DNA from: Rhodospirillaceae bacterium
GTDB lineage: Bacteria > Pseudomonadota > Alphaproteobacteria > Dongiales > Dongiaceae
Direction: 5' to 3'
Length of the DNA stretch: 64,000 nt
Assembly: GCA_008012315.1 (NCBI GenBank)
Contig: SSEL01000006.1
Location: 1 to 64,000, forward strand
Notes under the pieces: generated by a model
What the model saw: only the letters and a program-made list of their open reading frames with translations
The model's database searches: none
Told to the model about the DNA's origin: nothing
In this document: positions 1 to 64,000 of the stretch, piece after piece
Layout of the letters: each line of letters starts with the position of its first letter
Numbering within the stretch: position 1 is the first letter of the stretch
Translations under genes and position numbers: made by a program

Positions 1-256
1 CCGGGAACTGGCGCGACGCGCCGATGATCGAGCTGGTCCATCCCGATGATCGCAGCGCGGTGACGGAGCATTTTACGGCCGTTCTCGATAATGGCCGCCC
101 GCTGGGCCCCCTGACGGTGCGCCTGGCCGGCCAGGCGCACCGTCAGGGGGCCCAGCGGGCGGCCATTATCGAGAACGGCCGTAAAATGCTCCGTCACCGC
201 GCTGCGATCATCGGGATGGACCAGCTCGATCATCGGCGCGTCGCGCCAGTTCCCGG
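1..256. repeat. Perfect 256-bp palindrome (128-bp arms, no spacer) at window edge
   Basis: Bases 1-128 are the exact reverse complement of 129-256, with the symmetry centre between 128 and 129 in GCCTGGCC|GGCCAGGC. The right arm is ordinary coding sequence of the minus-strand sensor kinase (part of its third PAS domain). The left arm is the same sequence folded back. Spacer-free palindromes of this size are normally unstable in vivo, and this one lies exactly at the window edge, so a fold-back assembly or amplification artefact at a contig end is the likeliest explanation. The symmetry is seen directly; its cause is inferred. Confidence 0.97.
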
Positions 257-1418
257 CATCGGCCAATTGCTGGAAGGCGCGATTTGCCTGTTCGATCCGG
301 CCAGCCGTATCAATCAGCGCAATGCCGGTCGGCGCCTCCTCGAAGAAGCGCTGGAAATATTGCTCGGAAACCTGCAGGGCCCGTTCCAGTTCCTGTTCGC
401 GCGACAGGTCATGCACGACCGAGCGGGTCCGAATGGCCGTCCGCCTGCCACCGGCCTGAACGGCTGCCACGGCGTGGCGGATATAGGCTTGCATCACCTG
501 CCCATTGGGGCGCCGCAGCATCACCTCGCCGGACCGTGCAGCGGGGTCCGCGAAGGGGCTGTAAGACGGTGTACCTGGCGGCAATGGACCGACGATAAGG
601 TCGTGCAGCTTGACGGTGAAAACACCGTTCTCGTCGCTTTGCAGGTCGAGCCAGCTTTCCAGCGTCTCATTGACGAACTGGAAGGCACCGTTTTCATCGA
701 CCGAATAGAAGCCGATCGGCGCATGCTCGACCAGATCGGCGAATTTCTCATGATCCGAACGGATATATTCTTCGATCTGCCGCTGCTCGGTGACGATATC
801 GAGGCTCCAGAGAACGAAGCCGCTGAAACCATGCAGCTGATAGGCCGAGACATCGAGAATTTCCCGGTCGCCGGATTGCATGATGACATCGATATCGGCC
901 CGCCCCTGGCCCGTCTGTTCCAGGCTGAGCGTCAGTTGCTGCAGCTTATGGGCGGCATCGGAGCCGGCCGCGATCAGGCTGCTCAGCGTGCTGATCAGCG
1001 GGACGTCGACGGTCGGAAAAATCTTGCCGTAGGCCGCGTTGGCAAAGCGCACCCGGCCGCTGGAATCGACCAGTTGCCGCGCCCGTTTTGTCACATCGAG
1101 GCTGTCCCGCAGCAGCGCCATCTGACGCCGTGTCCGCCAGATATTGATCAGCAACACGATGATGACCAGGGCTGCCACCGCCAGTGCAATCTGCGGATAG
1201 CTGAAACCGAAAAGCCCCTCAGCCGGCGCGGCCTGCAGTGGAACGGTCAATGATGTGACTGGCGCGGTTGTTACCGTTGTCGTGTCTTGTGCCCCGGCCT
1301 GTCTGCAAATTGGTGACAGCAGAAGCGAGACACCAAGGCCTGGCGCCACAACTTTAGAAAGGGCAGATAATGGCCGTGCACAATGCCTGGCTGCGCTACC
1401 CACCAGCCGGGACGCCAT
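1..1418 (-). CDS. cckA: PAS-domain sensor histidine kinase, N-terminal part, probably CckA (partial)
   Basis: Reading leftward from the ATG at 1418 (AGGTGG six bases upstream; an alternative ATG lies at 1433) gives about 430 residues before the palindrome centre at 128/129. A first hydrophobic segment or signal (around residues 20-44, ending near AGAQD), a short periplasmic loop and a clear TM helix (around 74-95) are followed by three PAS-like segments (around 110-200, 215-330 and 355-430). The kinase and receiver domains would lie beyond the window. Two TM segments followed by PAS domains match CckA, the hybrid kinase that phosphorylates CtrA through ChpT, and in Caulobacter cckA lies next to fliQ-fliR-flhB, which is nearby here on the same strand. 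CckA is therefore inferred from architecture and gene order. Sequence left of 129 continues in frame but is fold-back and should not be counted as protein. Confidence 0.6.
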   Translation of the reverse strand, partial: MASRLVGSAARHCARPLSALSKVVAPGLGVSLLLSPICRQAGAQDTTTVTTAPVTSLTVPLQAAPAEGLFGFSYPQIALAVAALVIIVLLINIWRTRRQMALLRDSLDVTKRARQLVDSSGRVRFANAAYGKIFPTVDVPLISTLSSLIAAGSDAAHKLQQLTLSLEQTGQGRADIDVIMQSGDREILDVSAYQLHGFSGFVLWSLDIVTEQRQIEEYIRSDHEKFADLVEHAPIGFYSVDENGAFQFVNETLESWLDLQSDENGVFTVKLHDLIVGPLPPGTPSYSPFADPAARSGEVMLRRPNGQVMQAYIRHAVAAVQAGGRRTAIRTRSVVHDLSREQELERALQVSEQYFQRFFEEAPTGIALIDTAGRIEQANRAFQQLADAGNWRDAPMIELVHPDDRSAVTEHFTAVLDNGRPLGPLTVRLAGQAHRQGAQRAAIIENGRKMLRHRAAIIGMDQLDHRRVAPVP

Positions 1419-1624
1419 TCCAGACCACCTCATCCCTTGCAAATCAGCCATTTTTACAGCTTGGCTGCCCATCCCTGTGCTCTGCCCCAACTGCCGAGTC
1501 GCAACCGGCGGCGGAGTTTAACGCAACTGTGGCTCAACCCCAAATAAACAGGCTGAACCTGCGCTAGATCCGACCGGTTGCCACGCACATGCAGGTTATC
1601 CGGCGCCCACTGTCGCCCGGGCGG

Positions 1625-2227
1625 CTATTGCACGTCCAGGAGCAGTTCGGTGACACCTTGGGCAGCGTTGATCGGCCAATCTTCAACCGGCAGATCGAAG
1701 GGACAGGAGGAGATGACGCAGATGACGTCCATCAAGGCCTCCACCTCGACAAAGGCGCCGGGTGCGACCGGATTGGGCGGGGAAACCAACCGGGATTGCG
1801 CATCGATCTGGGTATTGGTGAAGAAATTGACCGGCTGCGGAATGACGGAAATCTCATATCCCTCGCGGCGCATCGCCGTCTGCAGGTTGTCCGAGCAGCT
1901 TGCATGGGGATGATGATGACCGAAGAATTCATAGCGGAACTGGTCGCAAGCAGCGATCATCATGTCGTGGACGCCATCGGCACCGTCCTTGACGAAACGC
2001 AGCATCGGCCGCCGGAAGCGTGAGAGGAAGACGTCACCTTCCCGCGGCTTAATGCAGAAACTTGTCACCCAGGTATGCGGGCAGGACAGCCATTCACCGA
2101 CATTCTCGGCATTGAAAGCGAAAAAGTCTGCGGCCTGAGATCCTTTCGGCGTGGTGATACGCAGCTTCTCTCCCTTGGCAACCCGCACGGCGCGCCCCTG
2201 AGACGCCGGCACAGTGATCGTCGTCAT
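1625..2227 (-). CDS. DUF1989 / urea carboxylase-associated family protein
   Basis: A 200-residue soluble protein with the features of the DUF1989 family, which is often found with urea or amine catabolism genes. Visible elements are an N-terminal beta-rich half, the GSQAADFFAF segment near residue 29, the HHHPHASCSDNL stretch near residue 104 with possible metal ligands (His and Cys), and CPFDLP near residue 176. The ATG is preceded by GGGAG at good spacing. It is divergent from the isocitrate lyase-like gene at 2387, and the 159-bp gap between them would hold both promoters. The reaction is not established for this family. It sits in a metabolic block that separates cckA from flhB. Confidence 0.75.
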   Translation of the reverse strand: MTTITVPASQGRAVRVAKGEKLRITTPKGSQAADFFAFNAENVGEWLSCPHTWVTSFCIKPREGDVFLSRFRRPMLRFVKDGADGVHDMMIAACDQFRYEFFGHHHPHASCSDNLQTAMRREGYEISVIPQPVNFFTNTQIDAQSRLVSPPNPVAPGAFVEVEALMDVICVISSCPFDLPVEDWPINAAQGVTELLLDVQ

Positions 2228-2386
2228 CTATTGCTCCCACATCATTTTCGTTCTGCTACACTGCCCCGCGACCATAAGATCGCGGGCAGCTAAAACGTCG
2301 AGCACGTTATTTTAACCGCCCCTCTTTGGCTAGACCGCCCTGATCGATACCCATCTCAATTCTGAAGAGTGACGGAGGAATGGACG

Positions 2387-3211
2387 ATGACCGCACAAGC
2401 CAGCAAGGCTGTCGCTTTCAAGACACTGCATGAACAGTCCAACGCCTTCATCATACCCAATGCCTGGGATGCCGGCAGCGCGCGAATCCTGGCGCATTTC
2501 GGATATCTCGCGCTGGCGACCACCAGTGCCGGCGCGGCCTTCACGCTGGGCCAGCCCGATGGGTCGATGACCCGCGAGCAGTCACTGGAAAATGCCCGGG
2601 CCATTGTCGCCGCGAGCGACCTGCCGGTCAGCGCCGATCTGGAAAACTGCTTCGGCGATGCGCCGGACGTCTGTGCCGAGACAATACGCCTGGCGGCCGG
2701 CGTCGGTTTGGTCGGTGGTTCGGTCGAGGACGCAACGGGCCGACCGGAAGACCCCATCTATTCCTTCGACCTCGCCTTGGAGCGCGTGAAAGCGGCGGTC
2801 ACGGCGGCACGCTCCCTGCCCTTTCCATTCATATTGACGGCGCGTGCCGAAAATTATCTGCATGGCCGTCCTGATCTCGCCGATACGATCCGCCGTTTGC
2901 AGGCCTTCGCGGAAGCCGGCGCCGATGTGCTCTATGCGCCGGGTCTCAAAACCGCCGACGACATCAAGGCGGTGGTCAAGGCCGTCGCGCCGAAACCCGT
3001 CAATGTCGTGATGGGCTTGGTCGGCGCGGCCTTCACCCATGAGGAACTGTCTGGCTTCGGCGTCAAGCGGATCAGTGTCGGCGGCTCACTTGCACGCGTG
3101 GCCTATGGCGCCTTGTTTCATGCCGCCGAGGAAATGCGCACCGCCGGCAGTTTCTCCTTTGCCGAACATGCCGTGCCGCATGCGAAGATGAACAACATGT
3201 TCAAAGGCTGA
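2387..3211 (+). CDS. Isocitrate lyase / PEP mutase superfamily protein
   Basis: A 274-residue TIM-barrel enzyme of the isocitrate lyase/phosphoenolpyruvate mutase superfamily. The N-terminus carries the family signature of a short helix followed by IPNAWDAGSAR (around residue 25), then ATTSAG, the DLEN metal-binding segment (around 83) and the EDATG segment (around 113), where the superfamily binds Mg2+ and an enolate-forming substrate. Members cleave or rearrange C-C or P-C bonds (methylisocitrate lyase, oxaloacetate decarboxylase, phosphonopyruvate hydrolase). The exact substrate cannot be read from sequence. The ATG at 2387 is chosen because GGAGG lies eight bases upstream; a GTG at 2369 is in frame but lies upstream of that ribosome site. 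It ends 7 bp before the convergent oxidoreductase gene. Confidence 0.8.
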   Translation: MTAQASKAVAFKTLHEQSNAFIIPNAWDAGSARILAHFGYLALATTSAGAAFTLGQPDGSMTREQSLENARAIVAASDLPVSADLENCFGDAPDVCAETIRLAAGVGLVGGSVEDATGRPEDPIYSFDLALERVKAAVTAARSLPFPFILTARAENYLHGRPDLADTIRRLQAFAEAGADVLYAPGLKTADDIKAVVKAVAPKPVNVVMGLVGAAFTHEELSGFGVKRISVGGSLARVAYGALFHAAEEMRTAGSFSFAEHAVPHAKMNNMFKG

Positions 3212-3218
3212 TACATGC

Positions 3219-4532
3219 CTAAGCGGCGTCGAGGCGGTCCAGCAACAGGTAGAACCGGCTCAACGCGAAGATCCCCGCCTGCCGCAATCCGTGCAAATGA
3301 AAGGGCGCCGGCGCGGTGACGGGGAACGGGATCGATGCCGGCTCGGCGCCGCCGGCGAGATCGCCCAGCACCTGTCCCATCACGGTACCGATCGCAACAC
3401 CCCGTCCATTACAGCCGATTGCCGTATAGAGATTTGGTGCAAGGATATGGAGATGCGGGAAGCGGTCCTTGGTGATGGCGACCCGTCCGCTCCAGACGAA
3501 ATCAAGCTCGTTCATGTCCAATTGCGGAAACAGGCGGTTGGCCAGACGCTGGATGCTGCCGGCATCGCTGAATTGCGGGTCGTCATCGACCGGCGACCGG
3601 CCGCCGATCATGAAGCGGCCGGTATGGTCCCGCCGATAATAAACCAGCAGGCGACGCGTATCGGTGACGCCCTGATTGCCGGGCAGGATCGTCTTGCTCA
3701 AATCCGGCTTCAGGGGCTTGGTGGCGATCTGAAAACTGGTGACCGGCACGATGGTCCGCGATAGCCCCGGCCAGAGCTGATCGGTATAGGCATTGGTGGC
3801 AAGCAGGACCTTATCGGCCCTGACCTGAAAGCCGCCGGCCGATATCGTCCATCCATCGGCCGTATTGGCCAGGCGCGTTGCCGGTGTTTGACGGTAGATG
3901 GCACCGCCTTTGGCAATGACGGCGCGCGCCAGGCCGCGGCAATAACTGAGCGGTTGCAGGACCCCACCACGCCGGTCAAGCCAGCCACCGGCATAGGTAT
4001 CGGGTGCGCAGCCAATCAGCTCGCTGATTTGTGTCGCCGTCAACAAGGTGGCATCCGCTCCATTGGCCGCCCACTGGCGATGGCGCGGCTCCACCAGGTT
4101 ATGCAACGGCTTCACCCCATGGGCCGCATAGATCCACCCGGAACGATCGGCATGGCAGTCGATCCCATAGGTTTCGATGCGGTTGAAGACCTGATCGGCC
4201 GCTGCACCGAAAGCAGCGACCATGCGGCCACCCAGATCCGGACCGAAAAGAGATTTCAGCTTGTCGGGATCATACTTCAGGCCGGCAATGATCTGCCCGC
4301 CATTGCGGCCCGATGCCCCCCAACCCGGCTCCGATGCATCGAGCACGACGACCTGGTGGCCGCGCTCCAGCAACCGCAAAGCCGCGTTCAAGCCAACGAA
4401 ACCGCCGCCGATCACCGCGATCTCGGTCCGGATATCCGCCGCCAGCGGCCGAATCTCAGGCGCTGCCGGTATGGCCGTCGCCGCCCATAGCGACTTGGGC
4501 ATCTGTGATGTCGGCAATTCCCTGGTCTCCAT
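3219..4532 (-). CDS. FAD-dependent amine/amino acid oxidoreductase (DadA/PuuB-like)
   Basis: A 437-residue flavoprotein of the D-amino-acid oxidase superfamily. The FAD-binding dinucleotide fold is seen as IGGGFVGLNAALRLLERG near residue 42, followed by an acidic residue at the end of the second strand and the GASGRNGGQ motif typical of gamma-glutamylputrescine oxidase-like and sarcosine oxidase-like enzymes. The C-terminus has the conserved GCNGRGVAIG FAD-contact motif. It likely oxidises a secondary amine or amino acid to an imine. The ATG at 4532 has GGGGAG five bases upstream; a GTG at 4538 is also in frame. The LysR gene is divergent 112 bp away, the usual arrangement for a regulator and its target. 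The substrate is unknown. Confidence 0.8.
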   Translation of the reverse strand: METRELPTSQMPKSLWAATAIPAAPEIRPLAADIRTEIAVIGGGFVGLNAALRLLERGHQVVVLDASEPGWGASGRNGGQIIAGLKYDPDKLKSLFGPDLGGRMVAAFGAAADQVFNRIETYGIDCHADRSGWIYAAHGVKPLHNLVEPRHRQWAANGADATLLTATQISELIGCAPDTYAGGWLDRRGGVLQPLSYCRGLARAVIAKGGAIYRQTPATRLANTADGWTISAGGFQVRADKVLLATNAYTDQLWPGLSRTIVPVTSFQIATKPLKPDLSKTILPGNQGVTDTRRLLVYYRRDHTGRFMIGGRSPVDDDPQFSDAGSIQRLANRLFPQLDMNELDFVWSGRVAITKDRFPHLHILAPNLYTAIGCNGRGVAIGTVMGQVLGDLAGGAEPASIPFPVTAPAPFHLHGLRQAGIFALSRFYLLLDRLDAA

Positions 4533-4644
4533 CTTCACTCCCCGCCGCCTTGCAGGCGGTCCTTGCCAAGTTCGTCATGATATTCTTGAATGGCAAACCC
4601 ATGGTCAAAAGCCAAAATTATCAGCCACCGCATTCATCAAAGTC

Positions 4645-5583
4645 ATGACCCAGCTTCGCCGCCTGCTTCCGAGTGCCAATGCCCTGCTGGTCTTCGAATC
4701 CGCCGCGCGCCATCTCAGTTTTACCCGCGCGGCCGCTGAATTGAGCGTCACGCAATCCGCCGTCAGCCGCATGATCAGCCGGTTCGAAAGCCATATCGGC
4801 CTGCCCCTGTTCCAGCGCCATCCGACCGGCCTTGCCCTGACCGATGACGGGCGCCTGCTCTACAATTCGGTCGCCAGCAGTCTGCAGCGCGTCGAGATCA
4901 CGCTAGAGGACCTGCTGTCGCGCAAGAGCGGCAAGAGCACCGTCACGCTCTCGGTCTCCTCGGCCTTCGCCATGCACTGGTTCATGCCGCGCCTGGCGCG
5001 CTTCCAGGAGGAATTTCCCGCCATCGATCTACGCTTCCAGCTGGTCCGCTCGGAACCGGTCGGTCCGGTTCTCGATGTCGATTTCGGCGTTCGATACGAC
5101 ACGCCCGATGACGGCAACCATCTGCGCTGGCAGTTGATGGAAGAAGAAGTCATCCCGGTCTGCAGCCAGGCCTATCTCGACACGCACGGCAGCCTGGATG
5201 ATTGCGCCGATCTCAGCGGTCACACGCTGGTGCATCTTTCCGGCAGTTTGCGGATCCCCTGGTCGCTCTATCTGTCGGAATTCGACTATCCACCGGTCAG
5301 CGGCAGCCGCAGCCTGACCTTTTCCGATTACACCTTGGTCATCCAGGCGGCAATCAGCGGCCGGGGCATCGCGCTCGGCTGGTGGCACGTCATCGCCAAT
5401 GATCTCCTGTCGCACAACCTCGCGCCCGCCAGCCGCAACACCTTGCGGACCGGCCGCAGCTATTACATCGTCGCCACCGCCAGCCGGCCGTTGCGCGAGC
5501 CTGCCGCTTTGGTGCGCGATTGGCTCCTGACCGAGATGCAGGCAGATCGAAAGACCCTGACATCATCGCGGGATAAAACCTGA
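4645..5583 (+). CDS. LysR-family transcriptional regulator (GcvA-like)
   Basis: A 312-residue LysR regulator. The winged helix-turn-helix occupies residues 1-60 (FTRAAAELSVTQSAVSRMI forms the HTH), and the remainder is a periplasmic-binding-like effector domain. Its layout (LPSANALLVFESAARHLSF at the start, VRY near the middle) resembles the GcvA/TrpI branch. The reading frame stays open to 4222, but that upstream stretch is antisense to the oxidoreductase gene, so the ATG at 4645 is used. It is divergently placed from the FAD oxidoreductase, so that enzyme is the natural candidate target. A CCGCCT-TGC-AGGCGG dyad at 4544-4559 lies in the shared promoter region and could be an operator or leader structure. 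Confidence 0.85.
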   Translation: MTQLRRLLPSANALLVFESAARHLSFTRAAAELSVTQSAVSRMISRFESHIGLPLFQRHPTGLALTDDGRLLYNSVASSLQRVEITLEDLLSRKSGKSTVTLSVSSAFAMHWFMPRLARFQEEFPAIDLRFQLVRSEPVGPVLDVDFGVRYDTPDDGNHLRWQLMEEEVIPVCSQAYLDTHGSLDDCADLSGHTLVHLSGSLRIPWSLYLSEFDYPPVSGSRSLTFSDYTLVIQAAISGRGIALGWWHVIANDLLSHNLAPASRNTLRTGRSYYIVATASRPLREPAALVRDWLLTEMQADRKTLTSSRDKT

Positions 5584-5663
5584 TCGCTGCGCCGACTACT
5601 GGTGGCAACGCGCCATGTTGCCTATCTATCGGCTTGCTGCCCATATCATCGCGATGAGAGACC

Positions 5664-6662
5664 ATGAGCCGACTAGCCGAAACGCCCTTATCCGTCCTCG
5701 ATCTCGCCCCGCTCACCCTTGGCGGAAATGCAAGCGATGCCTTCAAGCGCAGCCTTGATCTCGCCCGCCATGTCGAACGTCTGGGCTTTACGCGTTTCTG
5801 GCTGGCCGAACACCATAACATCGCCGGCGTCGCCAGCTCGGCCACCTCGGTGCTGATCGGCCATATCGCCGGCGGCACCTCGACCATTCGTGTCGGCTCG
5901 GGTGGCGTCATGCTGCCCAATCACGCGCCGCTGGTAGTTGCGGAAGCCTTCGGCACACTGGAAGCGCTTTATCCCGGCCGGATCGATCTTGGCCTCGGCC
6001 GGGCGCCCGGCGCCGACCAGCGCACCATGCGGGCGCTGCGGGTCGACCCCCGGGCCGGCGATGCCTTCCCCGACCTGGTGCAAGAACTGCGCTACCTGCT
6101 CGATCCCGCCGAGCCAGGGCAACCGGTCCAGGCCGTGCCAGGTGCGGGATCGCGGGTGCCGATCTGGCTGCTGGGCTCCAGCGATTTCAGCGCTCGGCTC
6201 GCCGGCTTGCTGGGCCTGCCCTACGCTTTTGCCGGCCAATTCGCACCGGCCGGCATGTTGGAAGCTTTGTCGCTCTATCGTCGCCATTTCCGCCCGTCCG
6301 AGGTGCTGGAAAACCCCTATGCGATGGTCGGCATACCACTGGTCGCCGCCGAAACCGATGCCGAGGCGTCGCGCCAGGCGACGACGGCGCAGCAGAAATT
6401 CCTCAATCTGATCCGCGGCAATCCCATACCGCTGATGCCACCCGTCGAAGATATGAAAGCCTTGTGGACACCACGCGAACAGATCGGCGTCGACCGTTTC
6501 CTGGGCGCTGCCATCATCGGCGGTCCCGCCACGGTCAAGGAGAAACTGGAAGCGCTGTTGGCGGAAACGCAGGCCGATGAAGTCATGATCAATTCGGACT
6601 TCTTCGGCCATGAGGACCGGTTGCGGTCGTACGAAATCGTTGCCGATATCTGGAAATCGTAA
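5664..6662 (+). CDS. LLM-class flavin-dependent oxidoreductase (luciferase-like, YhbW type)
   Basis: A 332-residue bacterial luciferase-like monooxygenase fold protein. The N-terminal [12 protein letters not shown], the [11 protein letters not shown] segment near residue 48, [14 protein letters not shown], and [14 protein letters not shown] near residue 106 are the hallmark sequence of the short luciferase-like family typified by E. coli YhbW. Such enzymes use reduced FMN and oxygen; the natural substrate is usually unknown. It follows the LysR gene in the same direction after 80 bp and converges on flhB 24 bp away, marking the right edge of the metabolic block inserted beside the flagellar genes. 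Confidence 0.85.
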
Positions 6663-6686
6663 GAAACAAGAGGTTGCGCAAGCACC

Positions 6687-7754
6687 TTAACGCCGGTTGC
6701 GCTTCAGCTTCATGATATAGCTGATGACCTCGGCCACCGCCTTATAGAATTCCGGCGTGATCTCCTGATCGATTTCCACCGACGCATAAAGGCCGCGGGC
6801 CAAAGGCGGATTTTCGATCACCGGCACATCGTTTTCGCGCGCCAGTTCGCGGATACGCAAAGCGGCTTTGTCCGTGCCCTTGGCCGTCACACGCGGCGCA
6901 CCCATCGAGTTCTGGTCATATTTCAAGGCGACGGCATAGTGGGTCGGGTTGGTGACGACGACGTCGGATTTCGGCACTTCCGCCATCATGCGCCGCCTTG
7001 CGCGCTCCATGCGCAACTGCCGCAGCCTACCCTTGACCAGCGGATCGCCTTCCGTGTCCTTGAATTCTTCCTTCAGCTCCTGGCGCGACATCCGCAGGCT
7101 GCGCATATGCTGGAACCGCTGATAGAAGACGTCGAAAATCGTGATCACGATAATGACACAGAGCACGCCGAAGAGCAGATGCATGACCTCCGATTTGAGG
7201 GTCACCATCAATTGCGCGGGGTCGAGACCGATCAAGCCATGGACGCGGCTCATGGCCGGCAGCAACAGGCTGGTCGCCACCGAGCCGACGATGGCGATCT
7301 TCAGCAGCCCCTTCAGAAATTCGTTCAGCGAACGCAAGGAGAAAATGCGCTTGAAGCCCGCGAGCGGTGAAATCTTGTCGAGGCTCGGCATCAAGCCTTC
7401 CGCCGACCAAAGCAGGCCGAACTGCAGGTAGCCGGCACCGACCGCGGCGAACACGGCGATCACCAGGGGAACAACACCGGCCATGAGGAGCTGTCCCAGG
7501 AACCGCCAGGCCAGGACCTGCAAGTGGCCGATATCCGTTGGAATCTGATCCGGCGCCTCGATGAAGGGCATGATCATCGATTTGATGTCACCGGCAATGC
7601 TGCTGCCGAACATCGCCACCGACAGGGTCAGCGCGCCCATCATGAACAGGTTGTTGACCTCTCGGGAATTGGCGACTTGACCCTGCTTGCGCGCATCGTC
7701 AAGTCGCTTACTCGTAGGGTCTTCCGTTTTATCTGAATCGTCGTTCTCGGCCAT
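6687..7754 (-). CDS. flhB: FlhB, flagellar type III export switch protein
   Basis: A 355-residue inner-membrane component of the flagellar type III export gate. The N-terminal region (TEDPTSKRLDDARKQGQV) is the usual cytosolic start. It is followed by four TM helices, the long linker helix (residues 215-255) and the C-terminal cytoplasmic domain. The autocleavage motif NPTH is present at residues 269-272, so substrate-specificity switching from rod/hook to filament is expected to work. The start codon has a GGGAG ribosome site. It is the last gene of the flgB-flgC-fliE-fliQ-fliR-flhB run, 12 bp after fliR. In Caulobacter the next gene would be cckA; here five other genes intervene. Confidence 0.97.
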   Translation of the reverse strand: MAENDDSDKTEDPTSKRLDDARKQGQVANSREVNNLFMMGALTLSVAMFGSSIAGDIKSMIMPFIEAPDQIPTDIGHLQVLAWRFLGQLLMAGVVPLVIAVFAAVGAGYLQFGLLWSAEGLMPSLDKISPLAGFKRIFSLRSLNEFLKGLLKIAIVGSVATSLLLPAMSRVHGLIGLDPAQLMVTLKSEVMHLLFGVLCVIIVITIFDVFYQRFQHMRSLRMSRQELKEEFKDTEGDPLVKGRLRQLRMERARRRMMAEVPKSDVVVTNPTHYAVALKYDQNSMGAPRVTAKGTDKAALRIRELARENDVPVIENPPLARGLYASVEIDQEITPEFYKAVAEVISYIMKLKRNRR

Positions 7755-7766
7755 CTCCCGCTTTCC

Positions 7767-8537
7767 CTATCTGATCGTGGTAAGGAAGTTGGAGATGCGT
7801 TCCTCATAGGAATTGAGGAACCAGAGCGCGGCGGTCGTCAGGCTGACGGCAAACAGGCCGAGACCGCCCAGAAGCTGCAATGGCGTTGCAACAAAGAAGA
7901 CCTGCAAGGTCGGCATCAAGCGCGCCAGCATGCCAAGGCCGACGGAAAAGACCAGGCCGTAAACCAGGAATGGCGCCACCATCTGCAGGCCGATCAGCAC
8001 ACTATCCGCCGCCATGCGGGCCACGAAGTAAGCCAGATCGCCCATCGGCGGAAATTGGCCCGGCGGCAAGATCACATAGGTACTGATCAGCGATTTCAGG
8101 GCCAATTGATCCAGTCCCGTCACGAAAATCAGGCAAAGACAGACCATCAGCAGGAAGTTACCAGGAACAGCACCCTGTTCCGCGGAGATCGGACTTTGGA
8201 TCATGGCATTGGCGATGCCGATCTGCAAAGCCAGGATCATACCGGCCGTCTCGGTTGCCATCAGCAGCATGCGGGCGACCGAGCCGAAGAAGACCCCGAT
8301 ACCGAGTTCCCCGACTAGCAACAGGAAAAACCCATCCAGCCGCGCCGGCATGCCCGGAATGCGATCCACCACAACCGGCAACACGACAAGGCTGATCGTC
8401 GCCGCCAAGACCAAGCGGGCGCGCGGCGCGACATAGCCCTCGCCATAGCCGGGCAGCAACATGATTGCGCCGCCAATCCGGGCGAAGACCATGAAATACT
8501 GGAAAATGCTGCCGTTGAGAAACTGTTCCAATGTCAT
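7767..8537 (-). CDS. fliR: FliR, flagellar export gate membrane protein
   Basis: A 256-residue, strongly hydrophobic protein with about six TM helices and the FliR family features: a short N-terminal helix (MTLEQFLNGSIFQYFMVFARIGGAIMLLP), PISAEQGAVPGNF near residue 117, and a C-terminal GLGMLARLMPTLQVFFV segment. FliR forms part of the FliP5-FliQ4-FliR1 gate. The length is normal for the family. It lies between fliQ (43 bp upstream) and flhB. The ribosome site is weak to the eye. Confidence 0.95.
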   Translation of the reverse strand: MTLEQFLNGSIFQYFMVFARIGGAIMLLPGYGEGYVAPRARLVLAATISLVVLPVVVDRIPGMPARLDGFFLLLVGELGIGVFFGSVARMLLMATETAGMILALQIGIANAMIQSPISAEQGAVPGNFLLMVCLCLIFVTGLDQLALKSLISTYVILPPGQFPPMGDLAYFVARMAADSVLIGLQMVAPFLVYGLVFSVGLGMLARLMPTLQVFFVATPLQLLGGLGLFAVSLTTAALWFLNSYEERISNFLTTIR

Positions 8538-8580
8538 CGCGACAGCCCGCGCCGTGCCGTCATCCGGGTCGTCATCGGGC

Positions 8581-8841
8581 TCAACTGCCCAACCGGCTCA
8601 TCAGCTGTTCGGTGAAATCGATCAAGGTATGCAGCATGAAAGGTGCGAGAATGAGCAGCGATACGAAAACAACCAGCATCTTCGGCACGAAGGTCAGGGT
8701 CATTTCCTGGATCTGGGTCAATGCCTGGAATAATGAAATAATCAGACCGACGATCAGCGAAATCAACATGACCGGCGCGGCGATCTTCAGCATGACGACG
8801 ACGGCATCACGGGCGATTTCCAGAACAGCCGCTTCATCCAT
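8581..8841 (-). CDS. fliQ: FliQ, flagellar export gate small membrane protein
   Basis: An 86-residue protein with two TM helices in a hairpin (residues 15-38 and 50-72), of usual FliQ length. The signature VGLIISLFQALTQIQEMTLTFVPK lies between the helices. It has a GGAAGG ribosome site before the ATG. It assembles with FliP and FliR into the export gate. It is transcribed with fliE upstream and fliR downstream. Confidence 0.95.
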   Translation of the reverse strand: MDEAAVLEIARDAVVVMLKIAAPVMLISLIVGLIISLFQALTQIQEMTLTFVPKMLVVFVSLLILAPFMLHTLIDFTEQLMSRLGS

Positions 8842-8886
8842 CGTCCGATCCTTCCCGCTTGTCCCTGTCAGATCCGATCGGGCCGA

Positions 8887-9198
8887 TCAGATCTGCATCC
8901 GCAGCACGTCCTGATAGGCCGCCACGACCTTGTCGCGCACGGCCGTCACAGTCTGTACGGTCAACTCGGCCGATGACACCGCCGTCACCACATCGGTCAT
9001 GTTGGCCTTGCCGACGCTGGCCGCCATGCTCTGCTTTTCATCTTCCTTGCCGGTGGCGATGGCCTGGTTGCCAAATTGCTGCAACAGTTCACCGAAACTG
9101 GGACCGACACGCTCTTCGCTCGGTGCCAGCGCCTGCCCGCCGGTCTGCTGGGCAGCGGCATTATAGGCGGCCAGGGCATTATTAATGGGAACGGTCAT
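8887..9198 (-). CDS. fliE: FliE, hook-basal body adaptor protein
   Basis: A 103-residue protein matching FliE, which links the MS-ring/export gate to the proximal rod. The conserved C-terminal helix (VVTAVSSAELTVQTVTAVRDKVVAAYQDVLRMQI) is present; the N-terminal third is low-complexity and Ala/Gln-rich, as is usual. The start has a strong GAGGGAGAG site. The gene order flgB-flgC-fliE-fliQ is standard for alphaproteobacteria. Confidence 0.95.
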   Translation of the reverse strand: MTVPINNALAAYNAAAQQTGGQALAPSEERVGPSFGELLQQFGNQAIATGKEDEKQSMAASVGKANMTDVVTAVSSAELTVQTVTAVRDKVVAAYQDVLRMQI

Positions 9199-9267
9199 CC
9201 TATCTCTCCCTCAAGCGCGCAGTGGCCTCACCGCGGGCTTTTGCATCCAGTGTCGGTCAGGATAATG

Positions 9268-9675
9268 TCAGCGCAGGATATCGATCGTCCGCTGCAGCAT
9301 GGTGCGCGACGCTTCGATCGTTTTCAAGTTTGCTTCGTAAGACCGCTCGGCTTCCCGCATATCGGTCAACTCGATCAGCGTGTTGACGTTCGGCAAGGTG
9401 ACATAGCCGCTCTTGTCGGCCGCCGGGTTGCCCGGATCGTATTTCTTGCGGAAATCGCTCTGGTCCTTGCCGATTTTGGATACCTGAACGGTTTCCAGGC
9501 CGAGTTCCTTGTTGAGTGCATTTTTGAAACTGATGGTCTTGCGCCGATACGGATCGCCGCCCGGCGTTTCCGCGACCGAATCCGCGTTCGCCAGGTTTTC
9601 GGAGATGACGCGCAGGCGTTCGCCCTGCACACGCATGCCCGCCGCCGCAATCATCAGGGAATCATTGAGATCCAT
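9268..9675 (-). CDS. flgC: FlgC, proximal rod protein
   Basis: A 135-residue rod protein. The N-terminal rod/hook signature (MIAAAGMRVQGERLRVISENLANADS) and the C-terminal D0 helix (MREAERSYEANLKTIEASRTMLQRTIDIL) flank a short middle, as expected for FlgC. AGGAG lies upstream of the ATG. It follows flgB by 36 bp. Confidence 0.96.
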   Translation of the reverse strand: MDLNDSLMIAAAGMRVQGERLRVISENLANADSVAETPGGDPYRRKTISFKNALNKELGLETVQVSKIGKDQSDFRKKYDPGNPAADKSGYVTLPNVNTLIELTDMREAERSYEANLKTIEASRTMLQRTIDILR

Positions 9676-9711
9676 CGCGCTCTCCTTCTGGCGTCACCGG
9701 GGTATCAGCGA

Positions 9712-10113
9712 TCAGCTGGTCCCGATGGCCCGCTTCATCATATCGACATGCTTGCGATAGAGGTTGGTGATCAGCTGGTAATTCGTCTGCGTCTCGGTCA
9801 CATGCATCATCTGCTCTTCCAGCACGACGGAGTTGCCGGCCGGCGCCGTTTCGTAGGGGTCTTTTTCCTTATCGCTGCCCGGCCCCTTCTTGACCGGAAC
9901 AGTGCCCTGCATATGCATCGGATTGGTCAGTTCCGGATTGACCGGCTGCAACCGCTTCACATGCTCCTCGAAACTCTGCGGCTTTAGATCGCGCGGGATG
10001 AAACCGGGGGTATCGGCATTGGCGACGTTCTGCGACAACACATCCTGCCGGGCATTGAGCCAACCCATCCGGTCGGTCATGCGCTGTAACAGCGGAATCT
10101 TCGTGAAATCCAT
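9712..10113 (-). CDS. flgB: FlgB, proximal rod protein
   Basis: A 133-residue rod protein. MGWLNARQDVLSQNVANADTPGF near the start is the flagellar rod-family signature, and the C-terminal helix (MMHVTETQTNYQLITNLYRKHVDMMKRAIG) is the other half of D0. The ATG at 10113 is preferred because it places the conserved helix near the N-terminus and has AAAAGG eight bases upstream; an in-frame start at 10149 would add 12 unconserved residues. First gene of the minus-strand operon; its upstream region holds two CtrA-type boxes. Confidence 0.95.
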   Translation of the reverse strand: MDFTKIPLLQRMTDRMGWLNARQDVLSQNVANADTPGFIPRDLKPQSFEEHVKRLQPVNPELTNPMHMQGTVPVKKGPGSDKEKDPYETAPAGNSVVLEEQMMHVTETQTNYQLITNLYRKHVDMMKRAIGTS

Positions 10114-10218
10114 CGAATCGGCCTTTTCATCCGGCACACATGCCGCCACTCAGCCGGCCGCCAGGCCCCCGGCTGTCCCGTCGCAGCATTCGTCCTTTGC
10201 ATCATCCGTCGGGCTGCT

Positions 10219-10233
10219 TAATAATCCCTTAAC
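10219..10233. promoter_or_regulatory. CtrA-type box TTAA-N7-TTAA (flgB side)
   Basis: TTAATAATCCCTTAA followed by C, a perfect match to the CtrA consensus TTAA-N7-TTAAC. It lies 106 bp upstream of the flgB start. CtrA itself is encoded at 61108, and CtrA control of early flagellar operons is established in Caulobacter; direct control here is inferred. Confidence 0.75.
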
Positions 10234-10279
10234 CCCAATCCATCAACTGAGTCGGCATCGAAGCCGGAGCGCCGGGAAT

Positions 10280-10295
10280 TGGCACGGACGACGCT
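10280..10295 (+). promoter_or_regulatory. Possible sigma-54 promoter (flhB-like/fliO/fliP operon)
   Basis: TGGCACG-GACG-ACGCT matches the -24 element TGGCACG perfectly and has GC exactly ten bases after GG, but the -12 element is ACGCT rather than TTGCT. It points toward the gene at 10477. The distance to that start (about 180 bp) is long, so this is only a candidate. Confidence 0.4.
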
Positions 10296-10330
10296 TAACT
10301 GCTTGATTTACGGGACGTTAACGTCTCTGA

Positions 10331-10345
10331 TTAAGGCTTCATTAA
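10331..10345. promoter_or_regulatory. CtrA-type box TTAA-N7-TTAA (flhB-like side)
   Basis: TTAAGGCTTCATTAA is a second perfect TTAA-N7-TTAA match, 132 bp upstream of the plus-strand gene at 10477 and about 218 bp upstream of flgB. It may serve the rightward operon containing fliO and fliP. Confidence 0.7.
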
Positions 10346-10476
10346 GCAAAACAAGTAAGACTGCAACAAGGTCGCGCGCCATTGGCACGGTATGGCGACA
10401 GGATCAGGACGGCAATTCTTTCTAACGGCCTCGGCGGCAGGCCCCTTCCGGCAAACCGGACAACAGATCGGGCAAG

Positions 10477-10977
10477 ATGGCAAAGGACGAAATCGGCCCC
10501 AACCGAACGCTTCCCCACAGATCGGCGGATCAACGGCAGGATGCGAATCCGGCCCAGGACGACTTGCAGCAAACGCGGCCGGGATCAAGCGGCTCGATGC
10601 GCGTGCGGCGCCCGGCGCCACGTTCCGACCGGGCGGCCGATGCCGCCAAGCCCGCTTTGGCGATCGCCCTGAGTTACAAGGATTCCGACGGCAAGGCCAA
10701 TGCCCGGCAGGCGCCGCGTGTCACGGCGACAGGGCGCGGATCGGTCGCCGAGCAAATCGTCGCCATCGCCTTCGCCAAGGGCGTTCCGGTCCGCGAAGAT
10801 GCCGACCTCGCGCAAATTCTCGCCACCGTCGATGTCGATGCCGAAATCCCCATCGATGCGCTTTCCGCGGTGGCGGAAATTCTTTCTTACCTTTATCGCC
10901 TCAATCGTCAGGCGCCGGACGGTGACGTTGTTTCGGAGCCGCCGCGTACGACACAGGCAACAGGAGACGCGACATGA
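10477..10977 (+). CDS. FlhB C-terminal domain-like protein (export switch paralogue)
   Basis: A 166-residue protein. Residues 1-55 are polar and low complexity. Residues 56-150 align by eye with the cytoplasmic domain of FlhB: KPALAIALSYKDSDGKANARQAPRVTATGRG corresponds to THYAVALKYDQNSMGAPRVTAKGTD of the FlhB here, followed by the conserved AFAKGVPVREDADLAQIL and AVAEILSYLYRLN. No TM segment is seen, and the NPTH cleavage motif is replaced by AKPA. It belongs to the small EscU/YscU/FlhB-like proteins (FlhX, YlqH) found in flagellar loci. FlhX can partly replace the FlhB C-domain in some bacteria; that role here is inference. Its stop overlaps the next start (ATGA). Confidence 0.8.
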   Translation: MAKDEIGPNRTLPHRSADQRQDANPAQDDLQQTRPGSSGSMRVRRPAPRSDRAADAAKPALAIALSYKDSDGKANARQAPRVTATGRGSVAEQIVAIAFAKGVPVREDADLAQILATVDVDAEIPIDALSAVAEILSYLYRLNRQAPDGDVVSEPPRTTQATGDAT

Positions 10978-11411
10978 CGGATTCTGTCATCCAGCATGAA
11001 GATGGGCAGCCGGGCTCTGTCGATCTGCACCAGACCATCGGCGAGCTGGCGGAGATGATCGATGTCGCGACCGTCCTGGCTCATCGCGGTGAACAAGTCG
11101 AACTGGACCTGCTGACAATGCGGGTTGCCGTTCTCTGCGATGCGATCGCCGGAGCGAACCGCAGCGAAGTGCAGGCTTTCCGGCCCGACCTCGAAGACAT
11201 GTTGGTTCACCTCGATCTATTGGAAAATGCCGTGCGGCGCCAGCGCGTGCATCTGGCGCTCAACCTGGAATCGGCGGATCGGCGGCTGCGGGCGCAGCTT
11301 GCCTACGGCCAGGGGCAGGCCCCCTCGCCCGCGCAAGCGCCTTCACTGGCGCAGTCCCATGATGCGCCGCCACCGGATGCACCCGCCGAAATGCCGCGGG
11401 ATAGCGACTGA
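10974..11411 (+). CDS. Conserved-context hypothetical protein of flagellar operon
   Basis: A 145-residue protein not recognised by eye. Residues 18-105 are predicted helical with heptad-like leucine spacing (DLHQTIGELAEMI, VELDLLTMRVAVLCDAI, LEDMLVHLDLLENAVRRQ), and the last 35 residues are Pro/Ala-rich and disordered. No signal peptide or TM segment is seen. It starts in a 4-bp overlap with the FlhB-like gene and ends 17 bp before fliO, so it is surely co-transcribed with export genes. A small cytoplasmic helical protein here could be an assembly factor or chaperone; that is a guess from context. Confidence 0.75.
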   Translation: MTDSVIQHEDGQPGSVDLHQTIGELAEMIDVATVLAHRGEQVELDLLTMRVAVLCDAIAGANRSEVQAFRPDLEDMLVHLDLLENAVRRQRVHLALNLESADRRLRAQLAYGQGQAPSPAQAPSLAQSHDAPPPDAPAEMPRDSD

Positions 11412-11428
11412 GAACCGAACGGATTCCG

Positions 11429-11893
11429 ATGGAAGTCGATAGCTATCTCCGGTTCATTCTTGCCCTGCTCCTCGTCCTCGGCTTGCTGGCCCTGGCGGCG
11501 TGGCTCCTGCGGCGTTCCGGCTACGGCGCCAAACTGGGCCGGTCGCGCCGGTTGGCCGCCATCGAAAGCCTGACACTCGGCCCGCGCCACCGCCTCATGC
11601 TCATTCGCCGCGACGGCATCGAGCATCTCCTGTTGCTCGGTCCGCATGGAGATACCGTGGTAGAGCGAAACATCTCCATGCACGGCATGTCCGCCCAAGG
11701 CGCGCCCGCACACGGTGCGCCCACTCACGGCCCATCCACCCACGGCGCCGGCCAGGGACAGCGTCGATCAGCGGATATTCAGGACGCCAGCTTCGCCGAA
11801 CTGCTGCGTGGCGCGGGGGATAGCGACCAGCGCGAGAACACATCCGACGGCACGACCGCGCGCGATAGTCACTCACGGAAAGACCAATCTTGA
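11429..11893 (+). CDS. fliO: FliO, flagellar export gate assembly protein
   Basis: A 154-residue protein with one N-terminal TM helix (residues 8-28, [21 protein letters not shown]) followed by the FliO cytoplasmic beta domain ([39 protein letters not shown]). The C-terminal 60 residues are a His/Gly/Pro-rich tail containing short repeats of the type [13 protein letters not shown]. FliO helps assemble the FliP ring. It directly precedes fliP; the two overlap by 4 bp. Confidence 0.9.
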
Positions 11894-12726
11894 AGCAGTT
11901 TTCTTTGTCACTGCGCGCCCGTCGGCCGCGCCTGCGGGCGCGCTGCACGGCTCTCCCGAAACCGACCGTCCTCAGACTGGCGGCGTTTGCCTGCCTTGGC
12001 GCCGCCTTTGCCTTGGGCTGCCTGGCGATGGCCTTTCCGGCCGCGGCACAGAGTGTGACCTTCAATCTCGGCAATACGCCCACCGGCGGCATGACCGGCC
12101 GTATCGTCCAGATCATCGCGCTGATGACGGTGCTCAGCCTGGCGCCGGGCATCCTGATGATGGTCACATCCTTTACCCGGATTGTGATCGTCCTGTCGCT
12201 GTTACGGTCGGCCCTGGGCACGGCCACGTCGCCGCCCAATACCGTCCTGGTGAGCCTTGCATTGTTCCTGACCGCCTTCGTCATGGCCCCGACCTTTCAA
12301 AAGGCCTATGACACGGCGGTCGCGCCGCTCGTTGCCGAACAGATCAATGAGCAGGAAGCCTTCACCCGCGTCCAGGTGCCGTTCAAGGATTTCATGCTAA
12401 GTCAGGTGCGGGAAAAGGATCTGCGCCTGTTCATGGATCTTGCCAATATCGATCAGGTGGCGACGCCACAGGATACGCCGCTCCAGGTCTTGATCCCGGC
12501 TTTCATGGTCGGGGAGTTAAGGCGCGCTTTCGAGATCGGCTTCCTGCTCTTCGTGCCCTTCCTCATCATCGATATGGTGGTCGCATCCATTCTGATGTCG
12601 ATGGGCATGATGATGCTGCCACCGGTCATGATCGCCCTGCCGTTCAAGCTGATCTTCTTCGTGCTGGTCGATGGCTGGTATCTGGTGGCCGGCAGCCTGG
12701 TTCGCAGCTTCAACGGCGGTGGATGA
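11890..12726 (+). CDS. fliP: FliP, flagellar export gate protein
   Basis: A 278-residue FliP with a cleavable N-terminal signal (to about residue 54, AAAQS), then TM segments with the family signatures [29 protein letters not shown] and [23 protein letters not shown]. It forms the pentameric ring of the export gate with FliQ and FliR. The start is a TTG that overlaps the fliO stop (TTGA); GGAAAG lies about eight bases upstream. An internal ATG 12 residues before the mature protein is a poorer choice because it would shorten the signal peptide. Last gene of its operon. Confidence 0.95.
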
Positions 12727-12750
12727 TCCCACGATGCCGGTGCAAAGCCG

Positions 12751-12786
12751 GACCGGAACGGCCTGATCTAGATATGCGTTCCGGTC
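12751..12786. terminator. Possible bidirectional hairpin between fliP and the ATP-grasp gene
   Basis: GACCGGAACG (12751-12760) and CGTTCCGGTC (12777-12786) form a perfect 10-bp stem around a 16-nt loop, in the gap between two convergent genes. No T-tract follows on either side, so intrinsic termination is uncertain; it overlaps the last codons of the minus-strand gene. Confidence 0.35.
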
Positions 12787-14588
12787 AGCTTCGGATCGAG
12801 TCCCCGCTGGCCGGGCTGCGGCACGGCGTTGAGGATCTGGAGAAAATCCAGAATGGGCTGCGCCAGCAGACTGTCGCCGATCGGCTCATCGTAGGCACTC
12901 TGCAGCAACTCCACATCCGGTAGCGCCGTTGCTCCGAGAATGGCGATGCCATCCTCCTTATAGGCAATATCCCAGCCGATGATAAACCGGTCGGGGCATT
13001 GTGCATGGGCCTCGCAGGCAAGGGCCTTGATTTCCGACCACATTGGCATGGTGAGGCCGGCAATCTGCCCATTCGTCGCGGGGTGGCGGAAGTGCCGTCC
13101 CAGATCGCGCCGCGGCTGGTCGACAACCGCTTCCCCAACCTGGCCATCCGCCATATTGATGGGTGCAGCCAGCGCGGCAATCGCGCCGCGCACCGGCTCC
13201 GTCTCTCCCCCGCTTTCGCTGCGGTCTTGGGCCCCGGTGACCAACCGCAGCAGGCCATGCGTGGCGCAGATATCCTCCGCCTTCGTCCGGCAGGTAATGA
13301 CCCGGACAACGGCAAGAGCGTCACCGGCCATATCATGCAAGCCGGCGGGGCAATCAGGTTTCTGCAGGATAAGCCATGACCCGGCGGCCAATCGGCTGAA
13401 TCGGCCGCGGCCCAGGAATGGCACGATCTGCTTGTTGCGCCCCCAGTGATCGTCCTTTTCCGCATGTCGCGGCATCGCCAGAAGATCGCGATCAAGCATT
13501 CCCGGTGACATGTCGCCGACATAGTCGAGACGGCCGTTTTCGGCAACCAGCAGGGCCGGCAGATACGGCAGGCCGCGCTCTTCACAGAACGCCCCCAGCA
13601 ACAGCCGGTCGCTGAGATCGGACGATTTCCCGCTGACCTGCTTTGCCAGCAGATGATCGATGGCGGCAAACAGACCGTTCGATGTTTCCAGATTTGTCAG
13701 ATAGCCACCGGCCCGATCGTATTTGAGCCGTTGATACAATCCGAAGCGATAATAGGCGCTGGCATCCAGCCCCTGGCGCCAGCCGAGGCGAAGAATGTCG
13801 GCCACCTGCCAATGGATATCTTTGTTCTGCCGCTCCCGGATTTGCGGCGCTGCGATCGGCAGCCAACTGGCCAGCCGCGTGCACCACAGGCCGGCACTGT
13901 AACCCGGCAGCCGTTCACGCTGCCATGAATACCCGGCACGATTGGCCAAATTCAGCCTGACCAGCAGATACCTGGATAATTCACCGAGCTTTTTCACCCC
14001 GCCTGCCCGCGCCAACCGATGATAGCGCAGCGACAGCAGGAAAACCGCGACGCCAATCAGATAGACCTGCAAGGCGGCGAACTGACCGAAATCCGTGATG
14101 ACGTCGATTGCATCGACGTTCCGGTGCCAATGCAATTCCAGCGAGGCATTCAAGACGTCCAGAATCGTCGCCACGCTCTGCATCAGGAAACCGAAGAGAA
14201 ACAGGTTGCGCGCCATGATCGGCGGCGGATCGAATTTCGAGATCATCCAAAGCGTGAGCGGGCTGACGATCAGCAGCACGCAGTCGGCGACGTCATCGAT
14301 ACCGAAGTTCTTTTGCAGTGCCTGGCCGTAAGGCTCGACGAATTGTGCTGCGGCAACCGTGCAAAAAACCCCGATCAAGCCGATCCAGATTCGTTTGGCC
14401 ACCCGGTTGGGCACCCCAAGAGCAATGCGTGCAAAAGCGAGCAGACAGAAAGCGAGTGCCGTCACACCGGTCAGCGGATTGATCACCCAATCATCTGCCG
14501 GCGCCGGAGACAACCCGATGTAAACTGCCACCAGTGTTGTGATCAGGAGAAAGCCGGGAAGGGCTCTTTGGGCGTCGCTAAACAACAT
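12768..14588 (-). CDS. Multi-TM protein fused to sugar-transfer-associated ATP-grasp domain
   Basis: A 606-residue protein from the ATG at 14588 (a TTG at 14636 would add 16 residues; neither has a clear ribosome site). Residues 1-190 contain about six TM helices. Residues about 220-606 are soluble. The C-terminal 150 residues follow the layout of the sugar-transfer-associated ATP-grasp family: a VVRVIT strand, APIN..DGQVGEAV, HPATNGQIAGLTMPMWSEIKALACEAH, then FIIGWDIAYKEDGIAILG. The family is thought to ligate carboxylates in exopolysaccharide synthesis. The usual final acidic/Asn metal ligands (EGN) appear as GAT here, so activity is uncertain. Fusion to a membrane domain is unusual. It lies between the fliP and TPR operons. 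Confidence 0.6.
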   Translation of the reverse strand: MLFSDAQRALPGFLLITTLVAVYIGLSPAPADDWVINPLTGVTALAFCLLAFARIALGVPNRVAKRIWIGLIGVFCTVAAAQFVEPYGQALQKNFGIDDVADCVLLIVSPLTLWMISKFDPPPIMARNLFLFGFLMQSVATILDVLNASLELHWHRNVDAIDVITDFGQFAALQVYLIGVAVFLLSLRYHRLARAGGVKKLGELSRYLLVRLNLANRAGYSWQRERLPGYSAGLWCTRLASWLPIAAPQIRERQNKDIHWQVADILRLGWRQGLDASAYYRFGLYQRLKYDRAGGYLTNLETSNGLFAAIDHLLAKQVSGKSSDLSDRLLLGAFCEERGLPYLPALLVAENGRLDYVGDMSPGMLDRDLLAMPRHAEKDDHWGRNKQIVPFLGRGRFSRLAAGSWLILQKPDCPAGLHDMAGDALAVVRVITCRTKAEDICATHGLLRLVTGAQDRSESGGETEPVRGAIAALAAPINMADGQVGEAVVDQPRRDLGRHFRHPATNGQIAGLTMPMWSEIKALACEAHAQCPDRFIIGWDIAYKEDGIAILGATALPDVELLQSAYDEPIGDSLLAQPILDFLQILNAVPQPGQRGLDPKLTGTHI

Positions 14589-14813
14589 TGGCTGAACCGA
14601 CTGGGATATGGGATTGAACCGGTCCCGCCGTCGCAAGGCCGATCATATGCGTGTTCAGGCTGGAGATTATTCCTCGGCGTCTGCCGAGCCAAGCAAAAGT
14701 TGGTCACGCACTCAGGTAACTATGCTCAGCAAAAGGATTCTTTACAGGGACAGACTGCCGGTGGAAAGCCTGAGTCACAACCTTATATTGCCTAAATAAA
14801 TTAAAATTAACGT

Positions 14814-14864
14814 AAAAAATGTCCATATGCCCAGCCCGCGGGCGGAAAATACCCGAACGGGCAT
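14814..14864 (-). terminator. Candidate terminator of the fliL-to-TPR operon
   Basis: On the minus strand, ATGCCC (14864-14859) pairs with GGGCAT (14832-14827) enclosing smaller GC-rich hairpins (CCCGTTCGGG and GCCCGCGGGC), followed by six T residues (14819-14814). It lies 19 bp past the TPR gene stop in an AT-rich gap. Stem pairing is composite, so confidence is moderate. Confidence 0.4.
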
Positions 14865-14882
14865 GCAAAGGAGACCGCAATA

Positions 14883-17800
14883 TCAGTTGGTGGCGGCTGT
14901 GTTGCTTAGGCTAGCCTGGCGCAGGCGGGCGCGATATTCGTCCACGAAACTGCTGATTTGATCGACGCTGGCCATTTCGGCGCTGACGGAATCGGCAAGC
15001 CCATTGCTCGGCGATGTCAGCATGGTGAAGCTTTTCGCCAGGTTGGTCTGTGCCATGTTCTTCCCATATTGCCGGGCCAGGCCGCGCAAACCGCTGCGAT
15101 CACCTGAAAGTGACAATGCGACGGCGCGATTGAGGACAACCCGGCCCAGCCGCTCTTTGAAAGCCTCGTTACGCAGCCGGTTCATGACGTCCGTGAACGT
15201 GGCCGGACCCGATGGTGCGTCGTCCGGCGCTTGCGCGGTCGCAGAGCCAGTCGTCGCCGGGTCAGAAGAGTCACGCAGAACTGCCGTCGGGTCGATAGCG
15301 ACGTCATTCTTGGTCATGATTGCGGCCGCCTGCCGGGCAATATTGGTCTCTTCCGCATCCATGACCTGTCCCAGCGCATCTGCCGCGGCCGGCCATTCCT
15401 GTAATTGCCACAGCATGTCGGCACGCAACCAGCGCGCTGACAGACTGTCATCGTCCTTGATCTCGTCCAGTGCCCGAAGCGTCTGCCCCTGACCGAAGTC
15501 CGCCTGTGCCTGCAACTGGCGGCGGGATGCGATCAGATCGTCGGGCAAGGCATCGGTGACCTCGCTGCTCTTCAGCGCCTGATCGGCCAGATCGGGCTTA
15601 TTGTCCAGCAACCTGATGGCGGCCAGGCGGGCCCCGGCCCGTGCCTTATCGATCCCGCTCAAGCGATGTTTCACTTGCATATCCAATAAGTTTGCAGCGC
15701 CATCCAGCAAGTCGACCTTCACCAGACGATCGGCAAGCCCGGCGATCATACGATCGCCATCGGGGCCGCTTGGCGTCAGTTCGCGGAATTCATCATAAAG
15801 CGCAACCGCGGTCAGCGGACTGAGGCGATCCGCCCCCCCGTCCAGATAGAGATGACGAAACGCATCCGTCATCTCCTGCGCCACATCCTTCGATTCCGGA
15901 CGTGAGGCGAAATTGGTGACGGCCTGGCGCAAAGTGAGAAGCCCGCGGCGCGGTTGATCCGCTTCCAGATAGACTTCACCGAGCTTCCGCAGCAAAGCGA
16001 ATTCGAAACCGCCACCACGCGACAAGAACCGCAATGCTTCCAACGGCTCGACAGCCTCGGCGGGCGTCATTTTCTTCGCCCGCAGCTTTTCATTGACGAT
16101 GGCGAATTGCGATTCCGCCTTGACGTCATCAACCGGACTGTTGTTCAGCGCTTCCCAGGTCTTGAAGGCTCCTTCGGTCTTGCCCAGTTTCAACTGCCGC
16201 AATCCATCAAGGTAATTGAGGCGGTCGGTGGTTTCGGCATCGGGCATGTCGACGCGCATGGCATCGGCGAAAGCTTGCGAAGCCATCGGATTGCCGCCGT
16301 CGATGAGCGTGCGCATGATGGTCAGGCCAAGCTGTGTGCGCAGCGGCTTCGGATAGTCCCGCAGATTGGGCAGAGGCTCACTGAAGAATTTTGTCGCGGC
16401 CTCGTTGTCGCCACGGGTAGCGGCGAGAATGCCACGAAAGAGGCTGGCTTCGGGGGATGATCCGACAAGCGGATTTCCCAAAAGCTTTGCCGCTTCATCG
16501 AGATCGCCATTCAACGCATGCGCCGCACCCGCCAGGGTCAACGTCTGCTTATTGCTCAGCGGGGCCGACCGTTCGTCGCTGATCAGGTTGAGCATGCCGG
16601 TCGCTTCCTGTACCAGGCCATGCGCGAAGAGGAATTCAGCCAGCTGGAGACGAGCGTCGTTACGGCGTACCGGCGAAGCTTCTGTAATAGCCTCTTCCAG
16701 CTCGTCGCGATCTTTCAGGAACGTCGCATCTCCGCCGCGGCGCCAGGCCGGCAGATCGAAGATCCCGGCTGCCGGCACGGGCGCCTGATTGGATGCCGCC
16801 TTTTCGGCAGGTGCAGCCGAGGCTTGCGCGACATTCGGCTTGGTCGCCAGCGATGTGGTAATCACCACGCCGTTCGGCAGTGTCTGCATCGACACATTAT
16901 CGGCAAAGGGCTCGGCCGCGACACCCTGGTAACTCGGCAAGAGCTTGAATTCCGGCCAGGCTGCCGGCTGAACGACACCGAGACCGGTTTGCGTCAACGG
17001 CGCCACCAGCAACCGGTCGCCGGCGGCGGGGTCGGGCAAGGTCAGTATCGGTCCGGGATGATCGGCTTGCAACAACAGGCTGGAACCGCCTTGCGCCAGT
17101 GTCTCACGCCGCTGTGGCAGATCCTTGGTCGGCGGACCGGGGCGGCCGGGGGTCAGATCGATCACCCAGGTATTGCCGCTCTGATTGAGAACAGGCGCCG
17201 GCACATTGCTTTCCGACGGCGCCAGAAGGCGAAGACCCGCGGCATACTTGCTGTCGATTGCCTCGACCCGCCCGAGCGCCGTCAACGGCGCCGCATCAAG
17301 CGATTTGCCGCTGAAATGCGCCGGCGCACCAAAGACCAGCCAAAGCGCATTGCCACGCTTGAAAGCCGCCAATCCGGTCGCGGAAGGCCATTGGAAGCTC
17401 AGGATCGCGCCACCATTCGCGGCCGGGGCCACGGTAACCGGCACATCGACAGCACTTGGCGGCGGTGCCGGCTCTTCTTGCGCAGCAGCAGCCATCGGTT
17501 GGGTCGAAATTTCCGACGCCGTGGAGGAAGCTGGAGATGATGAAGCTGCGGATGATGAAGCGGGAGATGCGGCGGGAGCGATTTCCGTCTCCGTGGCGCC
17601 AATCGGCTGTCCCGGCAAAGCAACGAGCGGCTCCAGGCCGGCGAAAGCGCCTGCGCTGTGGCTCTCTTGATTAGCTGCCGCTTCCGGCTCCGACGGTAAT
17701 TTGTTGTCGGCAATATGCTTGGTCTCGGCACGCGTTTTGCCCTGATCGAAGAAATCCAGCACCACCGTGCGGCCCTGATGCGTGCCGCGCGGCTCGACGC

Positions 17801-18566
17801 CCGGCTTCAATCGCAGATCGAGTACCTGCCCCTCCGGCGTTGCACGCGCGGAAATACTCTGGACCCGCGCCGGCAACCGGCGCTGCAATTTGCCAAGATC
17901 CAGGGAGGCCGGACCTTTGAGCCGCAGCGTCGTTTGACCGCCCTCGTTTCGCATGGTGGCCGAGGTGCCAACAGGTAAATCGAATGCCAACCGGCTATAG
18001 TTGCCGTGTTCGCCGCTGCGCGGCTGAATCAGCTCGATTGGCCGGTTATTGGCCGGCTGCGCATTGACGGGTTGCGTATTCGCCGGCTGCTTGCCGGCGG
18101 TGACCTGCTTTTTTTCCGGCGAGGCCGGCACCAATGACGCCTTGCCCGCGGAAAATTTCTTCCCGCCCGGCAAGGTGAAATCGAGGACGAGATTGCCGTT
18201 ATTGTCGAAATTCCGGTAATCGAGCCCCGGCCGCAACCGCAATGTCAGTTGCTTATTATCCGCATCCGGCGATGCCGATATGAGATAAGGCCGCAGATTG
18301 TTGATGGCCGCCGTCATATCGACTTTGACGGGCCGCTTGAAACGGATGACCATCACCTGGCCGGCGACTTTCACATCGCGCACCTCACCGGATCCGGTAT
18401 CCAGCACCAATCGGCCGTAATCCTGGTGGGTCCAGCCACGTGCGAGAATCGATTGATCGGCCGATGACGGTCGGCCCGGCATGACGGTCAGCGCACAGCC
18501 AAGGGCGGTCGCCATCCAGAAGAGGCGGGAGGGCCAGAACAGGCGAAAGGGAACGAACCGCTTCAT
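14883..18566 (-). CDS. Giant periplasmic AMIN-like/TPR protein linked to stator genes
   Basis: A 1227-residue exported protein. Residues 1-36 are a signal peptide (hydrophobic run, cleavage near SSA-DQ). Three related beta-rich, AMIN-like segments follow (around 38-135, 180-275 and 370-475), each ending in a LRLRPG or LDLTPG-type turn and a LDF or IDL strand. A Ser/Ala/Pro-rich linker (around 285-370) separates the second and third. From about residue 620 to 1130 the protein is helical with TPR-type repeats, ending in a short C-terminal helix. AMIN domains usually bind cell-envelope components. It overlaps the upstream MotB-like gene by 4 bp, so a role at the periplasmic face of the motor is inferred; it may be a functional counterpart of rhizobial MotC. 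Confidence 0.7.
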   Translation of the reverse strand: MKRFVPFRLFWPSRLFWMATALGCALTVMPGRPSSADQSILARGWTHQDYGRLVLDTGSGEVRDVKVAGQVMVIRFKRPVKVDMTAAINNLRPYLISASPDADNKQLTLRLRPGLDYRNFDNNGNLVLDFTLPGGKKFSAGKASLVPASPEKKQVTAGKQPANTQPVNAQPANNRPIELIQPRSGEHGNYSRLAFDLPVGTSATMRNEGGQTTLRLKGPASLDLGKLQRRLPARVQSISARATPEGQVLDLRLKPGVEPRGTHQGRTVVLDFFDQGKTRAETKHIADNKLPSEPEAAANQESHSAGAFAGLEPLVALPGQPIGATETEIAPAASPASSSAASSSPASSTASEISTQPMAAAAQEEPAPPPSAVDVPVTVAPAANGGAILSFQWPSATGLAAFKRGNALWLVFGAPAHFSGKSLDAAPLTALGRVEAIDSKYAAGLRLLAPSESNVPAPVLNQSGNTWVIDLTPGRPGPPTKDLPQRRETLAQGGSSLLLQADHPGPILTLPDPAAGDRLLVAPLTQTGLGVVQPAAWPEFKLLPSYQGVAAEPFADNVSMQTLPNGVVITTSLATKPNVAQASAAPAEKAASNQAPVPAAGIFDLPAWRRGGDATFLKDRDELEEAITEASPVRRNDARLQLAEFLFAHGLVQEATGMLNLISDERSAPLSNKQTLTLAGAAHALNGDLDEAAKLLGNPLVGSSPEASLFRGILAATRGDNEAATKFFSEPLPNLRDYPKPLRTQLGLTIMRTLIDGGNPMASQAFADAMRVDMPDAETTDRLNYLDGLRQLKLGKTEGAFKTWEALNNSPVDDVKAESQFAIVNEKLRAKKMTPAEAVEPLEALRFLSRGGGFEFALLRKLGEVYLEADQPRRGLLTLRQAVTNFASRPESKDVAQEMTDAFRHLYLDGGADRLSPLTAVALYDEFRELTPSGPDGDRMIAGLADRLVKVDLLDGAANLLDMQVKHRLSGIDKARAGARLAAIRLLDNKPDLADQALKSSEVTDALPDDLIASRRQLQAQADFGQGQTLRALDEIKDDDSLSARWLRADMLWQLQEWPAAADALGQVMDAEETNIARQAAAIMTKNDVAIDPTAVLRDSSDPATTGSATAQAPDDAPSGPATFTDVMNRLRNEAFKERLGRVVLNRAVALSLSGDRSGLRGLARQYGKNMAQTNLAKSFTMLTSPSNGLADSVSAEMASVDQISSFVDEYRARLRQASLSNTAATN

Positions 18567-19285
18567 GGCTGCGGCTCGTCCACGGACCCGGTGCCCGTCT
18601 CCATCTGGCCGTCATCCCCCGGCGCCGTTGTCGCCAGGACGATGATATCGATGCCGGCCGGTTCGCCATTGGCGGCGACATGACTGCGCACCGTCAACGG
18701 TGTCGCCAGGCCGCCATCGGTCAGCGCTTTGCCGACCATCAGAGCGACGCGCAACGACTTTTCCCAATCTGTCCCGCTGCTGTTCGACGCGGACATATCA
18801 ATGGCGGCCAACCTGTTATCGACAATAATCTGGTTGGGCAGCATACGAAGCACACCCGCCAAGGTATAGAGAATGTTGTTCTGGCCGGATTTCGCCTGGG
18901 GCCCGATGGCCTGATTGAGGTTTTCCGGCGTCAGAGCAATGATGCTGCGATCGCCGAAATCGGTGACCGCCAAACCGCGCAAGGCGGGTTCCATATCGAA
19001 TTTTGCCCTGAGCAAGGATGTCAGATAACCGGGATCCCGTCCCGCCTGGACTTGCGGATCCGGCAACGGCCGATTGGGTGCATCCGCATCGTCCGTGCCG
19101 TGAACACCCGGAACACCTTGCGTCAAATGCTGCAGCTTCGAACGTTCCAGGCTCGACATGGAAAACAGCAGCACGAAAAAGACCAGCAACAAGCCGATCA
19201 AATCGGCAAAGGTAATGAGCCAGAGGGGCTGGTGCCCGTCCGGCAGATGTGCATCGTCTTTCTTAATGTTGACGACGCGGATCAC
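18563..19285 (-). CDS. MotB/PomB-like stator protein with conserved Asp
   Basis: A 240-residue protein with a single N-terminal TM helix (residues 21-43). The stator signature PLWLITFADLIGLLLVFFVLLFSMS carries the expected ion-binding aspartate at residue 28, in the FAD-L context seen in PomB. The periplasmic part is a divergent OmpA-like domain: strand-helix elements (IIALTPENLNQAI), then DWEKSLRVALMVGKALTDGG, which corresponds to the peptidoglycan-binding helix with its conserved arginine. It overlaps its paralogue upstream (19282-19285) and the TPR gene downstream by 4 bp each, indicating tight translational coupling. No MotA gene is adjacent; the nearest is at 50462. Confidence 0.8.
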   Translation of the reverse strand: MIRVVNIKKDDAHLPDGHQPLWLITFADLIGLLLVFFVLLFSMSSLERSKLQHLTQGVPGVHGTDDADAPNRPLPDPQVQAGRDPGYLTSLLRAKFDMEPALRGLAVTDFGDRSIIALTPENLNQAIGPQAKSGQNNILYTLAGVLRMLPNQIIVDNRLAAIDMSASNSSGTDWEKSLRVALMVGKALTDGGLATPLTVRSHVAANGEPAGIDIIVLATTAPGDDGQMETGTGSVDEPQP

Positions 19286-20073
19286 GGCGCGACCTGTCCC
19301 GGCTGTCCGCCCTGCCCGCCTTCCTGCGATCCTGGCAATGACGGCAAATCCGGTTGGCGCAACCGGATGACGATCGTCAGCCAGGCCGGATTCCCGTCGA
19401 CCAGGCTGATCCCCAGTTCGTTGGCTTGCCGCGATGGCGTCGACCGCAACGCCTTCGCCAACTGCGCGGCCCGGACAATTTCATGCTCGCCCGGCGCGGC
19501 CGATGCGATCTCAATATCCAGCTCGCATCCCCAGTCGGTCGGCCGCCGATCCAGTGTTTCACTGATCTGACGAAGGATCGCCGGCGTCTGCTCGGTTAGC
19601 AATTCTCCGCCGTCACGAAAAAAGAGCGCCGAGGGAAGCCGGATGATCAATTGATTTGTGCTGATCACGACTTTCTGCTGATCGGCAGGGATCAGAGAAC
19701 CGAAATAGCTGGCCAATCCCTTCAGAATGCCCGTCGCCGCCCGACTGTCGTCATCTTCACCTGTGGAGGTCGTGGCGGCGCCTTCGCTTTCGCCGAACAC
19801 CTGGCCGACGCTGGCGGCGGCAATCTGTTCCTTTTCGGCGTCGCGCTGGGACAAGCTGTTCAGGACGATGAAAAACGCCAGCAGCAGAAAGAACAGGCTG
19901 AGCAAGGTCGGCAGGCTGGGATTGCGGATTCCGGCCTGCCTGAAGGTCATTTGCGGCAGATTATCCAGACGCGCAGTTACCGCCGAGACGACCGGCGCAG
20001 CGGGATGACTGCCCTGGCGGCTGGAGACGCCCGGTGCGGCATAGGGCCCGATCTGTGGACCATGTCCGGTCAT
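19282..20073 (-). CDS. MotB-like protein with Asp-to-Ser substitution in the TM helix
   Basis: A 263-residue paralogue of the next gene. After a 50-residue Pro/Gly-rich cytoplasmic tail comes a TM helix (around 52-74, LLSLFFLLLAFFIVLNSLS). Aligning its AFFIVLNSLSQRD with VFFVLLFSMSSLE of the neighbour puts Ser59 at the position of the ion-binding Asp. The periplasmic part keeps OmpA-like strands (VVISTNQLIIRLPSALFFRDGGELL) and a helix HEIVRAAQLAKALR. Loss of the Asp means it should not conduct ions alone; it may form mixed stators or have a structural role. It ends in a Gly/Gln/Pro-rich tail. Confidence 0.75.
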   Translation of the reverse strand: MTGHGPQIGPYAAPGVSSRQGSHPAAPVVSAVTARLDNLPQMTFRQAGIRNPSLPTLLSLFFLLLAFFIVLNSLSQRDAEKEQIAAASVGQVFGESEGAATTSTGEDDDSRAATGILKGLASYFGSLIPADQQKVVISTNQLIIRLPSALFFRDGGELLTEQTPAILRQISETLDRRPTDWGCELDIEIASAAPGEHEIVRAAQLAKALRSTPSRQANELGISLVDGNPAWLTIVIRLRQPDLPSLPGSQEGGQGGQPGQVAP

Positions 20074-20112
20074 CGCCGCCCTGTTCCTTCTTCGGTTAGA
20101 AATCAGCCGGCT

Positions 20113-20778
20113 TCAGTCGAAGCTGGCGAGCAAGGCATCTATTTCCGCCTGCTTTGCGGCATCGTCAGGCATTTGCGGTCCGTTCAGCAATGCCGCATCG
20201 GACGACTTGTCCTCGGCGGCGCCCACTTGCTGGCGATCGGGGTGCAGGGCGCGGTATTTCTGAATCTCATCGCCGAAGGCCGCAACCAGGGCCTCGACCT
20301 TCTGTTCGATATGTTTCAGGGCCTTGACGACCTTGGTGATACGCTGGCCGGTGATGTCCTGAAAATTGCAGGCCTCGAAGACCTGTGTCACGGCTTCCGT
20401 GATCTTTTCCGCCGTCGCCGGATCCATCTCGGAGGTCAGGCTGTCAATGACTTCGACGGCCTGGAGAATGCCGTTGGTCGCTTCTTCCGTCGCGCCGACG
20501 ATCGCATCGAGCTCATCGGTTGCCGTCGGCAAATGCTGCGTGGTGATCTCATCCGGCAGGAGCGCCGCAATTTCCTGCTTGGCCGACAGGATGTATTGGG
20601 CGAGATCCTCCAGCTCCGAATAGAGCTTGAGGTTCACATTGGACAGATCACCTTCCAGCGTCGACAGCAAATCGGTGACGATCTCGGCGATCTCGTCGCG
20701 GCTATAGGTCTGGCCGCGCGACCGTAAAGCGCTGAGACGAGCAACCAGTTCCGGCGGAACGGCAATGGTCATCGACAC
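20113..20778 (-). CDS. cheZ: CheZ, CheY-P phosphatase
   Basis: A 221-residue helical protein. The catalytic CheZ motif is present as ACNFQDITGQRITKVVKAL near residue 143, including the Asp and Gln that act on phosphorylated CheY. The C-terminus ends in a short amphipathic helix (EIDALLASF) resembling the CheY-binding peptide of enterobacterial CheZ. It lies 19 bp downstream of cheY, the usual pairing. CheZ of this type is common in alpha- and betaproteobacteria. Confidence 0.93.
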   Translation of the reverse strand: MSMTIAVPPELVARLSALRSRGQTYSRDEIAEIVTDLLSTLEGDLSNVNLKLYSELEDLAQYILSAKQEIAALLPDEITTQHLPTATDELDAIVGATEEATNGILQAVEVIDSLTSEMDPATAEKITEAVTQVFEACNFQDITGQRITKVVKALKHIEQKVEALVAAFGDEIQKYRALHPDRQQVGAAEDKSSDAALLNGPQMPDDAAKQAEIDALLASFD

Positions 20779-20797
20779 TCTCCCAATTTAAGAGGCC

Positions 20798-21184
20798 CTA
20801 GAATTGGCCGAGTACCGAGGACAATTTCGTTTTCAGCGTCGCCGCATTGAATGGCTTCACGATGTAGTTGTTGACGCCGGCTTCCTTGGCCGCGACCACG
20901 TTCTCCGTCTTGCTTTCGGCCGTGATCATGATGAAGGGCATCCCCTTCAGCTTGGAATCGGCACGCACTTCACGCAGCAACTGAATGCCGGTCATCGGCT
21001 CCATGTTCCAGTCGGAGATGACGAGGCCATAATCCTTGTCGCGCAGCTTCTGCAGCGCCATGCTGCCATCAGTGGCTTCATCGACGTTGTTGAAGCCGAG
21101 CTGCTTCAGCAGGTTGCGGATGATGCGCAACATCGTCTTGTAATCATCGACGATCAAGATATTCATATTCATGTCTACGGACAT
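20798..21184 (-). CDS. cheY: CheY, chemotaxis response regulator
   Basis: A 128-residue single-domain receiver. The acidic pair is in ILIVDDYKTM (residues 10-11), the phosphoacceptor Asp in LVISDWNMEPMTG (around 54), Thr in MITAES and Lys in IVKPFN. This is the conserved set of CheY. The ATG at 21184 is chosen because AGAGG lies eight bases upstream; an in-frame start at 21226 adds 14 unconserved residues. The 179-bp gap before it suggests an additional promoter, and that gap contains an ATGGTTAA octamer (21284-21291). Confidence 0.96.
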   Translation of the reverse strand: MSVDMNMNILIVDDYKTMLRIIRNLLKQLGFNNVDEATDGSMALQKLRDKDYGLVISDWNMEPMTGIQLLREVRADSKLKGMPFIMITAESKTENVVAAKEAGVNNYIVKPFNAATLKTKLSSVLGQF

Positions 21185-21363
21185 TGCGGTAACCTCTTTC
21201 TCTCCCGCCGCAGCCGTCCGTTTCAAGGTCTCTTCCCCATGATCGGAGCGGCGCGCCCTATACCAGAGTAGTTAAGCTGAAAAATGGTTAAACTGGCGTA
21301 AATACGTTACTTTATTTAGACATTTCAGGACCGGCACGATCAGCGACCTGCACTTTCCCATGT

Positions 21364-22206
21364 TCATTGCGGTATCGGCAGTTGCCGACGCTGCATCAAT
21401 TCATAGGTCAGTTCCTTGGCCCGGGTCGGGCTGACCTGGGCAAGGATCGGCGCAACCTTCCGCTCCTTCATCCGGCTCACCACATCGAGCAGCACATCCA
21501 TGTCCATTTCTTCGAAAACCTGCGCCGCTGCCTGCGGTTTCATGTTCTCGTAGATCTTTACCAGGCTCGCCAGCTGCTTTTCATCGGCAGCATTACGCTT
21601 CTTCAACAGCTCCTCGACCGTCGCCTGCAAAGCGCGCAGTTCGGCCATCTTCTGTTCCATCCGCTGTTCGGCCGCCTTGACCAGCGCCTCCCGCTCGTCC
21701 AATTGGCGGGCGCGTTGATCCAGTTCCTGGCGCCGCTTGGCCAATTGCTGCAGGACGTCGACTTCTTCATCTGTGTAATTGAAAGGATCGCGCGCGATCT
21801 TGCGCTTGGCTTCGGCCGCAAGCAGATCCGTCATCTGACCATCGGCGCCGGGCTGCGCCGATTCCGGTTTATTGGCGGCGTCTTGAGCCGCCGGCGCGTT
21901 CGGCTGGGACTGAATCTGTGCGGTCTGCGTCGGCGCCGGGCCGGCTTGCGCGGTATTGGATGAGGCGGCCGGCTGTTGCGCCGGAGCTTGCGGCTGCTGT
22001 TGATTGGCTGGCTGATTGGCCGGTTGTGCCTGGGCTTGCGATTCCTTGCCGATCGAAATTGCAATACCAGTCCATAGATGGCTGACTTTGACGCTGATCG
22101 TCGCCAGAAGCGCGACCATGACCAGCGGCATCAGGCGCAGTCGAGGACCGCGCACCTTTCCACGCTTAGCGGATTTCGCGCCAGGCTTCGCAGCGGAACT
22201 TGTCAT
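21364..22206 (-). CDS. motE: MotE-like motility protein with MgtE_N-type domain
   Basis: A 280-residue protein. One TM helix (around residues 27-50) is followed by a Gln/Pro/Ala-rich linker (60-125), a long coiled coil (145-210, rich in KRRQELDQRARQLDEREA-type heptads), and a C-terminal domain like the N-terminal domain of MgtE (LVKIYENMKPQAAAQVFEEMDMDVLLDVVSRMKERKVAPILAQVSPTRAKELT). This architecture matches MotE, shown in Sinorhizobium to act as a chaperone of the periplasmic motility protein MotC. It overlaps the upstream gene by 4 bp. A matching client here could be the TPR protein downstream (inference). Confidence 0.75.
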   Translation of the reverse strand: MTSSAAKPGAKSAKRGKVRGPRLRLMPLVMVALLATISVKVSHLWTGIAISIGKESQAQAQPANQPANQQQPQAPAQQPAASSNTAQAGPAPTQTAQIQSQPNAPAAQDAANKPESAQPGADGQMTDLLAAEAKRKIARDPFNYTDEEVDVLQQLAKRRQELDQRARQLDEREALVKAAEQRMEQKMAELRALQATVEELLKKRNAADEKQLASLVKIYENMKPQAAAQVFEEMDMDVLLDVVSRMKERKVAPILAQVSPTRAKELTYELMQRRQLPIPQ

Positions 22207-22766
22207 CGAATGCCTACCAGGGACGAAAGAACGGATTTGCGGGATGCCTTCTTGGTTTCATCGGCGGCAACTTCCGTCGCGCTCTTGGTTGTCGACAGCG
22301 CAATCGGTGCAGGCTCGACGGCTTCGGTTCCGGTTTCATTGCCCAGGTTGACCAGGGGCTCGCGCCGCAGGGCGCCAGCGGAATCGGACACAGTTTTCTG
22401 GGCCGCGAGGGATTGGCTGGCCACGCGGCTTTGTGCAACGGCCTCTTCCAGGCGATCGCTCGCCATTTCCGCACGATCCATCAACAGCTTCAGATCGGCG
22501 CCGATGCGCTGTAAATCGCCCAATGTCGCACCGGCTGTGTCCGTGCGCTGCTGCAGGTCGCGGCCGCGTGTTTCCGCCATCACCCGCAACTGCTGCAAAC
22601 TCTGATCCGCCTGCCCGGTGGCCTGCTGAAATTCCGCGATCAGCTTCTCGAAGGCCTCGCGACCTTGGCGGAGCTCCGCCAGCTTGCGGTTGAACCGATA
22701 GACCGCCGCCAGCGTGACCACCAGCAGCAAGATCAGAATGCCGTCGCTAATCAGCGAGATGGCCAT
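22203..22766 (-). CDS. DUF6468-type membrane-anchored protein of flagellar operon
   Basis: A 187-residue protein with one N-terminal TM helix (residues 3-24, SLISDGILILLLVVTLAAVYRF) followed by a long coiled-coil region (30-125) and a polar tail. The position between fliM and motE and the architecture match the alphaproteobacterial DUF6468 family, whose function is unknown to me. The ATG at 22766 has GGAG eight bases upstream; eight further residues would be added by starting at 22790. It lies 34 bp after fliM. Confidence 0.7.
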   Translation of the reverse strand: MAISLISDGILILLLVVTLAAVYRFNRKLAELRQGREAFEKLIAEFQQATGQADQSLQQLRVMAETRGRDLQQRTDTAGATLGDLQRIGADLKLLMDRAEMASDRLEEAVAQSRVASQSLAAQKTVSDSAGALRREPLVNLGNETGTEAVEPAPIALSTTKSATEVAADETKKASRKSVLSSLVGIR

Positions 22767-22800
22767 ATGATTTTCTCCGCTCCCCGTCACGTCCGAAGCA

Positions 22801-23874
22801 TCATTTCATCAGACGGTCTTGAATCTTCACGGCAATATGGCCGCCCCGGCGCCCCATATGCCCTTTGAAAAGCTGCACTTCGCCGCAACGAAGCTCCACC
22901 ATCGACTGTGGCGTGCATTCAAGCTCCAGCTTGGTGCCCGGCTTCCAGTCCAGAACATCGCCCAGCGAAGCCGAGAATTCGTCAAGCACGGCGCTGATCT
23001 GGACATCGGTCTGCCACAACTCGCCGGACAGGTGGGTTTCCCAGATCGAGTCGCGGCCGAATTTTTCGCCCATGAACATCTGCAGGAGCAGTTCGCGGAC
23101 CGGTTCCAAGGTGGCATAGGGCAGCAGCAATTCCATGCGCCCGCCACGATCTTCCATATCAACGCGCAGCCGCGCCAGGACGGCGGCATTCGCCGGCCGG
23201 GCAATGGCGGCAAAGCGCGGATTGGTCTCCAGCCGCTCAAAACGGAAAGTGACCGGCGACAAGGGATCGAACGTGGATGTCAGATCGTTCAGGACAACAT
23301 TGATCAGACGCTCGACGAGATTGCGTTCGATGGTCGTATAAGGGCGCCCTTCGATCCGCATCGCCGCCGTGCCCCGACGCCCGCCCAGCAACACGTCGAC
23401 GATCGAATAGGTCAGCGAGCTATCGACCATCAGCAAGCCGAAATTGTCCCATTCCTCGGCTTTGAAGACGCCCAGCATGGCCGGCAGGGGAATCGAGTTC
23501 AGGTAGTCGCCGAACCGGATCGCGGTGATGTTATCCAACGAGACTTCGACATTGTCGGAAGTGAAATTACGCAGCGAGGTGGAAAGCATGCGGACCAGGC
23601 GGTCGAACACGATTTCCAGCATCGGCAGGCGTTCATAGGAAACCAGGGCACTGTTGAGAATCGCCTGGATGCCCGAAGGCCGCTCCTTGCCACCATCGCC
23701 GCCGCCGGCAATACCCAGCAGACTGTCAATCTCATCCTGGTCGAGCACACGGTTCGACACCGGACCGGAAACGTCGTCGTCTCCGTCGCCTTCATTGGCC
23801 ATGGCTTCCCAGGCTGCTGCGGCGGCTCTTTCTTCTTCGCTCAGATCTTCATCATCGATCATCGACGTCGTCAC
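22801..23874 (-). CDS. fliM: FliM, flagellar motor switch protein
   Basis: A 357-residue C-ring protein. An acidic N-terminal extension of about 40 residues precedes the CheY-binding motif LDQDEIDSLLG (residues 44-54), which in enterobacterial FliM lies at the very N-terminus. The middle CheC-like domain (LVRMLSTSLRNFTSDNVEVSL onward) and the C-terminal SpoA domain (LDWKPGTKLELECTPQSMVELRCGEVQLFKGHMGRRGGHIAVKI) follow. The start is GTG at 23874, with an in-frame ATG at 23862. Partners are FliG and FliN, encoded in the fliF operon. Confidence 0.96.
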   Translation of the reverse strand: MTTSMIDDEDLSEEERAAAAAWEAMANEGDGDDDVSGPVSNRVLDQDEIDSLLGIAGGGDGGKERPSGIQAILNSALVSYERLPMLEIVFDRLVRMLSTSLRNFTSDNVEVSLDNITAIRFGDYLNSIPLPAMLGVFKAEEWDNFGLLMVDSSLTYSIVDVLLGGRRGTAAMRIEGRPYTTIERNLVERLINVVLNDLTSTFDPLSPVTFRFERLETNPRFAAIARPANAAVLARLRVDMEDRGGRMELLLPYATLEPVRELLLQMFMGEKFGRDSIWETHLSGELWQTDVQISAVLDEFSASLGDVLDWKPGTKLELECTPQSMVELRCGEVQLFKGHMGRRGGHIAVKIQDRLMK

Positions 23875-23935
23875 TCTTGCGCCAATCTTTGCATCTCGTT
23901 CCCGGGCAACGGTTGTCGCCCGATACCGTCAGCTA

Positions 23936-24460
23936 CTACTGGACCTGCACCGTCTTAAACAGAACATCCTTGATCTTCACCGGCTTTCCGGCCATGCGCG
24001 CGCGCATCAGCAATTCTTCGCGCAGGCGCTGGAGCCCCTCGGACCCCTGAAGATCATCCACCCTCACGCCGCGCAGATAGACCTGGAACTGGTCGATGAT
24101 GCGCGGCATCACCTCTTCCAGCTTCTTCTGGTCATCCGCACTTCCCAGTTCCAGGGAAAGCTTCAGTTTCAGGTAATTGGGCTTGGGACCGCTGCTGGCG
24201 AGATTGACCAGCATCTCATCCATCTCGACGAATACCGGCGGAGCACCGGTATCCTCAGCCGCATCATCGGCCTGTTCCGTGCTCGCCTGCGCGCTCGCTG
24301 CGATCTTGGCCTTGTCGTCATGTGGAAACAGCAGGAACCAGGCTGCGACACCGCCACCGCCGAGCAGCAATAGTGGCAGGATAATGAATAAGACAAGCTT
24401 CTTGCCGCTCATCTTCTTACGGGCAACACCGTTGCCGGCGGCTTCTTCGGTCACTGCCAT
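23936..24460 (-). CDS. fliL: FliL, flagellar basal body-associated stator support protein
   Basis: A 174-residue single-pass membrane protein: short basic cytoplasmic start, TM helix at about residues 20-43, an acidic linker, and the FliL periplasmic domain (FVEMDEMLVNLASSGPKPNYLKLKLSLEL through LRGVRVDDLQGSEGLQRLREELL). FliL binds stators near the basal body. It is the first gene of the long minus-strand operon and is divergent from flgF. Its leader contains three 13-bp tandem GGCCAA repeats. Confidence 0.95.
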   Translation of the reverse strand: MAVTEEAAGNGVARKKMSGKKLVLFIILPLLLLGGGGVAAWFLLFPHDDKAKIAASAQASTEQADDAAEDTGAPPVFVEMDEMLVNLASSGPKPNYLKLKLSLELGSADDQKKLEEVMPRIIDQFQVYLRGVRVDDLQGSEGLQRLREELLMRARMAGKPVKIKDVLFKTVQVQ

Positions 24461-24487
24461 TCCAAAACCCTACTTCCCCAACCCGAT

Positions 24488-24519
24488 GGCCAATATTCCC
24501 GGCCAATATTTCCGGCCAA
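24488..24519. repeat. Three tandem GGCCAA repeats, period 13, in the fliL leader
   Basis: GGCCAATATTCCC, GGCCAATATTTCC and GGCCAAGACG follow one another with an exact 13-base period, ending about 28 bases upstream of the fliL ATG. They could be tandem operators, leader elements or simple slippage products. The repeats are seen directly; any function is unknown. Confidence 0.8.
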
Positions 24520-24763
24520 GACGACGGCTTTATTTAGCGGCGGGATGGTTAACATCTGGTGAAACCAAGGGAAACTTGTCCGCTGCCGCGGGAGTCTCTC
24601 TTCCCCGCTGACCCTCAATTTAGGTTGCCGAGGTAAATCCCGGGTAAAGACCCCCGCTGTCTCGGCAATTTCTGCCACGGGCTGGCAGGCCCATCCGCCG
24701 TCCTCTTTTGCCGCTCGGCAGGGCATTGAAATCCTAACTAATTGAAAAACCACAAATAATATC

Positions 24764-24779
24764 TGGCACGCCGCATGCA
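24764..24779 (+). promoter_or_regulatory. Sigma-54 promoter of flgF-flgG-flgA-flgH
   Basis: TGGCACG-CCGC-ATGCA matches the -24/-12 consensus TGGCACG-N4-TTGCW in all but one base, with exactly ten bases between GG and GC. Transcription would start near 24790, 44 bases before the flgF ATG. The sigma-54 activator FlbD is encoded in this window. Confidence 0.85.
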
Positions 24780-24833
24780 GATAGCTGGTTCAAGGGCAAA
24801 GACCCGAGCAAAGATGCCAAGAAGGGCGCTGTC

Positions 24834-25634
24834 ATGGAAACACCGACTTATATCGCTTTGTCGCGCCAAATGGTGCTGCAGCGGCAGATGGATGTGGTGG
24901 CGAACAATCTGGCGAATGCCAATACTCCCGGCTTCAAGACCGAGGAACTGGTGTCGTCGGAATACAAGATCAAAGCCGGACAGCCGTTGAAGCTGTCTTA
25001 TGTGCAGGATTTCGCCACCGCCCGCGATTTTCGCGACGGCCCGCTGAAACCGACGGGCAACGACCTCGATCTAGCCATCCAGGGTGACGGCTTCTTCGTG
25101 GTGCAGACCCCTCAGGGAAACCGTTATACCCGCATGGGCCGTTTTCAGCTTGATGCCGACGGCCAGATCGTCACCAGCCAGGGTTATCCGGTGCTGGCCG
25201 GCGGTGCGCCGATCGTGATCAATCCCGATGACGGGCCGATCAACGTCGCGGAAGACGGATCGATCTCCACCGACCGGGCGCGTGACGGCACCCAGCAGCA
25301 GGTTGTTGGCCGTCTCGACATCGTGAGCTTTGCCGATCGCAATGCCATGACGCCGGAAGGTGAAAACCTGTTCAGCGCAGGCAGCCAGGTGGCCCGGCCG
25401 GTCAATACCGATCTCGGCACCGCCAATGTCGGCCTGCCGATCGATGGAACCGCGACCCCCGGCAGCGCGACCAAGATCATGCGCGGCATGCTGGAAGACT
25501 CCAACGTCAAGACGATCGCCGAAATGACCAACATGATCCAGGTCACGCGCAATTACCAATCGACCCAGAATTTCCTCGACACCGAGCACCAGCGATTGAT
25601 GAAAGCCATCGATCAAATCAGTACGAACTCTTGA
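24834..25634 (+). CDS. flgF: FlgF, proximal rod protein
   Basis: A 266-residue rod protein. The N-terminal signature (LSRQMVLQRQMDVVANNLANANTPGFK), the GDGFFVVQTPQGNRYTRMGRFQLD core and the C-terminal D0 helix (AEMTNMIQVTRNYQSTQNFLDTEHQRLMKAIDQI) are all present. AAGGGC precedes the ATG. First gene of the flgF-flgG-flgA-flgH operon behind a sigma-54 promoter. Confidence 0.95.
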   Translation: METPTYIALSRQMVLQRQMDVVANNLANANTPGFKTEELVSSEYKIKAGQPLKLSYVQDFATARDFRDGPLKPTGNDLDLAIQGDGFFVVQTPQGNRYTRMGRFQLDADGQIVTSQGYPVLAGGAPIVINPDDGPINVAEDGSISTDRARDGTQQQVVGRLDIVSFADRNAMTPEGENLFSAGSQVARPVNTDLGTANVGLPIDGTATPGSATKIMRGMLEDSNVKTIAEMTNMIQVTRNYQSTQNFLDTEHQRLMKAIDQISTNS

Positions 25635-25674
25635 GCTTCGGACCGCAGCAAAGAGATCGTTCAGGAGAAAATAG

Positions 25675-26463
25675 ATGAGATCCCTGACCACCGCCGCGAC
25701 TGGTATGCTGGCACAGCAGCTCAACGTGGAAGTCATTTCGAACAATATCGCCAACGCCTCGACGACCGGCTTCAAGCGTCAGCGCGCCGAATTCGCCGAT
25801 CTGCTCTATCAGGATCAGCGCCGCGTCGGTACGCAGTCATCCGACAGCGGAACGATCGTGCCGGCGGGCATCCAGATCGGTATCGGCGTGAAGCCGGTCT
25901 CAGTCTATCGCATCAACGAGCAGGGCAACCTGCAGCCGACCGACGATCCGCTTTCGATCGCGATCAAAGGACGCGGCTATATCCAGGTCAATATGCCCGA
26001 TGGCACCACGGCCTATACCCGCGACGGCCAGCTGAAGGTAGACGATACCGGCCAGCTGACCACCGCGGATGGCTTCCCCATCGTCCCCGGCATCACCATT
26101 CCGGCCGATGCGACGGGCATCAGCTTCAATGCCGATGGCCAAGTGGAAGTGACCATTCCCGGACAGGTGAATGCCCAGCTGCTCGGCCAAATCCAGTTGG
26201 CGAACTTCATCAATCCGGCGGGTCTGGATGCCGTCGGCGACAACCTGCTGGTGGAAACCCAGGCCAGTGGTGCACCGATCACCGGCAATCCCGGCGATGT
26301 CGGTTTCGGCAATATTCAACAGAACTTCCTCGAAACCTCCAACGTCAACATGGTCTCCGAGATGACGGACCTCATCACGGCGCAGCGCAACTACGAGATG
26401 AACTCGAAAGTCGTGCAAGCGTCCGACGACATGATGAGCACCGTCGTCAATATGAGATCGTGA
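25675..26463 (+). CDS. flgG: FlgG, distal rod protein
   Basis: A 262-residue distal rod protein of canonical length. MRSLTTAATGMLAQQLNVEVISNNIANASTTGFK at the start, GRGYIQVNMPDGTTAYTRDGQLKVD in the core and the C-terminal NMVSEMTDLITAQRNYEMNSKVVQASDDMM helix are diagnostic. It has a strong AGGAGA site and follows flgF by 40 bp. Confidence 0.97.
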   Translation: MRSLTTAATGMLAQQLNVEVISNNIANASTTGFKRQRAEFADLLYQDQRRVGTQSSDSGTIVPAGIQIGIGVKPVSVYRINEQGNLQPTDDPLSIAIKGRGYIQVNMPDGTTAYTRDGQLKVDDTGQLTTADGFPIVPGITIPADATGISFNADGQVEVTIPGQVNAQLLGQIQLANFINPAGLDAVGDNLLVETQASGAPITGNPGDVGFGNIQQNFLETSNVNMVSEMTDLITAQRNYEMNSKVVQASDDMMSTVVNMRS

Positions 26464-26495
26464 TGAAGCCGCAAGCTGGATAAGAGGAAACTGAG

Positions 26496-27566
26496 ATGCG
26501 CCCCTCTCCCTTCACCCGTAAATTCACCTTCACGCCGATCGGTGTGGCTTTCGGCCTTCTTTTCACCACCGCCGGCAGCCAGGCCGACAGCACCGCGACG
26601 ATGTGGCCCGATACCGGTGCCACCGAGGCGCCGACGCAGATCGCCTATCAGAATGCCGATGAGAACATCGATTCCACGGCACCGCTGCAAATGAAGCAGA
26701 ATGTGATGGTCGATGCACCGGTTATCCGGCTCGGCGATCTCTTCAATCAGCCGGTCAGTGGCGGTGACACCCCGGTCGCTCCCGCGCCGAAACCGGGCCA
26801 GACGATTTCACTGGATTATCGGTTCCTGAATCAACTGGCGCGTGCCTACCGCCTGGACGTCAGCCAGACACAGAAATTCGATCGCATCCTGGTGGCGCGT
26901 AAGGCGCAGTTGATTAAGGCCGACGCCGTCATTGCTGCGGTGTCCGAAGCCATCCAACAGCGGACGCAGCATTCCGCCAATCTGGATATCGCTTTCGACA
27001 GCGGTCAGTTGCAGTTCACCCTGCCGACCAATGTCGAGGCGACGGTCGGCGTGCAGGGCCTGAATTTCGATTCCTCCAGCAACCGCTTCGTCGCGGTTCT
27101 CGTGGTGCCCGCCAATGGGCCGACCCTGATCAGCCAGCAAGTCATCGGCACGGTCTATGAAAAGATGGAAGTGCCGGTCCTGAATCGTCTGGTGAGCGCG
27201 GGTGACACGATCCAGCCGACTGACATCGACTGGGTATCCACCCGCATCGACCAGATTTACGCCAGCACCTTGACGGATGCACAGCAGATGATCGGCCGGG
27301 TCGCCAAGCGACCGCTGCCCGCCGGCCAATTGGTCCGGGCGAGCGATGTCATCAATCAGCCTGCCGTGCATAAGAACAACCTGATCACGATCGCCGTTCA
27401 GACCGCTCAGATGAGCCTGACGGTCCGGGGCAAGGCCCTGGAAGATGGCGCGATCGGACAGTCGATCCGCGTCATGAATGTCAACAGCCACAAGCAATTG
27501 GTCGGTGTCGTCAAAGACGCCGCCACAGTGGTCATTCCCCCTGCTGGCCTTATGGCAATGAACTGA
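26496..27566 (+). CDS. flgA: FlgA, P-ring assembly chaperone
   Basis: A 356-residue exported protein. A signal peptide (residues 1-30, ending near GSQA-D) is followed by an N-terminal region that is longer than in enterobacterial FlgA, then SAF-type domains and the conserved C-terminal block (QMIGRVAKRPLPAGQLVRASDVINQPAVHKNNLITIAVQTAQMSLTVRGKALEDGAIGQSIRVMNVNSHKQLVGVV). FlgA assists assembly of FlgI into the P-ring. flgI is not in this window, although flgH follows 10 bp downstream. Confidence 0.93.
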   Translation: MRPSPFTRKFTFTPIGVAFGLLFTTAGSQADSTATMWPDTGATEAPTQIAYQNADENIDSTAPLQMKQNVMVDAPVIRLGDLFNQPVSGGDTPVAPAPKPGQTISLDYRFLNQLARAYRLDVSQTQKFDRILVARKAQLIKADAVIAAVSEAIQQRTQHSANLDIAFDSGQLQFTLPTNVEATVGVQGLNFDSSSNRFVAVLVVPANGPTLISQQVIGTVYEKMEVPVLNRLVSAGDTIQPTDIDWVSTRIDQIYASTLTDAQQMIGRVAKRPLPAGQLVRASDVINQPAVHKNNLITIAVQTAQMSLTVRGKALEDGAIGQSIRVMNVNSHKQLVGVVKDAATVVIPPAGLMAMN

Positions 27567-27576
27567 GGAACCGGCT

Positions 27577-28356
27577 ATGTATTCCTTCCCGCGCAATACC
27601 AAGAGCATGACCAAGACCGCCCTGCTCGCGACCGGCCTCAGCCTCGTCACCCTGCTCAGCGGCTGCGGCAATGTGGTCGACCGGGTGTCCCGCATCGGCG
27701 AGGAGCCGCCCATGGCCGCCATCCAGAATCCGACGGCGCAACCCGGCTATAAACCCGTCAGCCTGCCGATGCCTGCGCCGACCTCGGATTACCGACAGCC
27801 TGCATCGCTGTGGCGCCAGGGCAGCCGCGCCTTCTTCAAGGACCAGCGGGCCGGCCGGGTCGGTGACATCCTGACCGTCGTCATCGAGATCAAGGACCAG
27901 GCCCGCTTGAACAATGCGACGACGACCGATCGCGATGGCAGCAATAGTGCCGACCTGCCGAACTTCCTCGGCTACGAAACCTTGCTGCACAAGGTTCTGC
28001 CGGACGCCGTCAATCCCGATGCCCTGGTCAAGGCCGATAGCGGTTCGAGCACCAGCGGCGCCGGCACGATCAATCGGACGGAAGACATCCAGTTGCGGAT
28101 CGCGGCGCTGGTCACCCAGGTCTTGCCAAACGGCAACTTCGTCCTGCAGGGCTCGCAGCAAGTCCGCGTGAATTATGAAATGCGTGACCTGCGTGTCACC
28201 GGCGTGATCCGCCCCGAGGATATCAACTCACTTAATGAAGTGAACTACGACAAGATTGCCGAAGCGCGTATCTCTTATGGCGGCAAGGGCACGTCCAGCG
28301 ACCTGCAGCAGCCGCGTTATGGCCAGCAGCTTTACGATGTCCTGTTCCCCTTCTAA
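27577..28356 (+). CDS. flgH: FlgH, L-ring lipoprotein
   Basis: A 259-residue lipoprotein. The signal peptide ends in the lipobox LLSG-C (Cys about residue 29). The mature L-ring domain includes SLWRQGSRAFFKDQRAGRVGDILTVVIEIKDQA, then ITALVTQVLPNGNFVLQGSQQVRVN-like sequence and VTGVIRPEDINSLNEVNYDKIAEARISYGGKG, which is conserved near the C-terminus of FlgH. Last gene of the operon, followed by a strong terminator. Confidence 0.96.
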   Translation: MYSFPRNTKSMTKTALLATGLSLVTLLSGCGNVVDRVSRIGEEPPMAAIQNPTAQPGYKPVSLPMPAPTSDYRQPASLWRQGSRAFFKDQRAGRVGDILTVVIEIKDQARLNNATTTDRDGSNSADLPNFLGYETLLHKVLPDAVNPDALVKADSGSSTSGAGTINRTEDIQLRIAALVTQVLPNGNFVLQGSQQVRVNYEMRDLRVTGVIRPEDINSLNEVNYDKIAEARISYGGKGTSSDLQQPRYGQQLYDVLFPF

Positions 28357-28424
28357 GACAGGTTACTCGACGGCTCCATTTTCTGGTTTTTCAGTTCCTG
28401 ACAGCGCCGCGTAGCGGTGCACTT

Positions 28425-28460
28425 GCCCTCCCGCTTCGACGCGGGAGGGCTTTTCTTTTT
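28425..28460 (+). terminator. Rho-independent terminator after flgH
   Basis: GCCCTCCCGC (28425-28434) and GCGGGAGGGC (28441-28450) form a perfect 10-bp GC-rich stem with a 6-nt loop, followed by TTTTCTTTTT. It lies 69 bp past the flgH stop and ends the sigma-54 operon. Confidence 0.93.
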
Positions 28461-28493
28461 CACCATCCCCGATGCGATCGGCAGCCGTATCTG

Positions 28494-29969
28494 TTACCGG
28501 AAAGGCGGCTCGTCGAAGCTGCGCAATTTGCGCGAATGCAATGACTCGCGCTGGCCACGCAGCAGATCCAGGGTCGCAAGGCCGATCTGCAAATGCTCGC
28601 CGACTGCTCGCTCATAGAATGCATTGGCCGATCCCGGCAGCTTGATCTCGCCATGCAGGGGCTTGTCGGAAACACAAAGCAGCGTTCCATAAGGAACGCG
28701 CAGCCGATATCCCTGTGCGGCAATGGTGCCGGATTCCATATCGACGGCGATAGCTCGGGACAGATTGATCCGCCGCCTTTCCTGTTGCCAGCGCAGCTCC
28801 CAGTTACGATCGTCATTCGTCATGACGGTGCCGGTCCGCAACCGGCGCTTTAGGGCTTCACCCCGATCGCCGGTGACTGAGGCGGCGGCTTCCTGCAACG
28901 CCACCTGGACTTCAGCCAAAGCGGGAATGGGGATGTCGGGCGGCACCGCTGCATCAAGGATGCAGTCCTGCCGAAGATATCCATGCGCCAGTACATAATC
29001 GCCAATCGTCTGCGACTGGCGCAATCCCCCGCAATGGCCGATCATCAACCAGCAATGCGGCCGCAGGACCGCAAGATGATCCGTGATGTTCTTGGCATTG
29101 GCCGGGCCGACACCGATATTCACCAGCGTCACGCCATGGCCGTCCTGCGCGATCAGGTGATAGGCCGGCATCTGGAAGCGATGCCAGGCAATGTTCATGG
29201 CCCGGGCCATCGCCTCTTCTTCGGGCGTGCCGCGTTCGATCACGACATTTTCCGGCAGGATCAGACGCGTGAACCGGCTGTCTCCCTGCAATTGAGCCAG
29301 CGCCCAGCGGACGAACTGGTCGACATAACGGTGATAATTGGTCAGCAAAATCCACGGCTGCACAGCGCGCCAATCGGTGCCGATATAATGGGTCAATCGC
29401 TTCAGCGAAAAATCCACCCGGACCGCATCGAACAAGGCCAGCGGCCGGGGCATGCCCGGCTGGTCTTCCCACAATCCATCGGCGATCTCGTCACCGACGG
29501 CGGCGAGAAGCGGAACCGGGAAGAAACGGGCAAGTTCCGCTGCCGTGACGCCACGGCCCGATAACTCATCGCCGTGATCGACGACGTAAGGATAAGGAAT
29601 ATCCTGCGCGCTGGGCCCCACCTCGATGACAGCGTCGAAATCCTGCACCAGGAGACGCAGTTGCTCGAGCAGATAATTGCGGAAATGATCCGGCTGCGTG
29701 ACCGTTGTGCTATAGACCCCCGGCCCCTGAAACTTCGCATAGGCACGGGCCGACGCCGGCATGACTCCTTCCGGCCGGTAGGTCAGCCGCAATTCCGGGT
29801 AGCGAAAACGCGTGAGTTCCGCCGGACTTGGTGCATGGCCGTCGACAAGATACCGCTCCAACGCATCTCGAAGCGCCGCCGTCGCGGCAACATGCATTTC
29901 CTGCAATCTGTCGACCGCTTCTTCCGGATCGCGAACCTGTTGGAAGCCCGCATGCTTTTCAACGCGCAT
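28494..29969 (-). CDS. amn: AMP nucleosidase
   Basis: A 491-residue enzyme that hydrolyses AMP to adenine and ribose 5-phosphate. The N-terminal AMP nucleosidase-specific domain (around 1-190) includes a YPELRLTYRPEG segment. The C-terminal domain has the nucleoside phosphorylase fold: VTLVNIGVGPANAKNITDHLAVLRPHCWLMIGHCGGLR, and AVDMESGTIAAQGYRLRVPYGTLLCVSDKPLHGEIKLPG with the ribose-binding Met-Glu pair. The ATG at 29969 is preferred for its AAGGA site seven bases upstream; a start at 29993 would add eight residues. Its location among flagellar genes is accidental or accessory; no functional link is evident. Confidence 0.92.
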   Translation of the reverse strand: MRVEKHAGFQQVRDPEEAVDRLQEMHVAATAALRDALERYLVDGHAPSPAELTRFRYPELRLTYRPEGVMPASARAYAKFQGPGVYSTTVTQPDHFRNYLLEQLRLLVQDFDAVIEVGPSAQDIPYPYVVDHGDELSGRGVTAAELARFFPVPLLAAVGDEIADGLWEDQPGMPRPLALFDAVRVDFSLKRLTHYIGTDWRAVQPWILLTNYHRYVDQFVRWALAQLQGDSRFTRLILPENVVIERGTPEEEAMARAMNIAWHRFQMPAYHLIAQDGHGVTLVNIGVGPANAKNITDHLAVLRPHCWLMIGHCGGLRQSQTIGDYVLAHGYLRQDCILDAAVPPDIPIPALAEVQVALQEAAASVTGDRGEALKRRLRTGTVMTNDDRNWELRWQQERRRINLSRAIAVDMESGTIAAQGYRLRVPYGTLLCVSDKPLHGEIKLPGSANAFYERAVGEHLQIGLATLDLLRGQRESLHSRKLRSFDEPPFR

Positions 29970-30112
29970 ATCATCGTCCTTGTCTCTGCTCATACCATGT
30001 TAGCGCACGGCCTCCGCTTGCGATATCATATTGACGCGAGATGGGGGCTCTCGGTGTTCTCTCCGCCGGGTATCCCCTTGCGTCATATTGCCGATCGCTG
30101 CACTCTCAACCG

Positions 30113-30667
30113 ATGGACCTGATCTCCGCCGCGCTCGCCAACTCGATTAATGGCAAAATCCTCCAGCGTTTGCCCTTCCTGGATCTGGCCCAGGCCAGCC
30201 TTGTCGCCGGCTGCATCTGGCAGCCATATCTGAACAAGCGTAGCGGCCGGGCGCCGACCGACCAGATTAATGATTACGATATCTTCTATTTCGACGCGGA
30301 TCTGTCTTTCGAAGCGGAAGACCGTGTCATCAAGCGGGCGGCGCAGCTGTTCCAGGATATCGACGCCGTCGTCGAGATTCGCAACCAGGCCCGCATCCAT
30401 CTCTGGTATCCGGAACGCTTCGGCTGCCCCTGCCCGCCGATGTCATCGGTCGGCGATGCAATTGCCCGGTTTCCGGTGCTCGGAACCTGCCTCGGTCTCT
30501 CTGCTGCGGGAGACGGCAGCCTGCAGGTGATTGCGCCCTACGGCACAAGTGACCTTGAAGCCGGGCTCCTGCGTGCCAACCCAGCCTGCGTCGATCCGAC
30601 CGCTTTCGCGCGAAAGGCCAGGAGTTATCGCGATCGATGGTCCTGGCTGCAGATCGTTGATGGCTAA
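30113..30667 (+). CDS. Nucleotidyltransferase family protein (PF06042-type)
   Basis: A 184-residue protein of the DUF925/NTP_transf_6 family. LPFLDLAQASLVAGCIWQPYLN near residue 22 and INDYDIFYFDADLSFEAEDRVIKRA near residue 52, with the DYD and FD acidic residues, form the nucleotidyltransferase-like core; HLWYPERFGCPCPPMSSVGDAIARFP follows. The family lacks a well-defined substrate. An in-frame start at 30041 would add 24 residues; the ATG at 30113 begins where family members begin. It is divergent from the AMP nucleosidase and convergent with the ferredoxin reductase. Confidence 0.8.
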   Translation: MDLISAALANSINGKILQRLPFLDLAQASLVAGCIWQPYLNKRSGRAPTDQINDYDIFYFDADLSFEAEDRVIKRAAQLFQDIDAVVEIRNQARIHLWYPERFGCPCPPMSSVGDAIARFPVLGTCLGLSAAGDGSLQVIAPYGTSDLEAGLLRANPACVDPTAFARKARSYRDRWSWLQIVDG

Positions 30668-30726
30668 AGCGCGATCGCGCCCTCTGTCTTATGGATGAGA
30701 GCCGGCTAACGGTCGGCCAAAACGAC

Positions 30727-30751
30727 AATGCCCGGACCAAGTCCGGGCATT
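30727..30751. terminator. Hairpin between convergent genes (terminator of the ferredoxin reductase)
   Basis: AATGCCCGGAC and GTCCGGGCATT form a perfect 11-bp stem around a 3-nt loop. On the minus strand it is followed by a short GTCGTTTT tract, so it most likely ends the ferredoxin reductase transcript; on the plus strand there is no T-run. Confidence 0.65.
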
Positions 30752-30776
30752 GCATGAACGCGGAATTCGAACCGGC

Positions 30777-31550
30777 TTATTGTTCGACGAAGGCCTTTTC
30801 GATCACATAGTGAGCCGGCTGGGCATGGCTGCCTTCGACAAAGCCGCGCTTGTCGAAAATGGCCCGCATATCCTTCAGCATCGCAGGGCTGCCGCAGAGC
30901 ATCAGGCGGTCGTCCTCGATGCTCATGTCCGGCAGGCCGATATCATCGAACAACTTGCCGCTCTCAATCAGATCGGTCAGGCGCCCCTTGTTACGGAACG
31001 GTTCACGCGTGACGGTCGGGTAATAGACCAGCTTGTCGCGCACACCGTCACCGAAGAATTCGTTATTCGGCAATTCCTTGGTGATGATGTCCTGATAAGC
31101 CAGTTCGGCGACGCCGCGGCAACCATGAACCAGGATGACCTTTTCGTAGAGATCATAGACCTCGGGATCCTTGATCAGGCTCATGAACGGCGCCAATCCC
31201 GTGCCGGTCGCCAGCAGGTAGAGATGCTTGCCCGGCAGGAGATTTGCCGTCAGCAGCGTCCCGGTCGGCTTACGCCCCACCAGGATCTTATCGCCGACCT
31301 TCAGATGCTGGAGCCGCGAGGTCAGCGGACCGTCCTGCACCTTGATGGAAAAGAATTCCAGATTCTCTTCATAATTCGCGCTTGCCATGCTGTAGGCGCG
31401 CAGCAACGGCTTACCGTTGACTTCAAGCCCGATCATCGTGAACTGCCCATTCTGAAAACGGAATGACGGATCACGCGTCGCCTTGAACGTAAACAAAGAG
31501 TCAGTCCAGTGATGGACATCCAAAATGGTTTCTTGATTCAGATTGCTCAT
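30777..31550 (-). CDS. fpr: Ferredoxin--NADP(+) reductase
   Basis: A 257-residue flavoprotein of the bacterial Fpr type. The FAD site is seen as LLRAYSMAS (around residues 54-62), the NADP-binding segment as LLATGTGLAPFMSL and LMLCGSPAML, and the C-terminus ends in an aromatic-free short tail (VIEKAFVEQ) as in subclass I bacterial enzymes. It exchanges electrons between NADPH and ferredoxin or flavodoxin. The ATG at 31550 is preferred because the conserved family start is MSNLNQETILDVHHWTDSLF; an in-frame start at 31694 would add 48 residues without family character. Confidence 0.92.
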   Translation of the reverse strand: MSNLNQETILDVHHWTDSLFTFKATRDPSFRFQNGQFTMIGLEVNGKPLLRAYSMASANYEENLEFFSIKVQDGPLTSRLQHLKVGDKILVGRKPTGTLLTANLLPGKHLYLLATGTGLAPFMSLIKDPEVYDLYEKVILVHGCRGVAELAYQDIITKELPNNEFFGDGVRDKLVYYPTVTREPFRNKGRLTDLIESGKLFDDIGLPDMSIEDDRLMLCGSPAMLKDMRAIFDKRGFVEGSHAQPAHYVIEKAFVEQ

Positions 31551-31858
31551 GATCTCGTTAGCTCGATAGACAGGGGCCAGCATTACCATGCCGCGCTGCG
31601 GTGCAATATAAGCGCTCGCTAGGTTCCCGGCTAGGGGCGCGCCCGGCCAGAAATAACGCCATCCTAATGGAAAACTCAAGCGTTTTGATAGCATTCTGTG
31701 TGAATTATCATTAATAGTGTGAAATTAACAAAGAAAGAAAATCCATAAATTGTAATGAGATACAGATCCGAACCGGCTCCAGCGCGGCACCTACGCCCCC
31801 TGCTCCGTACGCATATGGCGCGACCAATGGCCGCATCGCCACACGGCAAGCCAGGGCG
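31551..31858. other. Gene-free stretch upstream of the ferredoxin reductase
   Basis: This 308-bp gap becomes strongly A+T-rich between about 31690 and 31760, at the border between the ferredoxin reductase and the glycan-type island. It must hold the reductase promoter, but I could not pick out convincing -35/-10 elements. No repeat, tRNA or attachment-site-like sequence was recognised. Confidence 0.5.
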
Positions 31859-32587
31859 CTAGCCCTGTTTCGGAATCATCTGCAAATACTTTGTTTGCAC
31901 CGGCCAGCCGGCATCACCTTCCACGAGTTTCTGGGCGATGACGATGAGGGAGGCACGTTCCGGCGCTTTGTCGAACCGCTGAACGGGCGGCAAGGTAAAA
32001 GTGTTAGGAGCAAGGGCCGGACCGTTGAAACCATAAATCGCCGCGGCCAATCGGTTGCCACTTTGCTTATAGAAGTCATGATAGAAGGTCGGGCTAAACG
32101 AATAGAAACCGTGATTGAACATATTGAGCGGGTTCACGTGAATGATGAAGCCGCCCACTTTGGTCATCGACAAGATGTTCTTCAGGACTTGCGGAACATT
32201 GAAACAATGCTCCATCGTGCCGCCATCGAGGACGACCTCGTACTGATTGACCAATGTTGGCGCGATCTGCTCGTTAAGATCGACGATGATTTCCGATCCC
32301 CGCGCCGCCACAATGTCGAGGCAATCCATACGAATGCCGCGGCTCGCCAGCAATTCCACTGTATCATAGACACGATCCATCTGCCCGGTCAGCCCATGCA
32401 AGGCGAGGATACTGTCGATATCCGGACGCCGCGTGGCGCTCGCTAATACCTCCGCTCCAAAAAAACCAGCCAATCGCTCGGGTGTGACGAGAAGATCTGG
32501 ATAGCCGAGAGAGGCTACGCGCTTCTCCCCGGCAAATTGATCGGCGACCCTTAGCAAGGCCTCCAGGATTGCAACATTCATCGCCAT
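31859..32587 (-). CDS. SAM-dependent methyltransferase-like protein
   Basis: A 242-residue protein with a class I methyltransferase-like core. EKRVASLGYPDLLV near residue 21 replaces motif I. IRMDCLDIVAARGSEIIVDLNE is the acidic second strand, and YEVVLDGGTMEHCFNVPQVLKNILSMTKVGGFIIHVNPL is the motif IV/V region common to nonspecific sugar and glycan methyltransferases. The glycine-rich SAM loop is weak, so binding is not certain. Codon composition is more AT-rich than in the flagellar genes. It is the last gene of a minus-strand island with a glycosyltransferase-methyltransferase fusion and an asparagine synthetase. Confidence 0.6.
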   Translation of the reverse strand: MAMNVAILEALLRVADQFAGEKRVASLGYPDLLVTPERLAGFFGAEVLASATRRPDIDSILALHGLTGQMDRVYDTVELLASRGIRMDCLDIVAARGSEIIVDLNEQIAPTLVNQYEVVLDGGTMEHCFNVPQVLKNILSMTKVGGFIIHVNPLNMFNHGFYSFSPTFYHDFYKQSGNRLAAAIYGFNGPALAPNTFTLPPVQRFDKAPERASLIVIAQKLVEGDAGWPVQTKYLQMIPKQG

Positions 32588-32752
32588 TCAGATATTACCT
32601 TGCATTCCCGTGTGTCATTTATCGCCTCACCTATTCCACATCCACAAGCCATCCTCGGGCGAGCGGCCAGGAGCGAGCGGCTTGACCGAATTGCGGATAG
32701 CCCTCGGATGCCTTGTGAAATCCGCCGACTCCCGCTCGTCATTAACCGGGGG

Positions 32753-34468
32753 TCATGCTGCCGCCTTCTTGATGAAAGCCAGCTCCCGATAGAAGTGGAT
32801 GAATTCTATGTCACTCTGTCGCCAATCCATCCGCTTCAGGCAATCGTCGATCATGGCCGTGAAGTGACTTCGGTTAAACCGCTCTTCTGGAATATCGAAA
32901 GGCAGCAGCGACCGGTATGCCGGATTATGCGTGCATTTCAGATCCTCAATTACGTAGAGTCCATCTGGCTTCAAATTCGGCCAATTCAGCCGAAAGGTAT
33001 CAACAATATCCGCGCTGACATGAGAGCCATCATCAATGATGATATCAAATTGCCCGTCAATAACCTTCTGCGAGGCATCGCTAATATAGATCGATATATT
33101 CGGATATTTCTTGCAAAGTTGCCGGCACTCTTCCCTGATATCGACACCAACGATTTTGGCGTTTGCAAAATATTTCGACCACATTTTTAAGGACGATCCA
33201 CAGGCCACGCCAATTTCCATCAGCGTGAGCTCCTTCCGTTGCCGCAAGGGAGAAAAGTAGGTCTCGTAGAACCGCGTGTAGTGATGTTTGATCGTTCCCT
33301 TGTCGGTCTTGAAGTGATCGGCGATTTCAGTCAGCGAGGCCCGAGCATAATCAATCGCCGCGGGCGGCTCGTAATCGATCGGTGTCGTTGTATCCAGCGA
33401 ATAGACACGGTCAGCGGACGAGACCGGCACTTGCGTCTTCTGCTGAATGACCTCATCACGAGACGTGCTGCCAGAAGTCGCCAGAGATAGTGACAATTTA
33501 TCCAGTGCCGAATGTCGTTGCCGTTGATATCCCGCGATTGCGTCCAAGAACGCTTTGCGCGGACCTTTCAAATGCAGCACGACTTTCGAATCCAATTCCG
33601 CCTTCTGATAGTTTTGCCCCCCCTCCATGGAAAAATTGAACGTATCGCAAGCGTAATAGCCGATACGGGTACCTTGTAAACGCGCCTGATCCAGTTCACT
33701 CGGCAGGCCGAGCGGACATGTCAGCGCATTGAGCGACAATTGCCCGCCGCGCCAGCGTTTGATGTCACCGTAATAATCCTGAATGACCGGATGTTGCCGT
33801 AAGCGATCATACGTACCGAGATAAGTACGAAAGAAGTTACCGACTTCCGTTTTGTTGGCCGGATTGGCAAATAGAACGCCTTCATTGATTGGCATCAGGC
33901 CGGCTTGATGCCGGTAGGTTACCGCAACGTCGAAAGGCGCCTTGAAAACCCGGTCGACACGGTCGTTGAGGAAAGCATCGCCATCAAGAAAAGCGGTCGG
34001 TGCAGCGAAAAGTGCCGAACGAACGTAGGCATACATAGCGATGACGCGTTGATACATTGGGCTGGCCGTATCAAGCGGTAGTCGTATCGTCACTAGGCCG
34101 GGATGAACGAAATGACGGCCGAACTGATCATCAGTAACTAAAATGACGCGCGCACCAGGCTGTGCTGTGAGGCCAGCCTTGATGCAGTGCTCGACGATAC
34201 GGTTATAATCGAATTTACCGTGGTCAATTTTCACGTCGCGATAGCTGACGGCGCTGGCTGCGGCCGGCACTTCGGCGTGAAAAACAAATAGGTTCACTGG
34301 CGCTGTATTGCCTAGCGCAGATGCTGCTTGATTGAAGATCGTTTCGAATGTGGCCGCCATCTGCATGCTATCAGCCGCCGGCTGGTCAGACAGTTGCAAC
34401 CGTGCGATCTGCAAAATTGCGTCGAGATCCAACTTTCTCTCGGTCACATTTGTATCCAATTTTATCAT
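32753..34468 (-). CDS. Glycosyltransferase-like / methyltransferase fusion protein
   Basis: A 571-residue two-domain protein. Residues about 1-330 resemble a GT-A type glycosyltransferase: VILVTDD near 100, ALFAAPTAFLDGDAFLND with a DGD motif near 160, and GVLFANPANKTEVGNFF. Residues about 380-571 are a class I SAM methyltransferase: DKGTIKHHYTRFYETYFSPLR, LMEIGVACGSSLKMWSKYF (motif I), IVGVDI and FDIIIDDGSHVSADIVDTFRLNWPNLKPDGLYVIEDL. That second half is the type found in sugar O-methyltransferases of antibiotic and glycan pathways. The ATG at 34468 overlaps the asparagine synthetase stop by one base (TGATG). It probably adds and methylates a sugar; the substrate is unknown. Confidence 0.65.
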   Translation of the reverse strand: MIKLDTNVTERKLDLDAILQIARLQLSDQPAADSMQMAATFETIFNQAASALGNTAPVNLFVFHAEVPAAASAVSYRDVKIDHGKFDYNRIVEHCIKAGLTAQPGARVILVTDDQFGRHFVHPGLVTIRLPLDTASPMYQRVIAMYAYVRSALFAAPTAFLDGDAFLNDRVDRVFKAPFDVAVTYRHQAGLMPINEGVLFANPANKTEVGNFFRTYLGTYDRLRQHPVIQDYYGDIKRWRGGQLSLNALTCPLGLPSELDQARLQGTRIGYYACDTFNFSMEGGQNYQKAELDSKVVLHLKGPRKAFLDAIAGYQRQRHSALDKLSLSLATSGSTSRDEVIQQKTQVPVSSADRVYSLDTTTPIDYEPPAAIDYARASLTEIADHFKTDKGTIKHHYTRFYETYFSPLRQRKELTLMEIGVACGSSLKMWSKYFANAKIVGVDIREECRQLCKKYPNISIYISDASQKVIDGQFDIIIDDGSHVSADIVDTFRLNWPNLKPDGLYVIEDLKCTHNPAYRSLLPFDIPEERFNRSHFTAMIDDCLKRMDWRQSDIEFIHFYRELAFIKKAAA

Positions 34469-36270
34469 CAGAGCTTCACCGGAAAAGATTCCATCCATTG
34501 GCCGAGAACGATCGTCGCCCACATGCTGTTGATGTTCTGCCCCGACTTCTGCATGAGGCCCTCAACAACGCCGCGCCGCTCCGAGAAAAACCGCGTGCCA
34601 AGCAGTCGTTCGCGCGCGACGCCCAGTTCGGCCATAGCCTTTTCCTTGTTATTGATGAAGACGCTGGCGGGCATGCCGAAACCGCGCTTGGGCAAGGATA
34701 CGATGTCGCCTGGTAGATATTTGCCGAGGATCTGGCGCAACGTCAGTTTCGAAAATTGCTTGTTGTGGCAATAAGCGGGGTTCAGCTTGCGCGACAATTC
34801 CATGACCTGAGGTTCTAGAAACGGCGTTCGTACCTCCAGTCCCCAACGCATGCTCATACGATCGACCTTGGATAGGACGGCACCGGGCAGATAGGTTGCG
34901 AAATCCAGTTGCCGCAATCCATTGGCAACATCGCGACCGGGATGCTGAAAGATCGGGATGAAGCTCTCAAGGAGGGATGCAATCGACCGCCAGCCGTCGG
35001 GCAGTATCTCCCTGGTCGCACCGATTCCAAAGACAGCAAGAAACCGATCGAAATAGGCGCCTATGGTCCCGTGTGGGTCTTCCCAACAGGGTTGCTTCAT
35101 CGCCTCGGCAACACCGCGATAGCGGCCATACCCGCAAAACAATTCGTCTCCGCCATCTCCAGAGACCGCGACCGTGACAGATTCGCGAGTAAATTTTGAA
35201 AGCAGATAAGTCGGAACGCATGAACGGTCGCCGTTCGGCTCGTCCATGGCCTTGCCGATCTGGCTGCCGATGGCGTCAAAATCCGACGCTGAGAAAACAT
35301 ACTGACTATGCTGTGTGCCTAGATGCTGGGAAATCCGCAAGGCCGTGTGATGCTCGCTCTCGGCATCGTTCTCGAAACCGATCGTGAAGGTGTGCGGACT
35401 ATGTCCGAGCCTTTTGCTGATCAACGCACAGACGAGAGACGAATCTATGCCGGCCGACAGAAAAACACCTAGAGGAACATCACTGACCAGCCGGCGCTTT
35501 AAGGAGGCAATTAAGGCGTTCTCGACATTTTCCGCGTATTTCTCGAAGTCGGCCTGGCTGGGGTTGTAGCCGGGCTGCAATTCAAAGGAAAAATACCGCC
35601 GCTCCGCATATGAACCGTCTGCCTCGACCTTTACCATATGCCCAGGCATCAGCTTGCTGATGCCGGCAAGGATCGTTGCTGGTGCGGGCACGTAGCGGAA
35701 CAGCAAGTAAGCTGCCAGTGCCCCTTCTGACATCCTGTAATCCGCACCGGGGACAGCGGTGAGTGCCTGCAGCTCTGAGGCAAAGGCAAAACTGTTCCCC
35801 GTCCGCATATAGTAAATCGGCTTTTCGCCAGCGCGATCGCGCGCCAAAAGCAAGCTGCGGTGCTGCGTGTCATAGATCGCGACGGCAAACATGCCGTCTG
35901 CCATGTCAAAAATGCGTTCGCCATAGGCGATATAGCCAAGCAGCAGGACTTCCGTGTCACTTTTCGTGCGGAACCGATGTCCCCCCTGCTCAAGTTTCTG
36001 ACGAATGTCCTGATAATTATAGAGCTCGCCATTGAATGTAATCGTATAGCGGCCACTGGCATCCGCCATTGGCTGTCGGCCTGCCTCGGACAGGTCGATG
36101 ATGCTGAGCCGACGATGAGCGAGATGGCACAAATTTGCCGGGTCGGACCACAACCCATCCATGTCCGGTCCACGATGAGCAACCAGTCGGCCCATTGCAT
36201 GTGCGATTTTCGCCGCCTGATCGGCAGGCAGCCGTCCGTTAATGTTGAGTAGCCCAGCGATCCCGCACAT
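34468..36270 (-). CDS. asnB: Asparagine synthase (glutamine-hydrolysing), AsnB family
   Basis: A 600-residue glutamine amidotransferase. Cys2 (MCGIAGLL) is the N-terminal nucleophile of the class II glutaminase domain, followed by HRGPD, LAHRRLSIIDLS, FNGELYNY and SDTEVLL. The synthetase domain carries LGVFLSAGIDSSLVCAL, the ATP-pyrophosphatase SGGxDS-like loop in which Gly is replaced by Ala, and VAVSGDGGDELFCGYGRY. Such AsnB-type proteins in glycan loci often amidate sugar or peptide carboxylates rather than free aspartate. It leads an island of three genes and is divergent from flgE. A GGGAAG site precedes the ATG. Confidence 0.85.
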   Translation of the reverse strand: MCGIAGLLNINGRLPADQAAKIAHAMGRLVAHRGPDMDGLWSDPANLCHLAHRRLSIIDLSEAGRQPMADASGRYTITFNGELYNYQDIRQKLEQGGHRFRTKSDTEVLLLGYIAYGERIFDMADGMFAVAIYDTQHRSLLLARDRAGEKPIYYMRTGNSFAFASELQALTAVPGADYRMSEGALAAYLLFRYVPAPATILAGISKLMPGHMVKVEADGSYAERRYFSFELQPGYNPSQADFEKYAENVENALIASLKRRLVSDVPLGVFLSAGIDSSLVCALISKRLGHSPHTFTIGFENDAESEHHTALRISQHLGTQHSQYVFSASDFDAIGSQIGKAMDEPNGDRSCVPTYLLSKFTRESVTVAVSGDGGDELFCGYGRYRGVAEAMKQPCWEDPHGTIGAYFDRFLAVFGIGATREILPDGWRSIASLLESFIPIFQHPGRDVANGLRQLDFATYLPGAVLSKVDRMSMRWGLEVRTPFLEPQVMELSRKLNPAYCHNKQFSKLTLRQILGKYLPGDIVSLPKRGFGMPASVFINNKEKAMAELGVARERLLGTRFFSERRGVVEGLMQKSGQNINSMWATIVLGQWMESFPVKL

Positions 36271-36554
36271 CCAAGACTTCCCTTACGCCTCTTGAGTTTT
36301 CGGAAGCAAAAGCTAGGCCATAATTGTCAATTAACCATGAATTTTGCAGCCGCGGCAGGATTGGCACACCTTGCCGAGCACGCTGGGCACTAGGAAAATT
36401 TTGGAGCGACGACACGGTCATTCCCCGGAAAGCGGTCTAAAGACAAATACGATCAACATATTGAAATTATTACAGTAAATTGAGAAACATCACTTGGCCC
36501 GCGAATTGCTTGATAGATCGCTGACAACGACTCATTTCAGCGCGCGAGGCAAAT
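36271..36554. promoter_or_regulatory. Divergent asnB / flgE promoter region
   Basis: This 284-bp A+T-rich gap holds the sigma-54 promoter for flgE at 36495-36510 and a TTAACCAT octamer at 36331-36338. No gene is visible. The asnB promoter was not identified. Confidence 0.55.
36495..36510 (+). promoter_or_regulatory. Sigma-54 promoter of flgE-flgK-flgL
   Basis: TGGCCCG-CGAA-TTGCT matches TGGCACG-N4-TTGCW except for one base, with the GG-N10-GC spacing exact. The expected start is near 36522, about 33 bases before the flgE ATG. Hook operons under sigma-54 and FlbD control are established in Caulobacter. Confidence 0.8.
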
Positions 36555-38861
36555 ATGAGCATTCTTGGAGCGATGTTTACGGCGGTCAGTGGGCTCAATG
36601 CCCAATCCCGCGCGATGGGCGCCATCTCCGATAACATCGCCAATTCCCAGACCGTCGGCTACAAGAAGGTCGGCACTCGGTTCGAATCCCTGATCACCGT
36701 CTCGAACGCCAACAATCACCAGCCGGGCGGCGTGGTCGCTTCGCCGTTCTATGCCAATGGTCTGCAAGGCAATATCAGCACCTCAGATGTCACCACCAAC
36801 CTTGCGCTCAGTGGCAACGGCTTTTTCGTGGTGAGCCGGCCCACCGGCCAGACTGCCGACCAGACGACCTTCAGCAATCTGCCCTACTACACCCGCGCCG
36901 GCGACTTCAACGTCAATCGCGACGGCTATATGGTCAATGGCAGCGGCTACTATCTGAACGCCTGGTCGGTCGATCCGAAAACCGGTGCAGCCGACACGGC
37001 ATCCTTGCAGCCGATCAAGATTACCCAGGTGATCGACGAGCCGACCCCGACCAGCACAATGGACTTCGTCGGCAACCTGCCGGCGAATTCCGCGGTCAAC
37101 CCGACCCCGCCCTTGGCGCCGAACAACATCACCGTTTATGACAATCTCGGCAATCCGCATACCGTTTCGCTGGTCTGGCAGAAGCGCGCGGATAATATGT
37201 GGAAGCTGGATATCCAGGCGCCCGACAGCACGCTCGATCCGGTCGGCGGCACGATCACCGGCCTGGACGATCAGGCGATGTCGGCCCCCACGACGGTAAC
37301 CCCCAACGTGCCGCCGGTTGCGCAGGTCGATACGCTGACCATCCCCGCCATGGCGCAAGGCGATACCTTTACCTATACCATCGGCTCAAACCCGATCACC
37401 ATCACCGCCCCGGTCGGCGGTTATACCAGTGCCCAGGCCGCCGCAGCGATCGTGTCGCGGATCAACTCGGATCCCGGCCTCTCCGCGCTTGTTACGGCCG
37501 GCAATATCGGCACGGTCGGCGGCACGGCGCAGGTTAATACCGTGACCCTTCCGAACCTGGATGATGGCGATTCTGTCAGTCTCTCCGTGAACGGCAACAC
37601 CGTTACCTACACCAATACTTCGGGCGCCACGGAGACGCCGGCACAGGTTGCCGCCGGCCTGCAAGCCCTCGCTGCCGGCAGCACGGCGGTTTCCAATACG
37701 GTGACGGCGGCCGTGGTGGGCAATGATCTCACCCTGACCGCGAATACGCCGGGCCTGGCATTCAGCGGCACGGTGACCGGCAGCGGCACGGGCGCCGGCG
37801 CCACCATTGGCATTACCACCGCCAACGTTCCGGGAAGCGGCACACTGAACGTTACATCCGACACGCCGGGAACGCCTTTCTCGGCTTCGATCGGCGGCAC
37901 CGGCGGCGGTGCGGGCGCCACGGTCAGCACGACGACGCCCAACGTGACGCCGATCGCCCAGGTCGACTCCATCACCTTGAGCGGCACCGTCGGCAGCATG
38001 GAAGTCGGTGATACCTGGTCGGTAACGGTCGGCACCAACAAGATCACCTATGTCAGCACCGGTCTTGAAAGCTCGCTGACGGATGTCGCCAATGGCCTGG
38101 CTGATCTCATCAATGCCAACCCCTCCATCGGGGTCGATGCATCGGTTTCGGGCGGCATTCTTAACCTGACGGCGCGCAAGGCCGGCACCGGCTTCACCTC
38201 CGCCGCCAGCGCGGCAAACGGCAACGTTCCGGGCTTCATCGATGTCCAGTTCGGTGTCACACCGGATACCGCGGGCAAGCTGACGCAGGTCACCAATGCC
38301 TATAATCTCGGCGGCAACGCCCAGATCCCGGCGAGCCAGAATGCCGATGATCCGGCCACGATCAACTTCCAGGTCGATTACGGCACGGGCCCACAAACAA
38401 TCACCCTTAATCTCGGTCAGTTCCAGAACTCTGAAAACGGCCTGACGCAGTTCGAAGGCGACGACATTTCGCTGCAGCGCTTCGTCCAGGACGGCGTCCC
38501 CCAGGGGTTATTGAAGGATGTGAACATCCGCGATAACGGCGATGTCGCCATCACCTATGACAATGGCAATACAAAGGTCTATTTCCGCGTCCCGGTCGCT
38601 CAGTTCTATGACACGACGGCGCTGCAGCGCGAGGATGGCCAAGCCTTCATCGAAACCTTCGACAGCGGCGCACCGCGCCTCTCCGCGGCGGGCGAGAACG
38701 GTGCCGGCACCATCCGTGGCAGCTCGACGGAAGATTCCAACGTGGATATCGCCGAGGAATTCTCCAAGATGATCGTGACGCAGCGGTCCTATTCCGCCAA
38801 TACCCGCATCATCACCACGGCCGACGAAATGCTTCAGGACATCCTGGCGATTAAGCGCTGA
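36555..38861 (+). CDS. flgE: FlgE, flagellar hook protein with inserted repeat modules
   Basis: A 768-residue hook protein, far longer than the roughly 400-residue enterobacterial FlgE. The N-terminal D0 signature (LGAMFTAVSGLNAQSRAMGAISDNIANSQTVGYKK), GNGFFVVS (around 87) and the C-terminal VDIAEEFSKMIVTQRSYSANTRIITTADEMLQDILAIKR are intact. Residues about 256-560 are an insertion made of three beta-rich modules (starting at QVDTLTIP, QVNTVTLP and QVDSITLS), with a Gly/Thr-rich partial duplication between the second and third. The same module occurs in FlgK and FlgL. The insert would sit in the surface-exposed outer domains. It follows a sigma-54 promoter and is 28 bp from flgK. Confidence 0.95.
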   Translation: MSILGAMFTAVSGLNAQSRAMGAISDNIANSQTVGYKKVGTRFESLITVSNANNHQPGGVVASPFYANGLQGNISTSDVTTNLALSGNGFFVVSRPTGQTADQTTFSNLPYYTRAGDFNVNRDGYMVNGSGYYLNAWSVDPKTGAADTASLQPIKITQVIDEPTPTSTMDFVGNLPANSAVNPTPPLAPNNITVYDNLGNPHTVSLVWQKRADNMWKLDIQAPDSTLDPVGGTITGLDDQAMSAPTTVTPNVPPVAQVDTLTIPAMAQGDTFTYTIGSNPITITAPVGGYTSAQAAAAIVSRINSDPGLSALVTAGNIGTVGGTAQVNTVTLPNLDDGDSVSLSVNGNTVTYTNTSGATETPAQVAAGLQALAAGSTAVSNTVTAAVVGNDLTLTANTPGLAFSGTVTGSGTGAGATIGITTANVPGSGTLNVTSDTPGTPFSASIGGTGGGAGATVSTTTPNVTPIAQVDSITLSGTVGSMEVGDTWSVTVGTNKITYVSTGLESSLTDVANGLADLINANPSIGVDASVSGGILNLTARKAGTGFTSAASAANGNVPGFIDVQFGVTPDTAGKLTQVTNAYNLGGNAQIPASQNADDPATINFQVDYGTGPQTITLNLGQFQNSENGLTQFEGDDISLQRFVQDGVPQGLLKDVNIRDNGDVAITYDNGNTKVYFRVPVAQFYDTTALQREDGQAFIETFDSGAPRLSAAGENGAGTIRGSSTEDSNVDIAEEFSKMIVTQRSYSANTRIITTADEMLQDILAIKR
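37320..38234 (+). repeat. Three beta-rich modules inside FlgE
   Basis: Residues about 256-320, 326-425 and 468-560 share the layout: QVDxxTL start, a GDxxxxTV strand, a short N/D-G turn, T-Y strand, an alpha segment (AAAIVSRIN, AAGLQAL, ANGLADLIN), then a VT.. strand pair and PGxxFxxxxxG. Residues 388-424 and 427-464 are near-duplicate C-terminal halves. Boundaries are by eye. Confidence 0.75.
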
Positions 38862-38889
38862 GGCATCATAGGTCGGTGGGAGAGTAAAG

Positions 38890-40605
38890 ATGTCGCTAAC
38901 CGGTGCCTTGAATTCCGCAGTCGCTTCACTGAGGCTCAATCAGTCGGCGCTGCAACTGCTGTCGTCCAATGTGGCGCATGCCGACGACCCCAACTATACC
39001 AAGCGGTCCATCATCCAGCAGAGCCTGTATTACGGCTCGGACCAGGTTGGTGGGGTCGGGATCGCCGGCTATGCGAACGCCGTCAACGAATCCCTGCGCA
39101 AGCAGTACGAAGGCTTGACGGCAAAAGACGGCATGTCCAGCACACAGGCGGATTATCTCTCGCGTGTCCAGGATCTGCTTGGCAGCAGCACCGATTCCGC
39201 CGGCCTGCCGACATTGTTTACCGACTTCGTCAATGCCTGGCAGACCTTCCAATCGGAGCCGGACAGCTCCGCCGCGCAAAGCGAAGTGATCAGCAAGGGC
39301 AATCAGTTCGCTCAGGAGATCAACCGGCTGGCCGATGGTATCGATCAGCTCGACCGCGACGTGCGGACGGATACCGATAACAGCGTCAAGCAGTTCAACG
39401 ACCTCCTGGATCAGGTCTACGCCGTCAACGTCAAGCTGAAGTCATCGGATCCCAACGATCCCGGGCATGGCGACCTGATCGATCAGCGGGATCAGCTGGT
39501 TCGCCAGGTGGCGCAATATGCGGATGTCCGCACCGTCGAGCGCGACAATGGCTCCATCGCCCTCTTCACGACCGGCGGCCTGTCCCTGGTCGACGGCCCG
39601 CCGCAGAAATTCAGCTTTAACGGCACGAATATCATCTCCGTCGAATCCGGCCAGCCGATCGACGGACAGTTGCGCGATGGCAAGCTGAAGGCGCTGCTGA
39701 ACTTCCGGGCGGATAACAGCGCCAAGAACCAGGCGCCCAGCAGCGATCCGGCAAGCGAAGTGATCCGTAAGCTGAAGTCGCAGCTCGACGGCCTCGTCTC
39801 CGCCTTCACATCGGTGACGGGGAATCCCTCGACCTTCGCCGCGACGTATAACAACGCCACCCAGTCGCAGCGCATCCAGGCGTCGTTCAGCACGACGGTT
39901 CAAGCCACTGCCGCCACGAGCCAGTCAACCACCGTGACCTTCTCCGGCAGCATTCAGTCCGGCGACGTGTTCTCCATTAATGTGAACGGCAAGTCGTTCA
40001 GCTATACCGCGACGGAATCGGATACCAGCCTCGACCAGATTGCGGCGCAGCTTGCCACCAAGATCAATGCCGACCCGACCGTGGGCATTACCGCCACCAA
40101 CGGCGTCGGCTCGCTCATGTTGTCGGGGCCGGGAAACAATCAACCCTTCGACGTCCAGACCTCTGTCAATGGCCAGGTGCCGGAGCTGAGCGGCGGTTTC
40201 TTCACCGGAACCGATCGCTATTCATTCTCCGTCAACGCCTCGCTGCTCGACGGCACACAGCAATTGAAGCGCAATGCGGCGTCGGATGTCGTCGGTGCGT
40301 TCAACAATTCCGATCGTAACTTCATGGCAGCCGGCCTCTCGGCCACCAATGTCTCCTATTCGGACATGGTCGGCAATGTGATCGGTGCCGCCAGTTCCAA
40401 TGCGAAGACCGTCGGCGATCAGGCCAAATACAATGCGGATACGCTCTCGATGACGGAACAGCGCTACCAGTCGGATGTCGGCGTGAATTTGGACGAGGAA
40501 ATCGCCAATTTGCAGGTCCTGCAGAACGCCTATGCGGCTTCTGCCCGCCTGCTGACCGTCATTCAAAGCATGTTCGATACGCTGGACCAAGCGGTTGCAC
40601 GCTGA
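38890..40605 (+). CDS. flgK: FlgK, hook-filament junction protein 1
   Basis: A 571-residue junction protein. The N-terminus (LNSAVASLRLNQSALQLLSSNVAHADDPNYTKR) and C-terminus (VNLDEEIANLQVLQNAYAASARLLTVIQSMFDTLDQAV) form the D0/D1 helices. The middle includes FTDFVNAWQTFQSEPDSSAAQSEVI and HGDLIDQRDQLV, all FlgK features. Residues about 344-428 contain one copy of the beta-rich module repeated in FlgE and FlgL (TTVTFSGSIQSGDVFSINVNG). It lies 28 bp after flgE and 25 bp before flgL, in one operon. Confidence 0.95.
   Translation: MSLTGALNSAVASLRLNQSALQLLSSNVAHADDPNYTKRSIIQQSLYYGSDQVGGVGIAGYANAVNESLRKQYEGLTAKDGMSSTQADYLSRVQDLLGSSTDSAGLPTLFTDFVNAWQTFQSEPDSSAAQSEVISKGNQFAQEINRLADGIDQLDRDVRTDTDNSVKQFNDLLDQVYAVNVKLKSSDPNDPGHGDLIDQRDQLVRQVAQYADVRTVERDNGSIALFTTGGLSLVDGPPQKFSFNGTNIISVESGQPIDGQLRDGKLKALLNFRADNSAKNQAPSSDPASEVIRKLKSQLDGLVSAFTSVTGNPSTFAATYNNATQSQRIQASFSTTVQATAATSQSTTVTFSGSIQSGDVFSINVNGKSFSYTATESDTSLDQIAAQLATKINADPTVGITATNGVGSLMLSGPGNNQPFDVQTSVNGQVPELSGGFFTGTDRYSFSVNASLLDGTQQLKRNAASDVVGAFNNSDRNFMAAGLSATNVSYSDMVGNVIGAASSNAKTVGDQAKYNADTLSMTEQRYQSDVGVNLDEEIANLQVLQNAYAASARLLTVIQSMFDTLDQAVAR
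39919..40173 (+). repeat. Single beta-rich module inside FlgK
   Basis: Residues about 344-428: TVTFSGSIQSGDVFSINVNG, then FSYTATESDTSLDQIAAQLATKIN, then ITATNGVGSLMLSGPG and QPFDVQTS. The order of elements matches the modules in FlgE and FlgL. Confidence 0.75.
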
Positions 40606-40630
40606 TAGCGGCGTGATTTAGGAGCACGAT

Positions 40631-43177
40631 ATGTCCATCAACGCTTACAGCAGCTATGCCTCCTATCTGAACAACCTGGGCGGCATCCAGCGTACTCAGT
40701 CCAATCTGAATACGCTGCTTGAGCAGTTGAACACGGAGAAGAAGTCGACCGACCTCACCTTCTACGGGGCGGACAGCACGCGGCTGCTTGATCTCCGGGC
40801 CGATATCGCCAAGCGCCAGGGCTATATGCAGACAATCGACGGCGCCCAGACAGACGTCAAAGCCTATGACGCGGCCTTCACCAGCCTGGAAGATCTGGCA
40901 TCGCAAATGATGAGCGCCTTCACGGCACCGGATTCCGATCCGCCGACATTGCAGCAGCACCAGGTGACGCTGAAGGGTGATATCGGTGATGTCGGCGATG
41001 TCTATAAGGTGACCGTCGATGGTGTGGTCTTCAGCTATGTCACAACCGGTGTTGAAGGGAATCTCGATGAAATTGCCGGCAACCTGACTGCCCAGATCAA
41101 TGCCCACCAGCCGCCTTTGCAGGGTACGGCGACATCGACCGGCGGGGTCATCACCATCACCGGCAATCAGCCCGGCCCGCTCTTCGACGTCTCCGCCAGC
41201 ATGACGGATGTCGATGGCGGCAAAACCAACTCCATTTCGGCCGTCCTGACCCAGCAGGGCAAGATTTCGCCCATCGTCGCCCAGGTCAACAATGCCCTTA
41301 GCCAGGTCATGGCCCTGCTGAATGAGCGGGTCAATGACCGCTACCTGTTCGGCGGCCTGAACATCAACAACCAGATGCCGGTGGTCGATCTCTCGCGATT
41401 GCCGGATCCGACCGGCAGCAAGAACGCGATTGCCGATGCGACCACGCAGCAGCTCGCGCCGGGCACGATCGTTCAGGAAACGCGGATCACCGCCGATTAT
41501 CTCGGCACCAACCAGACGGAAACCATCACGGTGAACGGCACGCCGCTCACCTTCACCGGCCCGCTGACCCAGCAGCAATTGGCTAGCCAGGTCGCAACCG
41601 CGATCAGCGGTAATCCGGCGATCACCGGCGTTACGGTGCAGGATGTGGATGGCCAGGGCCTGACGATCAAATCGACAACACCCGGCACCGGTTTCTCGGT
41701 ATCGATTACCGGCACCGATCCGACCCCGTCGACGTCCAAGACCGTCCGGGCGAATGTTCCGCTTGGCGCCAATCAAGTCGATAAGATCGCCCTCTCCGGC
41801 CCCGTTGGCGTTATCGGCGAGACCTATAGCGTCACGATCATGGACCCGCCCAACAACACGGCGCCGGTGACGATCAGCTACCGGACGACAGGCAATGAAA
41901 AGGACCTGAACGAGATTGCCGGCAAGCTGATCGACCAGATCAACTCGCATCAGCCGCCCTTTACCGTTTCCGTCACCAATACCGGCAACGGCACCCTGCA
42001 GCTCAGCTCGGCGACTGCTTTCACATCGCATGCCGGCATAGGCCAGAGTGCCAATGTTGCGACCACGCAACGCACCGTCGTGCCTGTTGCACAGCAGGAA
42101 GAAGTCAGCTTCCCCGGACCTTTCGGCGAAGCCGGCGACCAATATTCCATCAGCTTCACGGCGCCCGTCGGCGGCCCCTTCACGGTGACGACGAACACCT
42201 TCGATACCGAGGAATCCGTCGCTCAGCAGATGGCCGACCAGATCAACGCGGCGGGTCTTGGCGTGACGGCCGTCATTCGCAACGGTCATCTGTCGGTGAC
42301 GTCCGATACGCCCGGCATTCCCTTCACCATGACCTCCGCTCTGACGGTCGATGGAGGGACGACCACGACCGCGGCGCCGGTGCAGACACAGACGATCGCC
42401 AATATTCCCCCCGGGCCGCAGCCCCAGGTCGATGAAGTTGCCCTGAGCGGACCGGTCGGCCGTAAAGGTGACGTCTATGAGTTGACGGTGAATGGCCGGA
42501 CCATCCGCTATACGACCGACGGCACCGAACAGGACATGGATGCCATTGCCATTCACCTGACGGCGCTCGCCAATTCGCAGACACCACCCTTCCCCGCTTC
42601 GGCCGTTGCCGGCCCGACCGGCAGTGGCAAGCTGATCCTGACCGGGACGACGCCGGGCGTGGAGTTGAAGACTGAAGTGAAGGTCGCCACGCCGCTGCCG
42701 GTCACCAATCCGGCGGCGCCCGATTACAGCGCTTATCAGCAGCCGTCCGATTCCGGCCTTGCCTGGCAGCGCGGAACGCTCACGATCGCTGACAACACCA
42801 ACCTGAAATACACCTTCAGCGCCAATGACCCGGCGATGCAGAAGATCGCCATGGCGCTGCGCTATGCCCAGTCGGCGGTGGCCGATCCGGCCAACTATCA
42901 ATCCAAGATGGATGTCGCCAAGCAGCTGGCACAGGATTCGCTTACCGGAATCCGAGCTCTTCACAGCGACAATACGGTGAATGATACGGTGATGTCCGCA
43001 GCCACCCTTGCCCACAAAACCTCGATCAATGTGTTCAGCAATTCGACGGAGAAGATCGAAGGGATTGATCAGAACGAGGTGGCGGCCAAGATCCAGGCGG
43101 CGCAGCTTCAACTGCAGACGTCCTTCGCCGCTTTTGCCTCAACCGCGAGATTGTCGCTGGTCAACTTCATTGCCTGA
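40631..43177 (+). CDS. flgL: FlgL, hook-filament junction protein 3, with five inserted modules
   Basis: An 848-residue protein, more than twice the size of typical FlgL. The flagellin-like N-terminal helix (YASYLNNLGGIQRTQSNLNTLLEQLNTEKKSTDLTFYG) and C-terminal helix (KIEGIDQNEVAAKIQAAQLQLQTSFAAFASTARLSLVNF) identify FlgL, as does VNDRYLFGGLNINNQMP near residue 234. Between them are five copies of a module of about 85 residues (around 108-192, 282-372, 382-470, 489-573 and 599-686). The modules are domain-like and should project from the junction surface. A flagellin is a less likely identity because the gene follows flgK and precedes fliK. Confidence 0.9.
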   Translation: MSINAYSSYASYLNNLGGIQRTQSNLNTLLEQLNTEKKSTDLTFYGADSTRLLDLRADIAKRQGYMQTIDGAQTDVKAYDAAFTSLEDLASQMMSAFTAPDSDPPTLQQHQVTLKGDIGDVGDVYKVTVDGVVFSYVTTGVEGNLDEIAGNLTAQINAHQPPLQGTATSTGGVITITGNQPGPLFDVSASMTDVDGGKTNSISAVLTQQGKISPIVAQVNNALSQVMALLNERVNDRYLFGGLNINNQMPVVDLSRLPDPTGSKNAIADATTQQLAPGTIVQETRITADYLGTNQTETITVNGTPLTFTGPLTQQQLASQVATAISGNPAITGVTVQDVDGQGLTIKSTTPGTGFSVSITGTDPTPSTSKTVRANVPLGANQVDKIALSGPVGVIGETYSVTIMDPPNNTAPVTISYRTTGNEKDLNEIAGKLIDQINSHQPPFTVSVTNTGNGTLQLSSATAFTSHAGIGQSANVATTQRTVVPVAQQEEVSFPGPFGEAGDQYSISFTAPVGGPFTVTTNTFDTEESVAQQMADQINAAGLGVTAVIRNGHLSVTSDTPGIPFTMTSALTVDGGTTTTAAPVQTQTIANIPPGPQPQVDEVALSGPVGRKGDVYELTVNGRTIRYTTDGTEQDMDAIAIHLTALANSQTPPFPASAVAGPTGSGKLILTGTTPGVELKTEVKVATPLPVTNPAAPDYSAYQQPSDSGLAWQRGTLTIADNTNLKYTFSANDPAMQKIAMALRYAQSAVADPANYQSKMDVAKQLAQDSLTGIRALHSDNTVNDTVMSAATLAHKTSINVFSNSTEKIEGIDQNEVAAKIQAAQLQLQTSFAAFASTARLSLVNFIA
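40952..42688 (+). repeat. Five beta-rich modules inside FlgL
   Basis: Copies start at VTLKGDIGDVGDVYKVTVDG (residue 112), ETRITADYLGTNQTETITVN (282), VDKIALSGPVGVIGETYSVT (383), EEVSFPGPFGEAGDQYSISF (490) and VDEVALSGPVGRKGDVYELT (600). Each continues with a Y-x-T strand, an acidic turn, an IAxxLxxxIN helix and a final LxLTxxxPGxxF strand pair. Copies 1, 3 and 5 are the closest. Boundaries are by eye. Confidence 0.82.
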
Positions 43178-43186
43178 CGGACTGTC

Positions 43187-44941
43187 ATGACCTCGATGCC
43201 GTTCAATCTCATTGGCCTCGCCAAGCCGACCGAAAGTCGGCAGCAGGAAGCCCGCAACAAAACCGGCAATCAGGCTGGTGATGACTTCGCCGCCCTTCTG
43301 CGCGAGAAAGCCGACAACAATCGGTGGCAATCATTGAGAGCCACCGATACACGGTCCGCTTCGTGGCGCCGGAGCAGTTACGATGCGTCATGGCATAACG
43401 ATAGCTCGGCGCCGCAACCGAAGCGGCCCTCAACACCATCGGATCGCCCGAACGCCGGAAGCGATAAGCTGCATGATCGCCACGACCGGGCCGCTGCCGC
43501 GCGCGGGAAATTGACTGACCCGGCTCATGCCAGCCAGGACAAGGCATCGGCCAAGGATGTCGTGAAAGCCCGCAAAGAGGGCGGCAAGGCCGATGACGAC
43601 ACAAAGAGCGAGACGGCAGCCGCCGCGGCGGATGGCAAACAGCAAGCGGGCGATAGCAGCGACGTCCACCATCACGGCAAGCAGGACGATGCGTCCGATC
43701 AGCAGAGCGGCCAGCAGCAGGGTCAGCAGCAGTCGGCCCAGGACGGCCAGACGGCAGATGGCCAGTCATCGAATGGCCAGGCAACCGATGGCCAGGCAAC
43801 CGATGGCCAGGCGACCAACGGTCAGACCGCCGATGGCCTGACCGTTACTGCCGTTCCCGTCGCTGCCACCGGCGCGGCTCCCGTGCCGAAAGCCGGCGCG
43901 ACGCCGGCACTGCCGGGCGCGGCAGCGGCTGACGGCACAGGAAAGTCAGATCCGGCAGATCTGTCGATTCCCCTGGCTCCTGGCCTGCAATTGGCTCCGG
44001 CGGCCGATCTCCCCGAGGATGGATCGGTGGCGGACGGAAAGACGAAACCCGGCGCCACGGCGCCATCGGGCACCAACACGCCCGTCGATGGCGCCGCAAC
44101 GGCACGTGCCCCCTTGTCGATCGAGCAAATCCTGGTTCCGGCCGGAAAATCCGCGGCTGCCGGTTCGTCGATCGCCGATAACAATCCCCTCACGGCCGGG
44201 CCGCATAAGGGTCTTGCCGAAAAGGGCAGCCAGCGCGATCCGGCCAAGATCGATGCCGTGCGCGCACCTCAGGCGGTGGTGCAGTCGACACAGTCCCAGA
44301 CGCAGCCGAATGCTGCACCGGTAGGACAGACTCAAGATGGCGATGCCGGTTTCGGTACCGGCTTCGGCAATGGCGATTTTGGCGGCTTCGATAACGGCAC
44401 GGGCAATTACGGCGGATTTGGCGCCTGGCCGATGTCACCGCTGCTGACGGCGAGCCCCTCGAAGCAGGCCGATTTCGTCGCCGCCCTCAAACAGCAACTC
44501 GGCAATATGCCCCTTCAGGAACAGGTCGCGGTCCAGATGCAACGCGCTGCGCGGGATGGTGTCGATAAAATCAGCATTCAATTGTCGCCGGAAGAGCTTG
44601 GCCGGATCCACGTGAAGATGGATATCGACGACGACAAGAAGGTACGCACCACCGTGACGGTGGAACGGCCGGCGACCCTCGATCTTTTGCAGCGGGATTC
44701 CCGGGCGTTGGAACGGGCCTTGCAAGAGGCAGGGTTGAAGACCGACAGTGGCAGCCTGTCCTTCAACCTACAGCGCGGAAATACCGGGGATTTTTCCGGT
44801 TCCGGTGATTGGGGACAGGGTGGCCGGCAGTCATCCCGTACGTCTGGCCAGGCAGGAATTGCCGGCCCGGCCGACCGGATCACCGCCGCCAATGCCCCTG
44901 AAATCGATACCGCCAATGGCTTGGTCGATGTCGAGGTCTGA
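43187..44941 (+). CDS. fliK: FliK, hook-length control protein
   Basis: A 584-residue protein with a long disordered N-terminal ruler region rich in Gln, Ala, Asp and Gly, and the conserved FliK C-terminal domain at about residues 440-555 (MPLQEQVAVQMQRAARDGVDKISIQLSPEELGRIHVKMDIDDDKKVRTTVTVERPATLDLLQRDSRALERALQEAGL). FliK measures hook length and triggers the FlhB switch. The ruler contains seven DGQAT-like pentapeptides encoded by a 15-bp tandem repeat. It lies 9 bp after flgL and 20 bp before flgD. Confidence 0.93.
   Translation: MTSMPFNLIGLAKPTESRQQEARNKTGNQAGDDFAALLREKADNNRWQSLRATDTRSASWRRSSYDASWHNDSSAPQPKRPSTPSDRPNAGSDKLHDRHDRAAAARGKLTDPAHASQDKASAKDVVKARKEGGKADDDTKSETAAAAADGKQQAGDSSDVHHHGKQDDASDQQSGQQQGQQQSAQDGQTADGQSSNGQATDGQATDGQATNGQTADGLTVTAVPVAATGAAPVPKAGATPALPGAAAADGTGKSDPADLSIPLAPGLQLAPAADLPEDGSVADGKTKPGATAPSGTNTPVDGAATARAPLSIEQILVPAGKSAAAGSSIADNNPLTAGPHKGLAEKGSQRDPAKIDAVRAPQAVVQSTQSQTQPNAAPVGQTQDGDAGFGTGFGNGDFGGFDNGTGNYGGFGAWPMSPLLTASPSKQADFVAALKQQLGNMPLQEQVAVQMQRAARDGVDKISIQLSPEELGRIHVKMDIDDDKKVRTTVTVERPATLDLLQRDSRALERALQEAGLKTDSGSLSFNLQRGNTGDFSGSGDWGQGGRQSSRTSGQAGIAGPADRITAANAPEIDTANGLVDVEV
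43742..43846 (+). repeat. 15-bp tandem repeat in the FliK ruler region
   Basis: Seven in-frame 15-bp units of the type GATGGCCAGGCAACC encode DGQTA-DGQSS-NGQAT-DGQAT-DGQAT-NGQTA-DGLTV. The fourth and fifth units differ by one base. Slippage could change ruler length in steps of five residues without breaking the frame. Confidence 0.9.
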
Positions 44942-44961
44942 ACGAGCGGAAGGGACCGGAC

Positions 44962-45741
44962 ATGACCACGATTAATTCAACGCCGAATGTCGCCGACATC
45001 CTGGGGAAGAACCAGACCCAGACAAATACGTCGTCCACCCCCACCGACGACGCCGCGGCTTCACTCAATGGCCAGTACAATGACTTCCTGCTGCTGCTGA
45101 CGAAGCAATTGCAGAATCAGGATCCGTTGTCACCGCTCGACACCGCGCAATTCACCCAGCAATTGGTCGGCTTCGCCTCGGTCGAACAGATGATTCAGCA
45201 GAATAAGAGCTTGAATCAACTGATTAACCTGCAATCTTCCACCAATACCTATGCCGCTGCGGGCTTCCTGGGGAACACGGTCGCCGTGGATAGCGACCAG
45301 ATTTCCCTGCAGAACGGTCATGCCAGTTTCCAATATCAGATCGAAACAGGTGCGACCCAGGCGGAGCTGCGCATCACCGATTCCAGAGGACAGATCGTGT
45401 TGGTGCAGCAGGCCAACGAAGGTGTGGGCACCTATCAGGTCGACTGGCAGGGCCAAGGCTTCGCAGGCCAGCTGCCCGACGGCCAGTACCAGGTTTCGGT
45501 GGTCTATTCGGATGCCAATGGCAAGATGTACAGCGCACCGATCACCGCCTACGGCAAAGTCGATTCTGCCGATATCAAGGACGGCAAGGTCAGTCTGAAT
45601 GTCGGCTCGGTCAGCTATCCCATCGACAAGATCATCAAGATCGTTCACCAGGATACGCAGGCAACGACGCCGCCGGCGGATGACGACACGCCCGACACAT
45701 CCAATCCATCGGGCGAGCAGGAACAGCAGCCCGCCGCGTAA
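44962..45741 (+). CDS. flgD: FlgD, hook cap protein
   Basis: A 259-residue hook scaffolding protein. The N-terminal FlgD signature (NDFLLLLTKQLQNQDPLSPLDTAQFTQQLVGFASVEQMIQQNKSL) is followed by the FLG/tudor-like region (FLGNTVAVDSDQISLQNG) and the Ig-like FlgD domain (AELRITDSRGQIVLVQQANEGVGTYQVDWQGQGFAGQLPDGQYQVSVVY). The C-terminal 40 residues are acidic and Pro/Thr-rich. Last gene of the flgE operon. Confidence 0.95.
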   Translation: MTTINSTPNVADILGKNQTQTNTSSTPTDDAAASLNGQYNDFLLLLTKQLQNQDPLSPLDTAQFTQQLVGFASVEQMIQQNKSLNQLINLQSSTNTYAAAGFLGNTVAVDSDQISLQNGHASFQYQIETGATQAELRITDSRGQIVLVQQANEGVGTYQVDWQGQGFAGQLPDGQYQVSVVYSDANGKMYSAPITAYGKVDSADIKDGKVSLNVGSVSYPIDKIIKIVHQDTQATTPPADDDTPDTSNPSGEQEQQPAA

Positions 45742-45854
45742 CCGCCGGGATGCCCCCTGCGACCGACGGAATATTCTCCTGACCCCGGTCACAGCAGTAA
45801 ATGCATAAATTTTATGCAATTCCGCATCCCTGCAGTGAGATGTCCCCCGGCGAT

Positions 45855-45869
45855 TTAGCGAATCTTTAA
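45855..45869. promoter_or_regulatory. Near-consensus CtrA-type box upstream of sciP
   Basis: TTAGCGAATCTTTAA matches TTAA-N7-TTAA at seven of eight fixed positions and lies 61 bp upstream of the sciP ATG. In Caulobacter, sciP is activated by CtrA, which would fit. Confidence 0.45.
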
Positions 45870-45929
45870 TCCGCGTCCGCTAGGCTTTCACAACCTTAAA
45901 AAACAAGTCGAAGGATGAGGGAGCAGCTC

Positions 45930-46241
45930 ATGACGATCGAGCTGGACCACAAGTCCAATAACGGCGTTGGCATCGACGGGCACCGTTTGCGTCTGGAAGA
46001 TTTGCCGCCGCCTGGTACCAAACGTTGGGTTATTCGCCGCAAGGCGGAAGTTGTCGCAGGCGTCCGCGCGGGCTTGATCAGCCTGGAGGAAGCCTGCGCG
46101 CGATACACATTGTCTGTTGAGGAATTTCTTTCCTGGCAGAAGTCGATCGACCGCCACGGTTTGCGCGGTTTGCGTACGACCCGGCTCCAGGATTATCGCG
46201 GCACGCCCATCGAATTCGATAAAGAACACGATAAAATCTGA
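45930..46241 (+). CDS. sciP: SciP, CtrA inhibitor (DUF1153)
   Basis: A 103-residue helix-turn-helix protein with the near-invariant DUF1153 core: RLEDLPPPGTKRWVIRRKAEVVAGVRAGLISLEEACARYTLSVEEFLSWQKSIDRHGLRGLRTTRLQDYR. In Caulobacter SciP binds CtrA at promoters and blocks transcription during part of the cell cycle. The ATG at 45930 is preferred because AGGGAG lies six bases upstream; an in-frame ATG at 45915 precedes that ribosome site. It sits between flgD and the fliF operon. Confidence 0.95.
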   Translation: MTIELDHKSNNGVGIDGHRLRLEDLPPPGTKRWVIRRKAEVVAGVRAGLISLEEACARYTLSVEEFLSWQKSIDRHGLRGLRTTRLQDYRGTPIEFDKEHDKI

Positions 46242-46574
46242 TCCAACGAGACAGCTCGGTCACGCCATCAAACGGCTGATCGAGCGCAGTCCGGGCCTTT
46301 TCACAGCACCCGGGCAACGCCCCTCTTCGATCGCATTCCGCCAGCCGGAGCGGCAGTCGTGAGGCGGTGGATATTCTTAGGAAAACAGGCAGTCGGAAAT
46401 TTTTGCCGATTGCTAGGCAAATTTTTCCGCACCTTAAGAGCTTGTTAACGGCTCAGATTTACTCTCTGGCCGTGGCTGACCCGGCTCGGTCGGGACACTT
46501 TGTCCATCTGTGTGGGTTTTCTGACCTGCCGGTCGACAGGGGGCCAATCGGTTATTTCGATCGAGGGTGAACCG
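46242..46574. promoter_or_regulatory. Promoter region of the fliF operon
   Basis: This 333-bp gap between sciP and fliF holds a perfect CtrA-type box (46434-46448) and AT-rich sequence around 46385-46430, including the near-dyad TTTTGCCGATTGCTAGGCAAATTTTT. No small gene with a ribosome site was found. A sciP terminator was not recognised. Confidence 0.6.
46434..46448. promoter_or_regulatory. CtrA-type box TTAA-N7-TTAA (fliF operon)
   Basis: TTAAGAGCTTGTTAA followed by C is a perfect match to TTAA-N7-TTAAC, 126 bp upstream of the fliF start. The fliF operon of Caulobacter is a classic direct CtrA target. Confidence 0.8.
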
Positions 46575-48248
46575 GTGAATCCACTGTTACAGACCTTGCG
46601 CAATCTCGGCCCGATCAGACTCGCGGCCCTTGGCGCAGTTGCCCTGGGTTTGATTGCTTTCTTTGTCTTTCTGACGGCGCGTCTCACGACGCCGGGCATG
46701 AGTCTTTTATATAGTGGGCTCGACGCCGCTGACTCCGAGCAAATCGTTCAACGCCTCGAGGCGCAGCAGATCCCTTATGAGCTGCGCGGCAATGGCGACC
46801 AGATTTATGTGCCGGAAGACCAGGTCCCGCGGCTCCGCCTGGCGATGGCCGGCGAAGGTATCCCCAGCGGCGGGTCTATCGGCTATGAGATCTTCGACCG
46901 GGCCGATGCCCTGGGCACGACGAATTTCGTTCAACAAATCAATCAGCTCCGCGCGCTCGAAGGCGAGCTGTCGCGAACCATCCGTTCGCTTCGCCAAGTA
47001 AAATCGGCCCGCGTCCACCTGGTCATGCCGAAGCGCGAGCTGTTTTCGCGCGATCGCGCCGAACCGACCGCCTCCGTCGTTCTCGTCCTGCAAGGCACCC
47101 TCGATAAAGAGCAGGTCCAGGCGATCCAGCATCTGGTCTCCTCGGCCGTTCCGGGGATGAAATCCAGCAATGTTTCCGTGATCGATAACCGTGGCAACCT
47201 GTTGGCCAAGGGCGCGGAAGCGGGCGACGAATTCGATGCCGCCAATGCGGTGGAAATGCGCCAGGGCTATGAGGCCCGCATGTCGCAGTCGATCGAACAA
47301 TTGCTCGGCCAGACGCTCGGCGTCGGCAAGGTGCGCGCGGAAGTCACCGCCGATATCGACTACAACAAGGTCACCACGAACACCGAAAACTACGACCCGG
47401 ACGGCCAGGTCGTACGCTCGACCCAGACCGTCGAGGATAAGAGCAATACCCAGGAAAAGTCGGGCGACAGCTCAGTCAGCGTTGCCAATAACGTTCCCAA
47501 CCCGCCATCGCAGCAGGGCGCGAACAGCAATACCTCGAATTCGCAGAACGCCCGGACCGAAGAAACGGTCAATTACGAAATCTCCAAGCGCGTCCAGACT
47601 GAAGTCAAGACGAATGGCACCATCAAGCGTATTTCCGCGGCCGTATTGGTCGACGGGGCCTATACGCAGGGGGCGGACGGCAAGGAGACCTATCAGCCGC
47701 GCAGCAAGGAAGAGCTCGATCAGATCTCGAATCTGGTGAAGTCGGCCATCGGTTATGACGAGAAGCGCGGCGACGTCGTCGAAGTCGTCAACCTTCCCTT
47801 CGCTCAAGAAGAAGGACCGGTCGGCGACGGTACGGTCTTCCTGGGTCTCGACAAGCAAGACATCATGCGGATCGTCGAACTCATGGTCCTGGCGGCCGTC
47901 GCGGTTCTGGTCCTCTTGCTGGTCGTCCGGCCGCTGCTCAACCGCCTCCTGGCCCTGCCGGGCAGCGAAGCCGCGGAAGCAAGACTGCCTGGCTTGACGC
48001 CGGAAGCCGCGGCGGCTCTGCCGCCCGGCGCCGCCGCTGCGCTGGCCTTGACCGGCCCCAACGATATGATGCAGCAGGCCCTCGCGGATGCTGAGAACAT
48101 GGCCAATGAACTCGATCAGATGATCGACATCAACCAGGTCGAAGGCCGTGTCCGGGCCTCGTCCCTGAAGAAGATTTCCGAACTGGTAGATCAGCATCCT
48201 GAGCAGGCGGTGAATATCATGCGCCAGTGGATATACCAGGAAGCCTGA
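46575..48248 (+). CDS. fliF: FliF, flagellar MS-ring protein
   Basis: A 557-residue MS-ring subunit with two TM helices (around 15-37 and 440-462). Between them are the ring-building motifs: [79 protein letters not shown] and [23 protein letters not shown]. The C-terminal cytoplasmic tail ([28 protein letters not shown]) is the FliG-binding segment. The GTG at 46575 is chosen because GAGGG lies seven bases upstream; the frame stays open to 46500 without family sequence. First gene of a ten-gene operon. Confidence 0.96.
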
Positions 48249-48276
48249 TCCCCTAGACGAACAAACGGTAAAAAAG

Positions 48277-49293
48277 ATGCGGATCAAAGACGATTATAGA
48301 AGCTTGACCGGCTCCCAGAAGGCGGCCCTGCTGCTGATGTCCGTCGGAGAGGAAAATGCCACCAAGCTGTTCGGCTTGATGCATGACAACGAGATCCGCG
48401 AAATCTCGCAAACCATGGCCAATCTCGGCACGGTGAGCGCAACGGTCGTCGAGCGGCTTTTCGTCGAATTCGCCGACCAGATTTCTTCCACCGGTTCGCT
48501 GACCGGTACCTATGAATCGACGGAACGCCTGCTCCTCAAAGTGCTCGACAAGTCAAAAGTCGACAGCATCATGGAGGAGATTCGCGGCCCGGTCGGTCGC
48601 ACCATGTGGGACAAGCTGGGCAACGTCAACGAAGCGGTGCTGGCGAATTACCTGAAGAACGAATATCCCCAGACGGTCGCCGTCGTCCTGTCCAAGGTCA
48701 AAGCGGATCACGCCTCGCGGGTGCTGGGCCTGCTGCCGGAAGCCTTCGCCATGGAAGTCATCATGCGCATGCTGCGCATGGAGGCGGTGCAGAAGGATGT
48801 CCTGGACGACGTCGAACGAACCCTGCGCAACGAATTCATGAGCAACCTCGCACGTTCGACGCGGCGCGACGCGCATGAAATGATTGCGGAGATCTTCAAT
48901 AATCTGGACCGGGCGACCGAAGCCCGCTTCATGACCTCCCTCGAAGAACGCAACCGCGATTCCGCCGAGAAGGTCAAAGCCCTTATGTTCACCTTCGACG
49001 ATCTCGGCAAGCTGGATCCGGGCGGCGTCCAGACGCTGCTGCGCAGTGTCGAAAAGGACAAGCTGCCTCTGGCGTTGAAGGGTGCCTCGGAACAGGTGCG
49101 CGATCTCTTCCTCTCCAATATGTCGGAACGCGCCAGCAAGATGCTGCGCGAAGACATGGCGGCGATGGGGCCTGTGCGGTTGCGCGAAGTCGAGGAAGCG
49201 CAGATGGCCATGGTCGTCGTCGCCAAGGAACTGGCCGCCAAAGGCGAAATCGTCCTTTCCGACAAGAAGGGCGAAGACGAGCTGATTTACTAG
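48277..49293 (+). CDS. fliG: FliG, flagellar motor switch protein
   Basis: A 338-residue C-ring protein of usual length. The N-terminal FliF-binding domain ([26 protein letters not shown]), the middle domain with the EHPQ-like [12 protein letters not shown] motif (around 127), and the C-terminal torque helix ([34 protein letters not shown]) with alternating charged residues are all present. It lies 28 bp after fliF. Confidence 0.97.
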
Positions 49294-49318
49294 GGTCGGG
49301 CGGAAACCGGTACGGAAT

Positions 49319-50029
49319 ATGGCCGTGGCGAAGAAATTCTTGTTCGAAAACAGCTTCGACGATCCCCTGCCGCCCGCCAAGGCGAAGGCGGCGCCGGTCG
49401 TCGCCAAGCCGGAACCCGAGCCCGAACCGGAACCGATCCCGGCCGCGCCGACCTTCAGCGAGGAGGAATTGGCCGCGGCCAAGGCCGAAGCGAAGCGCCA
49501 AGGTGAACAGGAAGGGCATCGTCGTGGCCTTGCCGAAGGCCAGAAGCGGCTGGAGGCACAGATTGCCGCCGCTTTTTCGACGATATCGGAGCAGTTGGGC
49601 GCGGCCGTGCGGGCGGCGACCGAGGCACCGGTGGAAACGACGACGGCCGCGATCGAGCTTGCCATGGCGATCATTCGCAAGCTGCATCCCGCCCTGGCGG
49701 CGAAGCGTGGATTGGACGAGATCGAAGCGGTGCTGGCGGACTGCCTGGAGCAATTGAAGAACGAGCCGCGCCTGGTTGCCTATGTTCCGGCGGCGCTGCT
49801 GGACAGCATGAATGAGCGCGTCGCGCAAGTGTCGGCATCGCGTGGCTTCGATGGCCGCATCGTGCTGATCGGCGATGAGACTTTAGGCGGCAGCGATTGC
49901 CGGATCGAATGGGCGGATGGTGGGTTGGAACGCGATTGCAATCGCATTCAACAGGATATAGAGGCAGCGCTGGAGCGCTGTCTCACGGCCGGTGAGGCAT
50001 CTCCCTCGCCTGACCAGACATCGATGTAA
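49319..50029 (+). CDS. fliH: FliH, flagellar export ATPase regulator
   Basis: A 236-residue protein. An N-terminal segment FLFENSFD and a Pro-Glu repeat (PEPEPEPEPIP, residues 31-41) are followed by a helical region with AXXXG-like spacing (AKAEAKRQGEQEGHRRGLAEGQKRLEAQ) and the C-terminal FliH domain (VAYVPAALLDSMNERV, VLIGDETLGGSDCRIEWADGGLERDCNRIQQDIEAAL). FliH holds FliI at the export gate. It lies between fliG and fliN. Confidence 0.9.
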   Translation: MAVAKKFLFENSFDDPLPPAKAKAAPVVAKPEPEPEPEPIPAAPTFSEEELAAAKAEAKRQGEQEGHRRGLAEGQKRLEAQIAAAFSTISEQLGAAVRAATEAPVETTTAAIELAMAIIRKLHPALAAKRGLDEIEAVLADCLEQLKNEPRLVAYVPAALLDSMNERVAQVSASRGFDGRIVLIGDETLGGSDCRIEWADGGLERDCNRIQQDIEAALERCLTAGEASPSPDQTSM

Positions 50030-50085
50030 GTGATTTAACAGCGTTTGGACGTAATCGGCCTAGCTGGCCGGCGAAGGAGAGCGAA

Positions 50086-50430
50086 ATGGCTGAAGACGAT
50101 AATCTGGAACTCGCCGAATTCGACGGCCCGGCCGAATTGCCGCCGGCGGATACCGGCAATGACGGGCAGCGCAGTCCGGCTAACGCCAAGGACCTGGATG
50201 CCGTCTACGACATCCCGGTCCAGGTTTCGGCCGTTCTCGGCAAAACCTCGATGCAGGTCAGCCAATTGCTGAAGCTCGGTCGCGGCGCCGTGGTCGAACT
50301 GGACCGCAAGGTCGGTGAAGCAGTCGATATCTACGTCAATAACCGCCTGGTCGCCCGCGGCGAAGTCGTCGTTGTCGAGGACCGCCTGGGCGTGACCATG
50401 ACGGAAATCATCAAGGCCGACCGCAGCTAA
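50086..50430 (+). CDS. fliN: FliN, flagellar motor switch protein
   Basis: A 114-residue C-ring protein. An acidic N-terminus of about 35 residues precedes the SpoA domain: VYDIPVQVSAVLGKTSMQVSQLLKLGRGAVVELDRKVGEAVDIYVNNRLVARGEVVVVEDRLGVTMTEII. This matches FliN closely. AAGGAG lies upstream of the ATG. Confidence 0.97.
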   Translation: MAEDDNLELAEFDGPAELPPADTGNDGQRSPANAKDLDAVYDIPVQVSAVLGKTSMQVSQLLKLGRGAVVELDRKVGEAVDIYVNNRLVARGEVVVVEDRLGVTMTEIIKADRS

Positions 50431-50461
50431 GCGGCAATTGTCACCGGACGGAACCAGGCAG

Positions 50462-51313
50462 ATGGCTGATACAACCGGCAACGAACAGCAGAATTTTACC
50501 CGCTACAGCGACATGCCGGTGCGGATAGAGCCGCAGGGGCTGAGCCTGGAGCGGTCGACGGTGTTCGGGCTGGGCTGCGCCCTGGCGCTGATTGCCGTGG
50601 CGATCTATCTCGGCGGCACCGGAATGGCCTTCCTGGATATTCCGTCGATCCTGATGGTGATCCTCGGTACGCTGGCGATCACCGCCATGTCCTATAGCGG
50701 TGGCGAGCTGCGCCTCGCGCTCCCCATCATCGGGCAGATCCTGTGGCGCCAGACGCGCGATCCGAACCAGACCAGCATCCGGCTGCTGCAGCTTGCCGAG
50801 CGGACGCGTCGCCGGGGCCTGCTGCAATTGCAGGGCGAGATCTACGGGCTGCGCGGAGACCCTTTCCTGCAGCGGGCCATGTCGATGCTGGTTGACGGCG
50901 TTCCGGTTGATGAAGTCGAACGCAACCTGACATTCGAGGTTCATGCCGCGGCCCAGGATTACCAGCGCGCCGTCAGCATGCTGCGCCGCGCTGCCGAAAT
51001 CGCGCCGGCGATGGGCCTGATCGGCACCCTGATCGGCCTGGTGCAGATGCTGAGCAGCCTGAACAACCCGGAGCGCATCGGTCCGGCCATGGCGGTTGCC
51101 CTGATCGCGACATTCTATGGCGCGGTCCTGGCCAATGTGGTTTTTCTGCCCTTGGCCAGTAAATTGGAACGCAATGCCAGCGGCGCTCTGCTGCTCCATC
51201 AAATCTGCGTCCTGGGCGTACAATCGATCGGCCGGCAGGAAAATCCCCGCCGGCTGGAAATGTTGCTGAATACGTTGTTGCCCGCGCACCAGCAGATCAA
51301 ATATTTCAACTGA
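50462..51313 (+). CDS. MotA/PomA-like stator subunit A
   Basis: A 283-residue membrane protein of the MotA/TolQ/ExbB group. Two N-terminal TM helices (around 28-48 and 53-75) and two C-terminal TM helices (around 180-200 and 215-238) enclose a basic cytoplasmic region. The TM3-4 signature EIAPAMGLIGTLIGLVQMLSSLNNPERIGPAMAVALIATFYGAVLANVVFLPLASKLE is of the PomA type (PGxGLIGTLIGL) rather than MotA. Ion selectivity cannot be decided from this alone. No B subunit is adjacent; candidates lie at 18563-20073. It is within the fliF operon, between fliN and flbD. Confidence 0.85.
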   Translation: MADTTGNEQQNFTRYSDMPVRIEPQGLSLERSTVFGLGCALALIAVAIYLGGTGMAFLDIPSILMVILGTLAITAMSYSGGELRLALPIIGQILWRQTRDPNQTSIRLLQLAERTRRRGLLQLQGEIYGLRGDPFLQRAMSMLVDGVPVDEVERNLTFEVHAAAQDYQRAVSMLRRAAEIAPAMGLIGTLIGLVQMLSSLNNPERIGPAMAVALIATFYGAVLANVVFLPLASKLERNASGALLLHQICVLGVQSIGRQENPRRLEMLLNTLLPAHQQIKYFN

Positions 51314-51391
51314 CAAGACTTTCTGCGGACTGCCGCAGGCCGGATGCCGTAGACCTAATGTTTGGCACCGGATGTTGACTAGGAGAGTATC

Positions 51392-52792
51392 ATGCGATTG
51401 CTCATCGTCGGATCATTGAACGGGCATATCAGCGCAGCCGGCAAGATCGCCCTGTCGCGCGGCGCCAAGGTGGCCCATGTCGACGACGTCGATCAGGCGA
51501 TGACCGCCTTGCGCAATGGCCAGGGTGCCGATCTGGTAATGTTCGATGTCGATCTCGATATCGGCCGCATGATCGACAGCCTGAAGCAGGAACGCATCAA
51601 CCTGCCCGTCGTCGCCTGCGGCATCGGCACCAGCACCGAAACCGCCGTTCGCGCCATCAAGGCGGGCGCCAAGGAATACGTCCCCCTGCCCCCCGATGCG
51701 GAACTGATTGCTGCCGTCCTGGCCGCCGTCGCCGAAGAAAGCTCGGCCTTCATCTTCAACGATCCGAACATGAAGGCGGTGCTGCGTCTGGCGGATCAGG
51801 TCGCCCCTTCCGATGCCAGCATCCTGATCACCGGTGAATCGGGCACCGGCAAGGAAGTCATGGCCCGCTACATCCACAGCCATTCGAAGCGCGCCGGCAA
51901 GAATTTCATCTCCGTCAATTGCGCCGCCATTCCGGAAAACCTGCTGGAATCGGAACTGTTCGGTCACGAGAAAGGCGCTTTCACCGGCGCCGTCGCCCGC
52001 CGCATCGGCAAATTCGAGGAAGCGAATGGCGGCACGCTGCTGCTGGACGAAATCAGCGAAATGCATCCGCGGCTGCAGGCGAAGCTGCTGCGCGCGATCC
52101 AGGAGCGCGTGATCGACCGGGTCGGTGGATCGCAACCGGTCAGGGTCGATATCCGCCTGGTCGCCACCTCGAACCGCGATATGCAGGACGAGGTCAACAA
52201 GGGCACCTTCCGCGAAGATCTTTATTTCCGCCTCAACGTCATGTCGCTGGAGCTGCCGCCCCTGCGCACCCGGCCTGGCGACATCGCAGCCCTCGCCGAG
52301 CATTTCACCAAAAAATATGCCGAAGCCAATGGCGTCGTCATCAAATCGATCGCGCCTGAAGTGATAGATATTCTTCGATCCCATGAATGGCGCGGCAATG
52401 TGCGTGAGCTGGAAAACACCATGCACCGTGCCGTCCTGTTGAGCCAGAGCGACGTCCTCGGCCCGGAGGCGATCCTGCTGACCGGCGGGCGCGGCATCCC
52501 GGTTTCCGCCATACAGCCCGGCGTGCAGGCTGCGGCCATCGCCGCACAGGCCGGCAAGAGTGTACCTGCCGGCGCCAGTGCCGCCGGACCGGCCAGTCTG
52601 GTCGGCAAGACCGTTGCCGCTGTCGAGCGCGATCTGATCATCGACACCCTGCAGCATTGCCTCGGCAACCGCACCCATGCGGCCAACATTCTCGGCATCT
52701 CGATCCGTACCTTGCGCAACAAGCTGAAGCAATACAACGAAGAAGGCTTCGCTGTTCCGCCGGCCGGCGAAGGCGATCAGGCAGCGCTATAA
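51392..52792 (+). CDS. flbD: FlbD, sigma-54-dependent flagellar activator
   Basis: A 466-residue enhancer-binding protein. The N-terminal receiver-like domain lacks the usual acidic pair (MRLLIVGSLNGH) but keeps an Asp in VMFDVDLD, as in Caulobacter FlbD. The AAA+ domain has Walker A GESGTGKE (around 145), the sigma-54 contact loop ELFGHEKGAFTGA, and a GGTLLLDEI Walker B. The C-terminal Fis-type HTH is THAANILGISIRTLRNKLKQY. FlbD activates sigma-54 hook and late genes and represses fliF in Caulobacter. Its targets here are probably the promoters at 24764 and 36495. The FliX partner was not recognised. Confidence 0.94.
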   Translation: MRLLIVGSLNGHISAAGKIALSRGAKVAHVDDVDQAMTALRNGQGADLVMFDVDLDIGRMIDSLKQERINLPVVACGIGTSTETAVRAIKAGAKEYVPLPPDAELIAAVLAAVAEESSAFIFNDPNMKAVLRLADQVAPSDASILITGESGTGKEVMARYIHSHSKRAGKNFISVNCAAIPENLLESELFGHEKGAFTGAVARRIGKFEEANGGTLLLDEISEMHPRLQAKLLRAIQERVIDRVGGSQPVRVDIRLVATSNRDMQDEVNKGTFREDLYFRLNVMSLELPPLRTRPGDIAALAEHFTKKYAEANGVVIKSIAPEVIDILRSHEWRGNVRELENTMHRAVLLSQSDVLGPEAILLTGGRGIPVSAIQPGVQAAAIAAQAGKSVPAGASAAGPASLVGKTVAAVERDLIIDTLQHCLGNRTHAANILGISIRTLRNKLKQYNEEGFAVPPAGEGDQAAL

Positions 52793-52844
52793 CTGTCGCA
52801 ATCTCGGCATATGGTCTTCTTGATTAAGATTGGCGGATAAGAGC

Positions 52845-54992
52845 ATGGCGGAAACGGCGAATAGCAGTGCTGGCGGCGCTCCGGACGGAGCGGCAGGAGG
52901 CATTGGCGGCGCTGATTTCATGGGGCGTCTGCGCGGTGTCGGCAATCTTCTGAGGCGCGGCGAGATCGCCCTCGCCCTCGGTCTGGTTTGCGTCCTGACC
53001 GTTCTCATCATCCCGATGCCGGCCTGGATGCTCGATATCGCCCTGGCGCTGTCGATGACCTTGTCGGTGCTGATCCTGATGGTGGTGCTGTTCATCGAGA
53101 AACCGCTCGATCTCAGCACCTTCCCGACGATCCTGCTGATCGTCACGATGCTACGACTATCCCTGAACCTGGCCTCGACCCGCTTGATCCTGACCCATGG
53201 TCACGAAGGCACGGCAGCGGCCGGTCACGTGATCGAAGCCTTCGGCGGCTTCATCATGGGCGGCAACTATGTGATCGGCATCATCGTCTTCGCCATCCTG
53301 GTCCTGGTCAACTTCGTCGTCATCACCAAGGGTTCCGGCCGTATCGCCGAAGTCTCCGCCCGTTTCAGCCTGGACGCCATGCCCGGCAAGCAGATGGCGG
53401 TCGATGCCGATCTCTCGGCGGGCCTGATCGACGAGACCGAAGCGCGGGCACGCCGGAAGACGCTGGAAGACGAAAGCAACTTCTTCGGCTCGATGGATGG
53501 TGCCGCCAAATTCGTGCGCGGTGACGCCATTGCCGGCCTGATCATCACCTTCATCAACGTGATCGGCGGCATCATCATTGGCGTGGCCCAGCAGGGCCTG
53601 AGCATGTCCGATGCGGCCAAATCCTATACCCTGTTGACGGTCGGTGACGGCCTGGTCTCGCAGATCCCCGCTTTGATCGTTTCCGTCGGCGCCGGTATGC
53701 TGGTGACCAAGGCGGGTATTTCCGGTTCGACCGACAAGGCGTTGTTCAAGCAGCTCTCCGGCTATCCGGCCGCTTTGGGCATGGCCGCATTCCTCATGAC
53801 CGTGATGGCCTTGCTGCCCGGGATTCCGAAAATCCCGTTCCTGTTCCTGGCCGTGCTGGCCGGCGGCATTGCCTATATGGTCACCCGGCAGCAAAAGCAG
53901 GCCGTCGCCACGGCCGCTGCGCAGAAAAGCGAACAGGCCGCCGCCGCGCCGGTGATGGAAGAGCCGATCACCACCGCCCTGCAGATCGATTCCATCCGGG
54001 TCGAACTGGGCTATGGCCTGCTTGGCTTGATCAATACCGACCACGGTCATCGCCTGACCGATCAGATCAAGGGCTTGCGCCGGCAATTGGCCATGGAAAT
54101 GGGCTATATCCTGCCGGCGGTCCGGATTCAGGACAATCTCCAGATCAACGCCAACTCCTATATCGTGCGGATCAAGGAGATCGAGGCTGGACGCGGTGAC
54201 CTTCGCCCCAATATGGTACTGGTGATGGATCCTCGTGGCGACCGCATCAACATGCCCGGCGAAGAAACGACCGAACCGACCTTCGGCCTGCCCGCCATGT
54301 GGGTCGATGCCGGTGCGCGCGAGGAAGCCTTGTTCCGCGGTTATACCGTGGTCGATCCGTCGACGGTGATCACCACCCATCTGACCGAGATCATCAAGGA
54401 CAATATGTCGGAGCTTCTGTCCCACGCCGAGACGCAGAAGCTGCTGGATGAATTGCCGAAGGAAAACCAGAAGCTGATCGCCGATTTGATTCCGTCGCAA
54501 ATCTCCGTCGGCGGTATCCAGCGGGTGCTGCAAAGCCTGCTGTCCGAACGGGTGTCTGTGCGCGATCTGTCGAGCATTCTCGAAGGTATTTCCGAGGCCT
54601 GCGGCTATTCCCGCAACATCACCTCGATTACCGAACATGTCCGTGCCCGGCTCGCGCGCCAGATCAGCGATAACGCGACCGATCCCAGCGGCGTCATTCC
54701 ACTCATCAGCCTGTCCCCCGAATGGGAGCAGGCTTTCGCCAATGCCCTGCATGGCGAGAGCGAGGATAAGCAGCTGGTCATGGCCCCGACCCAGTTGCAG
54801 CAATTCATCCAGACGGTGCGTCAAACCTTCGAGCGCTTCACCTTGATGGGCGAAAACCCGGTTCTGCTGACCAGTCCCGGTGTCCGTCCCTATGTGCGGT
54901 CGATCATCGAACGCTTCCGTCCCCTCACCACCGTCATGTCGCAGAACGAGATCCATGCGAAAGCAAAGATCCGTACGCTGGGCCAAATCTGA
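52845..54992 (+). CDS. flhA: FlhA, flagellar export gate protein
   Basis: A 715-residue export gate protein with about eight TM helices in the first 340 residues, including the family hallmark loop VSARFSLDAMPGKQMAVDADLSAGLIDETEARARRKTLEDESNFFGSMDGA. The C-terminal cytoplasmic domain (from about 370) forms the nonameric ring that binds late chaperones. The ATG at 52845 has GGA eight bases upstream; a TTG at 52830 is in frame but less likely. It lies 52 bp after flbD and 13 bp before flhF. Confidence 0.97.
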   Translation: MAETANSSAGGAPDGAAGGIGGADFMGRLRGVGNLLRRGEIALALGLVCVLTVLIIPMPAWMLDIALALSMTLSVLILMVVLFIEKPLDLSTFPTILLIVTMLRLSLNLASTRLILTHGHEGTAAAGHVIEAFGGFIMGGNYVIGIIVFAILVLVNFVVITKGSGRIAEVSARFSLDAMPGKQMAVDADLSAGLIDETEARARRKTLEDESNFFGSMDGAAKFVRGDAIAGLIITFINVIGGIIIGVAQQGLSMSDAAKSYTLLTVGDGLVSQIPALIVSVGAGMLVTKAGISGSTDKALFKQLSGYPAALGMAAFLMTVMALLPGIPKIPFLFLAVLAGGIAYMVTRQQKQAVATAAAQKSEQAAAAPVMEEPITTALQIDSIRVELGYGLLGLINTDHGHRLTDQIKGLRRQLAMEMGYILPAVRIQDNLQINANSYIVRIKEIEAGRGDLRPNMVLVMDPRGDRINMPGEETTEPTFGLPAMWVDAGAREEALFRGYTVVDPSTVITTHLTEIIKDNMSELLSHAETQKLLDELPKENQKLIADLIPSQISVGGIQRVLQSLLSERVSVRDLSSILEGISEACGYSRNITSITEHVRARLARQISDNATDPSGVIPLISLSPEWEQAFANALHGESEDKQLVMAPTQLQQFIQTVRQTFERFTLMGENPVLLTSPGVRPYVRSIIERFRPLTTVMSQNEIHAKAKIRTLGQI

Positions 54993-55005
54993 GGTGAGCT
55001 GAGCA

Positions 55006-56016
55006 ATGCGCCTACGCAGTTTCTCCGCCCCGTCTGCCGCCGAAGCGCTGCGCCTCGCCAAGGAAGAATTGGGATCGGACGTCGTCATCCTGGCGACCGA
55101 GCAGGTCGGCAAGGCCGTCAAGCTGATCGTCGGCGTCGATCATCAGGCCATTCTCGGCCAGTTCCAGGCCGAAACGCCGGTGACATCGGTCGATCCGATG
55201 GATGCGATTGCCCAGGCGCTGGACTTCCATCGCGTACCGCCACCTTTGGCCGAGCGCCTGCTCGCCAGTGCCGAGGGCTTCCTCCTGAGCAATCCAAGCC
55301 AGGCACTGGGCGGCGCTCTGCGGACACGCTTTGCGCAAATGCCCCTGACCGAACGAGCGCCGACTCGGCCAGTCATGCTGGTCGGGTTGCCGGGCGCCGG
55401 CAAGACCTCGACCCTGGCAAAATTGGCCGCCTGCGCCCGGTCGCGCGACTGGCCGGTCACCGCCATTACCTGCGATCTGCTCAAGGCCGGCGCCGTCGAA
55501 CAGCTCGCGACCTATAGTAAGGCTTTACAAATTCAGGCCTTTCGCGCCCGGACCGCGGTCGCCCTGCAGCGCGCCGTCGAACAAGCGAGGGCGCAGCAGG
55601 AAACCGCCCAGACAAAGGGCATGATTTTGATCGATACGGTCGGCAGCAATCCGTTGATTTCCGATGATCTCGAACAGCTGCGGCAGCTCGCGGTTGCGAT
55701 CGATGCCGAGGTGGTGGTGGTGCATGCCGCCGGCAGCGACATCTCCGAAGCCGCCGAACTGGCCGCTTTGTATGCCGGGATCGGCGCCAGCCGACTGATC
55801 CCGACACGCCTGGATACAGCACGCCGTTATGGTGGTATCCTGGCAGCCGCCGATGCTGGCAAACTGGCCCTGGCCGAGATGGGGGTGGCGCCCGGTATCG
55901 GCGATGGGCTGCAAATAGTGGGACCGGAAGGATTGGCACGTTTGCTGCTTCCAGAATACAAGGGTGATGCTGGCGAACCGGCTGCCCGCATAACCGATCG
56001 CACGGTGACAGGATGA
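55006..56016 (+). CDS. flhF: FlhF, SRP-type GTPase for flagellar placement
   Basis: A 336-residue SRP-like GTPase. The N-terminal FlhF segment (MRLRSFSAPSAAEALRLAKEELGSDVVILATEQ) is followed by a shortened helical domain and the G domain: GLPGAGKTSTLAKLA (P-loop, around 125), ITCDLLKAGAVEQL, LIDTVGSNP in place of DTAGR, and LIPTRLDTARRYGG (the TKxD-equivalent region, with R in place of K). FlhF sets flagellar position at the pole in many bacteria. Departures from consensus in two G motifs could reduce GTPase activity. It overlaps flhG by 4 bp. Confidence 0.92.
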   Translation: MRLRSFSAPSAAEALRLAKEELGSDVVILATEQVGKAVKLIVGVDHQAILGQFQAETPVTSVDPMDAIAQALDFHRVPPPLAERLLASAEGFLLSNPSQALGGALRTRFAQMPLTERAPTRPVMLVGLPGAGKTSTLAKLAACARSRDWPVTAITCDLLKAGAVEQLATYSKALQIQAFRARTAVALQRAVEQARAQQETAQTKGMILIDTVGSNPLISDDLEQLRQLAVAIDAEVVVVHAAGSDISEAAELAALYAGIGASRLIPTRLDTARRYGGILAAADAGKLALAEMGVAPGIGDGLQIVGPEGLARLLLPEYKGDAGEPAARITDRTVTG

Positions 56017-56843
56017 GTAACGGGCCGCAACCGACCGCTTTACGTCCGCTGGCAAACAGCCAGGCCGGATCGCATCCGGCTGGAGAAACGGAAATTATCC
56101 CCAATGCCATTGCGATAGCTTCCGGCAAAGGCGGGGTGGGCAAGACTTGGCTGTCGATCACGCTGACGCATGCCTTGGCCAATCTTGGGCGTAAAGTCGT
56201 GCTGCTGGACGGCGATCTTGGCCTTGCCAATATCGATATCCAGCTTGGCATCACGCCGCATATCGATCTCGGCCAAGTCCTGGATCAGCAATGGCCGCTG
56301 GAACGCGCCATCACCCCCTATCCTGATGGCGGCTTCGATATCGTGGCCGGCCGGTCCGGCTCGCAAAGCCTGGCCAATATGCCGACGCACCGATTGTTGA
56401 ATCTGAGCTCGGGCATCGTTTCCCTCGGCCGTACCTATGACCATGTCGTCATCGATCTGGGCGCCGGCATCGACCGTCCCGTCCGCTATCTGGCGACGCA
56501 ATCGGGCCGCAGCATTATCGTGACCACCGACGAACCGACGGCGCTGACCGATGCCTATGCCTTTATCAAGCTGATGCGCCAGCAAGGCGCGCATTCCCGG
56601 ATCGGCGTTGTGGTTAATATGGCCGCCAGCCGCGAGGACGGCATGCGGACATATGAGACACTGGCCAAGGCCTGCGAGAGCTTCCTGCAGGCGCGGCCGG
56701 AATTGCTTGCGGTCATCCAGCGGGACAGCAAGGTGAAGGATTCGATCCGTGCGCAAATGCCGCTGCTGATCCGCCACCCCGGCAGCCACGCCGGCAACGA
56801 CGTGGAGATACTCGCCCGGCGACTGGCCAACGCCGCTTCGTAA
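56013..56843 (+). CDS. flhG: FlhG/MinD-like ATPase for flagellar number control
   Basis: A 276-residue ParA/MinD-type ATPase. The deviant Walker A is ASGKGGVGKTWLSITL (around 37), followed by VVLLDGDLGLANIDIQLGI, VVIDLGAGIDR and TTDEPTALTDAYAFIKLM, the features of FlhG/FleN. FlhG limits flagellar number with FlhF and FlbD/FleQ-type regulators. No obvious membrane-targeting amphipathic helix is seen at the C-terminus. It overlaps flhF by 4 bp. Confidence 0.92.
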   Translation: MSNGPQPTALRPLANSQAGSHPAGETEIIPNAIAIASGKGGVGKTWLSITLTHALANLGRKVVLLDGDLGLANIDIQLGITPHIDLGQVLDQQWPLERAITPYPDGGFDIVAGRSGSQSLANMPTHRLLNLSSGIVSLGRTYDHVVIDLGAGIDRPVRYLATQSGRSIIVTTDEPTALTDAYAFIKLMRQQGAHSRIGVVVNMAASREDGMRTYETLAKACESFLQARPELLAVIQRDSKVKDSIRAQMPLLIRHPGSHAGNDVEILARRLANAAS

Positions 56844-56853
56844 TCGGGTCGCC

Positions 56854-59019
56854 GTGAGTGATTTCAACATCACCGCGCCCCGATTGCCGAGCACGGTCAA
56901 CGCCATCACCTCCACGGCCATCACGGCGACCGTTCCCGACCCGCCGCGAAATTTCGCCAACCTGGATAACGGCACGATTCTGCGCGGCACGGTTCAAGGC
57001 CGCGATAAGGATGGCCTGCTCGCCATCAAGACCGATCAAGGGCTGATATCCATCGCAACCAACGCGAACTTGCAGCCGGGCAGCCAGGTCACCCTCGAAG
57101 TTCGTGCCGTCGGCGATCGACTGCAGGTCCTGGTGCTTGCCGCCGACGCGCCGGGACAGCCGCCCCTACCACCATCATCCGCATCGCCGATCTCCGTGCC
57201 ACAATCACCGCAGCCATCATCCGCGGCGCAAGGCGCTCCGCCGCCGCGGCCTCAGCCGGGACAGGGCGCGCCACCGCCCACTTCGCCACAGCTTCCCAAT
57301 CCCGATGGCGTCGATCCTGCCGCGACGGGTGCCGGAAGCGGAACCGCCACGGCGACGGCGGAGCCCAGCCCTCCCCGGCCGACGGTGGTGGTTGCCGGAT
57401 CGACCTTGACCGCCGTCGTGGTTCAGGCCTTGCCGAAGGACCTGCTCAGCCTCATCAATGCCGAAGAGAACCTACCTGATAGCATGACCAGGCCAGCGGC
57501 CACGTTGCCCCCGCCATCGACGACCTCGCCACCCGTATTGACGACATTGCCCGGTCCGTCGCTGATCCCGGAAATTCGCGACAAGCTCGAAGCGTTGTTT
57601 TTCGGCGATGGCGCACTCGGGCCGGACATGGGAATAATGCCGCGACCGGGGTCGTCCGCCGGGCCGAACGCGGCCGCAACAACCATAACAACGGGCAGCA
57701 ATACGGCATCGTTGACGACAGGTGCGCCAATGACTTCGTCGCTAACACCGAGTTCCCTGCCGCTGTTGAACAATAGCGGCCTTCAGCAGCAGACGGTGCG
57801 CCCCGTGCAAGCCGGAACGGCTGCCGGACAAACGGCGACCGCGCAAACCGGCGCGGGCATGCTGAATACAGGCATCGCAAATCCTGCCCAGCCGACGATG
57901 GCCGCGTCCCCAAATATCGCCCAGGCAACGCCAAACCGGGCGGCGCCAACTCAGGCAACGATCAATTTGCTGACGGGAACGCTGAGCCAGACTGCGGGCC
58001 AAGCGGCGGGCAACCAGGCTATCGAGCAATCTCCCGGCACGCTTGCCTCCGGCACCGAGGTCAAGCTCCAGGTGCTCGGCATTCAAAACCATCCGGGCGA
58101 GACACTGGATCTGCCGACAATGGCAGCCGGCGGGAAATCCGCCATCCTCGGCCGGATCGTCGGCCACACGCCCAGCGGCCGTGCCGTGATCCACACCCCG
58201 GTCGGCGATCTGATCCTGCATCAGAAAATGACTTTGCCGACCGGCGCAAAAATTCTGATGGCGCTGGAAATGATCGAGAATTCGCCGGCTTTGGCGATGG
58301 CCCCGTCGGCGATGACGCCGCAACTGACGGCATTCAATCTGGCGCGCGGCTGGCCGTCACTGGCCGAGCTTCTGATGCTGCTGCAACCGGGCGGCGACGA
58401 TGCGGGTGGTACCGGCAAAGCTTTGCCGGATATCGCAACGTCACTCAATCTCGCGCAACCGGGCCCACGTCTCGGCGCCGATCTCGCCACCGCGATGGAT
58501 GTCTTCCGAGCGGGTAATTTCGAGAAAATGTTCGGGTCGCTCGGCGATGCGTTGAAAGCCGTCGGCAACCGAAGCGATGCCTTGCGCAAATTGCGGGATG
58601 AATTCCAGCAGGCCTCGCTTCTGGCGCAAGGCGGCAATGCGCAGGATTGGCGATGCTTCTTCCTGCCGCTCTGGGATGACGGTCAGTTGCAGCAGATCAA
58701 CCTGTTCTACCGCCGGCCGCGCGGAGGCAAGAAGGACGATGACAAGGAAGACAACGGCACGCGCTTCGTCGTGGAGGTGAACTTCACCCGCCTTGGCTCC
58801 TGCCAGCTCGATGGGCTGGTTGGCAAAGGACGCTTCGATCTCATGGTGCGCAGCCACCGGGACCTGCCGGAAACGGCACGGCGGGAAATCAGCGGTCTCT
58901 TCGCCCAGGCCAGGGAAATCGGCAAGTACGCGGGCGAGCTCACCTTCCAGACCGCCTCCCGCTTTCCCGTCTCTCCCCTGGAAGACGTCGCCCAGGTGCC
59001 CCCCGGCGTCGTGGCGTGA
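56854..59019 (+). CDS. FliK-like / hypothetical flagellar protein with long disordered region
   Basis: A 721-residue protein starting at GTG. Residues 1-95 form a small beta domain (LDNGTILRGTVQGRDKDGLLAIKTDQGLISIATNANLQPGSQVTLEVRAVGDRLQVLVL). Residues 96-390 are Pro/Ala/Ser/Thr/Gln-rich and disordered. A second beta segment (EVKLQVLGIQNHPGETLDLP, then GRAVIHTPVGDLILHQKMTLPTGAKI) lies at about 408-475. The last 180 residues form a domain resembling the FliK C-terminal fold (FVVEVNFTRLGSCQLDGLVGKGRFDLMVRSHRDLPETARREISGLFAQAREIG). It closes the fliF-to-flhG operon and may be a second hook-length or export-control protein; the true fliK is at 43187. Confidence 0.65.
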   Translation: MSDFNITAPRLPSTVNAITSTAITATVPDPPRNFANLDNGTILRGTVQGRDKDGLLAIKTDQGLISIATNANLQPGSQVTLEVRAVGDRLQVLVLAADAPGQPPLPPSSASPISVPQSPQPSSAAQGAPPPRPQPGQGAPPPTSPQLPNPDGVDPAATGAGSGTATATAEPSPPRPTVVVAGSTLTAVVVQALPKDLLSLINAEENLPDSMTRPAATLPPPSTTSPPVLTTLPGPSLIPEIRDKLEALFFGDGALGPDMGIMPRPGSSAGPNAAATTITTGSNTASLTTGAPMTSSLTPSSLPLLNNSGLQQQTVRPVQAGTAAGQTATAQTGAGMLNTGIANPAQPTMAASPNIAQATPNRAAPTQATINLLTGTLSQTAGQAAGNQAIEQSPGTLASGTEVKLQVLGIQNHPGETLDLPTMAAGGKSAILGRIVGHTPSGRAVIHTPVGDLILHQKMTLPTGAKILMALEMIENSPALAMAPSAMTPQLTAFNLARGWPSLAELLMLLQPGGDDAGGTGKALPDIATSLNLAQPGPRLGADLATAMDVFRAGNFEKMFGSLGDALKAVGNRSDALRKLRDEFQQASLLAQGGNAQDWRCFFLPLWDDGQLQQINLFYRRPRGGKKDDDKEDNGTRFVVEVNFTRLGSCQLDGLVGKGRFDLMVRSHRDLPETARREISGLFAQAREIGKYAGELTFQTASRFPVSPLEDVAQVPPGVVA

Positions 59020-59026
59020 GAGCGGC

Positions 59027-59452
59027 CTAGCTTTCCTGCGACTTGCGGCGGCGGTGCAAATCGATGCCGAGTTCGTCGCTGACGATCTGCTCGCGCCGAC
59101 GCTCCTGCATCTGCTGGCGCTGCTTGCGGTTTTGGATCGCCTGTTCCGTCTTTTTCAACTCGCCGAAGGCTTCGGCAATCTCATCCTGCAGCCGCTGCAA
59201 TTCCACCTGGAGATTGGCGATCGAGCTTTCGATCCGCTCGCGCCGTTCCTGCATCATCTTGCGATAGGCTGGCAGGCCACGTTGCAGATCGATCGATTCC
59301 TGCGCCGTGGCGATTTCGCGCGCGACTTCCTGATCCAGCAGAACGATATCGTTCTTCAGCTTGTCGGCCAGGGTCTCGAGATCGAGCGCCTGCCGGCGCT
59401 TTTCATCGAGTGTCCACTTCTGCAATCGAAGAAGCTGGTCGAGACCGCTCAT
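59027..59452 (-). CDS. fliJ: FliJ, flagellar export chaperone/stalk protein
   Basis: A 141-residue, almost wholly coiled-coil protein ([48 protein letters not shown] and [17 protein letters not shown]-type heptads), with the size and position of FliJ. It overlaps fliI by 4 bp. FliJ is the central stalk of the FliI ATPase ring. Confidence 0.88.
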
Positions 59453-60840
59453 GCAGCCGTCTCGTTCGGATCAGCGGCCGGCGGCATCTCGCCTGCTTCG
59501 CTGGCATAAGGCATGCCGAGGATTTCGGCGAGCTGATGGTAGCCGGTTTCCAGATCGGTCCGCTCACCGCGCTGCTGCGACAGGAAGGTTTCGATCGCCG
59601 GGTAGAGCTTGATCGCCTCGTCCACCGCGGGATCGGTGCCGCGCCGGTAGGCGCCCAGCCGGATCAGCTCGGCCATGTCTTCATAGACCGACATCTGCAA
59701 CCGGGCCTGGCGCACCAGGGCATTCTGCGGTGCCGTATTGCAGCCGGGCATGGTGCGCGAAAGCGATCGAAGGATATTGACCGCCGGATAGCGGCCGCGC
59801 TCGCCGATCGACCGCTCCAGGACGATATGGCCATCGAGAATACCGCGCACCGCGTCGGCGATCGGCTCGTTATGATCGTCGCCCTCCACCAGCACGGTAA
59901 AGAGGCCGGTGATCGAGCCGGAGCCGTGAACGCCCGGTCCGGCCCGTTCCAGCAGGCGCGGCAGCTCGGCAAATGTCGAGGGCGTATAGCCTTTGCTGGC
60001 CGGCGGCTCGCCGGCGCTGAGACCGATTTCGCGCATCGCCATGGCGAAACGCGTGACGCTGTCCATCATGCAGAGGACGTCATGACCCTGATCGCGGAAG
60101 AACTCCGCCAAAGTAAGCGTCATCTGTGCCGCCTGGCGCCGCATCAAGGGCGATTCATCGGAGGTCGCCACGACAACAATGCTGCGGGCGAGACCCTCCT
60201 CGCCCAATTCATCAACCACGAATTCCTGCACCTCGCGACCACGTTCGCCGATCAGGCCGATGACATTCACCTCCAGCGAAGCGTAGCGCGCCATCATCGA
60301 GAGAAGAACCGATTTGCCGACGCCGGAAGCGGCGAAGATGCCCATGCGCTGGCCCTTGCAGCAGGAGGCAAAGGTGTTGAGCGAGCGGACGCCAAGATCG
60401 ATCTTGCCCTCGACCCGGGCGCGGGCGTGAGCCGGCGGCGGATTGGCGCGAATGCGGCAAGCGGTCGGTCCGCTGGGCAGTGGCCCCTTGCCGTCGATCG
60501 GTTCGCCGAAGGCATTCACCACCCGGCCGAGCCAGCCATTGGTCGGCCACACCACCGGATCGGTATCGACAATGAGCGCCTTGCTGCCGAGGCCGACACC
60601 TTCCAGCGAACCATAGGCCATGGCCAAGGCGCGGCCGTTGCGGAAGCCGACGATTTCGCAGCCGACACGGCGGTCGGCGCGGTCGACCAGGGCGCAGCGC
60701 GCGCCGATGGTCAGGCTGTTCTCGATGCCGGCAATTTCGACCAGCATGCCCAGAACCGCCGCGACGCGGCCATAAATTCGCTGTTCGGGGATCCGGTCAA
60801 TTTCCCGTAGGATCGGATCGAGAAATGCAGTTTGGGCCAT
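59449..60840 (-). CDS. fliI: FliI, flagellar export ATPase
   Basis: A 463-residue F1-like ATPase. The N-terminal beta barrel ([19 protein letters not shown]) is followed by the catalytic domain with Walker [20 protein letters not shown] (around 165), [11 protein letters not shown], and [48 protein letters not shown], all diagnostic of FliI. The ATG at 60840 matches the family start; a GTG at 60867 would add nine residues. A perfect CtrA-type box lies 57 bp upstream. Confidence 0.96.
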
Positions 60841-60896
60841 TTCCGCCAGGGATGCTCGTCGTTGCACGGTATAGGTTACAAGATAGTGGATGCATG

Positions 60897-60911
60897 TTAA
60901 CTCACGGTTAA
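60897..60911. promoter_or_regulatory. CtrA-type box TTAA-N7-TTAA (fliI operon)
   Basis: TTAACTCACGGTTAA followed by C is a perfect TTAA-N7-TTAAC match located 57 bp upstream of the fliI ATG and about 197 bp upstream of ctrA. It is suited to control fliI-fliJ and could also contribute to ctrA autoregulation. Confidence 0.78.
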
Positions 60912-61047
60912 CACTGAAATTTCCTTAACAGAGCCAACAACCGCCGGTAGGCGAAGGCCATAGAAGGCATATAAATTCCTGGTTTTAACAACGACCAGGA
61001 TGACAACTATCAGGCGAGGATGGTCTCGGCTTTACAGAAAACCGGTT

Positions 61048-61060
61048 TAATGGTTAACAT
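61048..61060. promoter_or_regulatory. Paired TTAA half-sites upstream of ctrA
   Basis: TTAATGGTTAACA contains two TTAA tetramers only three bases apart, including an ATGGTTAA octamer (61050-61057), 48-60 bp upstream of the ctrA ATG. The spacing does not fit the full CtrA consensus, but autoregulation of ctrA is general in alphaproteobacteria, so it is a candidate operator. Confidence 0.35.
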
Positions 61061-61107
61061 TAGACCGACTGTCCGTGACGACAGTGGTGAGGGGCTGGGG
61101 TGACATT

Positions 61108-61833
61108 ATGCGGGTCTTGCTCGTTGAAGATGATTCGAACACCGCCCAGAGTATCGAGCTGATTCTCAAATCAGAGGGATACATCGTCGATTCGACTGAT
61201 CTGGGTGAAGATGGTCTCGAAATCGGGAAACTCTACGATTACGACATCATCATTCTCGATTTGATGTTGCCGGATATCGATGGCTACGAAGTGCTGCGAC
61301 GGCTGCGCTCGGCGCGGGTGAACACGCCGATTTTGATCCTGTCGGGGCTCAGCGAGCTGGACAGTAAGATCAAAGGCCTCGGCTTCGGCGCTGACGACTA
61401 CCTGACCAAGCCATTCGATCGCCGTGAATTGCTGGCGCGCATCCAGGCGATCGTCCGCCGGTCGAAGGGTCATTCGGATTCCATGATCCAGACCGGTAAG
61501 CTGATGGTCAATCTCGACACGCGAACGGTCGAGGTGGAAAACCAGCCGCTGCATCTGACCGGCAAGGAATACGGCATCCTGGAACTGCTCTCCCTGCGCA
61601 AGGGCACGACCCTGACCAAGGAAATGTTCCTCAACCATCTTTATGGTGGCATGGATGAACCGGAATTGAAGATCATCGACGTCTTCGTCTGCAAGTTGCG
61701 CAAGAAGCTCACGCAGGCAACCGGCGGCGAAAATTATATCGAGACGGTCTGGGGCCGCGGTTACGTATTGCGCGATCCGGACGAAGGCCGGATCGGCCCG
61801 GTCAAGAAGACGGCGGACGGTTCTGCCGGCTGA
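61108..61833 (+). CDS. ctrA: CtrA, global cell-cycle/motility response regulator
   Basis: A 241-residue OmpR-type regulator that matches CtrA very closely. Its receiver domain has [24 protein letters not shown], the phosphoacceptor Asp in [10 protein letters not shown] (residue 51) and [12 protein letters not shown]. The DNA-binding domain carries the almost invariant CtrA block [53 protein letters not shown] and [16 protein letters not shown]. The ATG at 61108 has GGGG seven bases upstream; the frame extends to 61075 without family sequence. It lies between fliI-fliJ and cheR and is followed by a terminator. Confidence 0.97.
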
Positions 61834-61865
61834 GCTGGCCCAACCGACCTATCGCCTCATCCACG

Positions 61866-61910
61866 ATACCCTAGTTGGGCGCGCTGCCGGACTAGGGTAT
61901 TTCTCTTTTC
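61866..61910 (+). terminator. Rho-independent terminator after ctrA
   Basis: ATACCCTAGT (61866-61875) and ACTAGGGTAT (61891-61900) form a perfect 10-bp stem with a 15-nt loop, followed by TTCTCTTTTC. It lies in the 99-bp gap between convergent ctrA and cheR and can end ctrA transcription. Confidence 0.8.
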
Positions 61911-61932
61911 ATGCGAGAAGGTCAGGCTGCCG

Positions 61933-62934
61933 CTAAAGCTTGCGCGCCGTGGTGAAACCCGGCAGGGGCGATTTGGGCGCCGTTGTCGAACCGACCGGTG
62001 TTGTCGTTGAACCGAGCGGTGCTTTCGCCGGCGACGCCATGCCGGGCATTCCCGCTTTACCCGCGCCAAGCACCGAACCGGCCGCCGGTATGGATGGCCT
62101 TGCAACATCCGCCTTGGTATCGCTGCCGGCAATGCAATAGATGCCGCGTTGCCCGGGCACCAATTGGAACCGTTCGGTCAGGCCGAGGACAGTTTCCGCT
62201 CCGCCCAAAATCAGATAGCCATCCGTCGGCATCTGCTTGGCAATGCCATTCAGCACCTTGGTCTTCGTCGGCTGGTCGAAATAGATCAGCACGTTGCGGC
62301 AGAAGACGACATCGAAGCGGCCGAGGGCGACCGGATCATTGAGCAGATTGAATTCGCGATATTGAACCGCATGGCGGATTTTCTGGCTGATCTGCCAGCG
62401 ATCACCGACCTGCTGGAAGTATTTCACCAGCAAGGTGATCGGCAGGCCGCGCTGCACTTCAAACTGCGAATACATCCCATCCCTGGCACGGGACAGAATT
62501 TCCGTCGACAGGTCGGTACCGATGATCTCGATCTTCCAGCCGTCGAGTTGCGGGCCGGTCTCGGCCAGAATCATTGCCAGGGAATAGGCTTCCTGGCCAC
62601 TTGAGCAGGCAGCGCTCCAGATGCGGATCGTCTTGCTCGCCGCCCGGCTCTTCAGCAAAGCCGGCAGGATCAACTGCTTGAACTGGTCGAAAGGCTTGGT
62701 GTCGCGGAAGAAGAAGGATTCATTGGTGGTCATCGCCTCGACCACGTCCCGGATCATGCTTTCGTCCGGACGCAGTCGGACCGATTTCACCAATTCATCG
62801 AAACTGGCCAGCTTCCACTTTCGGGCAACGGGCAACAGCCGGCTTTCCAGCAAATACGCCTTGTCGCTGGTCAGGACCAGGCCTGAGCGCTCGCGAAGGA
62901 TCTGGCAGATGAACTCGAAATCCGTCACCGTCAT
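61933..62934 (-). CDS. cheR: CheR, chemoreceptor methyltransferase
   Basis: A 333-residue protein-glutamate O-methyltransferase. The N-terminal helical domain (FEFICQILRERSGLVLTSDKAYLLESRLLPVARKW) binds receptors. The SAM domain shows TTNESFFFRDTKPFDQF, RIWSAACSSGQEAYSLAM (motif I) and FDVVFCRNVLIYFD. The C-terminal 60 residues are an Ala/Pro/Gly/Thr-rich tail beyond the usual CheR end. It overlaps cheB by 4 bp. Confidence 0.95.
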   Translation of the reverse strand: MTVTDFEFICQILRERSGLVLTSDKAYLLESRLLPVARKWKLASFDELVKSVRLRPDESMIRDVVEAMTTNESFFFRDTKPFDQFKQLILPALLKSRAASKTIRIWSAACSSGQEAYSLAMILAETGPQLDGWKIEIIGTDLSTEILSRARDGMYSQFEVQRGLPITLLVKYFQQVGDRWQISQKIRHAVQYREFNLLNDPVALGRFDVVFCRNVLIYFDQPTKTKVLNGIAKQMPTDGYLILGGAETVLGLTERFQLVPGQRGIYCIAGSDTKADVARPSIPAAGSVLGAGKAGMPGMASPAKAPLGSTTTPVGSTTAPKSPLPGFTTARKL

Positions 62935-64000
62935 ATGCCCGTCCCCGAGATGAACTTCCGGATGCAGGAGGCGATATCCGAAAGCGGCAGAACGGCGCTG
63001 CAGAGCCCGGCGGTCGCCACGGCGCCCGGCATCCCCCAGACGACGCTGGTCGCCTCGTCCTGGGCGATTACCGTGCCGCCGGCTTCGGTCAGTTCCCGGG
63101 CGCCCTTCAGGCCGTCCTGGCCCATCCCCGTCAGCATCACGAACAACACTTTGCCGCCATACACCTTAGCGATCGATCGCAGCATGGGGTCGACGGCCGG
63201 ACGGCAGAAATTCTCCGGCGGATTCTTGTTAATGCGCAGAACCTTGCGATTGCTTTCGAGAGCAACCGTCATGTGGAAATCGCCGGGCGCGACATAGATT
63301 CGGCCATTGGTCACCGGCTCACCGTCCTTCGCCTCCGCAGCCGGCATCCGGCTGGCACCCGCCAGATGTTCCGCCAGGATGGTCGTGAAGGTCGCCGGCA
63401 TATGCTGGGTCACGAAAACCGGCAGGTTCGGCACGCCGCCCAACATCTGGAAGACCTTGAACAAAGCCTGAGGCCCGCCGGTCGAACTGCCGATCACCAG
63501 GCATTCCGGTTTCCCCGTACCGGCCGGGCGCAGCTTGACATCGGCCTGCGTATAGAGCTTGCGAGGCGTTACCGCAGTCGCTGCCGGCGCCGCGGCATGT
63601 GTCGATGGCACTGCCGATGAAGCCGATGCCCCCGGGCCACGGCGGCGGCGCGACACGGCGCCCCAGCTCTTCACCTTGGAGATCAGCTCGCTCTTGAAAT
63701 CTTCCGCCCCGTGAATCTGGCTGGTCGAGGTCGGCTTCGGCACGTAATCCGCCGCCCCCATCGACAGGGCTTTCATGCTGATCGACGCCCCTTTCAGGGT
63801 CAGCGTCGAGGCCATGATGACCTGGACATAAGGCTTGGATGCGATCAATTGCGGCAAGGCCGTCATGCCATCCATGACCGGCATTTCGATATCGAGGACG
63901 ATGACGTCGACATCCGTCTTGGCAAGCGTATCCAGTGCCACTTTGCCATTGCCGGCGCTCGCGACGACCTTGATGCCCGCATCGGCTTCCAGCGCGCGGG
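62931..64000 (-). CDS. cheB: CheB, chemoreceptor methylesterase (partial, 5' end off window)
   Basis: At least 356 codons are visible, open to the right edge. The receiver domain is present from near its second helix (KVVASAGNGKVALDTL) and includes the phosphoacceptor Asp in VLDIEMPVMDG; the first strand and acidic pair lie outside. After a linker, the methylesterase domain has the catalytic Ser in IGSSTGGPQAL, His in FVTQHMP and Asp in LTGMGQDGLKGA. It is the usual partner of CheR; cheA and cheW probably lie further right (inference). Confidence 0.95.
   Translation of the reverse strand, partial: RALEADAGIKVVASAGNGKVALDTLAKTDVDVIVLDIEMPVMDGMTALPQLIASKPYVQVIMASTLTLKGASISMKALSMGAADYVPKPTSTSQIHGAEDFKSELISKVKSWGAVSRRRRGPGASASSAVPSTHAAAPAATAVTPRKLYTQADVKLRPAGTGKPECLVIGSSTGGPQALFKVFQMLGGVPNLPVFVTQHMPATFTTILAEHLAGASRMPAAEAKDGEPVTNGRIYVAPGDFHMTVALESNRKVLRINKNPPENFCRPAVDPMLRSIAKVYGGKVLFVMLTGMGQDGLKGARELTEAGGTVIAQDEATSVVWGMPGAVATAGLCSAVLPLSDIASCIRKFISGTGI

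Follow-up and report, generated by a model that had tools for sequence, protein, structure and literature searches.

The hook and junction operon

The window, a stretch of 64,000 nucleotides from a Rhodospirillaceae bacterium (contig SSEL01000006.1, positions 1 to 64,000), carries three flagellar genes in the order FlgE, FlgK, FlgL, and in each of the three proteins copies of a small domain, which we call the module, sit between the terminal parts. An earlier note, made from the letters of this DNA, had given the coordinates of this region and the lengths of FlgE and FlgL correctly. The genes and modules are as follows.

36555..38861, + strand: flgE, hook protein, 768 aa; modules inserted between residues ~227 and 612
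37317..37511, + strand: FlgE module 1, its first half with strands and helix (residues 255-319); profile matches
37521..37820, + strand: FlgE module 2, whole; hypervariable position; profile matches
37818..37952, + strand: FlgE extra C-terminal half-module (residues 423-466); profile matches
37947..38249, + strand: FlgE module 3, whole; profile matches
38890..40605, + strand: flgK, hook-filament junction protein, 571 aa; Pfam and NCBIfam
39913..40194, + strand: FlgK single module; profile matches
40631..43177, + strand: flgL, junction protein, 848 aa; Pfam and NCBIfam
40943..41242, + strand: FlgL module 1, a separate insertion, with the first long helix (49-98) on one side and helix 215-230 on the other; profile matches and full FlgL model
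41459..41752, + strand: FlgL module 2, start of a tandem run of four; profile matches and full FlgL model
41765..42085, + strand: FlgL module 3, grouping with module 5 in the tree; profile matches and tree
42083..42379, + strand: FlgL module 4, holding the best Flagellin_IN stretch (residues 522-560); profile matches and Pfam
42416..42724, + strand: FlgL module 5, modelled with AlphaFold2 (pLDDT 89); profile matches

The terminal parts are those of ordinary axial proteins, as the earlier note had held, with Pfam or NCBIfam matches at both ends of all three. FlgE begins and ends with Flg_bb_rod, LlgE_F_G_D1 and Flg_bbr_C (Pfam/NCBIfam) and FlgK with FlgK_D1 and Flg_bbr_C, both canonical D0/D1 arrangements, and the ends of FlgL match stretches of the NCBIfam flagellin/FlgL-type models NF004669 and TIGR02550 with scores under their full-length cut-offs. 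Downstream, at 43187-45741 of the window, the next two frames look by eye like a FliK-type hook-length protein (584 aa) and FlgD (259 aa).

One module in three proteins

The homology of the module across the three proteins was examined with leave-one-protein-out HMMs, in which a profile built from one protein's modules was run against the other proteins, with 500 shuffles of each target as the control. The FlgL-module profile scored 84.5 bits against FlgE (best of the 500 shuffles, 2.7) and 45.0 bits against FlgK (best shuffle, 11.9), the FlgE-module profile 100.6 bits against FlgL (2.3), and the profile of the single FlgK module 62.5 bits against FlgL (9.4). Because these cross-protein scores far exceed those of the shuffles, the homology is real, and the earlier proposal of one module common to the three proteins and multiplied in them is confirmed. 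There are nine copies of one small surface domain in FlgE, FlgK and FlgL, real, well bounded and ancient. The size of the segment, put at about 85 residues in the earlier note, is closer to 95-105, and the majority consensus of 74 modules reads '..A..L...INA..'.

The count of three, one and five also stands, except that only two of the FlgE modules are whole here. Module 1 of FlgE is split: its first half is at residues 255-319, an extra last half is at 423-466, and module 2 lies between the two. In all nine of the family relatives that were aligned, FlgE has its three modules whole, one directly after another, and the extra half-module is absent from that place; it is either the end of module 1, displaced, or a second, partial copy of module 2.

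A relative of the same family (G005) gives the form of the proteins without modules. Its FlgK (463 aa) and FlgL (318 aa) are short, and both lack modules on alignment; in FlgK, ~90 residues are missing at the module site while both flanks are conserved, and its FlgE (open frame, 456 aa) matches the FlgE of the window only at residues 1-226 and 613-767. The modules therefore account for the extra length, as had been suggested.

Fold and family of the module

AlphaFold2 run on the 74 modules predicts three strands, a helix and three strands (pLDDT 89). The best match among solved structures is the outer domain of the tail sheath of cyanophage A-1(L) (8kee; Z 10.9 over 87 residues; Foldseek E 1.4e-4), and residues 99-201 of the Mu sheath reach Z 9.5. 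After the sheaths come T7-like tail domains, then flagellin outer domains (Pseudomonas aeruginosa FliC, 4nx9, and Stenotrophomonas maltophilia flagellin, 9atl, both Z 8.3), then the FliD outer domain (Z ~6); none of the 50 structural matches listed is a FlgE, FlgK or FlgL chain. The sheath and flagellin matches, at Z 8-11 over 80-91 of ~94 ordered residues, are of one fold with the module model. VIA-align also lists the chitin-active proteins GbpA and CbpD at Z 8.6-9 (GbpA with an rmsd of ~6 A), so that fold by itself is insufficient for membership, and it is the profile matches to sheaths and flagellins that add evidence from sequence. The sequence profile finds flagellins, one FliD and Mu-type sheaths (sheath residues ~100-175), and against solved structures it matches the phage protein gp76 in 9zdk (E 1.9e-6). 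Designed proteins of the Top7 kind that also matched the module profile were taken as chance. A full FlgL model has the same strand-helix-strand order in all five copies at low overall confidence (pLDDT 65, pTM 0.35), too uncertain to give an arrangement of the modules.

Named families capture the module only in part. Whole FlgL passes the gathering cut-off of Flagellin_IN (PF07196; 25.4 against 22.7 bits), and FlgE and FlgK do not match it. Among single modules, Flagellin_IN matches seven of the 74 at E<=1. We take this to be a family with a conserved helix ending in IN, often repeated and found in flagellar axial proteins, and the helix-terminal IN of the 74-module consensus and the tandem copies in FlgE and FlgL fit that description. 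Phage_sheath_domII (PF17481) matches one of the 74 (E 9e-6), too few to assign the module to it, and has no match in the window proteins by Pfam. Matches to the module in PHROGs are weak and unnamed, a sequence search of solved structures with FlgL returned nothing, and FlgL tblastn against phage records gave no match, so the link to phages is visible only through profiles and folds.

Within this genome, the first module profile finds the nine modules of the window and no others, and a broader profile adds two proteins of ~490-500 residues on other contigs, which Pfam identifies as phage tail sheaths; in one of the two, Pfam places sheath domain II at the module site. In these Mu-type sheaths the module lies at residues ~100-175 (C85:39820-40038, L109, and C7:7890-8111, L110). 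Since both carry it, a domain is common to the flagellum and the prophage tails of one cell. We found no statement in the open-licence literature that one domain is common to the outer domains of flagella and of sheaths; a study of sheath evolution notes merely a general likeness of the sheath to flagellin (PMC9230969).

The structure matches, the profile matches and the Flagellin_IN score of FlgL together indicate that the module belongs to a known fold, as a divergent branch of it that mostly carries no label. As modelled, it is a D2/D3-type outer domain of the fold common to flagellin, FliD and phage tail sheaths (the Flagellin_IN / Phage_sheath_domII region), set into the surface-facing part of the FlgE, FlgK and FlgL that belong to one particular flagellar system. 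The suggestion that it belongs to no described domain family is thus not borne out, with FlgL above the Flagellin_IN cut-off and the fold that of known outer domains. The fold is already known, and it is the host proteins and the copy number that are unusual.

Distribution and history of the copies

Ten of 17 species of the family, in three genera, have the long system, and each has exactly three modules in FlgE, one in FlgK and five in FlgL, in the same places. A second, distant flagellar system is present in three of these ten genomes (G006 on C9, G011 at C1:460-467 kb and G013 on C41), with short FlgE, FlgL and flagellin; read gene by gene, the second systems of G006 and G011 have no module in FlgK or FlgL (in one of the two, FlgE as well). 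In an Azospirillum-like family, FlgE has three to six modules and FlgL two or three, and FlgK is without any; FlgE-FlgK-FlgL clusters of this type lie on named Azospirillum plasmids, and one further genome of the class (G066) has FlgE and FlgL 71-75% identical to those of Azospirillum. Elsewhere in the class there are genomes with a single FlgE module (loci L070 and L073) or with two modules in flagellin. A 1776-aa frame that was not recognised as flagellar (L111, G569:C215) has two modules at residues 535-746.

Nine related copies in three adjacent genes could suggest a mobile module that was recently copied through the operon, or is still being copied, and is kept alike by gene conversion, which is how the earlier note had accounted for them. 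Consistent with this are the local rearrangement of FlgE in this lineage (module 2, and module 1 with its split), and one 88-nt stretch that is 70% identical between FlgL modules 1 and 3. However, the DNA repeats in the operon are short and weak, with no long ones, and the layout is identical in ten species. Modules at the same position have a mean identity of 54-63% between genera, FlgE module 2 excepted, against 23-27% between positions within a genome; copies within one genome are therefore not the more alike, and the copy-number variation among relatives that the earlier note had proposed to look for is absent, the 3-1-5 pattern being constant in all ten. In a maximum-likelihood tree, each of L1-L5 and K1 forms one clade with 99-100% support and E1 one with 91%, and the sole well-supported tie between positions joins L3 with L5. 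We therefore regard recent or ongoing spread as highly improbable. As copies group by position and not by genome, the multiplication is older than the three genera and has been fixed since. To judge from the sequences, there has been no concerted evolution: the copies keep their positional identity in ten species of three genera, and FlgE module 2 alone is unstable. A single origin of the nine modules apart from the flagellin and Azospirillum-type modules is weakly rejected (AU p 0.03, on 98 columns and for a group partly suggested by an earlier tree).

At eight of the nine module positions conservation is close to that of the FlgL core, and the exception, FlgE module 2, has a mean identity of 35% between genera, falling to 7% in the worst 25-residue bin. 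The FlgE module 1/2 region (window 37317-37952) stands apart from the other positions, with a rearrangement in this lineage and hypervariability between genera. Could the modules be a diversifying surface, by which the cell escapes flagellum-binding phages or host immunity, as the earlier note had raised? The hypervariability of module 2 speaks for such a surface, but the other eight positions, at 54-63%, behave like the FlgL core and the copy number is fixed. Core-like conservation points to structure rather than escape, and we consider evasion very unlikely.

Modules and flagellin size

In the ten module-bearing genomes the flagellin frames measure 741-803 aa; in nine of these the frames were read, and counted from likely starts they give 737-781 aa. 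The flagellins of G005, which is without modules, have 288-291 aa. In the second systems of G006, G011 and G013 the flagellin frames are 276-290 aa and the FlgL frames 308-319, and in the Azospirillum-like genomes the module occurs in FlgE, in FlgL and also in flagellins of 620-690 aa. Modules go with giant flagellins; the association is drawn from a single family, in which independent events are few and G005 is the one relative that has the same system without modules. Two members of the family without a module-bearing system are possible exceptions: G004 (C1:4533 kb) and G008 (C1:4639 kb) have a flagellin-like frame of ~697 aa away from the main flagellar cluster, and no module was found in their FlgE frame of 568 aa.

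Profile-profile comparison finds no module in the giant flagellins of the window's family (probability 1%, against 99.6% for the FlgL control), which appear to use some other outer domain. In this genome two giant flagellins (753 and 755 aa) flank a 1166-aa frame (L119, C61:500-12500), and their outer region is without a detectable module. A search of the whole genome for FliD (PF02465) gave no match despite the two flagellins, and a control Caulobacter genome likewise had none.

Function of the modules

We favour, with about even confidence, a reading in which the modules build a thick outer-domain shell on hook and junction that is matched to a bulky filament. D0 and D1 would form the tube as usual, and the modules would point outward and touch neighbouring subunits, so that hook and junction gain a thick, stiffer outer shell continuing towards the bulky filament, with FlgL, the last protein before the filament, bearing the most modules. 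The benefit would be mechanical continuity and the rotation of a heavy filament, not antigenic variation, and a second role in surface attachment is possible. What speaks for this shell is that the modules are conserved like the core and co-occur with giant flagellins; the co-occurrence also lends some support to the shared surface coat of the earlier note, which we regard as plausible. By analogy, the proposed contacts of FlgL and FlgK outer domains and the sheaths of flagellins in other bacteria (PMC6155364, PMC8931119) may support it as well. Since the giant flagellins of the window's family are without the module, the shell there would not be of one domain type from hook to filament. A more far-reaching form of the idea, which we think less likely than not, is that surface domains of one type, from a domain pool common to flagella and contractile phage tails, cover hook and junction, and in Azospirillum relatives the filament too, with an unbroken shell matched in size, in which modules of different axial proteins touch one another.

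An alternative is that the modules serve mainly in adhesion or surface contact, with roots, particles or other cells, like some flagellin outer domains. The fold is present on exposed parts of flagella and phage tails, chitin-active GbpA and CbpD are among its matches (though GbpA at the large rmsd given above), a role in adsorption to wheat roots has been proposed for the polar flagellum of Azospirillum brasilense (PMC12826043), and in relatives of Azospirillum the module occurs in FlgE and FlgL as well as in giant flagellins. Hook and junction, however, are a tiny share of the flagellar surface, the modules gave no sign of a binding site, and the modules within a genome are divergent from each other; we consider a mainly adhesive role unlikely. 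Somewhat less probable again is neutral accretion, in which insertions are tolerated away from the polymerising core and bring no benefit. The insertions do lie outside D0/D1, and large deletions in D2/D3 of Salmonella FliC have no effect on motility (PMC8931119), but nine modules in fixed number and order over three genera, conserved like the core and absent from short-filament systems, argue against it.

Whereas flagellin outer domains are well studied, those of hook and junction proteins hardly are. The module-bearing genomes and their relatives provide a natural comparison: one flagellar system occurs both with its nine added domains and without them, giant flagellins going with the one form and minimal flagellins with the other, and some genomes add a second flagellum without modules. 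The role of hook and junction outer domains thus becomes directly testable. In addition, the decoration domains of flagella and of phage tails fall in one group that is detectable by sequence.

Comparison with known systems

The premise of the earlier note, that the outer domains of hook and junction proteins are normally unrelated, is too strong. The D2 domain of Xanthomonas FlgL was reported in 2018 to resemble FlgK D2, and D2-D2 contacts along the junction were proposed for FlgL and FlgK (PMC6155364). Xanthomonas FlgL D2 and Burkholderia FlgK D2 are thus a published pair of junction proteins with alike outer domains (PMC6155364), although these are described as two-sheet beta-sandwiches without a central helix, which would set them apart from the module (PMC6155364). 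Extra outer domains are also found in Helicobacter pylori FliD, where D4 and D5 have folds like those of D2 and D3 (PMC8306008), and in flagellins the outer domains form sheaths, by which motility is changed (PMC8931119).

The flagellin (4nx9, 9atl) and FliD outer domains have the same fold as the module and the same place on the surface of the flagellar tube. Unlike them, the module occurs here in FlgE, FlgK and FlgL, with up to five copies per protein. Flagellin_IN (PF07196) and the module are alike in the helix ending 'IN', but the Pfam model has 55 positions and the module ~100. The Mu-type sheath has one copy per sheath protein, on a contractile phage tail, whereas the flagellum of the window has nine across three axial proteins.
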